A DNA stretch of 35,480 bases from a virus. Where the stretch lies: positions 1 through 35,480 of the IMG/VR virus record IMGVR_UViG_3300012207_000006; one strand, written 5' to 3'. The notes beneath the pieces were generated by a model. The model saw only the letters and a list, made by a program, of their open reading frames with translations, was not told the DNA's origin and did no database searches. Made by a program: the position numbers and the translations under genes. Shown here one piece after another: positions 1 through 35,480 of this stretch; positions within the stretch are counted from its first letter, which is position 1; each line of letters starts with the position of its first letter.

Positions 1-87
1 GTTCGCCTGCGTGTCCATCTCCACCCCCAAAGCGAGGAGATCCGCTATCGCCTTAGCCAACTTCACCAGACGTTCACGCTCAGTCAT
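1..87 (-). CDS. Truncated hypothetical protein, left copy (5' end only)
   Basis: The frame starts with ATG at 87 (reverse strand), preceded by AGGAAAG about 11 bases upstream, and runs off the window edge after 29 codons. It is identical to the frame at 35394-35480. The visible N-terminus starts MTERERLVKLAKAIADLLAL and looks like a charged amphipathic helix; no family is recognisable. The palindrome at 104-117 sits just upstream of the ribosome-binding site, where an operator would lie. Only one of the two end copies may be real if the repeat is an assembly effect. Confidence 0.5.
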   Translation of the reverse strand, partial: MTERERLVKLAKAIADLLALGVEMDTQAN

Positions 88-103
88 GGGGATTTTTCTT
101 TCC

Positions 104-117
104 TGACCGATCGGTCA
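104..117. promoter_or_regulatory. Perfect 14-bp palindrome, possible operator (left copy)
   Basis: TGACCGATCGGTCA is a perfect inverted repeat 17 bp upstream of the start of the truncated outward-facing gene. Its size and symmetry resemble operators of dimeric helix-turn-helix regulators (TetR-type operators are often like this), but nothing in the sequence names the protein. An identical site lies at 35364-35377. The TTGACCG half-site also occurs in the repeat array at 26932-26987. Confidence 0.45.
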
Positions 118-184
118 ATATCCCATACAGGATTATGTTAAGCTGGAGGCTCCACTACCCTACAAGGTTCTGGAAGCCCACCCC

Positions 185-388
185 TTACGGTCCCCAGCGT
201 CGAAGCTCCCACATCCAGAAGCCACCACGCCAGCGATAGATGCGCCCCCGATTGGGGCCACTGTACGGATATGGGCCACCGCTGAACGGAATGGGGCGCC
301 ACCACAGCCCCGGCCAGAACACCCACTGGAAACGCTCACCGTTTGGACCCATCGGGGGTTCTCTACGGGTTTCCCACCGCGACATCAC
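185..388 (-). CDS. Small hypothetical protein rich in Trp, Gly, Pro and Arg
   Basis: A 67-aa frame starts with GTG at 388, overlapping the stop of the upstream gene as GTGA; an ATG follows at 385. It has unusually many aromatic, glycine, proline and arginine residues (WVFWPGLWWRPIPF near the middle) and no signal peptide or membrane helix. No family is recognised. Its support is translational coupling and position at the end of the leftward series. A competing frame at 138-326 has no comparable start context. Confidence 0.45.
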   Translation of the reverse strand: MMSRWETRREPPMGPNGERFQWVFWPGLWWRPIPFSGGPYPYSGPNRGRIYRWRGGFWMWELRRWGP

Positions 389-573
389 TGGAGTTGGAGC
401 AGTGCGATTTCGAGGGGTTCAAGACTGGATTCATTCGGCTCCATCGTCCACCAGCCGCCCAATCGGCAGAGGATCATTTCGTAACTGAGGGGCTTTCCGG
501 CTTCGAGACCAGGATTGGAGGCAGCACGAATTATTGTACTTTGCGGGGCAAAGTTCTTTTCGCTTAATGCCAT
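385..573 (-). CDS. Small hypothetical protein
   Basis: A 62-aa frame begins at ATG 573, inside the last codons of the lipoprotein gene (the two overlap by 10 bases), and ends in a GTGA overlap with the next frame. The product is soluble-looking, with two tryptophans in the centre (CRLGGWWTMEP) and a leucine-rich C-terminus. I do not recognise a family. Support is tight packing and coupling with both neighbours. Confidence 0.45.
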   Translation of the reverse strand: MALSEKNFAPQSTIIRAASNPGLEAGKPLSYEMILCRLGGWWTMEPNESSLEPLEIALLQLQ

Positions 574-782
574 GACTTCGCCGCTTGTGGAATGAGGATC
601 AGCACAAACGCGCTGATGATGCCGAGCGCCAAGAGATCCGCGCCTGTGTGGTTATGCCTGGTGGAGTCTGCTGGGCTGGCGGTCACGGCCATTCCCGCTC
701 TTTGTGTGGGCCACCCGAGCGAGCAGCCCGCAAGAAAGGACGCCAGCGCCATGACCCAGCCCAACCGCCGCAGGATTCGCAT
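564..782 (-). CDS. Small lipoprotein with C-terminal membrane helix; possible spanin component
   Basis: The product has 72 aa from ATG 782 (ATG 800 is an in-frame alternative). It starts with a classic lipoprotein signal: basic MRILRR, a hydrophobic stretch, then the lipobox LAGC with Cys20 as the expected lipidation site. Residues about 50-65 form a second hydrophobic segment followed by a short basic tail. A lipoprotein signal plus a C-terminal membrane helix is the layout of unimolecular spanins such as T1 gp11, but the roughly 30 residues between are too few to span a periplasm alone. It could instead be the outer-membrane partner of the coiled-coil protein at 1040-1579. The lipoprotein call is firm; the spanin role is inferred from its place in the lysis region. 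Confidence 0.6.
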   Translation of the reverse strand: MRILRRLGWVMALASFLAGCSLGWPTQRAGMAVTASPADSTRHNHTGADLLALGIISAFVLILIPQAAKSWH

Positions 783-836
783 CCTGTAAGATGGGGTCAA
801 TATCTCAGAATTGCAAGTTATATCTCTGTAACGATT

Positions 837-1127
837 TTAATGGGGCCGTCGGAGCCGTTCCATTTGGATCACGAACTGCATCGAGACGCTATCCTCAAAC
901 CGCGTCGCCGCCGTCAAATCCTCCAATGCAGGCGCGGCTGCCACCAGGTATCCCAACTGGGTGCGCGATTCATACATACGGCCAGCCCAAAAGCTCCCGA
1001 ATATTCCTAATATAAATATTATCGAAACACAGACGATGGCTAATGGTGCATGGCTAGCAGGGCTATGCTCGCCCCACCCGCTCCGATCAGGAAAGACAAG
1101 GTTCTGCCGGGGCATCGAGGCAACCAT
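837..1127 (-). CDS. Single-pass membrane protein, hypothetical
   Basis: A 96-aa frame starts at ATG 1127 with a strong GGAGG six bases upstream, so the start is well supported although it lies within the last 88 bases of the upstream gene. Residues about 29-47 form a strong membrane helix (LAIVCVSIIFILGIFGSFW), followed by a soluble, mildly charged tail. It sits between two other membrane proteins of the lysis region and may take part in lysis, but no family is recognised. Confidence 0.55.
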   Translation of the reverse strand: MVASMPRQNLVFPDRSGWGEHSPASHAPLAIVCVSIIFILGIFGSFWAGRMYESRTQLGYLVAAAPALEDLTAATRFEDSVSMQFVIQMERLRRPH

Positions 1128-1579
1128 CGGAGACCTCCGATATGGCAGTCAGCCACCATCAGCGTGGCTCTGAGGTTCGCTTCGAGCAGCGTCACCCGAG
1201 ATTCGGCCCGTTCGGCCCGCGCCCGCTGGTAGGCTTCGGCGATGGTGAGGCTATCTCGTTGCGCCACAAGTAGATCATTAACCGCCCCCTGTATCCGGAT
1301 GGTGTCGTGGGGCGTCGGGGCGTGCGCTAGCGAGTCCCGGAATGCTTTGACGGCCCGTTCGCCCCGCCTAGAGGCTTGTAGGGCGCTGGCGGCCCTATTG
1401 GCGAGTTCCGTCTGTCTGAGGCGGAAAGCGTTACCCAATGCGAGGACCTGTTGGGCTTGCTGCACGACCGCCCCAGACTCTACCGCCGCCTTGGCCTCAA
1501 AGTGGAAGAATCCCCACAGGGCGAGGAGCCCAAGGACCAGCGTGGTAAGTGGGACTCGAAGCCTGAACGGAAGGGTCAG
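1040..1579 (-). CDS. Coiled-coil membrane protein, Rz-like inner-membrane spanin candidate
   Basis: The frame opens directly after a TAA and has no ATG, GTG or TTG until GTG 1465. Starting at CTG 1579 gives 179 aa and keeps an N-terminal membrane segment (residues about 10-28); starting at 1465 would remove it. The CTG overlaps the upstream stop as CTGA and is preceded by GGAAGGG. Residues about 40-140 are Ala/Arg/Gln/Glu-rich and predicted to be helical and coiled, as in Rz-type spanins. A second hydrophobic stretch lies at the C-terminus, which is not typical of Rz. Function is inferred from topology and from proximity to the endolysin and lipoprotein genes. Confidence 0.5.
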   Translation of the reverse strand: MTLPFRLRVPLTTLVLGLLALWGFFHFEAKAAVESGAVVQQAQQVLALGNAFRLRQTELANRAASALQASRRGERAVKAFRDSLAHAPTPHDTIRIQGAVNDLLVAQRDSLTIAEAYQRARAERAESRVTLLEANLRATLMVADCHIGGLRWLPRCPGRTLSFLIGAGGASIALLAMHH

Positions 1580-1737
1580 TTACCCTTCCGGGCTTCATAG
1601 TATTGATACCCGATGTATCCCAGCGAGATGCCCCAGAGGATCGCCCCAGGAGCACGAAGTCCAAGCTGGAAATACAAGGCCATGCTGAGGATGCCAGCCC
1701 CAAACCCTACCGCCAGACTTTTCCAGGTCGTACTCAT
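1576..1737 (-). CDS. Small membrane protein (53 aa)
   Basis: ATG 1737 follows directly on the stop codon of the upstream gene (1738-1740), and GGAGG lies about ten bases before the ATG. The product has a glycine-rich hydrophobic core through most of its length (LAVGFGAGILSMALYF, then GAILWGISLGYIGY) and a basic tail, consistent with two short membrane helices. Its position in the lysis cassette would fit a holin or antiholin, but the sequence is too short to assign. Confidence 0.5.
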   Translation of the reverse strand: MSTTWKSLAVGFGAGILSMALYFQLGLRAPGAILWGISLGYIGYQYYEARKGN

Positions 1738-1917
1738 CTAGCCTCCCACGGTGAAGTCGTGAATTTCGACATTTGGAGGCGGCGCACAAGCATTCGTCGC
1801 GTGCGGATAGAGGATCACCGCAGCGACCCGATTCGCCGCTGTTGGGTTCACGGTGCCCGGATATACGATCTGGGCATCGTTCATGGTAATATGCTGACCG
1901 CAATGAGGACAGATCAT
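1738..1917 (-). CDS. Small CxxC protein, hypothetical
   Basis: I start this 59-aa protein at ATG 1917 because GGAGG lies five to six bases upstream; a longer frame from 1956 would overlap the endolysin end. It begins MICPHCGQHI, one zinc-knuckle CxxC pair, with a later single Cys-Ala-Pro-Pro stretch. Only half of a zinc ribbon is present, so it may bind metal as a dimer or not at all. It lies directly after the endolysin gene. Confidence 0.6.
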   Translation of the reverse strand: MICPHCGQHITMNDAQIVYPGTVNPTAANRVAAVILYPHATNACAPPPNVEIHDFTVGG

Positions 1918-1927
1918 CTTCGCCTCC

Positions 1928-2389
1928 CTAAGCGTTTTCCCACTGTTCAATTTCACTCTTGCGTCGGGTTACCAGCCCCGGATCCACCGCCCCCGCCGAA
2001 TGGATCCAGCGTGCGAGCTGGGCCGGGACACCAACATAGTCCCCGGCGTTCAGGATACGGGCGAGCGTCGATTGGCGAAAGGCCATGCTACCGACGTTGA
2101 AAGCAAAGCTGACGAGTGCATCGAACTGGTATTGCACGAGGGGGACGGTAATTGCGACATTCACCACGGCTTGGGCCGCAGCCAGATCCCGCTTCAGGAG
2201 ATCCGCAGCCAGTTCGGGGGTGATCCCATCCTTCCAATCAATACCCAGTACCTTGCCGCTGGATAACTCGTCCTTCCCGAGAAGGTGCCCCGTCCCTATC
2301 GTCAGGAGTCCTGCGCTATCCCGATAGGCCGTTAGTGAGGAACCCTCCCGCTTTTGGAGTGCCTCTATGCCTGCATCGCTGATGTTCAC
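1928..2389 (-). CDS. Endolysin, GH24 lysozyme family
   Basis: This 153-aa protein is a T4/P22-type lysozyme that cleaves the glycosidic backbone of peptidoglycan at the end of infection. The catalytic motif is complete: Glu15 in KREGS, Asp24 in AYRDS and Thr30 in the LTIGTGH turn. The usual C-terminal hallmark, an RR/K-x-E-x-x-x-W motif (TRRKSEIEQW), is also present. It has no signal peptide or SAR-like N-terminus, so it would need a holin for release. GTG 2389 overlaps the stop of the holin-like gene as GTGA. Length is normal for the family. Confidence 0.93.
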   Translation of the reverse strand: MNISDAGIEALQKREGSSLTAYRDSAGLLTIGTGHLLGKDELSSGKVLGIDWKDGITPELAADLLKRDLAAAQAVVNVAITVPLVQYQFDALVSFAFNVGSMAFRQSTLARILNAGDYVGVPAQLARWIHSAGAVDPGLVTRRKSEIEQWENA

Positions 2390-2667
2390 TTACCGCCGCC
2401 AATCAGCGGGATGCGGTCCTTCACCTGTCCGACGAGCTCTAAGGTTCGTTTCGGGTCCATGAGAAATACACCCAGCACGAGGATCGCGATATGCATGATG
2501 ATGTCGGGCGTCGTGTAACTGGCCGGCGGAGTTGCAGAGACGTGCTCTTTGTATAGCAGGAATCCATCCCCGAAGATCGCCAAGGCACCCACTGCGAGGC
2601 GGATATCGCGGCCTATGCTCCCGCCACTCGCCTGATAGGAACCCGAGGAATCACGGGGATTGGTCAT
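2386..2667 (-). CDS. Holin-like two-helix membrane protein
   Basis: The 93-aa product has two hydrophobic segments, at about residues 24-40 (IRLAVGALAIFGDGFLLY) and 55-70 (IIMHIAILVLGVFLM), with a charged C-terminus. This topology and its position immediately before the endolysin, with overlapping stop and start, suggest a holin that forms inner-membrane lesions. Holins are too divergent for a family name from sequence alone. It also overlaps the upstream gene by ATGA. Confidence 0.6.
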   Translation of the reverse strand: MTNPRDSSGSYQASGGSIGRDIRLAVGALAIFGDGFLLYKEHVSATPPASYTTPDIIMHIAILVLGVFLMDPKRTLELVGQVKDRIPLIGGGK

Positions 2668-2990
2668 GGGTGCAACTCCTCGACGGGATGCACTTCAAAC
2701 CAATGATGTTCCCCATCATACCGCGTAATCCCCTGCACGGTGATGCGTTCCCCGTTCTTGGGACGCCGGCACGGTAATCTCGGGATGCATTCCGCAACCA
2801 CAAAGGCGGCTCCGGTATCCCCCACGATTCGGATGTGAATGTCCCCGTCCTCCTCGATCTTCGTATAGGCTACGACGCCACTCACCTGGACGTGCGTATG
2901 CTTGACCGCTCCGCTCGCGAGCTGGGCTACGGTAACGGGCCAGTAGGTTCGCACCGGAGCGACTTGCAACAGGAGCAATAGAGCAATCAT
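2664..2990 (-). CDS. Exported OB-fold-like protein, hypothetical
   Basis: The 108-aa product begins with a short hydrophobic stretch (MIALLLLLQVAPV) that could be a weak signal peptide or anchor. The rest has the beta pattern of an OB-fold: HTHVQVSGVVAYTKIEEDGD, a central strand with VVAECIP, then ERITVQGITRYDGEHHWFEV. Bacterial periplasmic OB-fold proteins have a similar arrangement. Two cysteines (in AECIPRLPC) may form a disulfide outside the cytoplasm. Its position between two membrane proteins of the lysis cassette fits a periplasmic location. The role is unknown. Confidence 0.55.
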   Translation of the reverse strand: MIALLLLLQVAPVRTYWPVTVAQLASGAVKHTHVQVSGVVAYTKIEEDGDIHIRIVGDTGAAFVVAECIPRLPCRRPKNGERITVQGITRYDGEHHWFEVHPVEELHP

Positions 2991-3331
2991 AGGCGGGGCA
3001 ACCGGTCGCGAATCTCCACGAGCGTCTGTTCCATCAAGGCCACCGTGAGGGCGATCGTCGCCAATGGTCCGGACAGATCGTGGCGCGTCTTATCAATATT
3101 GCCCATGATCTTCTCGCGGTGGTCACGCGATTCCTTGGAGGCCTCGTCAATATGGGCTTTGACCGTGGCAACGGCTTCTTGGCGTTCGAGCGCCTCATTC
3201 CGACCATTCTTGCCATTGCGGCGGATCGCTTGCACGACGGGGACACCAGCCTTGAGGAGAAGCGAAAGGCCCGTGAAGATAAGAGCCATAGCGACCGCCC
3301 AGGCCGGGCCTGACGGAATGGTTTGCATCAC
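2987..3331 (-). CDS. N-terminally anchored helical protein of the lysis cassette
   Basis: GTG 3331 (or ATG 3328) gives 114 aa with AAAGGTG upstream. Residues about 10-35 form a membrane helix (WAVAMALIFTGLSLLLKAGV), followed by a basic stop-transfer stretch (RRNGKNGRN) and a long charged helix likely to be a coiled coil. One membrane anchor plus a coiled coil could suit an accessory holin or a spanin-like protein. I cannot assign a family. It overlaps the next gene by ATGA. Confidence 0.6.
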   Translation of the reverse strand: MMQTIPSGPAWAVAMALIFTGLSLLLKAGVPVVQAIRRNGKNGRNEALERQEAVATVKAHIDEASKESRDHREKIMGNIDKTRHDLSGPLATIALTVALMEQTLVEIRDRLPRL

Positions 3332-3357
3332 GGGTTAAATATTCACCTTTCCGAGAC

Positions 3358-3376
3358 AAAAAACCACCCTTAAGGG
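3358..3376 (-). terminator. Weak terminator-like element after the tail genes
   Basis: Immediately at the stop of the tail tip gene, the reverse strand reads CCCTTAAGGG, then GTGG, then six T residues. The stem is only three to five base pairs, so it is at best a weak intrinsic terminator. It lies in one of the few non-overlapping gaps of the leftward arm, between the tail and lysis modules. Confidence 0.25.
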
Positions 3377-6096
3377 CAAGTGCCGCTGCGTTGAAGGAGG
3401 GTGCCCTGCGTCGTGTCTAGTGAACTGATGACTACACTATCGGATTTCCGCACCAACTTGATGCGATACTTACGATAATATGTTGTGATGGTGCCCGGAG
3501 GATCGAGCTTAACCTCAAGCCCTGTATCGTTGGAATAGCTCGAGCTGGCAGTCGTGAGACCAGAGATCAGGCTCACCCAATTCGTTGCCCCCGAATCGGT
3601 CGCGACTTCGATGTTGATCTGAAAATACGGATCATTCGGGTTGCTGGTATTCCAGCTCGGCACGTTCAACCAGTCGCCTGTGGAGGCGCAAAGATCGCCA
3701 CCCGATGCGGTGCGTCCAACGCTATTGAGTGTTGGTGGAGCGGGAGCGATGACGATCGTCGGCGCGAATCCGGTCCATGTGAGTTGACCTGTGCCGGGGC
3801 TCACCGCTCCTGGAACTGGGAATGAGAATTGACTCGCATCGACCCACGCGCTCGGCCAGCCAATCACATTCACGGTCCGCACCCGTGCGTCCCAGAGCTG
3901 CCCCGGCCGAGCCAGTGGTGCATTCGCTTGCAGCACGTTGGCGCTTTCACGGATGCGCGCTACCGTAACGTAGGGATCGCCCGCGCTCGTGCATTTCGCT
4001 TGGACTTCGTAGAAATCTACATGCCCGTAGTTTGCCGAGCCCCACGTAATCAAAATGCCTTGGGGCGCGAGGCCTGAAATCGTAACCGCGCCAGGCACGG
4101 GAACGGTAAAGATCGAATCCAGCGATGTGGTAGGAAATGAGCGCCGATCTTCCTGCGTCGCCAAATCATAGGCCGTTGAATCGTATTCTTGGAGGCTCAC
4201 GGAAACCGTCGTATCCGGCAAGAGTTGCAGCGCCGTGACCCAAAATTCCTTGTTCGTCCAGCCGGGCGTCGGGTGCGTGACGTAGACACGATCCCCGACC
4301 GATACGGCTAACGCCGCTTCCGTGCAGCGGCACGACGCCGTGATCCCAAGGCGGGATTCGTTCAGCGTGATCTGCGCAGCGCCTTGCGCCATCAACTGGT
4401 CGTTGGTGAACGGTAGGCTCAATTGCAGATTGTTGACGAATCCCCCATCCGCCGTTAGATACGCATTCGACGTGCCGACGAGCGGGAACTGAATCTCCTG
4501 AGCCTTGAATTCCCCGTTCGCCGGTTCGACATAGGAAGCGGTGACGCTGTTCCACTTTTCCTCGAGCCCAGCGTTCTGAAAGCTCCACTCACCGATGATG
4601 ATATCCGGATTGAGGGTGATGGTCGGGCTCGGCACCGACGGACTGCGAATGGTGAGCTTGAACTGTCCCTGCTCCCAGACGAGGTTGCCGCGGCAAGAGG
4701 ATAGCAACTCTTGGAGATTGTCGGACGTAGCGCGGGCCGTGTCTAACGCGCCATTGCATGTGGCGCGTTTGATTTCCACGAGTTTGACGACCGTGCCGCC
4801 CGTGCCCCCGACCGTGACGTTCACCGGAATGCTGAAACTACTGGCACTCACGTAGGTAGCGGTATAATCGTTGTTGATGCTCGGCGTCGAGCCGGAGTGG
4901 CCTGCGATCCGCACGAGAAACGTGCCGGACGCGGCGAAGCCGTGTGGTGTCGCCGTCGTAATGATGCTGGGATTCGCGACGCTCGAGGACGTGATCGTCA
5001 CCGCCCCACTAACGACGTAGCGCACCAACACATCGCAGTAATCCGCCGCGTCTTTGAAGCTCTGCTCGTGAATCAGCATGGGGTCGAAGCCGCATCCATA
5101 GATCGGGGCGAGCAGATAATCCCGAATCACCATCGACGGATTGTCGCCGCCGGCCAGCCAGGTATCGGTGCGGGAATCATAGATCCGATTCCCGCGGATG
5201 ATTGCTGCGACTGCAGGCGGGCCTTGGAAGATAGGACCTTCGGCAAATCGGGTAACCGTACCAGTAGCCCCGCCGCCCGAAGTGAGTCCGAGCGGAATGC
5301 TGAAAGTCGTTGTCGAGATGACGGTGATAACCCATTGACCATTAACCGCCGAGACGCTGTGGCCCGTGATCCGCACTGAGTCGCCGGTCGCGAAGCCATG
5401 CACGACACTTGTGGTAATCACCGTGGGATTGGCTGCGCTCGAGCTGCTGATTGCCTTGGCCGTTTCGCTGAATGTGGCGGTGTCCACGTTAAGGAACACG
5501 AAGCCACCGACACAAAGCCCTTTGCCAGTATCCGTGGTCGCGCTCCAACCAGAACTGGCCACGTCGGCTGGTGCTTCGATGCCGATGCCCGCGCCGTCGG
5601 TGTAGAACCGCGTCGCGCCGACGTTCTGGACTGTTGAGCCGAGGAATAGTTTGTAGTTGGACGTGATCGGCTTATAGGGATAGATCCGCGCGCCCGTGTT
5701 TACGTCGATGGCTTTACGCCCGTTGATCCAGATTTCATCTACGCCAGCGACCCCGAGCCCATCCCGCGACCCGTGACAGAAAACCGCCACGTAATAGAGT
5801 TCCTTGAAGTTGTTGTCCGGCTGGATGAACCAATCGGCTATGATCGCACCGACTTTCCCACGACCATAGACCACAGGGATCGGTGACCCCGGCTCAAGCG
5901 TTGTTCCGCTGATCGCGCGGAGACGTTCGGCGAGCAGTCTGGGCTTGTCGATCAGTGCGCCGAGATAGCTGAGGACTACGCCGCCGATCCGTAACACCGT
6001 GGCGAGCGTTGAACCCACGGCAAGACCAAAGGGTCCGGTGGCAATGAAGAATGCCCCGATAGCTACAATTTTCAGCAGGGACCCGAAGAACGACAC
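3370..6096 (-). CDS. Tail tip / central fibre protein, lambda gpJ-like
   Basis: At 908 aa this is the largest tail gene. A hydrophobic N-terminus (about residues 5-50) is followed by LEPGSPIPVVYGRGKVG, typical of the TipJ-like start of host-specificity proteins. The core continues to about 640, and fibronectin-like sandwiches follow (VPGAVTISGLAPQGILITW near 645). Two copies of a beta-rich module (residues about 215-284 and 366-440; 4777-5001 and 5245-5454) interrupt the core. Each has the pattern ANPxIITT, HGF, a central RI-GHS and a closing FSIPxxxTxGG, and they resemble the small FCCH-like domain often inserted in phage tail proteins. GTG 6096 follows the upstream stop directly. The protein should form the tail tip and contact the host surface. 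Confidence 0.85.
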   Translation of the reverse strand: MSFFGSLLKIVAIGAFFIATGPFGLAVGSTLATVLRIGGVVLSYLGALIDKPRLLAERLRAISGTTLEPGSPIPVVYGRGKVGAIIADWFIQPDNNFKELYYVAVFCHGSRDGLGVAGVDEIWINGRKAIDVNTGARIYPYKPITSNYKLFLGSTVQNVGATRFYTDGAGIGIEAPADVASSGWSATTDTGKGLCVGGFVFLNVDTATFSETAKAISSSSAANPTVITTSVVHGFATGDSVRITGHSVSAVNGQWVITVISTTTFSIPLGLTSGGGATGTVTRFAEGPIFQGPPAVAAIIRGNRIYDSRTDTWLAGGDNPSMVIRDYLLAPIYGCGFDPMLIHEQSFKDAADYCDVLVRYVVSGAVTITSSSVANPSIITTATPHGFAASGTFLVRIAGHSGSTPSINNDYTATYVSASSFSIPVNVTVGGTGGTVVKLVEIKRATCNGALDTARATSDNLQELLSSCRGNLVWEQGQFKLTIRSPSVPSPTITLNPDIIIGEWSFQNAGLEEKWNSVTASYVEPANGEFKAQEIQFPLVGTSNAYLTADGGFVNNLQLSLPFTNDQLMAQGAAQITLNESRLGITASCRCTEAALAVSVGDRVYVTHPTPGWTNKEFWVTALQLLPDTTVSVSLQEYDSTAYDLATQEDRRSFPTTSLDSIFTVPVPGAVTISGLAPQGILITWGSANYGHVDFYEVQAKCTSAGDPYVTVARIRESANVLQANAPLARPGQLWDARVRTVNVIGWPSAWVDASQFSFPVPGAVSPGTGQLTWTGFAPTIVIAPAPPTLNSVGRTASGGDLCASTGDWLNVPSWNTSNPNDPYFQINIEVATDSGATNWVSLISGLTTASSSYSNDTGLEVKLDPPGTITTYYRKYRIKLVRKSDSVVISSLDTTQGTLLQRSGTCP

Positions 6097-6687
6097 CTAA
6101 AACCTCAAGTTCTTGGGCGTGTAGATTCCCCAGCCGAAATCCCCTTCGGGCTTGTCCACGATGTGGGAAAAAAAGGTGTCGGTGGAAAACCATCGCTGAT
6201 GGGAAGTCTTATCGGCAGTGATCCCGCGAACCTGGTTGAACACCGCGAGCGGCGAGACGATTTCCGTCTCCACTTTGGCCCAGTGCTTATCCCAATCTTC
6301 GGTGACCACCCACGGGGTATTGAGGTAGCCCGTAAAGAGAATCGCCGGATCGGCGATGATCGACCCTCCCGAATCAATCCACGCGCGGCGTAACGTAGCG
6401 AGGCGACCGATATAGCTTTGACCGAGCAATGCAGCAATCGCCGTCAGACTCACGCCATCGAGGATAATCTTCAGTCGTTGCCCTGAGGGATCGGGCGTTT
6501 CGGTGATGGCCTCGAAGGTCATCGCTCCGCCCGCCGCTGAGTAGGTGTTTCCATTCCAGTCTACATTATTGGGGCCGGTCGTGAAGCGGATGGTCCCACC
6601 CGAGAAGGTCATCGACAGGAGGTGGATGAGCTCGGCGCGCTGCGCTTGGATTGCTGCAAGCGCTGGAGCAGTGAGTGTCCGGCTCAC
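6097..6687 (-). CDS. Tail tip assembly protein, DUF2163-like
   Basis: This 196-aa protein lies between the distal tail protein and the J-like tip protein, where many siphoviruses encode a DUF2163-type component or a lambda gpL-like one. The order of motifs fits: an N-terminal helix, TIRFTTGPNNVDWNGNTYSA, then a beta-rich segment, and a late region around FSTDTFFSHI that links to the tip. It lacks the CysX3-4Cys iron-sulfur motif of gpL. GTG 6687 overlaps the preceding stop as GTGA. Confidence 0.6.
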   Translation of the reverse strand: MSRTLTAPALAAIQAQRAELIHLLSMTFSGGTIRFTTGPNNVDWNGNTYSAAGGAMTFEAITETPDPSGQRLKIILDGVSLTAIAALLGQSYIGRLATLRRAWIDSGGSIIADPAILFTGYLNTPWVVTEDWDKHWAKVETEIVSPLAVFNQVRGITADKTSHQRWFSTDTFFSHIVDKPEGDFGWGIYTPKNLRF

Positions 6688-7829
6688 AGCGACTCGGAAA
6701 ACTTGACAACGAGTTCCCCGTAATCGGCCCCGACGCCTGATGTATTCGGGAATGCGGGTGGCTCGAGAATACAGGCTTGGAGCGTCACGCCCGTGATGGT
6801 CACTACGGCATTGTCGGCCGGCGCCCCTCCTGTGAAGATCGGCGGATTGACGGGTAGGATGACGAACCCGCCTGTGAGCGAGTTCGTATCAGCGGTCACT
6901 TCATAGACCGGGGCAAGCCCACCGACCGACAGCACGTCACCCGTGCGCAGCCAATTACTGACCGATGCGGTAGCGCCATCAAGGTAGAAGCTGTTGCCCG
7001 TGGCTTGAGGATGGCTCGCGCCAATATAGCCTGCGGGCGTCGCAGTATTCCATGCATTGGTACCGAAGATGAACGTTGTACCTGTCAACGCATTCGTTGT
7101 GTCGGTGCCGTAGACTAGAAATCGATTGGAATTGGCGGCGACAACACTGTTCACTGCGATGAGAATGCGATACCAACCACTGCCGATAACATCGTTCGGG
7201 AATACTGTTCCACCACCAGTCACAATGGCTGCCGATGGAACACCAGCCGTCCAAGTCACGTCTACCTGCGCCCGCCACGCTGCGGCTGTGTTGTCGTAAA
7301 TGCCGAACGATGTTTTGGTCGCCGTGCCGTTACGAAGATAAATCGCGATGGATTTCGTCCCATCAGCGGTGAATGCTACCGTCGCCTGGATAGCCTCTGC
7401 GCTGGCGGCATTGTTGTCGTCGATCTGATAGGCTGCCGTCCCGCCGAAGGGGTCGGCCTGCCCCGCTGTGAGCGTGGGTGTGCCTACCCAAACAGTCCAA
7501 CTAGCCGCGCCGAAGTTCTCCGGATCGGTGACGAGCTGCGGCGCCTGATTCACCAGCGGTGACCCGCCACCGGCACCGAGTGGCGTGAGGTGATCTCGAT
7601 GGTCGATGCTAAAGATGGTTCCATTCCTATAGAGGTTACCCACTGTGGCGAGTAGCGCGCGACCGTTTATTGACCGCACGTTGATGAGGTATTTCTCCAT
7701 CCAAGTGCGCCCGATTTGCTGTGTAGCGCGGATGTTCACTCGGCCGGACTGCGCTTTTGCGATCAGCGGCCCCGGCATCTCCAATGAGGAGACTTCGATA
7801 GGAATGACAGCACGGGGGAAGCTAGCCAC
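6684..7829 (-). CDS. Distal tail protein with inserted carbohydrate-binding-like domain
   Basis: The 381-aa product has an N-terminal half-domain (about 1-95) and a C-terminal one (about 295-381, ending in GELVVKFSESL), with a beta-sandwich inserted from about 100 to 285. The insert starts with a phrase common in phage jelly-roll modules (ENFGAASWTVW) and continues through repeated strands (AYQIDDNN, KSIAIYLRNGT, GWYRILIAV). Such inserts in distal tail proteins are associated with glycan binding and give extra host-surface contact. GTG 7829 overlaps the end of the tape measure gene. The central domain call is by pattern only. Confidence 0.65.
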   Translation of the reverse strand: MASFPRAVIPIEVSSLEMPGPLIAKAQSGRVNIRATQQIGRTWMEKYLINVRSINGRALLATVGNLYRNGTIFSIDHRDHLTPLGAGGGSPLVNQAPQLVTDPENFGAASWTVWVGTPTLTAGQADPFGGTAAYQIDDNNAASAEAIQATVAFTADGTKSIAIYLRNGTATKTSFGIYDNTAAAWRAQVDVTWTAGVPSAAIVTGGGTVFPNDVIGSGWYRILIAVNSVVAANSNRFLVYGTDTTNALTGTTFIFGTNAWNTATPAGYIGASHPQATGNSFYLDGATASVSNWLRTGDVLSVGGLAPVYEVTADTNSLTGGFVILPVNPPIFTGGAPADNAVVTITGVTLQACILEPPAFPNTSGVGADYGELVVKFSESL

Positions 7830-9015
7830 GGAAGAACCGCCGGCGAATTGCCCGACTCCGGTCTGCGTGTCCTGCTACGGTCGCGGCGATCTGCGCCCCG
7901 TTTTGGTTAATGAACTGAGCGACACCTTGGGCGTCGATGGCGTTTATCGTGAAGTGCACGTTACTGGTGACTCCACCACCGACGAGACTTTGATTGATCG
8001 GCCCCGGCACTGGCGTAGTGCCGCCGGTGGTGACGGAGCCCGCGCCAACCGTGCCCGCAGCAGTTTTCAATATGCCGTGGATCAGTTCATCGGTAAAATC
8101 GCGATAGAGGAGCCGGAGAATGTTGTCGAGGAACTGCTGGAACGCGAACGTCCCGGTTATGACGAACTCCTCAATGGCTCCCTGGATCGTTTCCAGCCCA
8201 CCTTTCAGTAGGGCGGCGGCACGTTCCATTTGACGCATTTTCTCGGCGCCGATATGTAGCAACAAGGCGAGTTGCTTTGCTTCCTCGCCAGCTTCCTGGT
8301 GCGTTTTGATCAGAAACTCTAGCCGCTTTTGGTAAAGGCCCATGGTGGCCGTCATCTGCTCCAGCGGAGTACGTTTGAGCATCTGGAGCAGCGTGTTAGA
8401 CTCGCGAAGGGATTCATTGAAGTCGCGACGCCCTGCGATTTGCTCCCCGCGACGAGCCCGCCGACCCATGCCAGGAATCTCCCGCAGGAGTATGTCGGCT
8501 TGCCCTTCGAGGAGCTTACCGGCAGCCCCGCCGAGGCGCTGCGCTTCTTGGCGCATAGCTGCTGCCGCATCGCGGAGCCGCTTGATCGCTTGCTCGGCTT
8601 TTGTTTCGGGGGGCGCTTCCCCAAGGAGACGCCGCACATCGTTGTGCGCATCACGCGCACTCGTCTGCATTTTGTCGATCGAGAGCGAAATGTCCTTGAC
8701 AATCTTGTTGAATTCCTGGAATGCATTGACGAGGTTGACGATGGTGAGAATGAGGCCAGCCGCAGCGGTCGGGCCAGCAAGTCTCCCGAGCGAACTGGCG
8801 AGACTTAATGCAGAAACGTTGCCCGTAGAAAGCTGGGCGGCGAGATGGGTCCCTGCGAGCGCCACGGTGCGTAAGCGTCTTCCGCCGATATCGGCTGCAC
8901 CATTCACGAGGCTCAGGGTCTTGCCGAATTGTTGGCCCCGCGCATTGAGAGTCGCAACACCTGCGGCGGCCTGGCTGGTGTCATAAACGATAGAAAGCCG
9001 GACTACATCAGCCAT
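7822..9015 (-). CDS. Tape measure protein (short)
   Basis: The product is 397 aa and helical throughout: an N-terminal strand-helix start, a hydrophobic helix at about 80-96 (AGLILTIVNLVNAFQEF), a long charged coiled region, and a second hydrophobic region near 290. The C-terminal part (about 345-397: SNVHFTINAIDAQGVAQFI, then ADRSRAIRRRFFRG) is a common ending of siphovirus tape measures. At roughly 1.5 angstroms per residue it predicts a tail of about 60 nm. It lies directly after the chaperone pair, as in most siphoviruses. Confidence 0.85.
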   Translation of the reverse strand: MADVVRLSIVYDTSQAAAGVATLNARGQQFGKTLSLVNGAADIGGRRLRTVALAGTHLAAQLSTGNVSALSLASSLGRLAGPTAAAGLILTIVNLVNAFQEFNKIVKDISLSIDKMQTSARDAHNDVRRLLGEAPPETKAEQAIKRLRDAAAAMRQEAQRLGGAAGKLLEGQADILLREIPGMGRRARRGEQIAGRRDFNESLRESNTLLQMLKRTPLEQMTATMGLYQKRLEFLIKTHQEAGEEAKQLALLLHIGAEKMRQMERAAALLKGGLETIQGAIEEFVITGTFAFQQFLDNILRLLYRDFTDELIHGILKTAAGTVGAGSVTTGGTTPVPGPINQSLVGGGVTSNVHFTINAIDAQGVAQFINQNGAQIAATVAGHADRSRAIRRRFFRG

Positions 9016-9172
9016 GTCGCTTGCCCTCTTGTTCTTTCTTTTTGCGTTCGACTTCTTCCCAATGATAGAGCCCCGCCCAGTAGCGGAACTCCGTCTCGGT
9101 CATCGTTGCCTCTAATTCCGCCAGCGTTTTGCCCAGCTCCCGCGCGAGGCTTAGGCGGAAGCGGAGGGAGGG
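9008..9172 (-). CDS. Tail assembly chaperone, -1 frame extension (GT-type product)
   Basis: An open frame without a start of its own overlaps the end of the chaperone gene in the -1 frame and continues to the stop at 9008-9010. Its start (FRLSLARELGKTLAELEATM) matches the pattern of the second half of frameshifted tail chaperones (gpT-like), and it ends with a very basic tail. The only ATG, at 9103, would remove the conserved part, so I infer a -1 ribosomal slip near the C-rich run around 9164-9171. No perfect slippery heptamer is visible. If translated alone from 9103 it would be 31 aa. Confidence 0.5.
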   Translation of the reverse strand, partial: PSLRFRLSLARELGKTLAELEATMTETEFRYWAGLYHWEEVERKKKEQEGKRHG

Positions 9173-9522
9173 TCCGTATTGACGACCGCGACCACTTGCT
9201 CGGGCGATGGCAGGAGCGTCTCCATCATGGCCTGTTCGATCTGTTGCAGAAGTTGCACGGACACCCGCTCCCGCAGGGCGTCGATGTCCCGAATCTCGAA
9301 AAGCTTCGAGCCATCTTCGGCTTCAGCGCAATGCACCAGCACGAACAGGCCCACATAATCGGGCTCGCGCTCGACCTCATCCTTCGGCATGGCATCCGCG
9401 AGCGCTTTTCGCGTAAGGGGCGTGAAGTAAATATCCTGACCGAGCACGGTGATTTTACGGCGTTCCAACGGCGACGCCGCCACCAGCTTCTCAATGAACC
9501 GCTTGCCATTGGAGGCGCTCAT
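9151..9522 (-). CDS. Tail assembly chaperone (gpG-like)
   Basis: The 123-aa protein lies between the tail tube and tape measure genes, the usual site of the tail assembly chaperone that coats the tape measure during tail assembly. It shows a substrate-like N-terminus (ITVLGQDIYFTPLTRKALAD), an acidic helical middle (VHCAEAEDGSKLF), and a disordered end (NTDPPSASA). ATG 9522 overlaps the tail tube stop as ATGA. The overlapping -1 frame downstream supports this identity. Confidence 0.78.
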   Translation of the reverse strand: MSASNGKRFIEKLVAASPLERRKITVLGQDIYFTPLTRKALADAMPKDEVEREPDYVGLFVLVHCAEAEDGSKLFEIRDIDALRERVSVQLLQQIEQAMMETLLPSPEQVVAVVNTDPPSASA

Positions 9523-9923
9523 ACCCAGGAAATAACCGCTGGCACGTTGAGATGGAATGTGAAATCTACGGTGACAGGATTGTCCCCCTCTGGGCTGCTG
9601 ACCTGATAGCCTTCGAGCAACGCGCCGGTCGTCCAGGTCCAAGTTTTCCCCGTGGCGACCGTGAAGACCAATGTCTGCAATGACAGGTCGGGCGTGGCGG
9701 CTTCGAGGTAGTCGATCAGTGTCTTTTGCCCCGTGACGTAATCGAGCACCCCGGCGAAGGTGAGTGTGTGAATGACGAGCCCGCCCTGGCGTTGCGCAAG
9801 TTTGTCACCTTTAACCGTGACATCGATCAATCCGCGAGTCGTGTTCACTCCGACGACCCGGGCATTCCCGAGCGCGACCGCGTTGAAGGTCACGCTCCCG
9901 TCCATACCTCTGTAAACGCTCAT
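9519..9923 (-). CDS. Major tail tube protein
   Basis: The product is 134 aa, a typical length for short tail tube proteins that stack as hexamers. It is beta-rich, beginning MSVYRGMDGSVTFNAVALGN, with a central TVKGDKLAQRQGGL loop and a strand pattern ending in TVDFTFHL, as in the tube fold shared with gpV and Hcp. It follows a tail terminator candidate and precedes the chaperone. AGGGAGG lies just upstream of ATG 9923. Confidence 0.78.
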   Translation of the reverse strand: MSVYRGMDGSVTFNAVALGNARVVGVNTTRGLIDVTVKGDKLAQRQGGLVIHTLTFAGVLDYVTGQKTLIDYLEAATPDLSLQTLVFTVATGKTWTWTTGALLEGYQVSSPEGDNPVTVDFTFHLNVPAVISWV

Positions 9924-9932
9924 ACAACCTCC

Positions 9933-10352
9933 CTAGGGAACGGTTTCCAAAACGCGAAATGGCGCAGTCACCACGAAAGACCGCCATGATTCCTCGAACA
10001 ATGCTACCGGGGCACTGACCGCGCCGAACATCACGTCATCGTTGGGGCTCGCCAGCCGTTTGCGGTTGAAGATCGCCCGCGCCGTTTCGGCCAGTGCGCT
10101 AATCGCCCCGTCACCGAGATCCTTGGGGCCGAACACCGCGAGCTGCACGATCCCGACGATGCTGTTGATGCCGCCGACAGCGGGAACGGTTTTCGTCAGC
10201 ACAGCGCCGTTGCCCCAAATAAAATCCACCTTGAGCCATGAGCCGGTATCCGGGGGCATGAAAGGGACATTGGCCCACGAAATCGGCGTCGTCGTCCCCC
10301 ACGCTGTGGCAAGCGCTGTTTCGATCGCATCAGCCGCGGCGTCGGGCGTCAT
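9933..10352 (-). CDS. Tail terminator protein (DUF4128-like)
   Basis: The product is 139 aa with an N-terminal helix (DAAADAIETALATAW), then PISWANVPFMPPDTGSWLKVDFIWGN, a pattern typical of phage terminator proteins that cap the tail tube and join it to the head. Later strands include VGIVQLAVFGP. It lies between the neck protein and the tail tube. It overlaps its upstream neighbour by ATGA. Confidence 0.7.
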   Translation of the reverse strand: MTPDAAADAIETALATAWGTTTPISWANVPFMPPDTGSWLKVDFIWGNGAVLTKTVPAVGGINSIVGIVQLAVFGPKDLGDGAISALAETARAIFNRKRLASPNDDVMFGAVSAPVALFEESWRSFVVTAPFRVLETVP

Positions 10353-10672
10353 TCTTGGAAGCGCTGCACGATGGCATCCATGCGCTGCTGCGATTCCTCA
10401 GCGGTGATCCGCGCCATCCCTTCCGGTGCCTGTTTACTGTGACCGTACTCTAGCGCCACAATGTAACGCACATCGTTGCCGATGACTTGCTCAGTACCGA
10501 ACTCCGACAATCCGGGGGGCGAGCGGAACCATCCCGACCGCGCATTGCCGGTGTCGATGGGCGTCCGCGCACGCACGGTCACCTGCGTCTCGGTTACAAA
10601 GGCGTCAATGATCTGCTCCGTGCGATGTTTCTGCATGAGCGCCACTTCGTCGAATGATCGGAAGGTGGCCAT
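10349..10672 (-). CDS. HK97 gp10-like neck / tail-completion protein
   Basis: I start at ATG 10672, which overlaps the preceding stop as TGATG, giving 107 aa. The sequence has the hallmarks of the HK97 gp10-like family: TVRARTPIDTGNARSGWF, then VRYIVALEYGHSKQAPEGM, then a C-terminal helix. These proteins sit at the head-tail interface. Its position directly before the tail terminator is the usual one. A longer frame reaching 11062 overlaps the upstream virion gene and is not needed. Confidence 0.82.
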   Translation of the reverse strand: MATFRSFDEVALMQKHRTEQIIDAFVTETQVTVRARTPIDTGNARSGWFRSPPGLSEFGTEQVIGNDVRYIVALEYGHSKQAPEGMARITAEESQQRMDAIVQRFQE

Positions 10673-11151
10673 CAGTCGCTCGTAGCTCCGGAAATTGCAA
10701 TGATCCCCGCAGCATCCAAAGTTATGGGGAACGTGTTGCCCGTCGTCGCTGTCACGTCGGCGGGTGTCGTGTCTAGCAAGCACACGCAGAGTAAGGGTTT
10801 CACGATGCCGTTGAGCGTCGCGTTCGCATAGATGACGGCGAAGCGTGCGATGATCGAGCCCCCAGAAGCCGTCCAGCTGGGATCGTTCGCATCGAAGGTG
10901 ACCGTCCCGCCAGAGCGCGTAAAGACTTCGCCTGTGAGTGCGACGCCCCCCGTGGTATAGCCATTGGCATTCGCGTGTTCGTTCGTGAGATCCCCATAGA
11001 CTCCCGTGCCGACGGAAAGCGTGTTCGCATTCGAAGTGGAAAGAAAGAGCGCGCACTGCCAATTAGCGGTGGCATCCATGTCGTGGGTGCCATCGCCGAC
11101 GTACTTTTTGGCGAAATCGTACATTTTCCATTTGCCTGCGGCGCCGCTCAC
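10672..11151 (-). CDS. Hypothetical virion protein, beta-rich
   Basis: The 159-aa product begins with KWKMYDFAKKYVGDGTHDMD and contains TANWQCALFLSTSNANTL, a pattern I associate with virion or receptor-binding region proteins of small siphoviruses, but no family name is certain. It is beta-rich with low charge, like structural proteins. It lies between a tailspike-like cluster and the neck gene, overlapping both neighbours by 4 or fewer bases. The role is unknown. Confidence 0.65.
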   Translation of the reverse strand: MSGAAGKWKMYDFAKKYVGDGTHDMDATANWQCALFLSTSNANTLSVGTGVYGDLTNEHANANGYTTGGVALTGEVFTRSGGTVTFDANDPSWTASGGSIIARFAVIYANATLNGIVKPLLCVCLLDTTPADVTATTGNTFPITLDAAGIIAISGATSD

Positions 11152-11483
11152 AGTTCGCGCACTCCCTTCACTCGCCGATTCACGGATGTGTAGACGTTCA
11201 GCCCGTCACCGAACACCTCCCAGATGACTTGACCATCGAGCGCAGCGAGATAAGTCCGCAGCACATCGCCGTCTACGACGGCCGTATAGGTACCTGGTGT
11301 GCCGCTGAGTTCGGCCATGCTCTTAGTCAGCGCCGCATTGATCGTCGCTCCGCCCCGCGTGAGGCTGAACCATGCTTGAAGTCCAGCAAGGCCAGCCGCG
11401 GCGATCGTTGCCCCCGTCGTGGCGTTGTCCGTCGTCACCCGGTATTTGTAGCGCCAGTCGTTATCCAAGCTGACGTGTTTCAT
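11148..11483 (-). CDS. Hypothetical virion protein
   Basis: The 111-aa product starts MKHVSLDNDWRYKYRVTTD and contains WFSLTRGGATINAALTKSM, which resembles beta-sandwich decoration or baseplate proteins that carry Ig-like folds. It has no membrane or signal segment. It lies just after the tailspike gene and overlaps the next gene by ATGA. No specific family is recognised. Confidence 0.6.
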   Translation of the reverse strand: MKHVSLDNDWRYKYRVTTDNATTGATIAAAGLAGLQAWFSLTRGGATINAALTKSMAELSGTPGTYTAVVDGDVLRTYLAALDGQVIWEVFGDGLNVYTSVNRRVKGVREL

Positions 11484-11518
11484 CTATGTCCCAGCGAGGG
11501 CTAAGGCTCTGGGGGCGA

Positions 11519-13426
11519 TCAATGCACGATCTCCCAAAAGACCGTGCTAGTATCTGTACCGCTGGATGAACTGATAACGAAGGATGTCCCGGCGACGATG
11601 GTACCGATGCTGAGGTGTCCTACAGTGCCACCCGTGACGACCCGCGTCAGGTGGATATTGTCGGCGGCCAATACTTCGGCAGTGGAAACAGTGACTGTAC
11701 CGCCTACTAATACAGCCCGTCCCTGTGTCACGCCGGTTGAGAGTCGATTCCCGCGACGCTGCGAGAGAGCCACACTGTCTGTGATCCCCGCTATAGCATT
11801 GCCCATCACATCATTGAAGGCCAAATCAGCTTCAGCGGTATTTTCTAGTCGAATCCCAGCTTGCTGTGTCACCCCAGCATCGTTCCGACATTTGTTCCCC
11901 AAGCAGACACAGCGAGTGCTTGACTCTGAGAACGTGATGCCATTCTGCTGAGTGACAGTCCCACTTGCTAATTGATCATTGTCAGTGCAGGTGTTGTCAT
12001 TCACGACGCAATTCGCTGAGTTATGTACCTGAATCCCGGAAAAGTTATTCAAGCGACAGATGTTCCCAACGACCGTCGTGAAAGGGCTCCCTGTGTTGTT
12101 ACCGAGAAAGATACCAGTACCACTAACGGAGCCTTCGACGTAGTTTCCGTTCACGTTGTTGTATTTGCCGGCGTCAAAGACCTCGATGCCATTCGTCGCG
12201 CAACTCTGGACGATGTTGTCGCAAACGGTATTGTTCGCAATCGCGGCGCCAAACAAGGTAATTCCCTCACCCGATACGCCTAAACTGCCGACGACAACGT
12301 TGTTCGCAATGACGTTGTACTGACAGGCGGTCGCACCATCAAGGAGAATCCCTTGATTATTGCAAGCTACCACCATGCATCCGACGACTGTCCCGTATTT
12401 ATGGTCTTGAACGTGAATCCCGGCATTCCCGCTGCCCTGTGTGCCTCCACAACCCCTTACATAGCAACTCGTGATAAGACATTCGAGCGATGTGGGACCC
12501 AGTTCAATGCCGTTCTGTCCCGTCGTGCCTGTGTTCAATACAATGCAGGCAATCGCAATGCTGCGCTGAACCGATCCGTCCATATAAATGCCGTTGCCAT
12601 TGAAGTTTTCGATAGTACAGCGATCAATCGTGCGGTAGAATCCACTATCGAACGTGATGCCGTGGAATCCCTGAAAGGTATGCACATTGACCACTTGGCA
12701 TTGATCGGCGGCGCCAGCTCCATGAATGAGTGAGCCAGCCGTTGCGGAACCTACTCCCTCAATCCGCAGGTTCTCAATTCGCTGGTAGGTAGAATTAAAG
12801 ACAATGCCATCACCAGTTGTCTGAGTATAGACGAGAGTGGTTGCTTCACGTCCAGCCCCGAGAAGAACTACGCCCTTTACCGCTGGAAAGGTCACTCCTG
12901 TAAAGCGATACGTTCCTTCTGGCGCGTAGACTGTTTGTCCGACAGTGGCACTGGTCAACGCGGCTTGAAGAGCTACCGTATCGTTGGCAACATTATCCCC
13001 TGCGGCTCCGTATGCCTTAACATCAACAACGTTGGGATTGGCACCCTCACGGGTCATGCGGACTGCTGTATTAAATGTGATGAGGGAGGCATTGTAGGGC
13101 AGCATCACTACCCCGTCCCACGCCCTGATCGGGACATACACATAGGGCCACCCCAGGAGTCGCGCTAATTCGATCGCTGTCGTCAGTCGCACTTCCACCG
13201 TTCCGGTAAATGCATTACTGCCAGCGTTAACCGTCTTGCTCGAGCCTGGGCGCAGGATATTCACACCATCGGGGTTATAGCCTTGTCCTGCGAGCAGAAT
13301 CCGAAAGGCGGGCTTGTCTATCGCTGCGTACGAGGGGTCAGTGCTCGGGACCACTCGTTCCAGATACTGTTGCCAGATTGGGACAAGCGTTCTTTCCTGA
13401 TAGTCTTTCGAGATCAGTAGGGACAT
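11519..13426 (-). CDS. Tailspike / depolymerase-like protein with right-handed beta-helix
   Basis: I start at ATG 13426, preceded by GAGGTGG, giving 635 aa. Residues about 1-110 are a virion-binding head (QERTLVPIWQQYLERVVP). A pectate-lyase-like start follows (VVDVKAYGAAGDNVANDTVA), then VYAPEGTYRFTGV and a long region of repeats rich in Asn, Gly, Val and Ile of the NosD / parallel beta-helix type (for example VVACNNQGILLDGA and NNVNGNYVEGSVSGTGIFL). Such spikes bind and often cleave host capsule or O-antigen. A short beta domain (VGGTVTVSTAEVL) closes the protein. The fold is clear; enzymatic activity is not visible from sequence. Confidence 0.85.
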   Translation of the reverse strand: MSLLISKDYQERTLVPIWQQYLERVVPSTDPSYAAIDKPAFRILLAGQGYNPDGVNILRPGSSKTVNAGSNAFTGTVEVRLTTAIELARLLGWPYVYVPIRAWDGVVMLPYNASLITFNTAVRMTREGANPNVVDVKAYGAAGDNVANDTVALQAALTSATVGQTVYAPEGTYRFTGVTFPAVKGVVLLGAGREATTLVYTQTTGDGIVFNSTYQRIENLRIEGVGSATAGSLIHGAGAADQCQVVNVHTFQGFHGITFDSGFYRTIDRCTIENFNGNGIYMDGSVQRSIAIACIVLNTGTTGQNGIELGPTSLECLITSCYVRGCGGTQGSGNAGIHVQDHKYGTVVGCMVVACNNQGILLDGATACQYNVIANNVVVGSLGVSGEGITLFGAAIANNTVCDNIVQSCATNGIEVFDAGKYNNVNGNYVEGSVSGTGIFLGNNTGSPFTTVVGNICRLNNFSGIQVHNSANCVVNDNTCTDNDQLASGTVTQQNGITFSESSTRCVCLGNKCRNDAGVTQQAGIRLENTAEADLAFNDVMGNAIAGITDSVALSQRRGNRLSTGVTQGRAVLVGGTVTVSTAEVLAADNIHLTRVVTGGTVGHLSIGTIVAGTSFVISSSSGTDTSTVFWEIVH

Positions 13427-13451
13427 TACATTCCACCTCGAGTCACGTGTT

Positions 13452-14381
13452 TCATACGTCTTCAACCCAATAGCGCGGCAGACCCCAATCCCGCACGAGA
13501 TAGCGATTGCCGCTCTCATCGGTAACGATGTACCAATTGTCCCCCAAGTCCGTTACCCGCAAGACGTTCTGGAAGGCGGATACTGAGAACCAGTTCGCTG
13601 GCTCATTGAGATACGGCTGCAAGGCTCGGAACGGCGGGGCATTCGGCCAGATGATGGGCGCTTGCCATTCCTGCCATTCGACGAGGAGCGGAACAGCAGC
13701 CTGCGCAATTTGCGCGTCGTCATGAACGACGGGCGTGGGCGTCCAGGATGGCCATAGAATGCGCGGGATGAAGTAGAACTCGTCAACGAGCGGAGGCGGC
13801 GCCACTGCAATATCGGCGTCATCGTAGACCACTGGCGTCGGTGTCCAGGACGGCCAGATGATGCGCGGAATGAAATGCACTTCATCTGGTACGATTGCGG
13901 GAATATCTTCGCTGCTTGCGTAGCCCCACGGCCCGATGATCGTAATGATGTCGGGCCATGGTAGTTGGGTGCTGATCGCGTATCCATCATCGAGCGCCAT
14001 GGTGGCGAAGGGGAGACTGTTTCCATCATCCCAGACCACCCGCACCGTGTTCTCATTGGGCCAGATGATGAGGGGCATGTCCCCGTCATCTTCAAAGACG
14101 CCAACCGCATGCCCCATGTCCCCTTGATCGGGAGGGACATATGAGAGGAGGTTCTGCGTCTGTTGAATGATGGGCGCTTGCCACGGATCAGACTCGAAGC
14201 TTTGCGGGAATTGCGGGCCAGCCCCGATCCCCACGAGGATCGACAGTGCCCCCATGTAGGCAGGCATCGGCCGGAGATAGAAAAAGAAGTCCTCATCGGG
14301 GACACAGACCGGCGTGCCGTCAGAATCACTCTGCGGGAAGAAGATTTCCGGCGATACGGCGAAGCCGGGGGCGAAGGACAC
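13452..14381 (-). CDS. Repeat-containing virion protein rich in Trp, Pro and Asp
   Basis: This 309-aa protein has two nearly identical 32-34-residue tandem units (residues about 165-196 and 199-230; 13692-13889) built on FIPRIxWPSWTPTPVVxDDA. Degenerate copies of the II-WPN motif occur near residues 105 and 243. It is very rich in Pro, Trp and Asp, and looks extended, perhaps a tail-fibre linker or an adhesin stalk. The C-terminus ends in WYIVTDESGNRYLVRDWG, a small beta motif seen at the ends of some phage proteins. It lies immediately upstream of the tailspike gene. No family recognised. Confidence 0.6.
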   Translation of the reverse strand: MSFAPGFAVSPEIFFPQSDSDGTPVCVPDEDFFFYLRPMPAYMGALSILVGIGAGPQFPQSFESDPWQAPIIQQTQNLLSYVPPDQGDMGHAVGVFEDDGDMPLIIWPNENTVRVVWDDGNSLPFATMALDDGYAISTQLPWPDIITIIGPWGYASSEDIPAIVPDEVHFIPRIIWPSWTPTPVVYDDADIAVAPPPLVDEFYFIPRILWPSWTPTPVVHDDAQIAQAAVPLLVEWQEWQAPIIWPNAPPFRALQPYLNEPANWFSVSAFQNVLRVTDLGDNWYIVTDESGNRYLVRDWGLPRYWVEDV

Positions 14382-14741
14382 CTAGTCGCCCCACACCATG
14401 CAGTTGACCGCAGTCCCGTCCGATGCCAGTTGTAAGGTCGCCGCCGCGGCCAGGAGAACCACGCCGTTAACGCAATTGACCGTGATGCTTTTCCGGTCAG
14501 CGGCGATCAGCTTGATAGAGGTCAGTGGCGCGTCAGTGGCAGCGGTGACGTTCGCCTTCGCTCCTACAAGTGCGATGGCGATGTTCATGAACAGGGGATT
14601 TCCTGACCCGGTGCCATCATCAGTGGGATAGAACGTTGCGACCCCACTGACCGTCAAAGCGGTCCCGAACCAGAACTTGCTCTGTCCCCCATAGGATGGG
14701 TAGACTGCCCCTGCCGCAGTTCCTGATCCTACGAGCACCAT
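14382..14741 (-). CDS. Small beta-rich virion protein
   Basis: The 119-aa product is low in charge and made of short strands (SKFWFGTALTVSGVATFYPT, then NPLFMNIAIALVGAKAN), consistent with a capsid or tail decoration protein. It carries no catalytic motif. It adjoins the repeat protein gene directly (no gap) and lies within the run of virion genes. Function unknown. Confidence 0.6.
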   Translation of the reverse strand: MVLVGSGTAAGAVYPSYGGQSKFWFGTALTVSGVATFYPTDDGTGSGNPLFMNIAIALVGAKANVTAATDAPLTSIKLIAADRKSITVNCVNGVVLLAAAATLQLASDGTAVNCMVWGD

Positions 14742-14752
14742 GTTCTCAACTC

Positions 14753-15322
14753 CTAGTTGTCGGCATACAGACCATATTCATGAATCTGCACACCATTACC
14801 AGCGTTCGAAATCGTGAATCCGACGAAGAAATCAACGATATTGGCGATGGTCGAATTGAATCCTGTCCCTACTGCGGGGACTCCCACCGGCGCAATGATC
14901 GTCATGTGACCTTGGGCATCATCGGTTTGGCCCGCTGTGAGCGTGAACATTTTCCCGGTGAAGGCGCCGAATCCGATGAGATTCGCATTCGTAGCGTTGC
15001 CAATCGCGCGGATCGTCAGATCAATGTCTGCCCAAAATGGGATCGTGGTGTGAGCACTCGCATTGAGTTGGATGTTTCCTGAGTCGAACGCTGCCACGCC
15101 GCCAATGATGACTTGGAAATTCATCAATCCAGGCGTCGTCACGATATTCGAAATAGCCCCGCTTACCCGCAGATTCAACTTTCGACCGAGACGGCACCAA
15201 TTCGGTGGCATGGTCCACAGCGCGTTCGGATTGATAACCGTTTTCGCAGTGGTATAGGTATTGAATAGCGTCCCAGCATCGGGCTGCGTGATGAGGCATT
15301 CCCGATAGGATTGGAGGCTCAT
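14753..15322 (-). CDS. Hypothetical virion protein (189 aa)
   Basis: The product has 189 aa. After a helical start (SLQSYRECLITQPDAGTLFN) it is all beta in pattern, with KLNLRVSGAISNIVTTPGLM and VGFTISNAGNGVQIHEYGLY. The jelly-roll-like alternation and low charge suit a capsid- or tail-attached protein. It overlaps the upstream gene by four bases. I do not recognise a named family. Confidence 0.6.
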   Translation of the reverse strand: MSLQSYRECLITQPDAGTLFNTYTTAKTVINPNALWTMPPNWCRLGRKLNLRVSGAISNIVTTPGLMNFQVIIGGVAAFDSGNIQLNASAHTTIPFWADIDLTIRAIGNATNANLIGFGAFTGKMFTLTAGQTDDAQGHMTIIAPVGVPAVGTGFNSTIANIVDFFVGFTISNAGNGVQIHEYGLYADN

Positions 15323-16011
15323 GGTTGCACCACCTGATAGATGAGATAATCACTGTCTAGAGTTGAAGTGCCCCCACCCGTGCTGGCAGGCTTGAAGCTC
15401 ACGGCGATGCAGGCCCAGGTGGTGGCACCCCCAACGAACACACCCGCAATGGGTCCAGCCGTTGCTTGGACCTGGTATTCGCTCGCTGTGCCTTCACCCG
15501 CCTCCGTAAACAACAGAGTATATCCAGAACCGGCAGTCAGATCCCCGAGCGAGTTCAAGCCAAAGACAAATATCAGTTCGCCATTGACCGTTGGCGTTGG
15601 TGATAGGTTGCCAGTCGAGGGGTTCGTGCTGTTTCCCGCCGCCGATGCAGTGCCTTCATGTCCCGCAGTATTGTCATCGCCCGTGTATTCGGTGATGACG
15701 ATAGTTCGTCCGGTCGGGGTTCCGGAGAATGCTGCCGTGACCGTGGGAGCAGTGCTGCCGCCGATATTCTTCGCGGACCAGCACTCCAGCCATCGGCCAA
15801 TTTGCACCGTATCATCGAACTGCAGTTCGCGAACGTAAGTATTACTCTTGTCGTCGGTCACGCCAGTAACAGTACCGGCGTCATTGCAGCTCACCCCTAC
15901 CACGATCCGATTGCCGGCCGTGACGCCTGCAGGCATCGTCGCCGCGATGCTGGCGCCAGCGCCCACCCCGATAGTGTTGGCCTTCTGCCCGGGAACGAGA
16001 CTGATCGCCAT
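15319..16011 (-). CDS. Beta-sandwich virion protein (Ig-like pattern)
   Basis: The 230-aa protein begins with VGAGASIAATMPAGVTAGNR and continues with TGVTDDKSNTYVRELQF, a pattern found in phage and bacterial beta-sandwich proteins that often decorate virions. The middle is Ser/Thr/Gly-rich, and the end (TTWACIAVSFKPAST) is a further strand. ATG 16011 overlaps the preceding stop as TAATG. The structure class is likely; the binding partner is not known. Confidence 0.65.
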   Translation of the reverse strand: MAISLVPGQKANTIGVGAGASIAATMPAGVTAGNRIVVGVSCNDAGTVTGVTDDKSNTYVRELQFDDTVQIGRWLECWSAKNIGGSTAPTVTAAFSGTPTGRTIVITEYTGDDNTAGHEGTASAAGNSTNPSTGNLSPTPTVNGELIFVFGLNSLGDLTAGSGYTLLFTEAGEGTASEYQVQATAGPIAGVFVGGATTWACIAVSFKPASTGGGTSTLDSDYLIYQVVQP

Positions 16012-17285
16012 TAGTTGGTCGGAACTTTGGCCAAGAACAGATCACAGCGCGTCTGGCCGTTCATATTTGACGTAAAAAGCGCATAGCGCCCGTCGGGCGA
16101 GAGCTTTGCGAACGGGAAACGCTCGTACACATTGCTCGTGTTGTAAGAGTGCCCCAGCAGATAGCGGCCGCCGGAGATGCGTGCGAATACCATTCCGCCA
16201 CGCCCCACGTAGGTCGAACCCGGGTCGATGGGACTGCCGTACTTGCCGAACAGCCCCCACTGCCCGTTACCCGCGTTCTGTACCCAGTTCCCGCTGCCGT
16301 GCAGTAGATCGCCGACGATAGCCCCACCGATATTCGTATCAGACTGCGCCACTGCCGGATCGATGGTCGCGTAAACACCTGGAGCCGGCGTGCCGTCCCA
16401 ATTCGACTGCAGGAAGATGCTGCGCAGGTTAGCCCCGTGCGCGAATGGCGTGTGGGTCGCGGAAGTCAGAGGATCATAAGTCCATGTAATGGTATCGGTG
16501 TTCCAGTCGTATACGTTCAGTCCGTTGTTCGGCGTCGTCATGCCGAGGCCTACGTAACGCCCATCGCGCTCCATGCGCGGCTCATCTACGTTCGAGTCCG
16601 TGTGCGTCTTGGCTGTAGTCGTGCTCGGCTCATAGACAACCGTACTACCGGTCGAAGTCTTGAGGATCACGAAACGCGCATCATTCCGGGATTGGTGCAA
16701 CCACACGTCGCCGGTTGACGCCCACGGCCAGCCGCCGCCCGTCACTTCAGAGTTGTCGCGGAAGTCGAAGCGCCGCACCGTAGCGTCGGCGTTACAGATA
16801 TAGCAATAGTACGGTGTGGCCGGGTTGTTGGAGAAGGTGAGGCAAAGATCGCGATTCGGGTCCATTGTACCAGAGAGTACGCGCGGATTGCTAACCCCAG
16901 AGCTTGGATCGAAATCGATCATCGCGTGATCGAACCCAGTCCCTAGCCGTAGCACATGGATGGTCCGCTTCGTGCCACTCCAAGGCAGGGATATCTCATC
17001 ACCACCATCTGCGTAATCGTGTCCACTGGCAGGATTACTGGCGAAGGGGAAGCTTGTATCCGTGAGCTTGTAAATCTTCGCCCCACTCACTGGATCGAGA
17101 TAACTCCCACCAGCCGCCAATGCCGGGATGTTTAGGGCATCATAGGCTGTGGTATCTGGAGCCGAACTCATCGTCGCCACGGGAAGCAGTGTGGGGTTCG
17201 GTGTATCCCCTCCACCGCCTGTTAAGACAGTGGAGAGGGATTGACTCGATGGCATGCTCAAAATGCGAACGGCCACGTTATTCAA
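16011..17285 (-). CDS. Beta-propeller (WD40/TolB-like) protein in virion module
   Basis: The 424-aa product contains repeated blades: SGAKIYKLTDTSFPF, TIHVLRLGTGFDHAMIDFD, TVRRFDFRDNSEV, RYVGLGMTTPNNGLNVYDWN, and a last blade FPFAKLSPDGRYALFTSN, which is the classic TolB-like repeat. Such propellers usually bind proteins or glycans. The frame can start at TTG 17285 (GGAG four bases upstream) or GTG 17276. The first 50 residues are low complexity. It lies among virion genes, so I infer a structural or receptor-contact role. It is unusual in a small siphovirus. Confidence 0.65.
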   Translation of the reverse strand: MNNVAVRILSMPSSQSLSTVLTGGGGDTPNPTLLPVATMSSAPDTTAYDALNIPALAAGGSYLDPVSGAKIYKLTDTSFPFASNPASGHDYADGGDEISLPWSGTKRTIHVLRLGTGFDHAMIDFDPSSGVSNPRVLSGTMDPNRDLCLTFSNNPATPYYCYICNADATVRRFDFRDNSEVTGGGWPWASTGDVWLHQSRNDARFVILKTSTGSTVVYEPSTTTAKTHTDSNVDEPRMERDGRYVGLGMTTPNNGLNVYDWNTDTITWTYDPLTSATHTPFAHGANLRSIFLQSNWDGTPAPGVYATIDPAVAQSDTNIGGAIVGDLLHGSGNWVQNAGNGQWGLFGKYGSPIDPGSTYVGRGGMVFARISGGRYLLGHSYNTSNVYERFPFAKLSPDGRYALFTSNMNGQTRCDLFLAKVPTN

Positions 17286-17757
17286 CGATCTCCGCAGAGA
17301 CGTGATGCAGCATCGCCGTCACCCCGCAGACCGAGTTGATATCCAACTCGTCTGCGCCGCCCCCTTCCAGGTGAATGCACGAATCCTGGTTGGGGGCAAC
17401 CCATGCCCCGGGACCAGCCGCCCCGCAACCGAAGCCGAGCTGGTAGGCACCTGAGACGGTGCCAGCAGTGATCGCGGTCACCTTGTCTGCCGCCGTGGTT
17501 GAGGCGGTCGTCCCGATACGCCGGGGCGATGGGGTGATGGCCGTGCCACCCGAGCCTGCCGTTGTCCATCGGCGCACCCGATAACCGATGCCTGTGATCG
17601 CGGCAAGCGAAGCACCGCGGCCGAGCGCATAGATAGCCTGAAGATCCGTACCGCGCGTCGCTTGGCGTAGCACAAGCGTCGGGTCCTCAGTGTTGGGCGT
17701 CGCGTGCGTCGCGTAGGGCGTCGCTGGAGCCCCTTCAACGGCGTAAACGAATGGCAT
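17278..17757 (-). CDS. Hypothetical virion protein (159 aa)
   Basis: The 159-aa product is beta-rich with many Ala, Thr and Gly residues, beginning MPFVYAVEGAPATPYATHAT and containing DLQAIYALGRGASLAAITGI. It ends with conserved-looking cysteine and histidine residues (VCGVTAMLHHVSAEIVE). It sits at the border between the head adaptor genes and the beta-propeller gene. No family is recognised. Confidence 0.6.
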   Translation of the reverse strand: MPFVYAVEGAPATPYATHATPNTEDPTLVLRQATRGTDLQAIYALGRGASLAAITGIGYRVRRWTTAGSGGTAITPSPRRIGTTASTTAADKVTAITAGTVSGAYQLGFGCGAAGPGAWVAPNQDSCIHLEGGGADELDINSVCGVTAMLHHVSAEIVE

Positions 17758-17769
17758 GGTCGTTAGCTC

Positions 17770-18111
17770 CTAGCGTCGGTCTTTGATGAGATTCGCGAGC
17801 GGCGACGCATCCGCTGCGATCACTTCGGATAACTCCGATTCGGAGAGAAATCGCCCATACTGTTCAAGTTGTTCCTGTTTGATCTTTTCCCAAAAGATTT
17901 CATCAGGCATGACCATCGTATTCGTAATCTCTCCATTGGCCGCAAAGCAGTCATTGCAGAGATAAAATACGAAAGTCATGTTTTCGGCGGGGACAAGACC
18001 ACCGGGATTACCGCATTGCCCACAGTAGACGGGCACCCACATCACCCCGCCAGGTCCGGGGCGTGCGCCTATCGGTTCGCCGGTGCGACAATCAGGCAAG
18101 AGGTCAGGCAA
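17770..18111 (-). CDS. Zinc-ribbon protein of the head region
   Basis: The 113-aa product carries a zinc ribbon: VYCGQCGNPGG at about residues 28-38 and FYLCNDCFAA at about 49-58, two CxxC pairs 16 residues apart. A charged helical tail follows (KIKQEQLEQYGRFLSESELS). Similar proteins with a GGVMW-VPVYC start occur in the head region of other small phages. The role is not known; a structural zinc site in a capsid-associated or assembly protein is possible. Confidence 0.7.
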   Translation of the reverse strand: MPDLLPDCRTGEPIGARPGPGGVMWVPVYCGQCGNPGGLVPAENMTFVFYLCNDCFAANGEITNTMVMPDEIFWEKIKQEQLEQYGRFLSESELSEVIAADASPLANLIKDRR

Positions 18112-18125
18112 GGCTACTCCGTTCG

Positions 18126-18140
18126 GGGCGCGCCGCGCCC
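18126..18140. other. GC-rich inverted repeat between head genes
   Basis: GGGCGCGCCGCGCCC is a 7-1-7 inverted repeat in the 33-base gap between two head genes. It would fold into a short strong hairpin in the leftward mRNA but has no T-tract. It may affect mRNA stability or ribosome access. Its small size leaves chance as an explanation. Confidence 0.25.
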
Positions 18141-18144
18141 ACGG

Positions 18145-18507
18145 TTACCGACGTAATTGCAGCACGTACATCGCAGCAGCGTTCAGCCCTTCCTGGTCTA
18201 CCGACATCACGTCATAAGGCAGGTCGTCAATGAGCACCTGATCTTTGGGCAGCGGGGCGAAAGTCACATCGCGCGCGGCCAACAGTGCCTTCCGGTCACC
18301 CGATTGAATGGACCCCGCACCAGCCAGCGTTTCCCGATCCGAGTAGATGGTGATCGCCATCGTCACGGCATGATCTTCCACCGAATTCCCTACGGTGCGC
18401 GTGGCGGTGTTGTAAACGCCTGGGGTGATCCGCCGCAGCATGACCGGAGTCCCCGTGCGCTGGATGGTCTTCTGCAGCGTCCGCGCGATGGCGGTATCGA
18501 GGCTCAT
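18145..18507 (-). CDS. Head closure / head-tail connector protein
   Basis: The 120-aa product has the size and position of a head closure protein: it follows the DnaT-like adaptor and precedes tail-side genes. The sequence has a helical start (DTAIARTLQKTIQRTG), then TPVMLRRITPGVYN and a beta-rich second half with QVLIDDLPYDVMSVDQE. The ATG at 18507 overlaps the preceding stop as ATGA. The name rests on context and beta pattern rather than on a clear signature. Confidence 0.6.
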   Translation of the reverse strand: MSLDTAIARTLQKTIQRTGTPVMLRRITPGVYNTATRTVGNSVEDHAVTMAITIYSDRETLAGAGSIQSGDRKALLAARDVTFAPLPKDQVLIDDLPYDVMSVDQEGLNAAAMYVLQLRR

Positions 18508-18989
18508 GCGTGGATCACATGCGTCCCGCGGCCGGCCAGACGGATGGGCTCCAGCGTGCGGAGTACATGCAGCGGCAAGGCCGACCGGGGGATGAACCGG
18601 GGGGTCATGTCAACATCCCCAACCCGCAAATGGGTGAAGGCTTCGATTTCCGAATCTCCGAAGATCGACGGGTCGTTCAGAATCGCGAGCGCCAATTCGC
18701 AGGTAGCATCCATCAGCATTTGCGGAATCGCCGTGTAGATCAAATAGGCCCCGTTGCGGCTGAATGCACCAAAACGGGGCCAGACGAGACGCTGGAAGAT
18801 GGAGACGATAGAGCCGACGTAACGTTCCGTGTCGAGCCAAGCCGTCGCCATGATGAGCGCCGATTCCTTTTGCTCCTGGTCGGCGTCGTTCCATGCCTCG
18901 GCACCGAGGCGACCGAGGAAATAGGTCTCGGCCGCGCTCAGTGTCAGATACGAGTTGGCGTTGGTGCCGCCAACCGTGGCGTCGATCAC
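18504..18989 (-). CDS. Head-tail adaptor (DnaT-like family, PF20557 type)
   Basis: The 161-aa product starts TVGGTNANSYLTLSAAETYF and continues with EAWNDADQEQKESALIMATA, the hallmark of the family named DnaT-like ssDNA-binding in databases but found as a head-tail adaptor gene directly after coat genes in many phages. A long helical middle includes CELALAILNDP. It sits right after the coat gene. I regard the ssDNA-binding name as a misnomer here and assign an adaptor role. Confidence 0.75.
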   Translation of the reverse strand: MIDATVGGTNANSYLTLSAAETYFLGRLGAEAWNDADQEQKESALIMATAWLDTERYVGSIVSIFQRLVWPRFGAFSRNGAYLIYTAIPQMLMDATCELALAILNDPSIFGDSEIEAFTHLRVGDVDMTPRFIPRSALPLHVLRTLEPIRLAGRGTHVIHA

Positions 18990-18992
18990 GGC

Positions 18993-20189
18993 TTAGATCG
19001 AACTCGCCACACGCGCTGCGAGGCGCGCTTCGACGAGCTTCCACCCATGCAGGATGTCGAAGCTGAATAGATCACGCTTATTCTGCCGGGTGACCTCCAA
19101 TCGCAAGGTCAATCCGCTGATCGGGTCGCTCATTGAGATGTAGTTCCCCGAGCCGATGCTCTGGAGCGGGCGCGACGCGAACCCGAAGGCATCGGGATAG
19201 AACATCAGGTTGACCTTATGGCTCGGCAGCACCGATGCGCTATTGGCCGACGTGACGCCGACCTTGAGGCCCGGCGAGAACGACGTGACTGCCAGCGAGT
19301 TGGTCGTGGAGGTCACCAGCGTGTTGTTGACGTAGGTCTGGTTGTGGTTCGAGAACTTGAACACATCCCCGACCTTCAGCGTCAGCGCCGTAGTGATCGT
19401 GCCCACGAACGTGATCGCTGTATCTCCAACGTTGGCAGTCGGGCAGGTCAGCGTCTGCGCTGCGGTAGTGCCAACCGTCCCGGCAGTTTGGGTCGGGACG
19501 CCCTGATCCATCCACCAGTCCATCCCGATCTTGTGGCCGATGTTGCGATCCTGCACGCCAGCGGTGTCCCCGCGCTCCATCGTTTTGAGGAATGGCGACT
19601 GGAAGCTGGCATCCCAGTTGTCCTTGGGCGAGAGCACGACCACGCGCCCGGTCGGAGAGGCGCCGCCTTGATCGAGCAGCACACCTGCTTCGGCGACCGC
19701 ACGGAAGGCTGTGGGGTTTTTGGTGGCATCGACCACGAAGGCCGACGGTAAGAGCGTCGAACCGCCGCCGAAGTTGTCTGGTGCGCCCGTGTTGTAGATG
19801 CTCGTGTAGAGCGCCATGCCCTGAGCATCGACGTAATCGGCGAGCGCGATGACGGCCGACTTGACGCACCGCGGGATCGCGCCTTCCAGCACTTCGCCCG
19901 CTTCTTTGTCGGACAGCACGAAAGGCGCTTCGCGCCAGTCTGAGAGGACGAGCGCCGTGGTGCTCCAGGTCTGGGCGCCGGGGTCCGCCGCCGTGGCATC
20001 GGGGGCGACGGCGCGGGTCGCGACCGTCGGCTGGATCGGAATGTTGATGGTTGAGCCTCGCGAAGCTGCCACTTCGTCGGAGTAGTTCGCGACGAGTCGG
20101 GGCAGGACGCTGTTGGCTCGGAGCACGACGATACCCGCGGCGAACAGCCGCGGCAGTAGGTCGCTGTAACTGTTGGCAACGTTCGCCAT
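18993..20189 (-). CDS. Major capsid protein, P22 coat-like (gp5 family)
   Basis: The product is 398 aa, similar in length to P22 gp5. The N-terminus (NSYSDLLPRLFAAGIVVLRA, then LVANYSDEVAASRGSTINIP) is typical of this family, as is the later segment LVLSDWREAPFVLSDKEAG. A beta-rich insertion region from about 240 to 320 parallels the I-domain of P22 coat. The C-terminal stretch includes DPISGLTLRLEVTRQNKRDL. CGGAG lies nine bases upstream of the ATG. The protein should build an HK97-fold icosahedral shell with the scaffold-like protein. Confidence 0.87.
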   Translation of the reverse strand: MANVANSYSDLLPRLFAAGIVVLRANSVLPRLVANYSDEVAASRGSTINIPIQPTVATRAVAPDATAADPGAQTWSTTALVLSDWREAPFVLSDKEAGEVLEGAIPRCVKSAVIALADYVDAQGMALYTSIYNTGAPDNFGGGSTLLPSAFVVDATKNPTAFRAVAEAGVLLDQGGASPTGRVVVLSPKDNWDASFQSPFLKTMERGDTAGVQDRNIGHKIGMDWWMDQGVPTQTAGTVGTTAAQTLTCPTANVGDTAITFVGTITTALTLKVGDVFKFSNHNQTYVNNTLVTSTTNSLAVTSFSPGLKVGVTSANSASVLPSHKVNLMFYPDAFGFASRPLQSIGSGNYISMSDPISGLTLRLEVTRQNKRDLFSFDILHGWKLVEARLAARVASSI

Positions 20190-20264
20190 TGGGGCAGCTC
20201 CGAAGAAAAAGGGGTTCGCGGTTTACTCACGTCAAACCCATCGGAGTCATCACTTCGGTGGGGT

Positions 20265-20304
20265 GCTGGGGATTCACCCCAGCCCGGCCCCAGCATCCTG
20301 GGGC
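20265..20304 (-). promoter_or_regulatory. Two tandem hairpins in the coat gene leader
   Basis: Two adjacent inverted repeats share the same stem bases: GCTGGGG-ATTCA-CCCCAGC (20265-20283) and GCCCCAG-CATC-CTGGGGC (20287-20304). Each has a 7-bp GC-rich stem and a 4-5-base loop, and the halves could also pair across to form alternative structures. No T-run follows on either strand, so these do not look like ordinary terminators. They lie in the 5' leader of the coat mRNA if the promoter at 20320-20347 is used. Confidence 0.6.
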
Positions 20305-20319
20305 GACCTACTTGTCCCT

Positions 20320-20347
20320 ACGTTACTGCTGGCACGCTTTTTGTCAA
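20320..20347 (-). promoter_or_regulatory. Candidate promoter for the coat gene
   Basis: On the reverse strand a perfect -35 TTGACA (20347-20342) is followed, 16 bases later, by TAACGT (20325-20320), which keeps the important first, second and last -10 bases. It sits just past the stop of the glycosyltransferase gene, in the longest gap of the leftward arm. Such a site would allow extra transcription of the coat and downstream genes relative to the packaging genes. Confidence 0.5.
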
Positions 20348-20352
20348 GGGGG

Positions 20353-20928
20353 CTAGAATGCGTAGTCGCCGATATGATGCAAAGGGATGGTCGGGTCCGC
20401 CCAAATCTCCAGACCAGCCGCCCGGGCCTTTCGGCAAAAGAACAGATCCTCTCCCATCCGGCCCCGAGTATCGCGGTCGTATTCCATGTAGGGCGGCTGC
20501 ATGCGTTTGGTTACCGTAGGAAGATGTATCGCGAGGAACCCCGTACCGACGGCCGCGCACATGAATGGCTTGTCGGGGAACGTGGCCTTGCCGACCAAGT
20601 ATCCGCCCTTGCCATCGTCGAGTCGCACGGTGCTTGTGGGCGGCTCCTTTTTCTCATTGTACGCCCCGCCGATGATGGCTTTAGAATGCTCGCAGATCCG
20701 TCGCATCGCATCGGGGGGAAACTCCATATCGGTGTCGATAAACAGGACTTTCTCGGAGCCCGCTTTCAGCGCTTCTTGGATAATCGTTTCGCGGTTCGAA
20801 TCCAGATAGGGACTGCGGATCACAGACAGGTGCAACTCGAACGGGAAATCGCTGAGTCCCTTGATGAGCGAGACCGCCATTGGGGCTTTGAAATCCGCGA
20901 AGCACGAAATCCCAACCGTGACTCTCAC
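20353..20928 (-). CDS. Glycosyltransferase, family 2-like (GT-A fold)
   Basis: The 191-aa product has an N-terminal start like GT-A enzymes (TVGISCFADFKAPMAVSLIK), an NRETIIQEALK helix, and the DxD motif in VLFIDTDMEFPPDAM (Asp65-Asp67), which binds the metal and nucleotide sugar. A later GEDLFFCRKARAAGLEIWAD element and HHIG supply the usual acceptor-side acid and a metal-binding His. It is the length of a small single-domain enzyme. GTG 20928 overlaps the scaffold stop as GTGA, so it is expressed with head genes. Substrate is unknown: modified capsid protein or DNA is possible. Confidence 0.8.
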   Translation of the reverse strand: MRVTVGISCFADFKAPMAVSLIKGLSDFPFELHLSVIRSPYLDSNRETIIQEALKAGSEKVLFIDTDMEFPPDAMRRICEHSKAIIGGAYNEKKEPPTSTVRLDDGKGGYLVGKATFPDKPFMCAAVGTGFLAIHLPTVTKRMQPPYMEYDRDTRGRMGEDLFFCRKARAAGLEIWADPTIPLHHIGDYAF

Positions 20929-21674
20929 CCGGAGAGCTTCGACGCCCCAGTAGCGATCTCAGCCATGATGGTGGCCATCTGCGCCCGTTCGGTCGCATTG
21001 CCCCCGCCCATCGGCGTCGGTTGCAGAGTCCGCGAATCCGTGACCCGACCGCTGGAGGCCGGAAAGGCGCCGGCGTACTCCTTGTCGTTCCGCATTTCGG
21101 CAACGAGATCGGCGGGCTCCATGTATTCGTCCGCCGTCTTAGCGCCCTGTTTAAGCCGGGGCTCGCCTTTGTCGTCGAGGACAACGGAGCGAAGTTTTCC
21201 GCCTACTTCGCGGAGATCAACTTTCTGTTTGGCCGCGGGCATGAGCAACTTATGACGGGCGCCCGGATAAGCACTGATCGCCCGGGTCAGTTCGCCGTCC
21301 ACCAGCGACTCGCGCAACTGGCCGATAAGATTCTTCTCTCGCGCATCACGCTTCTTGATTTCTTCCGCATGCGCGGCGGCGTCCTGTTCGATGATCTTCT
21401 GGAAGTTGCCCTTGGCGATGTCGGCATCACGCGCGGATTGCGTGGCCGCATCTTTCAACCGCTGATGTTCAGCTGGATCAATCCCTCCGAGCGCGGCGAG
21501 TTTGTCATTGGCTTTGCGCAAATCGTCCTTTGTGCGCTCGAACGCCACACGAAGTTCTTCGGCATCGTCGGAGTCGAGGACATAGTCGTTGCCCTTGGCG
21601 ACGTAGAGGCTTTGCATATCCTGGGTGAGCTTCGCCCACTCGGTGCGGTCGAGTTTCTGCCGGATCTTCGCCAT
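20925..21674 (-). CDS. Scaffold-like capsid assembly protein
   Basis: The 249-aa product is charged and helical, with a long coiled region from about 20 to 125 (DAEELRVAFERTKDDLRK, then EEIKKRDAREKNLIGQL), a basic middle (PGARHKLLMPAAKQKVD), and a flexible end. This layout and the place between portal and coat are those of phage scaffold proteins that direct coat assembly and are later lost. The fit is by composition and position, as scaffold sequences diverge widely. Confidence 0.72.
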   Translation of the reverse strand: MAKIRQKLDRTEWAKLTQDMQSLYVAKGNDYVLDSDDAEELRVAFERTKDDLRKANDKLAALGGIDPAEHQRLKDAATQSARDADIAKGNFQKIIEQDAAAHAEEIKKRDAREKNLIGQLRESLVDGELTRAISAYPGARHKLLMPAAKQKVDLREVGGKLRSVVLDDKGEPRLKQGAKTADEYMEPADLVAEMRNDKEYAGAFPASSGRVTDSRTLQPTPMGGGNATERAQMATIMAEIATGASKLSG

Positions 21675-21680
21675 AAACGA

Positions 21681-23117
21681 TTAGGCTCCTGGTGCGGGAA
21701 CGGCGGTTCCCGTGGTATCGGGGTTGTTGGTCTGGCCTGGGGCCTTGGGCTCAGGTGCGAATGCTGCCTGCGCTGGCGAGAACTGTCCAGCCGTCGCGGG
21801 ATCGAGTTGGAAGTCGCGCGTAAACTTGAAACTGCCACCGACGTGCGGATCACTTTTCACGTCCATGCCGAGATACTGCGCCGTGAAGTAGAGCGCCTGC
21901 TCGATCCCGTTTTCCAAATCCCCCACTACGGCCCCGAGCGTTGCGTCCTGCTCCGTGCGATCAAGAATGGACTTCTGCGCCGTCTCAGCCGCGCGCGATT
22001 TCCGTTGCAACATCGAGAGGCCGAGGTTCGCCATCTGCTCCTCGAGGTCGGACAGCAGAGCGCGGGTCGAACCGAGCGAAGCCCCTGTCGTCTCCAACCA
22101 CCGCAGCGTCGTATTCTGGTCACCCGATTTCACGAGAATCGCCCGATTGGGCCCGATCTGGATCTCGTTCTCATCGATCCCCACGCCAAAGAGCACAGGC
22201 ACGTTGGCGATGTGCGCGGCATGCGCCAAATCACTCCACATCTGGTAGTGCAAGAGGTTCAGGTTCGCGAGGTCCATGAGCGGCGGCCGGGCGTCCATGA
22301 AATCCGTATGCTCGGTATAGACGATGCCGAGCGGGATTTCGGTGACGGTTGGCAATTGCCCCGAACCGACAGAGACGAGTTTCCCACTTTGGGCTCGCTG
22401 CCACGATTCCCAGAGAATCACGGCTTCAGCGGTCGCCGGCGCGACGGCAGGTAAGCGCTTGAATGACCGATACTGCTCCACCAGCTTCACGCCATAGTCG
22501 CCCTTCGGGAGTTGAACAACTTCTTTCAGCACGAGCTGGGAAAGTAGCAGTTTCCCATCCTCGACCACCGTGCGGAAGCTCACGATGTTGTCCTTCGAGT
22601 ACATCGTCCAGTAGGGCCGAATCTCGGCGGCGAGTTCATCCGCTCGGGTAATGTTCTCCCCATCGAGCGTCGGCATCTCCACGAAAATTCCAGTGAGCCC
22701 CGTAATCAGGGCGTCGAGAAACGTGTGGCGCAGGAACATGTCGCCATTCGTCCCGCGATTGTCGATGTCGTCATCGTAGAGTTTCTGGATCTCGGGCGGC
22801 ACGCCTTCCGGTGTCGGCGGCTGGCGGAAGGCGATCCCCGTCAGCGCCCGGATGGTCCGCGCAAAGGCGTTGTAGAACGTCGGCCGCATGGATCGGATGA
22901 AGTAGTCTTTTTCCTCCTCGGCCGGATGTTGGGGCAGGTACTGTTGCCGCTCAGCGCGGAGCGCGTTGAATCCGCCGTACAGTGCCCGCACGAGTTTCAA
23001 TTCGGGTTGCCATGCGCGGACACTCGGCGAGGGAGTGGAGGGATCGTTTTCTTCGGTCCCGCCCTTGAACCCGGGGAAGTCCAGTAGGTAGCCAGTCAGC
23101 GAGCCCCAGAGACTCAT
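21681..23117 (-). CDS. Portal protein, DUF4055 family
   Basis: The 478-aa product matches the DUF4055 portal family. The early region shows LYGGFNALRAERQQYLPQHP followed by FYNAFARTIRALTGIAFR; the middle has PRAI-type crown segments, and the characteristic DFMDARPPLMDLANLNLLHY is present. The late part (LLSDLEEQMANLGLSMLQ) is the long tunnel-side helix. Twelve copies should form the ring at one vertex through which DNA is packaged. The gene overlaps the terminase stop by ATGA. The C-terminus is Pro/Ala/Gly-rich. Confidence 0.88.
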   Translation of the reverse strand: MSLWGSLTGYLLDFPGFKGGTEENDPSTPSPSVRAWQPELKLVRALYGGFNALRAERQQYLPQHPAEEEKDYFIRSMRPTFYNAFARTIRALTGIAFRQPPTPEGVPPEIQKLYDDDIDNRGTNGDMFLRHTFLDALITGLTGIFVEMPTLDGENITRADELAAEIRPYWTMYSKDNIVSFRTVVEDGKLLLSQLVLKEVVQLPKGDYGVKLVEQYRSFKRLPAVAPATAEAVILWESWQRAQSGKLVSVGSGQLPTVTEIPLGIVYTEHTDFMDARPPLMDLANLNLLHYQMWSDLAHAAHIANVPVLFGVGIDENEIQIGPNRAILVKSGDQNTTLRWLETTGASLGSTRALLSDLEEQMANLGLSMLQRKSRAAETAQKSILDRTEQDATLGAVVGDLENGIEQALYFTAQYLGMDVKSDPHVGGSFKFTRDFQLDPATAGQFSPAQAAFAPEPKAPGQTNNPDTTGTAVPAPGA

Positions 23118-24601
23118 ACGGCGACCCTCACGGAAATGACGGGACGACGCCGCGCGGCCCGGACCAGAACACCGGCCGCCGCATTGGCGAGGTCGTCATG
23201 TCCCCCGGGGGCGTGGTCGATCGAATCCTGACCGGAGCGCGCGACCTTCCGTTCGAGGCCACAGAGTTGCGCCTTCAGACGGGGTAGGTCGAGCAACTCG
23301 CAGCGCCCAGCATTCAGCAATGGGAGCCACTCTTTGTAAATGTCGGATTTCGGAATCTCCGAAGTCCGGTAGGTGATGCCGTGCTTCTTGAACAATTCTC
23401 GCGGAAAGATCCCGCCGTAATGATCGCCTTCGACATCCGCAATGCCGTAGGATTTCAGCACGGTCGCGTAATCGGTGGTGACCGCATCAGGCGAAAAGGG
23501 TGGTTGGGTTTCGCGCACCACGTCAAGAACCGGCTTCGCGTCCTCGAGATGCCCTACGGCCAAGGTCCAAGCATCCTGTGAGCCACCGCTGGGATCGGTG
23601 AACGCGAAGTAGCGCCGCTGCAAAACGCCGGAGGTGTTTTTCTGCGGCTCCAGCTCGCGCCGATTCGCGACCATCACTGCTTGCACGGCGTCGGGATCGA
23701 CGAAGCTTTCCACGTCGGCGCGGAACACCACGGAGCCACCTTGCCCGTACTCGCTGGCGGCCACCGTGGCATCTTTGTCGAATTGTTTGGCGATGAATTT
23801 GCGGAGCCGCGGTGAGTCATGCATCGACAGCGTGTCCGCATTCCAGACCAATACGTCGGGCACGTCTTTGCCGAAATACTCGACATGCGCCCGGTAGAGC
23901 TCGCCTTTCCGCGCATAGGGCGTTGAGCCACCCAGCAGGAGCGAGTCGGGCACGGTGGCCATACCGGGGCGCAAGGCATCGAGCACTTCGCTGTCTGGCT
24001 CGGCGGAATCATCGGAGCGCCAGAACGCCACTTCGTCGGTGACCAGGCCGACGACGGTGTAGCCGCGCGTGGTCCGGTAGGAGGCCGTGGCGATTTCGAC
24101 CGTGACGCCAGTCTTGAACTCCACGGATGCGGTGAGCGGATCGCGGACGAGAAAGCTTTGAATCGCACTCAATGCCGCAAAGCCCTTCAGATAGTTAAGC
24201 ACTTGGCGGGCTTGTTTCCGATCAGCAGCGATGACGGGAATCACGGCGCGTTCGCCGGGTGCCAACAGGGGAGTGTAATCGCGTCGGATTGCCATCCAAC
24301 CAGCAGCCACTCCAAAGTTGCGCGATTTCCCGCCGCGGCGTCCCACCAATCCCCACGCTTCTCCAACGGGTTCGCTCGGCGGCGCCGCGCGCCCTGTGTG
24401 GCGCTGATAGACGAGCAACTCGGCCGGGGTCATCGGTAAGCAAAACACGGCTTTCCAGAAGACGCGCCAGTTTTCCCACTGCGGGCCATCCATGCCAGCA
24501 AGTGTCAGTGCGTCGAGGATTGTTCCGGTATAGGGCACAACGGCGGTTGCGGGCAGCAATTCCGGTTCGGGTGGCGGCAGGGCCTTGGCTTTACGGGGCA
24601 T
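23114..24601 (-). CDS. Terminase large subunit
   Basis: From ATG 24601 the product is 495 aa; in-frame starts at 24616 or 24628 are possible. The ATPase shows Walker A GRRGGKS (87-93) and Walker B VVGLVTDE (183-190) with catalytic Glu190. The nuclease half has Asp336 in FAFTDPSGG, acidic TTDYA near 377, and the late acidic pair in HDDLANA (469-470). This motor cuts and packages DNA into the prohead. The winged-helix gene lies directly upstream and the portal gene directly downstream, the standard packaging order. Confidence 0.93.
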   Translation of the reverse strand: MPRKAKALPPPEPELLPATAVVPYTGTILDALTLAGMDGPQWENWRVFWKAVFCLPMTPAELLVYQRHTGRAAPPSEPVGEAWGLVGRRGGKSRNFGVAAGWMAIRRDYTPLLAPGERAVIPVIAADRKQARQVLNYLKGFAALSAIQSFLVRDPLTASVEFKTGVTVEIATASYRTTRGYTVVGLVTDEVAFWRSDDSAEPDSEVLDALRPGMATVPDSLLLGGSTPYARKGELYRAHVEYFGKDVPDVLVWNADTLSMHDSPRLRKFIAKQFDKDATVAASEYGQGGSVVFRADVESFVDPDAVQAVMVANRRELEPQKNTSGVLQRRYFAFTDPSGGSQDAWTLAVGHLEDAKPVLDVVRETQPPFSPDAVTTDYATVLKSYGIADVEGDHYGGIFPRELFKKHGITYRTSEIPKSDIYKEWLPLLNAGRCELLDLPRLKAQLCGLERKVARSGQDSIDHAPGGHDDLANAAAGVLVRAARRRPVISVRVAV

Positions 24602-24647
24602 GCTGTGAAACAAGATATGTGCCAGCACCTCTAGCGCAAGCGGTTTG

Positions 24648-24998
24648 TTACAAATGCTTGGCTAGATAGACCCTCATGCCGTCACGCTTTTGCTCAGACT
24701 TGTAAATCAGCGCCGTGCGTGGTCTCCGGCCGGCGGGAACGTTGCCTTCGAGCTCCCAGCACCTGGGTCGGGCCGTGTTCTCGTTGAGCCTGAGCGCATG
24801 GGCGATTTCGCGGAGGGTCGCACCCCGTGGCCCGCGGCCGCGGATGAACGACAACACATTCGCCGCGATCCGTCCGGTCTTGCCTTGCATGCCGAGCGCC
24901 GCGGCTTCGCTGGTATCGACCGCTACGCTCGGCGGTTCCTCGGTGAACAGATCCACGCGAACGGGTTCGGGGGTGTAGTGCGTGTGACGGCGGCTCAT
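24648..24998 (-). CDS. Winged-helix DNA-binding protein; possible small terminase
   Basis: The 116-aa product contains a helix-turn-helix: ANVLSFIRGRGPRGATLREI followed by AHALRLNENTARPRCWELE at about residues 46-85, then a wing-like basic segment (GRRPRTALIYKSEQKRDG). It lies immediately before the large terminase, where the small subunit is normally encoded, and no other small-terminase candidate is present. A regulator is equally possible. ATG 24998 overlaps the RusA gene stop as ATGA. Confidence 0.6.
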   Translation of the reverse strand: MSRRHTHYTPEPVRVDLFTEEPPSVAVDTSEAAALGMQGKTGRIAANVLSFIRGRGPRGATLREIAHALRLNENTARPRCWELEGNVPAGRRPRTALIYKSEQKRDGMRVYLAKHL

Positions 24999-25375
24999 GG
25001 CGCGATGGGCACTTGGTCAGTGATGACGATTCTCACCTGACCCTTCGGAAGGTTGTCGTGCGCATCGGTACGCCACCGCTCGTCGTGCGCGATCTGCTTG
25101 TCGTTAGTGTAGACGGTGCCCTGCAACGAATCGTAGAGGCATTTCGTCCGTTCGCCTAAATCCCCCGCTTTCCGTCCGCGATGCCACACCACTGCGACAC
25201 TCACGTCGCCGTCGGGAAACGCCGGGATGCCGTTCACTCGCACAGTGTGCGCGAGCGTAGCGACAAGTTCGCAGTAGGCTTTTGCCTCACGCGTTTTGTA
25301 CGTGACGTGGCCGTGAGTACGCAAATATCTATTCGCGGCGGGGGGCTCGGGAAGTACAAGCTCGACGTATGTCAT
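24995..25375 (-). CDS. rusA: RusA-family Holliday junction resolvase
   Basis: From ATG 25375, which overlaps the upstream stop as ATGA, the product is 126 aa, normal for RusA; GTG 25402 is an alternative. The N-terminus (VELVLPEPPAANRYLR) is typical. The active-site block reads GDLGERTKCLYDSLQGTVYT then NDKQI: Asp72, Lys78, Asp82 and Asp92 are present, while the second Asp of the E. coli DxD is Gly74, a variant I have seen in other phage members. It should cleave four-way junctions to resolve recombination or branched DNA before packaging. Confidence 0.88.
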   Translation of the reverse strand: MTYVELVLPEPPAANRYLRTHGHVTYKTREAKAYCELVATLAHTVRVNGIPAFPDGDVSVAVVWHRGRKAGDLGERTKCLYDSLQGTVYTNDKQIAHDERWRTDAHDNLPKGQVRIVITDQVPIAP

Positions 25376-25974
25376 CCCTTTTTGCACAACCAGCTCGGCC
25401 ACGGCATGGGTTCAGGCTTCGTCGTCCAGCCATGACACAGAATATAATTCGGGGCGAACTGCTCGCAGACCGCTTTCGCGACGGGGAACATCATAAAATC
25501 GTCCCCTCCCATCCAGCCGCCCGGTTTGACCTTCGGCCACCAGGCCAGAATATCTGCGGTGACACCTTCGTAGGAGTGGTCGCCATCGACCCAGACTACG
25601 TCGGCCGAGGCATCGGGGAAATCTTCCGCGGCTGCGACTGAGGGTGACCAATGGACGACGAACCGATCCTCGAGCCCCGCCGCAATCGCCCCCATGTTGC
25701 GCTCGAAGACCTCGTGAATCGCTGGTCCGTTAGCGATACCGTTCGGCGTTTCCCACGCATCGACGCAATGCAAGGTGCAGGGCAACTGCCGGTTGAGAAT
25801 CTCCACGCCAAGAAACGCCGTAGACTTGCCTTGATAACTCCCGATTTCCACGAACACCGACGGGCGATCCAGGGCCAGGGTTTGCAGCATGCGGCGATAG
25901 CCAACTTCAAACCAGAAAAATCCATCCAGCTCTTGGTAATAATGCGGCATCACGGACCAGGAAACGCTAGTCAT
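25372..25974 (-). CDS. SAM-dependent methyltransferase, class I (Methyltransf_24 type)
   Basis: The 200-aa product has a clear motif I (VFVEIGSYQGKST, about residues 40-52), an acidic end of the second strand (LHCVDAW), and a motif around VVWVDGDHSYEGVTAD at about 126-140, then KPGGWMGGDD. This pattern is that of class I enzymes of the Methyltransf_24 type, often found near sugar or cell-envelope genes. The substrate cannot be read from sequence. Start ATG 25974 overlaps the upstream stop; ATG 25950 is an alternative. It lies between a zinc-ribbon protein and RusA. Confidence 0.8.
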   Translation of the reverse strand: MTSVSWSVMPHYYQELDGFFWFEVGYRRMLQTLALDRPSVFVEIGSYQGKSTAFLGVEILNRQLPCTLHCVDAWETPNGIANGPAIHEVFERNMGAIAAGLEDRFVVHWSPSVAAAEDFPDASADVVWVDGDHSYEGVTADILAWWPKVKPGGWMGGDDFMMFPVAKAVCEQFAPNYILCHGWTTKPEPMPWPSWLCKKG

Positions 25975-26386
25975 CGACGCCCTCCGAAGCGCGGCGCGGG
26001 CGGTGCAACTCGGGTGCTGGAATCGCATAGGGCACCACTCGCGCGGTCAGAGTCGCAGCATAGGCATCGTCTTTGTCGCCACATGCGGGACAGATACCGA
26101 ATGGCAGGGGCGAGCCCTTGGAAGCAGACGGGCCGAAAATGAGCCCGTCCCATTCGCCCCCGCACACTCGGCACCGCTTCCGCGCTGAAGTCACAACTGT
26201 CGTTGGCGATGGCTCGTCAACGTGAGCACCTGGAACCCAACGCGGGGCATCGGCAGCATTGGGATTCGTATCCCGCCGGCAGGACTGGCACACGCACGGA
26301 TCGCCCTTGCCTTGCATAGCCCAGTATTCGCGGGCGTAATCTTGCCCGCACTGATGGCAAAGAATTGGGTTAGGCGCCGTTGCCAT
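25967..26386 (-). CDS. Multi-zinc-ribbon protein
   Basis: From ATG 26386 the product is 139 aa with two complete zinc ribbons: CHQCGQDY plus CVCQSCRRD near the N-terminus, and CRVCGGEW plus CPACGDK in the second half. A proline-rich linker (HVDEPSPTTVV) separates them. It overlaps both neighbours. DNA or protein binding is likely, but no family is recognised. A longer upstream frame is only the shadow of the helicase-loader gene. Confidence 0.68.
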   Translation of the reverse strand: MATAPNPILCHQCGQDYAREYWAMQGKGDPCVCQSCRRDTNPNAADAPRWVPGAHVDEPSPTTVVTSARKRCRVCGGEWDGLIFGPSASKGSPLPFGICPACGDKDDAYAATLTARVVPYAIPAPELHRPRRASEGVDD

Positions 26387-26852
26387 GCTGGTATTTCGTG
26401 ACGAGGGGGTGCGGCGTTCCCGCACAGAACTTGGGACAGAGCTCGGCGAGCCGCTCGACTTGCTCGCGGTCGCGGAACAGCGTCTCAATGCCGTCGTACT
26501 TGCGGGGACTATTCACGGCGCGGCCCATGAGCCAATCGTCCGTAAGCGCCCCGTCGATCGCATAGCAGAGTAAGCCCCAATCGCCCCCGCTTTCGCGCAG
26601 CCGTGCGAGTAACCGCCGTTCCCGTTTCCGGTCATAGAGTGCAGCCGGATGATGCAGGCGAGTCGCCCAATAGGCAAAGACAATTTCGGCCATGCCGACA
26701 TAGAGCGCCTCCCGCTTGAGCCGTTCGCTCGCACCGTCGCGCAGCGCTTCCAAAAATTGCTTCGCGGTCACGGTAACGAGGGCAAGCGATTTTTTCTCCT
26801 GCGCCCTTGCATTGGCTAGATCCGGTGTTGCCTTTAGATCTTTAAGGGTCAA
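26370..26852 (-). CDS. Replication protein, helicase-loader-like (lambda P-type position)
   Basis: The 160-aa product carries a conserved phage replication motif: YWATRLHHPAALYDRKRERR, then WGLLCYAIDGALTDDWLMG, then YDGIETLFRDREQVERL. I know this arrangement from the C-terminal domain of phage replication proteins encoded beside DnaA- or O-like initiators, where they recruit a host helicase. The start is TTG 26852, overlapping the stop of the initiator-like gene as TTGA. The N-terminus is charged and helical. Loading of the host DnaB is inferred, as no helicase gene is visible. Confidence 0.7.
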   Translation of the reverse strand: MTLKDLKATPDLANARAQEKKSLALVTVTAKQFLEALRDGASERLKREALYVGMAEIVFAYWATRLHHPAALYDRKRERRLLARLRESGGDWGLLCYAIDGALTDDWLMGRAVNSPRKYDGIETLFRDREQVERLAELCPKFCAGTPHPLVTKYQHGNGA

Positions 26853-27334
26853 CTACGGTTACCCAGAGGCTGGGAGCCTCTAGATCCTCTCTTTATCTCT
26901 GCTTCTGCTTCTGCTTCTGCTTCTGCTTTGGCTGACACGCTTGACACACGTATTGACCGTTTGACTCGCGTATTGACACCCCTTGACCGCCCCTCAGCCT
27001 TCTTGATCCGATTGTATTCGCGCCGGTCCTGCTCGTCGCGGACGGCCCGGTAGGCTTCATGGTTCGGCACGAAATAGGCGAATTCGCCCTCACGGATAAG
27101 GCGCCGCCCATTCGCCTTTTTGCTGCGGCTCTCTGGATCGGGACCACAGAGACGCTCGATACACTTGATGACGGCTTCTGGGGTCATGCCGATTAGACTG
27201 GCGAGATGGCGGGGATTGAGTTCCACCTGTGAAGCAACGGTATTGGCGACGACATAACCCCAAACAGCAAACATCTCCGGTCCAGCTCCGACCATTGAGC
27301 CGGTAAATGTTGAAGCGAAGAACTTACCGAACAT
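26849..27334 (-). CDS. Winged-helix replication initiator-like protein (O-type position)
   Basis: From ATG 27334 the product is 161 aa. Residues about 1-95 form a winged-helix domain: MFGKFFASTFTGSMV, then RHLASLIGMTPEAVIKCIER and CGPDPESRSKKANGRRLI, a pattern of phage replication initiators and related DNA-binding proteins. The last 45 residues are basic and low complexity (KAEAEAEAEAEIKR). The DNA encoding them carries a repeat array (26932-26987) beside a pyrimidine-rich tract, as in the lambda O gene. The next gene is the helicase-loader candidate. Confidence 0.7.
   Translation of the reverse strand: MFGKFFASTFTGSMVGAGPEMFAVWGYVVANTVASQVELNPRHLASLIGMTPEAVIKCIERLCGPDPESRSKKANGRRLIREGEFAYFVPNHEAYRAVRDEQDRREYNRIKKAEGRSRGVNTRVKRSIRVSSVSAKAEAEAEAEAEIKRGSRGSQPLGNRS
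26901..26924. repeat. Hexanucleotide microsatellite (GCTTCT x4)
   Basis: Four perfect copies of GCTTCT encode a poly-Ala-Glu run in the C-terminus of the initiator-like protein. Together with flanking bases, the tract from about 26885 to 26930 is almost all pyrimidine on the plus strand. Such asymmetric tracts next to repeats are seen at phage origins. The run may vary between related phages by slippage. Confidence 0.85.
26932..26987. other. Candidate replication origin: TTGAC repeat array
   Basis: Five TTGAC sequences start at 26941, 26953, 26961, 26973 and 26983, with a near copy (CTGAC) at 26932. Two 17-bp units, at 26941-26957 and 26961-26977, match at 15 positions and are 20 bp apart, giving an iteron-like array. 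It lies in the 3' part of the initiator-like gene and beside a pyrimidine-rich tract, as the lambda origin lies inside gene O. A further TTGAC pair (TTGACGCGCATTGAC) lies at 27550-27564. Confidence 0.55.
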
Positions 27335-27566
27335 GGACGCCCTCGAGGATGAGCACGCGGCCGCATTTGCGACACTGAATCTTCGGTGGTAATGCGCGAT
27401 CATGGCTATCGAAAATCACGCCGCCGTCTCCTGTGATGGCAATGACCCGCCCCTTGATTGGCAACTCGGCCTCACGGCCACATGGACAGTCATACGGAAT
27501 GGTGTGGGCATCTGGAGAAACGGTGCCGTAGTGTAATACTCGCCACGTTTTGACGCGCATTGACAC
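27324..27566 (-). CDS. Zinc-ribbon protein, small
   Basis: The 80-aa product has two CxC/CxxC pairs: YDCPCGREAEL in the first half and QCRKCGRVLIL in the second, 33-35 residues apart, with a beta-rich segment between. This is the layout of a small zinc-ribbon protein. ATG 27566 or ATG 27560 can serve as start. It overlaps the initiator gene by 11 bases. Role unknown. Confidence 0.65.
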   Translation of the reverse strand: MSMRVKTWRVLHYGTVSPDAHTIPYDCPCGREAELPIKGRVIAITGDGGVIFDSHDRALPPKIQCRKCGRVLILEGVHVR

Positions 27567-27572
27567 AATCTT

Positions 27573-27776
27573 TTACTTCTCCGCGACTCGCGCAAGTCCT
27601 GCTGAGATACGTTCCACGTATTGCCGACCACAGAAGGGGCAATCCAGGCACCCGCAGTGCTTCGCGCATTTCCGCGCTTTAGGACAGGCGAGCCGATGGG
27701 AACAGCCGCAGGCTTCGCCCTTAGCGCGACAACACCAGCACGGCGGAGCATTCGGAGTTATGTGGACGGTCGCCAC
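27573..27776 (-). CDS. Cysteine-rich small protein
   Basis: The 67-aa product has eleven cysteines (CWCCRAKGEACGCSHRLACP, then KCAKHCGCLDCPFCG), enough for two or more zinc sites. The N-terminus starts MATVHITPNAPP and the C-terminus is a basic helix. No family is recognised, but the cysteine spacing suggests a compact metal-bound fold. It lies in the tight leftward run, six bases before the next gene. Confidence 0.6.
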   Translation of the reverse strand: MATVHITPNAPPCWCCRAKGEACGCSHRLACPKARKCAKHCGCLDCPFCGRQYVERISAGLARVAEK

Positions 27777-27778
27777 GG

Positions 27779-28072
27779 CTAGCGAGCTTTCTTGCGGCCG
27801 CGCGCAGCGGTTTGGGCATGCTGTTTGCGGATGATCCGCCGGAAGGCTGCGACTGTCCCCGTCGCCTGCTCCAATACTCGCTGGGCGTATTCCAAAGCTC
27901 CGCGTGACACAATCTCCGACCGGGGAAGCCCGCGAATCAGCGCGGCGTTGTCGATGATCTGGAAGGAATCCCGGCTCACTTTGGCCCCAATATGGTGCGT
28001 AAGCAGGCTTTTTTTGCCCTCGTCCTGAGGCCTCTCAGGTACCGCCAAATTGATTTTCGCTCGGGGGGTCAT
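27779..28072 (-). CDS. Ribbon-helix-helix-like DNA-binding protein
   Basis: The 97-aa product includes GAKVSRDSFQIIDNAALIRG followed by LPRSEIVSRGALEYAQRVLE, a beta-strand then two helices as in ribbon-helix-helix or CopG-type regulators. The tail is strongly basic (RKQHAQTAARGRKKAR). It overlaps the stop of the upstream gene by four bases. It is the best candidate in the leftward arm for a small regulator, possibly acting at the divergent control region. The fold is suggested, not proven. Confidence 0.55.
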   Translation of the reverse strand: MTPRAKINLAVPERPQDEGKKSLLTHHIGAKVSRDSFQIIDNAALIRGLPRSEIVSRGALEYAQRVLEQATGTVAAFRRIIRKQHAQTAARGRKKAR

Positions 28073-28644
28073 GTGGTGAGGGGTACCCCTAGATCGTTCG
28101 TCTCAGGCCGTGAACTTTGGTTCACCGCCCCCTGGGAGGCGACTTCGCTCGCTTCCGCATCCAACGCACTTTCAACCGTACCTGGCGCTGCTTCGACACT
28201 TGATCCGCTCCCCGCTTCTTGTTTCGTCTCGGCATCTTTGGGCGTCCACTCCTTGGGGAACCGAATCGACAGCCCCCGTTGTCCGGCCGTGATGTTCAGG
28301 TTTACCGCGACCTCTTTGATGAACTGCAAGCGATCCCGGGGCGTGAACAAGGGGACCGGGATGCCGAACACATCGTCGTCGCGTTCCCGACCTTCGGCAT
28401 CCTTGTACTTCGCCGCCCCCCGGTCGCGCATCTCTAGCGCCAAGGCTTCTTGCTGGGCGCTTGCCGCATCAAGTTTCGCGTCCCAGACTTTGTGCGCGAT
28501 GTCAACGCAGCGTTCGTAAATCCGCCAGAGCTGCAACCACTCCGACCGCTCAACGGACGCCATGTGCTTTTCCATTTCAGCTTTCTTAGCGCGGGCTTCC
28601 TCGCTATCGGGATGCATGTACTTCAAATTGGGGTCTGCGCTCAT
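28069..28644 (-). CDS. Hypothetical protein with helical N-terminus (191 aa)
   Basis: The product has a charged helical first half (EEARAKKAEMEKHMASVER, then WRIYERCVDIAHKVWDAKL) and a middle with a proline- and aspartate-rich stretch (DVFGIPVPLFTPRDRLQF). The last 55 residues are disordered, rich in Glu, Ala and Ser. It may bind another phage protein, but I do not recognise a family. It follows a 34-codon frame with which it overlaps by ATGA. Confidence 0.6.
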   Translation of the reverse strand: MSADPNLKYMHPDSEEARAKKAEMEKHMASVERSEWLQLWRIYERCVDIAHKVWDAKLDAASAQQEALALEMRDRGAAKYKDAEGRERDDDVFGIPVPLFTPRDRLQFIKEVAVNLNITAGQRGLSIRFPKEWTPKDAETKQEAGSGSSVEAAPGTVESALDAEASEVASQGAVNQSSRPETNDLGVPLTT

Positions 28645-28745
28645 GTGGTCCTCGTTGGGGAAAGCTCATGCAGGGGAAGGTCGTCAAGTCGGCCTTTTCC
28701 ACGAAGCAGGGTCTCGATCAAAGTCCCCACACCGCAACCCCACAT
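28641..28745 (-). CDS. Very small hypothetical frame (34 aa)
   Basis: An ATG at 28745 opens a 34-codon frame (GTLIETLLRGKGRLDDLPLH) that fills the gap between two genes and ends in an ATGA overlap with the next one. There is no clear ribosome-binding site. The perfect fit between neighbours supports it, but a leader or chance frame is possible. Confidence 0.35.
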   Translation of the reverse strand: MWGCGVGTLIETLLRGKGRLDDLPLHELSPTRTT

Positions 28746-28751
28746 GAGCGA

Positions 28752-28964
28752 CTAACGCTGTATCGACTTATGCCTCAAGTTGAGTGGTGATACAATCGCG
28801 CCGCCATCTCCGTCAGGTCCACAGCACGCTAGACAGGCATTCACGGGGCGCCAGTGTCGCGTTTTGTGATCGTAATGCGTCAGTGGGAAGAGCCGGGGCA
28901 CCTTCTGCCGACAGATCGGGCACAAGTAGGGACGATCCAACAGAACGCGACTATGCGCAGTCAT
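28752..28964 (-). CDS. Zinc-finger-like protein (70 aa)
   Basis: The product begins MTAHSRVLLDRPYLCPICRQ and later carries CLACCGPDGDGG, giving two CxxC pairs about 32 residues apart with a His-rich segment between (THYDHKTRHW). This could be an HNH-like or zinc-ribbon fold, but the catalytic HNH pattern is not complete. It overlaps the previous gene by 14 bases. Function unknown. Confidence 0.6.
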   Translation of the reverse strand: MTAHSRVLLDRPYLCPICRQKVPRLFPLTHYDHKTRHWRPVNACLACCGPDGDGGAIVSPLNLRHKSIQR

Positions 28965-29205
28965 CGTCCGCGTCGTTGTTCAAGAGCACCGCTTCGTGGA
29001 GCACCCGCCAGACGTGGACGACTTTCCCGCATTGGCACCGCTCTGACACGATCTGCTCACCGGGGCGGATCTGGCTATCCTCGACACAGAGCCTGAGCGG
29101 GGAATTACAGGCGAACGGAGCACCCTTGTCATGGCGTGCCATGCCGATGATGAGGCCCCGATGGGTATGAGCTTCGACTTCGTACAGTGCGGGAGTGCGG
29201 TGCAT
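28951..29205 (-). CDS. Hypothetical protein with CxC pair (84 aa)
   Basis: From ATG 29205, overlapping the upstream stop as TAATG, the product is 84 aa. It has a single CQCG pair (SERCQCGKVVHVWRVL) and other isolated cysteines near the centre (FACNSPLRLC). The strand pattern (YEVEAHTHRGLIIGMARHDK) suggests a small beta domain. A longer frame extending to 29442 only shadows the preceding gene. No family is recognised. Confidence 0.6.
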   Translation of the reverse strand: MHRTPALYEVEAHTHRGLIIGMARHDKGAPFACNSPLRLCVEDSQIRPGEQIVSERCQCGKVVHVWRVLHEAVLLNNDADDDCA

Positions 29206-29393
29206 TAGTTCGCCCGGGCGATGGTGCGCGCGCGCCGAATGGATTCGCGGGTCTTCTCGAACTCCTCCTGCGCTTTCCGCATCGCTTCTGGCTCGTGCCG
29301 ACCCACCGTGAGGTACCACCAGCCGACCAGCGCGAGAGAGGAAATCACGAATGATCCGATGATGCCAATGAAGAAGCCGAGCCAAAAGTTCAC
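29205..29393 (-). CDS. Small membrane protein with charged tail (62 aa)
   Basis: GTG 29393 overlaps the upstream stop as GTGA, giving 62 aa. Residues 1-30 form a strong membrane helix (WLGFFIGIIGSFVISSLALV) and the rest is a charged helix (AMRKAQEEFEKTRESIRRAR). It may anchor a helix at the inner membrane. No family is recognised. A longer upstream frame lies inside the preceding gene. Confidence 0.6.
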   Translation of the reverse strand: MNFWLGFFIGIIGSFVISSLALVGWWYLTVGRHEPEAMRKAQEEFEKTRESIRRARTIARAN

Positions 29394-29686
29394 GCGTGCG
29401 CACCATTCCATTTGCTGGCGGCTTGTTCGGGGCTGATGCCAAATGCCCGCGCCCCGCATTCGGGACATCCAGCTTCCCATCGCATCATGCTGACGTTATA
29501 CCAAATCCGCGCGGCAATAGGCTGGACATGGGTAATCTCGTCGGTGTTGGAGCAGTACGTCAGACTCAGGACCGCAAACACATTGGTCGGGAGATGATCA
29601 TAGATGACCGTAGCGCCCGGTGCGCGCAATTGCCGGACGACGAGAAGAATGACTAGTGTGCTGAGGACGCCGAGCCAGAAGGTCAC
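29390..29686 (-). CDS. Membrane-anchored protein with Lar-like zinc tail
   Basis: The 98-aa product has an N-terminal membrane helix (FWLGVLSTLVILLVV), a middle soluble part, and an end (WEAGCPECGARAFGISPEQA, then SKWNG) that resembles the second half of Lar-type restriction alleviation zinc ribbons, where CPxCG precedes a conserved Trp-Asn. Only one CxxC pair is clear in this part. GTG 29686 overlaps the upstream stop as GTGA. The resemblance is partial, so I would not call it Lar. Confidence 0.55.
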   Translation of the reverse strand: MTFWLGVLSTLVILLVVRQLRAPGATVIYDHLPTNVFAVLSLTYCSNTDEITHVQPIAARIWYNVSMMRWEAGCPECGARAFGISPEQAASKWNGAHA

Positions 29687-29844
29687 GCCGCGCTCTCCTT
29701 CGCCCGGAAACGGTGCAGCGTCTCAAGGTTCATCTTCCGGCGGCATGCGGCGCGACGGCAGACCCGCGGGGGGCGCCCTAGCCTTTTCCGCGCTAACGGC
29801 TTGTTGCAGTATCGGCAGGTAGGTTTCACGGCCCGAACATGCAT
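29683..29844 (-). CDS. Small basic zinc-finger protein (53 aa), first gene of the leftward arm
   Basis: ATG 29844 opens a 53-aa frame with CRYCNKPLAR near the N-terminus and CRRAACRRKM in the second half, giving a possible four-cysteine zinc site, with many arginines between. It ends in a GTGA overlap with the next gene. It is the first gene of the leftward arm, just below the palindromes at 29854-29904, and may bind DNA or RNA. No family is recognised. Confidence 0.6.
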   Translation of the reverse strand: MHVRAVKPTCRYCNKPLARKRLGRPPRVCRRAACRRKMNLETLHRFRAKESAA

Positions 29845-29853
29845 TTGTTGTCA

Positions 29854-29904
29854 CCACTTGTCAAGTGGGAAATGAAAGTGTAATGCAATCGTTACTTGAC
29901 AGGT
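29854..29904. promoter_or_regulatory. Divergent control region with two related palindromes
   Basis: The 86-bp gap between the two arms holds CCACTTGTCAAGTGG (29854-29868, perfect 7-1-7 inverted repeat) and a related ACTTGACAGGT (29894-29904), centres 38 bp apart. The second contains TTGACA (29896-29901), a -35 for rightward transcription, with TATAGA at 29916-29921 (spacer 14, short). Leftward, CTGTCA with TACACT (29882-29877) is a weak promoter whose start would fall in the first palindrome. Operator function is likely; exact promoters are not settled. Confidence 0.55.
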
Positions 29905-29930
29905 CGGGGCCTGCCTATAGATTGAGGTCC

Positions 29931-30344
29931 ATGAGCACGCCGATTACCTCACTCAAAGCCCCAGCCTTAGCCGATCTGCGAAATGCGCTCCAGCTTGCCG
30001 TAACGTATGGAGACAAAGACATCGCAGACTCAGATGCAAAACAGGCATTAGACCGTATCCGGGGATTGATTGCACAAGCACTGGCGAAACTGGGTGAGCC
30101 GAATGCGGCGGCCGTCAAGATGGTCAAGGATTTGCTACACTCCGCAATGGGTGATCGAGCCTTCGAATTAATCGCAGACCAGGATCGGACGGCGCGAGAT
30201 AGCGCAGCGCTCATAATCTGCGCGGCCATGACAGGTGAAACGGGCAATGGATGGATGGAACGATTGTCATGCCCCGTGTGTGATGGTGTCGGCCGAATCG
30301 GTTCTATTCCCTGCGATTCGTGCAAGGGAGCAGGGAAACTATGA
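29931..30344 (+). CDS. First gene of the rightward arm; helical protein with C-terminal zinc motif
   Basis: I start at ATG 29931 (TTGAGG a few bases upstream); longer starts would run back through the palindromes. The 137-aa product is helical with a repeated Asp/Lys/Ala character (ADLRNALQLAVTYGDKDIAD), and ends in a DnaJ-like zinc motif, CPVCDGVGRIGSIPCDSCKG. The family is not known. It overlaps the next gene by ATGA. Regulation at the divergent region would control the whole arm. Confidence 0.65.
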   Translation: MSTPITSLKAPALADLRNALQLAVTYGDKDIADSDAKQALDRIRGLIAQALAKLGEPNAAAVKMVKDLLHSAMGDRAFELIADQDRTARDSAALIICAAMTGETGNGWMERLSCPVCDGVGRIGSIPCDSCKGAGKL

Positions 30345-30580
30345 GCCTCTGCCCGCACGGATACACCGCATTTTGGGATTGCCCCGAGTGTGAGGAGCCG
30401 ATGGGCACGAAGCCGAAGGATCTTGGCCCCTGCTCTCGCTGCCACGAGAATACGGCCTACTCGTGGGATGAGTATGAGAAGGACTGGATGAGTGAGTGCT
30501 GCCACGCGCCAGCCGTCAGTCCCGATCAGCATATCGGTGAGAACTACAAACCGGGTCACGATTCGGATTTCGCGTTCTAG
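30341..30580 (+). CDS. Zinc-ribbon protein (79 aa)
   Basis: ATG 30341 overlaps the upstream stop as ATGA with GGGAG upstream. The 79-aa product begins MSLCPHGYTAFWDCPECEEP and includes CSRCHENTAY and ECCHAPAV, so at least two zinc sites are plausible. The end is acidic and polar. Similar CPHG-x-FWDCPEC starts are common in small phage proteins of unknown role. It is followed by a 39-base gap with a good ribosome-binding site for the next gene. Confidence 0.65.
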   Translation: MSLCPHGYTAFWDCPECEEPMGTKPKDLGPCSRCHENTAYSWDEYEKDWMSECCHAPAVSPDQHIGENYKPGHDSDFAF

Positions 30581-30619
30581 GATACGGTGCGGCACTAACC
30601 TAAAGGGAGTTTCCGCCAC

Positions 30620-30799
30620 ATGATCTCGCGTTCTGAAGTTGATACAGCGGTGCGCGTCATTTCCCAGTTCGTGGAGGAGTGCGGCGATAGCCCGATGGGT
30701 GGGCAATCGCTCGTGAGCCGTGAGTGGGATCGCGCACGGAAGTGGATCGAATTCGAAAACGATTGTAGCCCTCGGGGGTCGGGGAACGTCTCTCCATGA
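30620..30799 (+). CDS. Small hypothetical protein (59 aa)
   Basis: ATG 30620 follows AAAGGGAG, a good ribosome-binding site about ten bases upstream. The 59-aa product begins MISRSEVDTAVRVISQFVEE and is an acidic helical protein with one tryptophan pair (EWDRARKWIEFEN). Its stop overlaps the next start as CCATGA. No family is recognised. Confidence 0.6.
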   Translation: MISRSEVDTAVRVISQFVEECGDSPMGGQSLVSREWDRARKWIEFENDCSPRGSGNVSP

Positions 30800-30948
30800 G
30801 CCCCGGGGAGAAGATGTGTCCAAAGTGCGGCGATATTTATCGTCCGGAGTATTGGGATGAGTGCCCCAATTGCCGATATGCTGACGCGATTGCTCGCGCT
30901 CGAGAGGAACTACAGGCCGTCATGGATGGCATGGGGGATGATCCATGA
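30796..30948 (+). CDS. Zinc-ribbon protein (50 aa)
   Basis: ATG 30796 overlaps the upstream stop as ATGA. The 50-aa product has a clean zinc ribbon (MCPKCGDIYRP, then DECPNCRYAD), two CxxC pairs 12 residues apart, followed by a helix (ARAREELQAVMDGMG). It overlaps the next frame by ATGA. Nothing else is evident. Confidence 0.65.
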   Translation: MSPGEKMCPKCGDIYRPEYWDECPNCRYADAIARAREELQAVMDGMGDDP

Positions 30949-31209
30949 GCGACCAAAAGTTCTGCAAGGGATGCGACAGCGATTTCTACAACGGCAACAA
31001 ATCCGCTGGGCGTAAAGCGATGCTGGCATCTTGACACGGCGAAGGTGGTGACGCGCTATCGCATCGGCTGGTGGACACCCCCGACGGCCCCCGGCGCATT
31101 TACGAAGATTCAGATGCATGCATGCCATACCGCATCGGGGCGCTATGCCTTGTTTGAGAAACTTCCTGACTGTGCGGTGGGGTCTGTTTCTTCTGGTGGG
31201 AAACCATGA
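30945..31209 (+). pseudogene. Zinc-binding protein gene split by a one-base frameshift
   Basis: ATG 30945 overlaps the upstream stop as ATGA and starts MSDQKFCKGCDSDFYNGNKS, but this frame stops after 29 codons at 31034. From about 31015 the +1 frame continues as RCWHLDTAKVVTRYRIGWW, then IQMHACHTASGRYALFEKL, and ends at 31209 exactly in an ATGA overlap with the next gene. Joined, the two parts give about 87 aa with one continuous zinc-ribbon-like character. Either a base was gained near 31014-31017 (mutation or assembly error) or the ribosome shifts by +1 here. Confidence 0.6.
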
Positions 31210-31604
31210 GCATGGGTAACGGGACCACCCACGGCTATTACGTCGAAGTGCGCGCCATCGAAGGCGTGGGTATCCAGAGGTTGCCGGGGGATTTTGTCGT
31301 CGCGCAGGAATGGAAACGTCTCCCCGTATCCGTGACGCGGGGCGCCGGTGTCCCTACGGGGCTCTATTGTCGGATCACTGAAGCGGTGACGGATCTTGTG
31401 TCGTTCGCTGCGGCACATTCGCTCATGGCGTGGGCAGCCGCCTCGACGGATCTCGGCGGCGTGGGACTCGAATTTCGCCTCGTGGAAGCGGCGCTCACGT
31501 ATTCCTGGAAAGTCGAAGATGTCGCGCACGGCGAGCCTGTCAGTTTCTTGGAACGTCAGCGCAGGGAATTTCCGCGTTCGGGTGTGGGGGCTGGGAAACC
31601 ATGA
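31206..31604 (+). CDS. Hypothetical protein (132 aa)
   Basis: ATG 31206 overlaps the upstream stop as ATGA; ATG 31212 is an alternative. The product starts MSMGNGTTHGYYVEVRAIEG and has a beta pattern (VVAQEWKRLPVSVTRGAG) and an alanine-rich helix (LVSFAAAHSLMAWAAA). A Cys and scattered His residues do not form a clear metal site. Family not recognised. It overlaps the next gene by ATGA. Confidence 0.6.
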   Translation: MSMGNGTTHGYYVEVRAIEGVGIQRLPGDFVVAQEWKRLPVSVTRGAGVPTGLYCRITEAVTDLVSFAAAHSLMAWAAASTDLGGVGLEFRLVEAALTYSWKVEDVAHGEPVSFLERQRREFPRSGVGAGKP

Positions 31605-31882
31605 GCCCCCCAACTGCAGGTATCCGTGATGCGGACGTGCAGGCGCTGATCGCCCGGGCGGAGCCGCGTGATCGCGTCATTCTTGCGACACTCCCCGACG
31701 ATCCTGAGCGCATTCACCATGTCGAGCGCCACGATGTCATGGTGATTCCGAAAGAGGACTGGATTCAGATTCTCATCTGGCTCGCTGAACTGTCACGCGA
31801 AATCGCCCCACGCATTCCGGGTAACAAAGTTGAAGTCAGTCGGAGGGTCCCGCGGGGTCCTGGTGGGGAGCCCCCGAAGTGA
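31601..31882 (+). CDS. Hypothetical protein (93 aa)
   Basis: ATG 31601 overlaps the upstream stop as ATGA. The product (ADVQALIARAEPRDRVILAT, then VMVIPKEDWIQILIWLAEL) reads as a small alpha/beta domain, followed by a basic Pro/Arg-rich tail (RRVPRGPGGEPPK). It is translationally coupled to the methyltransferase gene by GTGA. No family is recognised. Confidence 0.58.
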   Translation: MSPPTAGIRDADVQALIARAEPRDRVILATLPDDPERIHHVERHDVMVIPKEDWIQILIWLAELSREIAPRIPGNKVEVSRRVPRGPGGEPPK

Positions 31883-32439
31883 GCCTCGCGATTGAGCGGA
31901 CATTTCAAGGCATCATCGCCTGCCGGGGTTATCGTCGCACTTGGGCGTTCCCACAAGAGGTGACCGAGATCCTGCAGCGCGAGACTGCTGGGCTCTCCGT
32001 ACTGCATCTATTCGGGGGACAGGCTTCTTGGGGAGTCAGGCTTGATGCAGACCGTTCTACAAACCCGCATGTCGTAGGGAATGCTTTTCATGCGCCATTT
32101 CACTGTGGGAGTTTCGATGTAGTAATCTGTGATCCACCTTATCCGCGATCTACGAATGGGCTGTTTTATGTTGTTCTACGCCCAGCTGCTTGTCTTGCCC
32201 GACAAAGGGTGTGGTGGTTTAGTACAGAAGCGATTGGTAATTCGCCTCATGGTCTTAAACCACAGCGTTGGTGGGCGGTATTCCCCAGCGCAATGGGTGG
32301 ACGGATTCGCTTTCTCTGCGAATACAAGCGAACGCGTCATCCCTCAGGGTGCTTCGCCCGCGGCACTTGGCCAGCCCAGATTCGGAAGTACGATTGGCGT
32401 TCTCAGATTGAGCACCCCAATTTAGCGTTGGGCGCATGA
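31879..32439 (+). CDS. DNA methyltransferase-like protein (DPPY type)
   Basis: GTG 31879 overlaps the upstream stop as GTGA. The 186-aa product has a SAM-binding motif I variant (LHLFGGQASWG, about residues 42-52), then CDPPYPR (about 84-90) with the DPPY box of N6-adenine methyltransferases. A target-recognition part is short. The end (KYDWRSQIEHPNLAL) leads into the HNH gene by ATGA. It is at the small end for a DNA methyltransferase and may work with another subunit or modify few sites, perhaps to avoid host restriction. Confidence 0.68.
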   Translation: MSLAIERTFQGIIACRGYRRTWAFPQEVTEILQRETAGLSVLHLFGGQASWGVRLDADRSTNPHVVGNAFHAPFHCGSFDVVICDPPYPRSTNGLFYVVLRPAACLARQRVWWFSTEAIGNSPHGLKPQRWWAVFPSAMGGRIRFLCEYKRTRHPSGCFARGTWPAQIRKYDWRSQIEHPNLALGA

Positions 32440-32900
32440 TTTTCCCCGTTCCGAAGCCGAAGCCCAAGAAGCGGAAGGTGAAGTCTCGGGGGCTCCGACA
32501 GCACACCCGCATGAAACGGACGCGCATGAAATCGCAGGGGCCGCGGACGAAGAAATCAGGCGGGCATCTGTTCCCCAAGGCGGTTAATGTGCCATATCGC
32601 GAGTGGATTCGGGCCTTTGCCTGCTTGCTGCGAGGACTTGATCCCGCACATCGCTGTCCGCTGGGATTTCTGGGGAGCGAATGCGCGCATGTGAAATCGC
32701 GGGGTGCTGGCGGTAATGATCTCGGCAACTGCGTCCCGCTCTGCGCGTTTCACCACGCCCAGCAGCATCGGCTCGGGATACGCAGTTTCGAGCAGCGTCA
32801 CGGGTTTACGAAGTCGCTGGTATGGATCGCCGCGGACTTGGGCCGTATTTACATCGAATGTGGAGGGGATGCGCGGCCACCCGCGCAGCGCCCCCAGTGA
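32436..32900 (+). CDS. HNH endonuclease (Ref-like)
   Basis: The 154-aa product has a very basic N-terminus (KPKPKKRKVKSRGLRQHTRM) and a compact HNH core: HRCPLGFLG with Cys74, then SECAHVKSRGAGGNDLGNCV, PLCAFHHAQQH and HRLG. The pairs of Cys and His fit an HNH / Ref-type nuclease, as in RecA-dependent nuclease Ref or DUF968-type phage proteins. It overlaps the methyltransferase gene by ATGA and the next gene by GTGA. A link with the methyltransferase is suggested by position only. Confidence 0.72.
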   Translation: MIFPVPKPKPKKRKVKSRGLRQHTRMKRTRMKSQGPRTKKSGGHLFPKAVNVPYREWIRAFACLLRGLDPAHRCPLGFLGSECAHVKSRGAGGNDLGNCVPLCAFHHAQQHRLGIRSFEQRHGFTKSLVWIAADLGRIYIECGGDARPPAQRPQ

Positions 32901-33055
32901 GCACCACGCTCGTACGGAAACTTGCCAATCTGCTCGCTGAGTGCCCTGAGATTGGGCCGCTATTCGAGTTCGGCGGCGCACACATTCTCGCGGCTGAATG
33001 GCTGTATGAACGTGGAGTGCGGGTGGGTTCTTCGGGAACAGAGCGCGAACCATGA
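32897..33055 (+). CDS. Small hypothetical protein (52 aa)
   Basis: GTG 32897 overlaps the HNH stop as GTGA. The 52-aa product (STTLVRKLANLLAECPEIG, then HILAAEWLYERGVRV) is helical with a hydrophobic heptad-like pattern. It ends in an ATGA overlap with the next gene. A similar small helical protein with an AAEWLYxRGV phrase is common near phage DNA genes, but I cannot name it. Confidence 0.55.
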   Translation: MSTTLVRKLANLLAECPEIGPLFEFGGAHILAAEWLYERGVRVGSSGTEREP

Positions 33056-33336
33056 GCCAGCCGAATGACTGGCTGAAAGAACGTATGGAGCCTGAGCGCG
33101 AACAGGTTCGCGAATATGCGCTCGCCGGGGCGCACCATCAGTATCGTCAATGGATGCGCTGGCAAAATCGCCCCGAATCGGAAGTGCGCTATCTGCCCAA
33201 CGAGCATTCTTTGCAAGGGGCGCCACGGGGCGGCATTCTCTGGCGTCTCGGGACATGGGGCCGTCGCCGCGATGCAGGCTATCTCATGGAGCATGCCCTA
33301 TATCTTGGACTGGAGATTCGCGATGTCGACTACTAG
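33052..33336 (+). CDS. Hypothetical protein (94 aa)
   Basis: ATG 33052 overlaps the preceding stop as ATGA. The 94-aa product has a charged helical start (DWLKERMEPEREQVREYAL), then HHQYRQWMRWQNRPES and a Gly/Arg-rich turn (GAPRGGILWRLGTWGRRRDA). It has no cysteines, unlike most neighbours. It overlaps the next gene by 14 bases. Family not recognised. Confidence 0.58.
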   Translation: MSQPNDWLKERMEPEREQVREYALAGAHHQYRQWMRWQNRPESEVRYLPNEHSLQGAPRGGILWRLGTWGRRRDAGYLMEHALYLGLEIRDVDY

Positions 33337-33613
33337 TAGGGGGACTTCTGAGACGCCTGTAGAGCCCCATCCACTCGTTGAGTCCATGCATCGCTGGCTC
33401 TTCGGAAACTCCACGAGAATAGGACCGCTGCCCATGGAGCCGACGGCGACTGTTCGATTGCTCGCCCACCGCACCGCTGAGGAAGTATTGATCCTCCTGT
33501 GGGCTTACGCTCATTTGGAAATTTCTATGGAGCGGCTATCCGAACTTCTAGGGGTCAATATCGCAGAGGTGCAATTTCTCGACCCACTGACCCGGGAGGT
33601 CGCCCGTGGCTAA
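33323..33613 (+). CDS. Small helical protein with HTH-like end (96 aa)
   Basis: I start at ATG 33323, inside the end of the previous gene, giving 96 aa. The second half reads LLAHRTAEEVLILLWAYAHL then EISMERLSELLGVNIAEVQF, an arrangement resembling a helix-turn-helix or sigma-4-like region. A DNA-binding role is conceivable. It ends eight bases into the next gene. The longer frame upstream is only a shadow of the preceding gene. Confidence 0.52.
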   Translation: MSTTSRGTSETPVEPHPLVESMHRWLFGNSTRIGPLPMEPTATVRLLAHRTAEEVLILLWAYAHLEISMERLSELLGVNIAEVQFLDPLTREVARG

Positions 33614-33803
33614 GGTATCAGGGAGCCCAGACCTACGAGAAGCGGCCACGCCCGAGTGGTTCAGCGATCCGCGCTGCGAGAAGGATTCGCAGGGCTTCAT
33701 CGCGCGCCACACGGTGCGATGCAAGTGCGGCTGGCGGGCTGCGGTCCAGGACGCGCGGGAGCGAGTCCCCCAACGCCCAAGTCCAGAAGCGATTCAAGCT
33801 TGA
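33606..33803 (+). CDS. Zinc-ribbon-like protein (65 aa)
   Basis: GTG 33606 begins inside the preceding gene. The 65-aa product has WFSDPRCEKDSQGFIARHTV then RCKCGWRAAVQDARE, a short Cys-x-Cys motif preceded by a Cys 14-15 residues earlier. This could bind one metal ion, perhaps as a dimer. The remaining part is basic and flexible. It overlaps the region of the next frame's N-terminus. Confidence 0.52.
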   Translation: MAKVSGSPDLREAATPEWFSDPRCEKDSQGFIARHTVRCKCGWRAAVQDARERVPQRPSPEAIQA

Positions 33804-33843
33804 ACCACTGCTCGACAATGCGGAAGGCTACGACAAGTCGAAC

Positions 33844-34164
33844 GTGCGCGCCGCGATGCTCCAAGCGTGGTCTGGGGACTCAACCCAACTCGCGCACCGC
33901 ACGGAGATGCTGGCGCTCGAAGAACGCGCCCGCATCGCGTGGAAACGAGTTCGGGGATCGGCGCACGCCGCAGCCCCAGCAGGATCGAATTCCACAGGCG
34001 TCATTATTCTTGCGTGGCTGGAGAAGGTCACGAACCGCAAGCCAAGAGATTTGGCGGTCGCGCTTGGCAGTATTGGTGACGGCGAATATTACGGAGCCAT
34101 GCTTGCATCCGCGATTGATGATCTCGTGCGAGCGTCTGGGGTGCCTGAGCACGGAGAGCACTAA
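33844..34164 (+). CDS. Hypothetical protein (about 106 aa, start uncertain)
   Basis: The frame ends at TAA 34162-34164, overlapping the next ATG as TAATG. Possible starts are GTG 33844 (GGAAGG about 20 bases upstream) and ATG 33856; it stays open upstream, as far as ATG 33499, under the previous two genes. The product reads AAMLQAWSGDSTQLAHRTEM, then EERARIAWKRVRGSAHAAAP and VIILAWLEKVTNRKPRDLA, a helical soluble protein. No family is recognised. Confidence 0.48.
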   Translation: MRAAMLQAWSGDSTQLAHRTEMLALEERARIAWKRVRGSAHAAAPAGSNSTGVIILAWLEKVTNRKPRDLAVALGSIGDGEYYGAMLASAIDDLVRASGVPEHGEH

Positions 34165-34403
34165 TGACTTGTGAATGGACGTTCCTCGCTGGTGGGACAT
34201 GCGGAGACCCTGCGATAGTCCGAACGGCGGGCGGGCTGCATCTCTGCGCCGATCATCTCACGGACTGGGCTCGAGGAGTCTACCGGCCGAGCTGGGTGGT
34301 GCTTGAGACGGGGGAGATCGTCGGGGGTATCACACACGGGCAAAAAGTTCTGTGGGGCTTCCGGCACGGATACAGCGCTCCCCAGAAGTCCGAAAACACA
34401 TGA
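34164..34403 (+). CDS. Small cysteine/histidine protein (79 aa)
   Basis: ATG 34164 overlaps the preceding stop as TAATG. The 79-aa product begins MTCEWTFLAGGTCGDPAIVR and continues with HLCADHLTDWARGVY, a pattern of Cys-x10-Cys-x15-Cys-x2-His that can bind zinc, seen in small proteins of unknown role. The second half is beta-rich (WVVLETGEIVGGITHGQKVL). It overlaps a seven-codon frame that leads into the next gene. Confidence 0.6.
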   Translation: MTCEWTFLAGGTCGDPAIVRTAGGLHLCADHLTDWARGVYRPSWVVLETGEIVGGITHGQKVLWGFRHGYSAPQKSENT

Positions 34404-34423
34404 GGGTTTACCGGGCGCTGTGA
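34400..34423 (+). other. Seven-codon frame linking two genes
   Basis: ATG 34400 overlaps the upstream stop as ATGA and opens MRVYRAL followed by TGA at 34421-34423, which overlaps the GTG start of the next gene as GTGA. It may act as a tiny coupling frame that brings ribosomes to the weak GTG start. It may also be chance. Confidence 0.35.
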
Positions 34424-34833
34424 ACGAACTCGACCGACTCTATGCGCGTATTCCGAAACTGGAATGCAAGCGATTGTGCCAGCAGTCCTGCGGCCCAATC
34501 GTCATGAATCGTCTCGAATGGGAGCGCATCAAAGAGCGCCGCAAAGGTCTCCCGATGTTCGCGAGCGCCGAGAATCGCCAGACGCTGACGTGTCCATACC
34601 TGGACGAGACGCACGGCTCCTGTTCCGTATATGCGGCTCGCCCGTTGATCTGTCGGCTCTGGGGCGTCGTGAAGCGAATGCGCTGCCCGTGGGGATGCGC
34701 CCCGGCGAAGTGGATGTCAGATAAGCAAGCGCGCAGGCTACTGCGTGCGGTGCAGCGATTGTCGGGCGGCCCCGAGTTGTCGCCCGATATGGAACTGTGG
34801 AATGGTGTTAAATCGGTGGACGTGAAAGGATAG
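34420..34833 (+). CDS. YkgJ-like cysteine-cluster protein
   Basis: From GTG 34420 the product is 137 aa; an in-frame ATG at 34303 is possible but lies inside the previous gene. It has eight cysteines, Cys16, Cys20 and Cys24 (LECKRLCQQSCGP), Cys58 and Cys68 (CPYLDETHGSCSVYAARPLI), Cys78, Cys89 and Cys93. The CSVYxxRPxxCR phrase and the CxxxCxxxC start are those of the YkgJ / UPF0153 family, which is thought to bind zinc or iron. Role in a phage is unknown. Confidence 0.68.
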   Translation: MNELDRLYARIPKLECKRLCQQSCGPIVMNRLEWERIKERRKGLPMFASAENRQTLTCPYLDETHGSCSVYAARPLICRLWGVVKRMRCPWGCAPAKWMSDKQARRLLRAVQRLSGGPELSPDMELWNGVKSVDVKG

Positions 34834-34837
34834 GGGA
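34822..34837 (+). repeat. 16-bp duplicated intergenic junction, copy 1
   Basis: GTGAAAGGATAGGGGA occurs here and again at 35033-35048. In both places it ends a gene with the codons for Val-Lys-Gly and stop and supplies AAAGGA and GGGGA upstream of the next start. It may have been duplicated with a ribosome-binding site. Confidence 0.6.
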
Positions 34838-34840
34838 CCC

Positions 34841-35044
34841 ATGAAGGACGACTACCGAAACCTCCTCCCGAACTGTGTCGAATATCCGTTTCCGCTGCGT
34901 GCGAACGGAAACGTCTGCTTCTGGTTGCCCCGGGATCTCTCAATCGCCGAGGCGCGCCGACTCGCTGCGTTCGTGGAGACGCTGGTAGACGTGAACAAGA
35001 CGGCGGAGCCGTGGCCAGTCGCAGATGTTGCGGTGAAAGGATAG
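34841..35044 (+). CDS. Small hypothetical protein (67 aa)
   Basis: ATG 34841 follows the AAAGGATAGGGGA junction, a good ribosome-binding site. The 67-aa product reads NLLPNCVEYPFPLRANGNVC, then FWLPRDLSIAEARRLAAFVE, an alpha/beta mini-domain. It ends with Val-Lys-Gly like the gene before it, because of the duplicated junction. No family is recognised. Confidence 0.58.
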   Translation: MKDDYRNLLPNCVEYPFPLRANGNVCFWLPRDLSIAEARRLAAFVETLVDVNKTAEPWPVADVAVKG

Positions 35045-35048
35045 GGGA
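35033..35048 (+). repeat. 16-bp duplicated intergenic junction, copy 2
   Basis: Identical to 34822-34837. It spans the end of one small gene and the start region of the next, including the ATG's first base at 35048. The identity over stop codon and ribosome-binding site suggests recent duplication or gene-by-gene insertion. Confidence 0.6.
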
Positions 35049-35350
35049 TGCCCCCACCCATGAGTCAGAAATTGCGCCGAGGCTGGGTGCATTGCGACTG
35101 CGGCTCGCCACATCCAGGCTGGTGGTCGCACGGGCTCGGCATGATGAACGTTCAAAAGCATATCGCACTTCCCAGAGGCTGGCGCTGGTTGCGACTAGGC
35201 GAATTACCCAAACGGGGCGACGTACTAGTCGATCCCCGGGTGCGCCCCGTCGTCATCAAAGTCGCTGGGATAACGCGCGAGTGGCGACTCACAGAGAGTC
35301 ATCATCCGGTACGTCGGCGGGTGGCTTCCCGTCACTCAGGTAACCCATAG
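35048..35350 (+). CDS. Hypothetical protein with CxC motif (100 aa)
   Basis: ATG 35048 directly follows the duplicated junction; ATG 35060 is an alternative. The product has WVHCDCGSPHPGWWSHGLG, a single CxC with nearby histidines, then a beta-rich part (VLVDPRVRPVVIKVAGITRE). It is the last complete gene before the right inverted repeat. No family is recognised. Confidence 0.55.
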   Translation: MPPPMSQKLRRGWVHCDCGSPHPGWWSHGLGMMNVQKHIALPRGWRWLRLGELPKRGDVLVDPRVRPVVIKVAGITREWRLTESHHPVRRRVASRHSGNP

Positions 35351-35363
35351 GTCCGAAGGATAT

Positions 35364-35377
35364 TGACCGATCGGTCA
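35364..35377. promoter_or_regulatory. Perfect 14-bp palindrome, possible operator (right copy)
   Basis: TGACCGATCGGTCA lies 16 bp upstream of the start at 35394 and 14 bp after the end of the preceding gene. It is the mirror copy of 104-117. The preceding TAT makes TATTGACCG, a 9-mer also found at 26951-26959 in the candidate origin. Confidence 0.45.
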
Positions 35378-35393
35378 GGAAAGAAAAATCCCC

Positions 35394-35480
35394 ATGACTG
35401 AGCGTGAACGTCTGGTGAAGTTGGCTAAGGCGATAGCGGATCTCCTCGCTTTGGGGGTGGAGATGGACACGCAGGCGAAC
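35394..35480 (+). CDS. Truncated hypothetical protein, right copy (5' end only)
   Basis: The frame starts at ATG 35394 with AGGAAAG upstream and is cut by the window edge after 29 codons. Its sequence is identical to the left-end copy. It continues the rightward run of small genes, so this copy is in natural order. The visible part is a charged helix (ERERLVKLAKAIADLLAL); no family can be named. Confidence 0.55.
   Translation, partial: MTERERLVKLAKAIADLLALGVEMDTQAN

Follow-up and report, generated by a model that had tools for sequence, protein, structure and literature searches.

A virus record whose two ends are exact inverted copies of each other raises the question of whether these ends are the termini of a linear genome or a product of its assembly. 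The stretch of DNA analyzed here (the window) spans a virus record of 35,480 bases from its first base to its last; therefore, the 123-bp repeats sit at the ends of the record itself and do not result from a scan cut.

The terminal repeat and its gene setting

Our self-comparison of the entire 35,480-base record bore out the sequence description given in the initial annotation, namely exact 123-bp inverted termini that carry a palindrome and an outward-facing frame. Over 123 bp, bases 1-123 match the reverse complement of bases 35358-35480 without a single difference, and this terminal pair is the sole inverted repeat of at least 25 bp in the window; the chance expectation for an exact inverted match of this length is about 10^-74. 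The inner edge of the repeat is sharp: ungapped identity is 23-28% just inside it, and the alignment score of the 400-bp inner flanks is in the range of shuffled sequences, 52 of 200 shuffles scoring at least as high. In the outward direction, the elements of each copy are GGATAT, then the palindrome TGACCGATCGGTCA, then a purine-rich stretch, and finally an ATG from which the codons stay open to the end of the record. The features to which the analysis refers are the following, where L097 is a metagenomic relative of the phage:

1..123, minus strand (read outward): left copy of the 123-bp terminal inverted repeat (self-comparison)
1..87, minus strand (ATG at 87, reading to 1): outward ORF start of 29 codons from ATG, left copy, frame open to the record end
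104..117, no strand: 14-bp palindrome TGACCGATCGGTCA, left copy (palindrome scan)
185..388, minus strand: last called left-arm ORF before the repeat, with a weak L097 homologue (33% over 33 residues, E 0.003)
385..573, minus strand: small left-arm gene with an L097 homologue (43% over 47 residues, E 1e-9)
564..800, minus strand: small lipoprotein-like left-arm gene with an L097 homologue (35% over 72 residues, E 2e-4)
23114..24628, minus strand: terminase large subunit (phrog_2, E 1e-15)
35048..35350, plus strand: last called right-arm ORF, its stop 7 bp before the repeat (ORF call)
35358..35480, plus strand: right copy of the 123-bp terminal inverted repeat (self-comparison)
35364..35377, no strand: 14-bp palindrome TGACCGATCGGTCA, right copy (palindrome scan)
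35394..35480, plus strand: outward ORF start of 29 codons from ATG, right copy, frame open to the record end

The left arm, on the minus strand, encodes the terminase, a portal of the DUF4055 kind, a P22-like coat protein, tail genes with a J-like protein, and an endolysin, while the right arm, on the plus strand, holds small genes, an HNH-like protein (below the Pfam cut-off), and a CxxCxxCC protein. With a terminase large subunit, a portal, and a major capsid protein, the record belongs to a tailed phage with terminase packaging. A Methyltransf_24 gene (25372-26028, minus strand) is located among the genes upstream of the terminase.

The repeat begins 61 bp past the last called ORF of the left arm (stop at 185) and 7 bp past that of the right arm (stop at 35350). 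All but 6.7% of the window is covered by called ORFs, a figure that depends on a by-eye choice among many overlapping small ORFs, and both inner edges of the repeat fall in the uncovered part. In the right arm, exact direct repeats are also present at successive gene starts, one of 16 bp (34822-34837 and 35033-35048) and one of 15 bp (31197-31211 and 31592-31606), as if the small genes of this arm had been joined or copied through shared start regions.

The frame that opens within the repeat stays open up to both record ends, and for this reason the outward gene is cut twice. The translation of its 29-codon start, MTERERLVKLAKAIADLLALGVEMDTQAN, matched no Pfam family, gave no tblastn match against phages at E 10, and did not align with a look-alike small ORF in L097; the DNA of the right end matched neither phages nor plasmids. 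Among 298 genomes from the phylum of G005, one gave a 40-base match at 83%; with an E of 8e-4 per genome, about 0.24 such matches are expected over all of them. This match is located in an unrelated setting and was counted as chance. Regarding the palindrome, the window has three perfect palindromes of at least 14 bp against a shuffle mean of 2.7, and a 14-bp palindrome is thus not rare by itself. The sequence TGACCGATCGGTCA may be an operator; its interpretation as a telomere or an unusual site was rejected on account of this ordinary count and of a search of the record in which no protelomerase was found.

Relatives of the phage

The viral_contigs collection was queried with the terminase, the capsid protein (alone and as an alignment), the portal, the tail J protein, and one right-arm protein, and the relatives identified were L003/L013 (19.6 kb, from portal to J only), L004, L005, L097, and L099. 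The nearest are metagenomic: L013 (capsid 62%, J 68%) and L097 (J 68%). None of these relatives crosses to the right arm, and only L097 passes J on the left, where it carries homologues of genes 564-800 and 385-573 and then continues for about 1.8-2 kb more in the same direction; no right-arm homologue was found in that continuation. The L097 continuation suggests that the left arm of the window is cut short, although the two phages differ in their gene order after J. One scan of genome_contigs yielded three distant capsid relatives, and a distant J relative in G291 shares only tail genes with the window. An exact 39-mer from the repeat had no matches in viral_contigs, a collection from which close records may have been withheld, and no contig continuing past the repeat was found there.

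Two further observations were made in these comparisons. First, the capsid protein (18993-20189, minus strand) contains a stretch of about 70 residues (approximately 235-306) that is almost identical to that of L003, the whole proteins being 62% identical; this may be a recently exchanged or a strongly constrained segment. Second, gene 10672-11151 (minus strand) is 79% identical to L013:4865-5332, which adjoins the head genes in L013 and lies about 7 kb further on in the window; many window-only genes are found in between, and the head-tail gene order is rearranged relative to L013.

Repeat length and assembler k-mer size

The initial annotation had proposed comparing the length of the repeat with the k-mer size of the assembler. 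We made this comparison indirectly, using published k-lists, gokushovirus contigs with 123-bp repeats, and a toy assembly, and its outcome was positive. MEGAHIT is given with '--k-list 23,43,63,83,103,123', the largest k being 123, in the assembly passage of PMC6081815, and the same list, ending at 123, is stated for JGI metatranscriptomes in the corresponding passage of PMC6243002. According to the passages on terminal repeats in the CheckV paper (PMC8116208), metagenomic contigs have direct terminal repeats whose lengths cluster at the k-mers of assemblers.

Gokushoviruses, which are small circular viruses without true ends, were chosen as a control, with a threshold of at least 15 bp for direct repeats; the sample consisted of the best 80 of 598 confirmed contigs, one of them an isolate record and 79 metagenomic contigs from IMG/VR. 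In this sample, 40 of the 79 metagenomic contigs have a direct terminal repeat of at least 15 bp. Exactly 123 bp is the length in 5 of these 40 contigs, or 5 of all 79, and the five come from five datasets (3300012942, 3300017748, 3300017781, 3300017786, and 3300017957). The remaining repeats of the same best 80 of 598 pile up at 121 bp (11 contigs), 99 (4), and 55, 127, 144, and 50 (2 each), and 12 contigs have single other lengths. An inverted terminal repeat of at least 10 bp was found in none of these 80 contigs (the best 80 of 598 confirmed); the inverted form of a k-mer overlap rests on simulation and has no real neighbor among them. Three oversized contigs in the control (L049, L050, and L063), of 6.3-8.2 kb compared with 4-5 kb for most of those listed, all come from dataset 3300020043 and are possibly chimeras or concatemers.

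The simulation was a toy de Bruijn assembly of random DNA with k = 123. A plain circle produced a direct terminal repeat of 123, and templates with inverted repeats of about 123-1500 bp produced a terminal inverted repeat of exactly 123 bp, be they circles, linear molecules with terminal repeats, linear molecules with unique tails, or a two-variant mixture. A circle with a 122-bp inverted repeat also gave 123, presumably as a result of a match at the next random base; a 100-bp inverted repeat in a circle was resolved, and the 60-bp terminal repeat of a linear molecule came out at 60. A length of exactly k is therefore what any true repeat of about k or more would give, whatever its full length, the sequence beyond it, and the linear or circular form of the molecule; its inner edge is real.

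The repeat of the window has the length of a k-mer in use for the collection, together with exact identity and a sharp inner edge. In k-mer length, identity, and edge it is like the direct terminal repeats described in those CheckV passages (PMC8116208), but it is inverted, and consequently points to an inverted repeat instead of a closed circle.

Explanations of the inverted ends and their meaning

Considering these results, the 123-bp inverted termini are probably a k-mer overlap of the de Bruijn graph at an unresolved inverted repeat, and not viral ends. The assembler, presumably MEGAHIT as JGI ran it with a largest k of 123, would have extended the contig outward from the phage body in both directions; both extensions would have stopped at the same branching k-mer, met once per strand, which would then have been written at both ends of the contig. 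The branching would be caused by a stretch of about 123 bp or more that the sampled phage DNA carries twice in inverted orientation, placed at the distal end of each convergent arm; it would start between genes, shortly before the palindrome and the ribosome-binding region of a small gene. On this reading, the repeat has a real sequence boundary at its inner edge and one set by the program at its outer edge. The initial annotation had left a choice between a stop inside a longer inverted duplication, an assembly overlap, and true inverted ends. We favor a combination of the first two, in which the assembler k sets the length and an inverted repeat of about k or more makes the extension stop; the third was unsupported. 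Most likely, the record is unclosed, and it should be treated as such.

Several other origins lead to the same contig in the toy assembly and have to be weighed against the k-mer overlap. One is a real linear genome of the protein-primed or hairpin class, whose terminal inverted repeats exceed 123 bp and were reduced to k bases by the assembler; linear toy molecules with 300- or 800-bp terminal inverted repeats behave in this way. However, neither the protein-primed DNA polymerase B family PF03175 (phi29 control, E 3e-113) nor the protelomerase family PF16684 (control matches in 1 of 14 genomes) was found in the record, which is possibly incomplete; the record has a terminase large subunit and a portal, as in phages that package from concatemers; and L097 runs on in the same direction, so that we consider this origin very unlikely. 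Phages of the phi29 type (Salasmaviridae, protein-primed) share with the window an inverted sequence at both ends, but the phi29 record annotates a 6-bp repeat unit, compared with 123 bp here, and phi29 has the PF03175 polymerase that was not found in the window. A molecule whose real terminal inverted repeat measures exactly 123 bp also reproduces the contig in the toy assembly, yet it requires a coincidence with the assembler k, leaves an open gene cut at both ends, and belongs to a lifestyle whose replication proteins (the same two families) were not found in the record, all of which makes it extremely improbable. True viral termini were therefore rejected on the basis of the needed proteins not found and the k-mer length.

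The repeat copies could also bound an invertible segment, such as a phase-variable module, in which case the palindrome would belong to a recombination site. From the toy assembly, such a segment between inverted repeats of at least k should give the same graph as a fixed inverted repeat, and each copy has a palindrome and a gene start that reads into the missing segment. Neither a serine recombinase (PF00239, found in 10 of 14 control genomes) nor a tyrosine recombinase (PF00589, in 14 of 14) was found in the record, although the missing segment could hold one, and known invertases use much shorter sites; this origin is highly improbable. A strain mixture, with the cassette placed beyond the right arm in one variant and beyond the left arm in a second, or a chimeric molecule that attached one arm to the cassette, yields the same contig in the two-variant toy assembly. 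Nevertheless, both inner edges lie outside the called ORFs, at the upstream region of the gene, which a random join would seldom achieve with only 6.7% of the window uncalled. A true cassette boundary is favored for this reason, and the repeat fits better as a small-gene cassette with its own upstream region at both convergent arm ends; we regard the chimera or mixture as unlikely. It is rather improbable, too, that in this terminase-encoding, siphovirus-like phage the two divergent operons terminate in identical copies of a gene cassette, one inverted relative to the other and each with an operator-like palindrome, and that these copies flank a missing invertible or true terminal segment.

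The finding is ordinary in kind; an unusual inverted cassette or an invertible module keeps a small residual probability. Its significance concerns how such records are read. The passages of the CheckV paper on terminal repeats (PMC8116208) count 624 contigs with inverted terminal repeats in IMG/VR; of those for which completeness could be estimated, only 33.2% were of high quality. Pipelines take inverted terminal repeats as a sign of a complete linear genome; those with the length of an assembler k-mer more likely stem from an inverted repeat that the assembly left unresolved, and should not be taken for complete genomes, and comparing the repeat length with k provides a simple filter.

Follow-up and report, generated by a model that had tools for sequence, protein, structure and literature searches.

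Does a cluster of short repeats inside the gene of a predicted winged-helix protein mark the place where an uncultivated phage starts to replicate its DNA, or do the repeats serve the encoded protein, the regulation of the gene or some other process? The window analyzed here (the whole stretch of DNA) is a 35,480-base IMG/VR virus record of an uncultivated phage, which its tail, major head, portal, and terminase genes, along with a methyltransferase and RusA, identify as a tailed phage. A sequence-only reading had proposed an origin-like array in a winged-helix initiator gene, with a layout resembling that of lambda O, and the comparison with relatives supports this proposal, since the array is conserved and persists even where it does not code for protein. 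We consider it probable that the array is the phage's replication origin, located inside its own initiator gene and read by a basic helix; no binding, coverage, or replicon data are available.

A local cluster of GTCA sites

Five copies of TTGAC were found on the plus strand at positions 26941, 26953, 26961, 26973, and 26983 (span 26941-26987), together with the repeat pair CGCTTGACACACGTATTGAC and CGTTTGACTCGCGTATTGAC, which has a 20-bp period and is 85% identical. Both the array and the pair had been described in the 3′ part of the winged-helix gene, and both are present there. The five TTGAC copies were confirmed, but the count was incomplete, as a sixth site, which reads TGAC at 26933-26936 on the plus strand and GTCAGCC in the coding direction, abuts the adjoining pyrimidine tract. 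On the coding strand, the TTGAC sites read GTCAA, and the iteron array comprises six GTCA sites on the minus strand at 26933-26988 (TGAC on the plus strand at 26933, 26942, 26954, 26962, 26974, and 26984), with spacings of 9, 12, 8, 12, and 10 bp. In 40 simulated windows, at most three TTGAC copies fell within 47 bp compared to the five observed, and when the linker was recoded synonymously 20,000 times, its six GTCA copies were never reached. Across the whole window, TTGAC occurs at about its expected frequency (65 copies versus 62), and the cluster is therefore local; outside the tract, no other 5-mer forms so strong a cluster anywhere in the window.

The putative initiator gene and its apparently split-off C-terminal part

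The array lies within the 3′ half of P0001 (26849-27334, minus strand), the ORF for the N-terminal part of the putative initiator, for which an HMM family and an AF2 model delineate a winged-helix (wHTH) domain, a putative basic recognition helix, and a linker that would carry the origin. This ORF opens at 27403, and alignment with relatives places the conserved start at the ATG at 27334. The AF2 model, based on a 73-row alignment, has a pLDDT of 90 and predicts the wHTH at residues 16 to 95 and a single long helix at residues 92 to 151. The wHTH is CRP-like (Z of 8.7, 2.2 Å, 69 residues), a fold that is a common one; the fold list includes RepE chains, and viral structure matches include proteins named replication initiator and replisome organizer. 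P0001 had been described as unrelated to O by sequence, which agrees with the absence of any sequence match to O families, of any significant match to Pfam, PHROGs, or NCBIfam, and of any tblastn match in 50,697 phages. A sequence search of the PDB gave no match either.

The next ORF, P0002 (26370-26852, minus strand), has a TTG start that overlaps the P0001 stop in a different frame. It had been described as looking like a helicase loader; it is not recognizable as a P-type loader, and a P0002-type domain is fused at the C terminus of initiators of the same family (L015, L056, L110, L333, and others). Because of these fusions in relatives, the initiator appears to be split in the window phage, and P0002 is best read from sequence as the C-terminal domain that has become detached from it, with a role as a loader that is only conjectural. 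The split at 26849-26852 may be a true fission or an assembly frameshift, which the sequence cannot separate. The P0002 model has a pLDDT of 89 and no structural match in the PDB, and P0002 as a query in viral contigs returned no match. Neither DnaB nor a recognized loader was found in the window.

A large family of uncultivated phages shares the plan

Used alone as a query, P0001 retrieved L002 to L005, and the single match in genome contigs was L005, in a Planctomycetota MAG. A DNA scan for (GCAGAA)4GC alone returned 119 loci, a set biased for the tract, and in about half of them the tract directly follows a homologous wHTH domain. About half of the (GCAGAA)n loci (L006 to L124) lack the wHTH family, and some of these possibly encode different initiators that share the array. 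Given this bias, tract-independent profile searches were added, and the distinct members that they found had the array in 85 of 113 cases and in 87 of 98 further ones. The HMM family has about 270 members from uncultivated phages, and approximately 80% of the profile-found members share one plan, i.e., a wHTH, iterons spaced by about 10 bp, and a 6-nt periodic (NCA-NNN)n array. The array detector was a regular expression with the iteron word anchored on GT; an unanchored word finder again returned mostly GT-type words. Conservation of spacing in relatives was the test that the sequence-only reading had set for itself, and it was passed: position and spacing are kept across the family while the sequence changes.

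PHROG matches among family members include "replication initiation" and "DnaD-like helicase loader", and a DnaB-type helicase is encoded at 44 of 172 array loci compared to 3 of 64 control loci. With five family-member queries, tblastn found no match in annotated phages and plasmids, leaving the family without an annotated or cultured reference, and no publication on this initiator family or array was found in the open-licence literature. Short wHTH paralogues (L137, L141, L149, L163, L171, L178, L179, L183, and L184) break off shortly behind the basic helix, without array or iterons; they are possibly regulators. Two initiators (L061, 3629-4636, and L250) have an additional domain, located between basic helix and tract, that resembles MUG113/T5orf172 (GIY-YIG-like) Pfam matches from the family scan.

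The repeats are maintained at the DNA level

In the linker from the wHTH to the array, exact 6-mer repeat pairs number 15.9 compared to a synonymous expectation of 2.4 (6.6-fold), while the wHTH region is at expectation (0.80 versus 0.82). Iteron copies lie 9 to 11 bp apart with a peak at 10 bp and echoes at 19 to 21 and 29 to 32 bp, and they occupy two or three codon phases in 75 of 79 members. Codon choice within the hexamer array is strongly biased, with GCA used for 97% of Ala (19% elsewhere), GAT for 87% of Asp (37% elsewhere), and ACA for 86% of Thr (18% elsewhere). Two relatives that share 57 to 58% identity with the window protein, L211 and L212, have a shortened initiator ORF whose end falls ahead of the array or at it; in both, the iterons and ACAGAAGCAGAAGC persist beyond that ORF. 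The several codon phases and the array outside the ORF in these two close relatives indicate that selection acts on DNA.

The pyrimidine tract of the window is (TCTGCT)5.2 at 26898-26928, and on the minus strand it forms part of a 6-nt periodic (GCAGAA)n array at 26898-26931 that adjoins the last iteron and is a candidate opening or single-strand element. A pyrimidine-rich GCTTCT tract had been noted as flanking the array; it is present, but it is more than a flank and belongs to the conserved element. No AT-rich unwinding tract lies beside the iterons, where the neighboring (GCAGAA)n has 50% GC. Readings of the tract as a set of primase sites (CTG) and as a DnaA-trio were dropped, the first in view of VDVD- and SPYP-type arrays without CTG and the second in view of its period of 6 (NCA-NNN) and of GCAGAG variants. 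A constant distance to the last iteron holds in many members (iteron G at −10) and fails in others. A hairpin, AGAGGCT-nnn-AGCCTCT (26865-26881), lies just past the array, yet support for it as a third element is weak (mean z of −1.08 versus −0.1). A subset of members has GC-rich hairpins 3′ of the hexamer array, often CCCCCTnACCCCC..GGGGG (peptide PPnPPKGG).

Iteron sequence covaries with one face of the basic helix

Iteron types differ by lineage (GTCAAC, GTAACG, GTTAAC, GTCGAC, GTGAAC, GTGGAC, GTCAGC, GTAAGC, GTCCCG, and others), and their sequence covaries with columns 106, 107, 110, 111, 113, and 114 of the basic helix that ends the domain. In the window, the helix is encoded by REYNRIKKAEGR (26987-27022, minus strand; domain columns 104 to 115), and the six columns read Y, N, K, K, E, and G. 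Arginine is found at column 115 in every member having that column. At position 4 of GTnnnn, A accompanies Asn, Leu, Met, Thr, or Ser at column 107 in 65 of 65 cases (31 of 31 for Asn alone), G accompanies Lys107 (11/11) and Gln107 (6/7), and C accompanies Glu107 (4/4). At position 5, C goes with Arg110 (39/42) and A with Lys, Tyr, or Trp110 (43/48). The covariation tables are 39:1:3:62 for C at position 5 with Arg110 and 17:3:1:86 for G at position 4 with Lys or Gln107. The helix class of the window (Asn107 with Lys110) pairs with GTCA in all eight members that have it. These pairings (Lys-G, Glu-C, Asn-A, Arg-CG) are chemically sensible, which argues for readout by the helix, although the contacts themselves are only predicted from covariation and have not been observed. 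The bZIP register for GTCA/GTAA half-sites, N-x2-x-x-x2-x-R, is matched by columns 107, 110, 111, and 114 together with the Arg at column 115, as an analogy of register only. Helix 3 of the wHTH was also considered as the specificity element, and it showed little or no covariation.

Among pairs with less than 30% core identity, the iteron type was shared in 21 of 32 when at least four of the six helix residues agreed and in 5 of 301 when no more than two did; the helix columns for this comparison were chosen on the same data. In a held-out set of later-fetched members, for which the columns had been fixed beforehand, the helix predicted the iteron in 40 of 52 cases versus 31 of 52 for the wHTH core (discordant 12:3, p = 0.035), and in 24 of 26 when a close helix match existed. 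A clade-level phylogenetic covariation test yielded three to four supported independent pairs, none contradictory on average, and was underpowered.

Iteron copies upstream of the gene suggest autoregulation

A GTCAA pair spaced by 10 bp lies at 27550-27566 (minus strand), i.e., at −220/−230, where the zinc-ribbon-like ORF ahead of the initiator begins, and is a candidate operator; GTGTCAATGCGCG at 27554-27566 repeats the array sequence. This small ORF before the initiator (27324-27566, minus strand), in which the CxxC pattern was read directly, is also found upstream in relatives L002, L211, and L212, and close relatives have upstream pairs at similar places. Across the family, the 200 nt upstream of the gene contain 87 occurrences of the iteron hexamer versus 8.1 expected, and 50 of 93 members carry their own iteron hexamer within 250 nt upstream, compared to 8.4 expected from the hexamers of other members. 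The presence of own-iteron copies upstream of the gene suggests that the initiator autoregulates through them. Together, the covariation between helix and iterons and the upstream copies imply that the array is the initiator's own site, for which binding data are lacking.

Alternative explanations for the array

As far as sequence comparison can establish, the array is a DNA element, characterized by its spacing, by DNA-level selection, by covariation with the helix, and by copies upstream. The idea that the (EA)n stretch and the preceding repeats merely encode a helical rod, with the DNA pattern as a by-product of slippage, can appeal to the AF2 model, in which the EA stretch is part of a single long helix, and to EA being the commonest frame. 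However, the hexamer array occurs in three frames and both orientations (EA, QK, RS, AS, SV, and others), encoding QKQK, RSRS, ASAS, DPDP, VDVD, or SVSV, the codon phase of the iterons shifts between copies, and codon choice is fixed to NCA/GAT. The arrays outside the ORF in L211 and L212 argue strongly against a purely protein-level cause, and already contradict this linker explanation, to which we give almost no credence. It is also very unlikely that helix and iterons covary only as DNA neighbors exchanged together by recombination. Their proximity (within about 60 bp) and at least 54 changes of iteron type on a tree of the wHTH core would fit such exchange, but the covariation is confined to one helix face with sensible residue-base pairing, and the upstream copies track the helix too. 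Column 109, which is equally variable, has an excess of 0.18 versus 1.36 at column 110, and in distant pairs the codons of the contact residues are no more alike when the iteron is the same (identity of 0.37) than when it differs (0.44). With column 109 contributing little and no excess codon sharing in convergent pairs, cotransfer of neighboring DNA is an unlikely explanation.

An operator function alone would have the wHTH protein act as an early-gene repressor or activator, bound in and upstream of its gene, with replication starting elsewhere. The CRP-like fold and the upstream copies are compatible with this, which remains conceivable though unlikely, but it leaves aside that some five to seven regularly spaced sites lie in coding sequence and border on another conserved array, of 6-nt period, as well as the replication-initiation PHROGs matched by the family and the C-terminal domain, and the helicase neighbors. 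That the array serves partition, as a centromere-like site, or signals packaging is highly improbable. Partition systems use iteron arrays too, and the terminase genes of the window are 2 kb from the array; against this, no ParA/ParM-type gene was found among the window genes scanned, which were not all of them, and the position in the gene and the hexamer array are constant in the family.

A proposed mechanism and its relation to known systems

In the origin that we favor, the wHTH domain of the initiator would have a long basic helix at its end, and one face of this helix (bZIP-like positions i, i+3, i+4, and i+7, with an invariant Arg at i+8) would read a GTCA half-site. Six such half-sites would be lined up at intervals of about one helical turn, as far as the (GCAGAA)n tract, where the duplex would probably be opened or a single strand captured. 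P0002, the C-terminal domain, would then probably recruit a host or phage helicase, and the initiator would probably repress the operon to which it belongs by way of the GTCA pair 220 to 230 bp upstream. Physical binding, origin activity, strand opening at the hexamer tract, and helicase recruitment are all inferred.

The intragenic layout is already known, since lambda has iterons in the middle of its O gene that are bound by the initiator (PMC7466680, PMC6022878). As in lambda O/ori-lambda and its Stx-phage relatives, the order here is midgene iterons, then a further element, then a C-terminal partner function. In contrast to lambda, P0001 has no O-family match, the sites are short (GTnnn) and recur about every 10 bp, a GC-neutral (NCA-NNN)n array takes the place of the AT-rich tract, and readout is apparently by a basic helix. 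DnaA-trios belong to the basal unwinding unit of oriC, and Rep proteins also bind the single-stranded DUE (PMC10797057). DnaA boxes and DnaA-trios resemble the window in that double-strand sites run straight into a short-period tract near the last site; however, the period here is 6 and not 3, there is no AAA+ initiator, and strand opening is not evidenced for the phage tract. Iteron plasmid Rep proteins (RepE, TrfA) likewise combine a wHTH initiator with direct repeats, whereas the P0001 model has one wHTH and a long helix instead of two wHTH, no sequence relation was found, and the phage origin would be inside the gene. The DnaA-trios and Rep binding of single-stranded DUE are functional analogies only.

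A bacterial precedent for bZIP-like readout is RptR, a bZIP-like regulator (PMC12255303). The basic regions of bZIP and Skn-1 proteins share with the phage helix the i, i+3, i+4, i+7, and Arg i+8 pattern, Asn as the commonest residue at i, and GTCA/GTAA. The contact register and half-sites of bZIP proteins are those of GCN4/AP-1 and PAR. Unlike these, the phage helix has no leucine zipper, is attached to a wHTH, is followed by a linker of variable length and iteron-coded composition, and would probably act in monomeric tandem copies with a function in replication. The bZIP likeness is convergence and not homology. The best reading is an intragenic iteron origin outside the O, Rep, and bZIP families, different in protein family, site length and spacing, hexamer array, and apparent readout. 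That a very large uncultivated family combines a monomeric bZIP-like helix, a simple residue-base code, and half-sites convergent with those of eukaryotic bZIP proteins with a new (NCA-NNN)n strand-opening or single-strand-loading element is a more ambitious proposal, one that we hold tentatively and with some doubt.

Origins of uncultivated phages are rarely known, and this one would be locatable from sequence alone, with an iteron sequence largely predictable from a few initiator residues. The residue-base table offers a protein-DNA recognition code that is directly testable. Iteron types switch often, which suggests that incompatibility between coresident phages is selected for, and the 6-nt array would add a new class to the known origin elements.

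Genomic setting of the array

Between 3 and 30 kb, the minus strand carries nearly every gene. The cumulative GC skew reaches its minimum at about 29.0 to 29.5 kb, 2 kb from the array; this minimum coincides with the change of gene strand and thus speaks neither for nor against an origin. At 29855-29905, where operons diverge, palindromic CACTTGTCAAGTG and TTACTTGACAGG have the look of the promoter/operator of a genetic switch. Elsewhere in the window, 11519-13519 encodes a beta-helix tail protein with a C-terminal K1-lyase domain, a module of capsule depolymerases.
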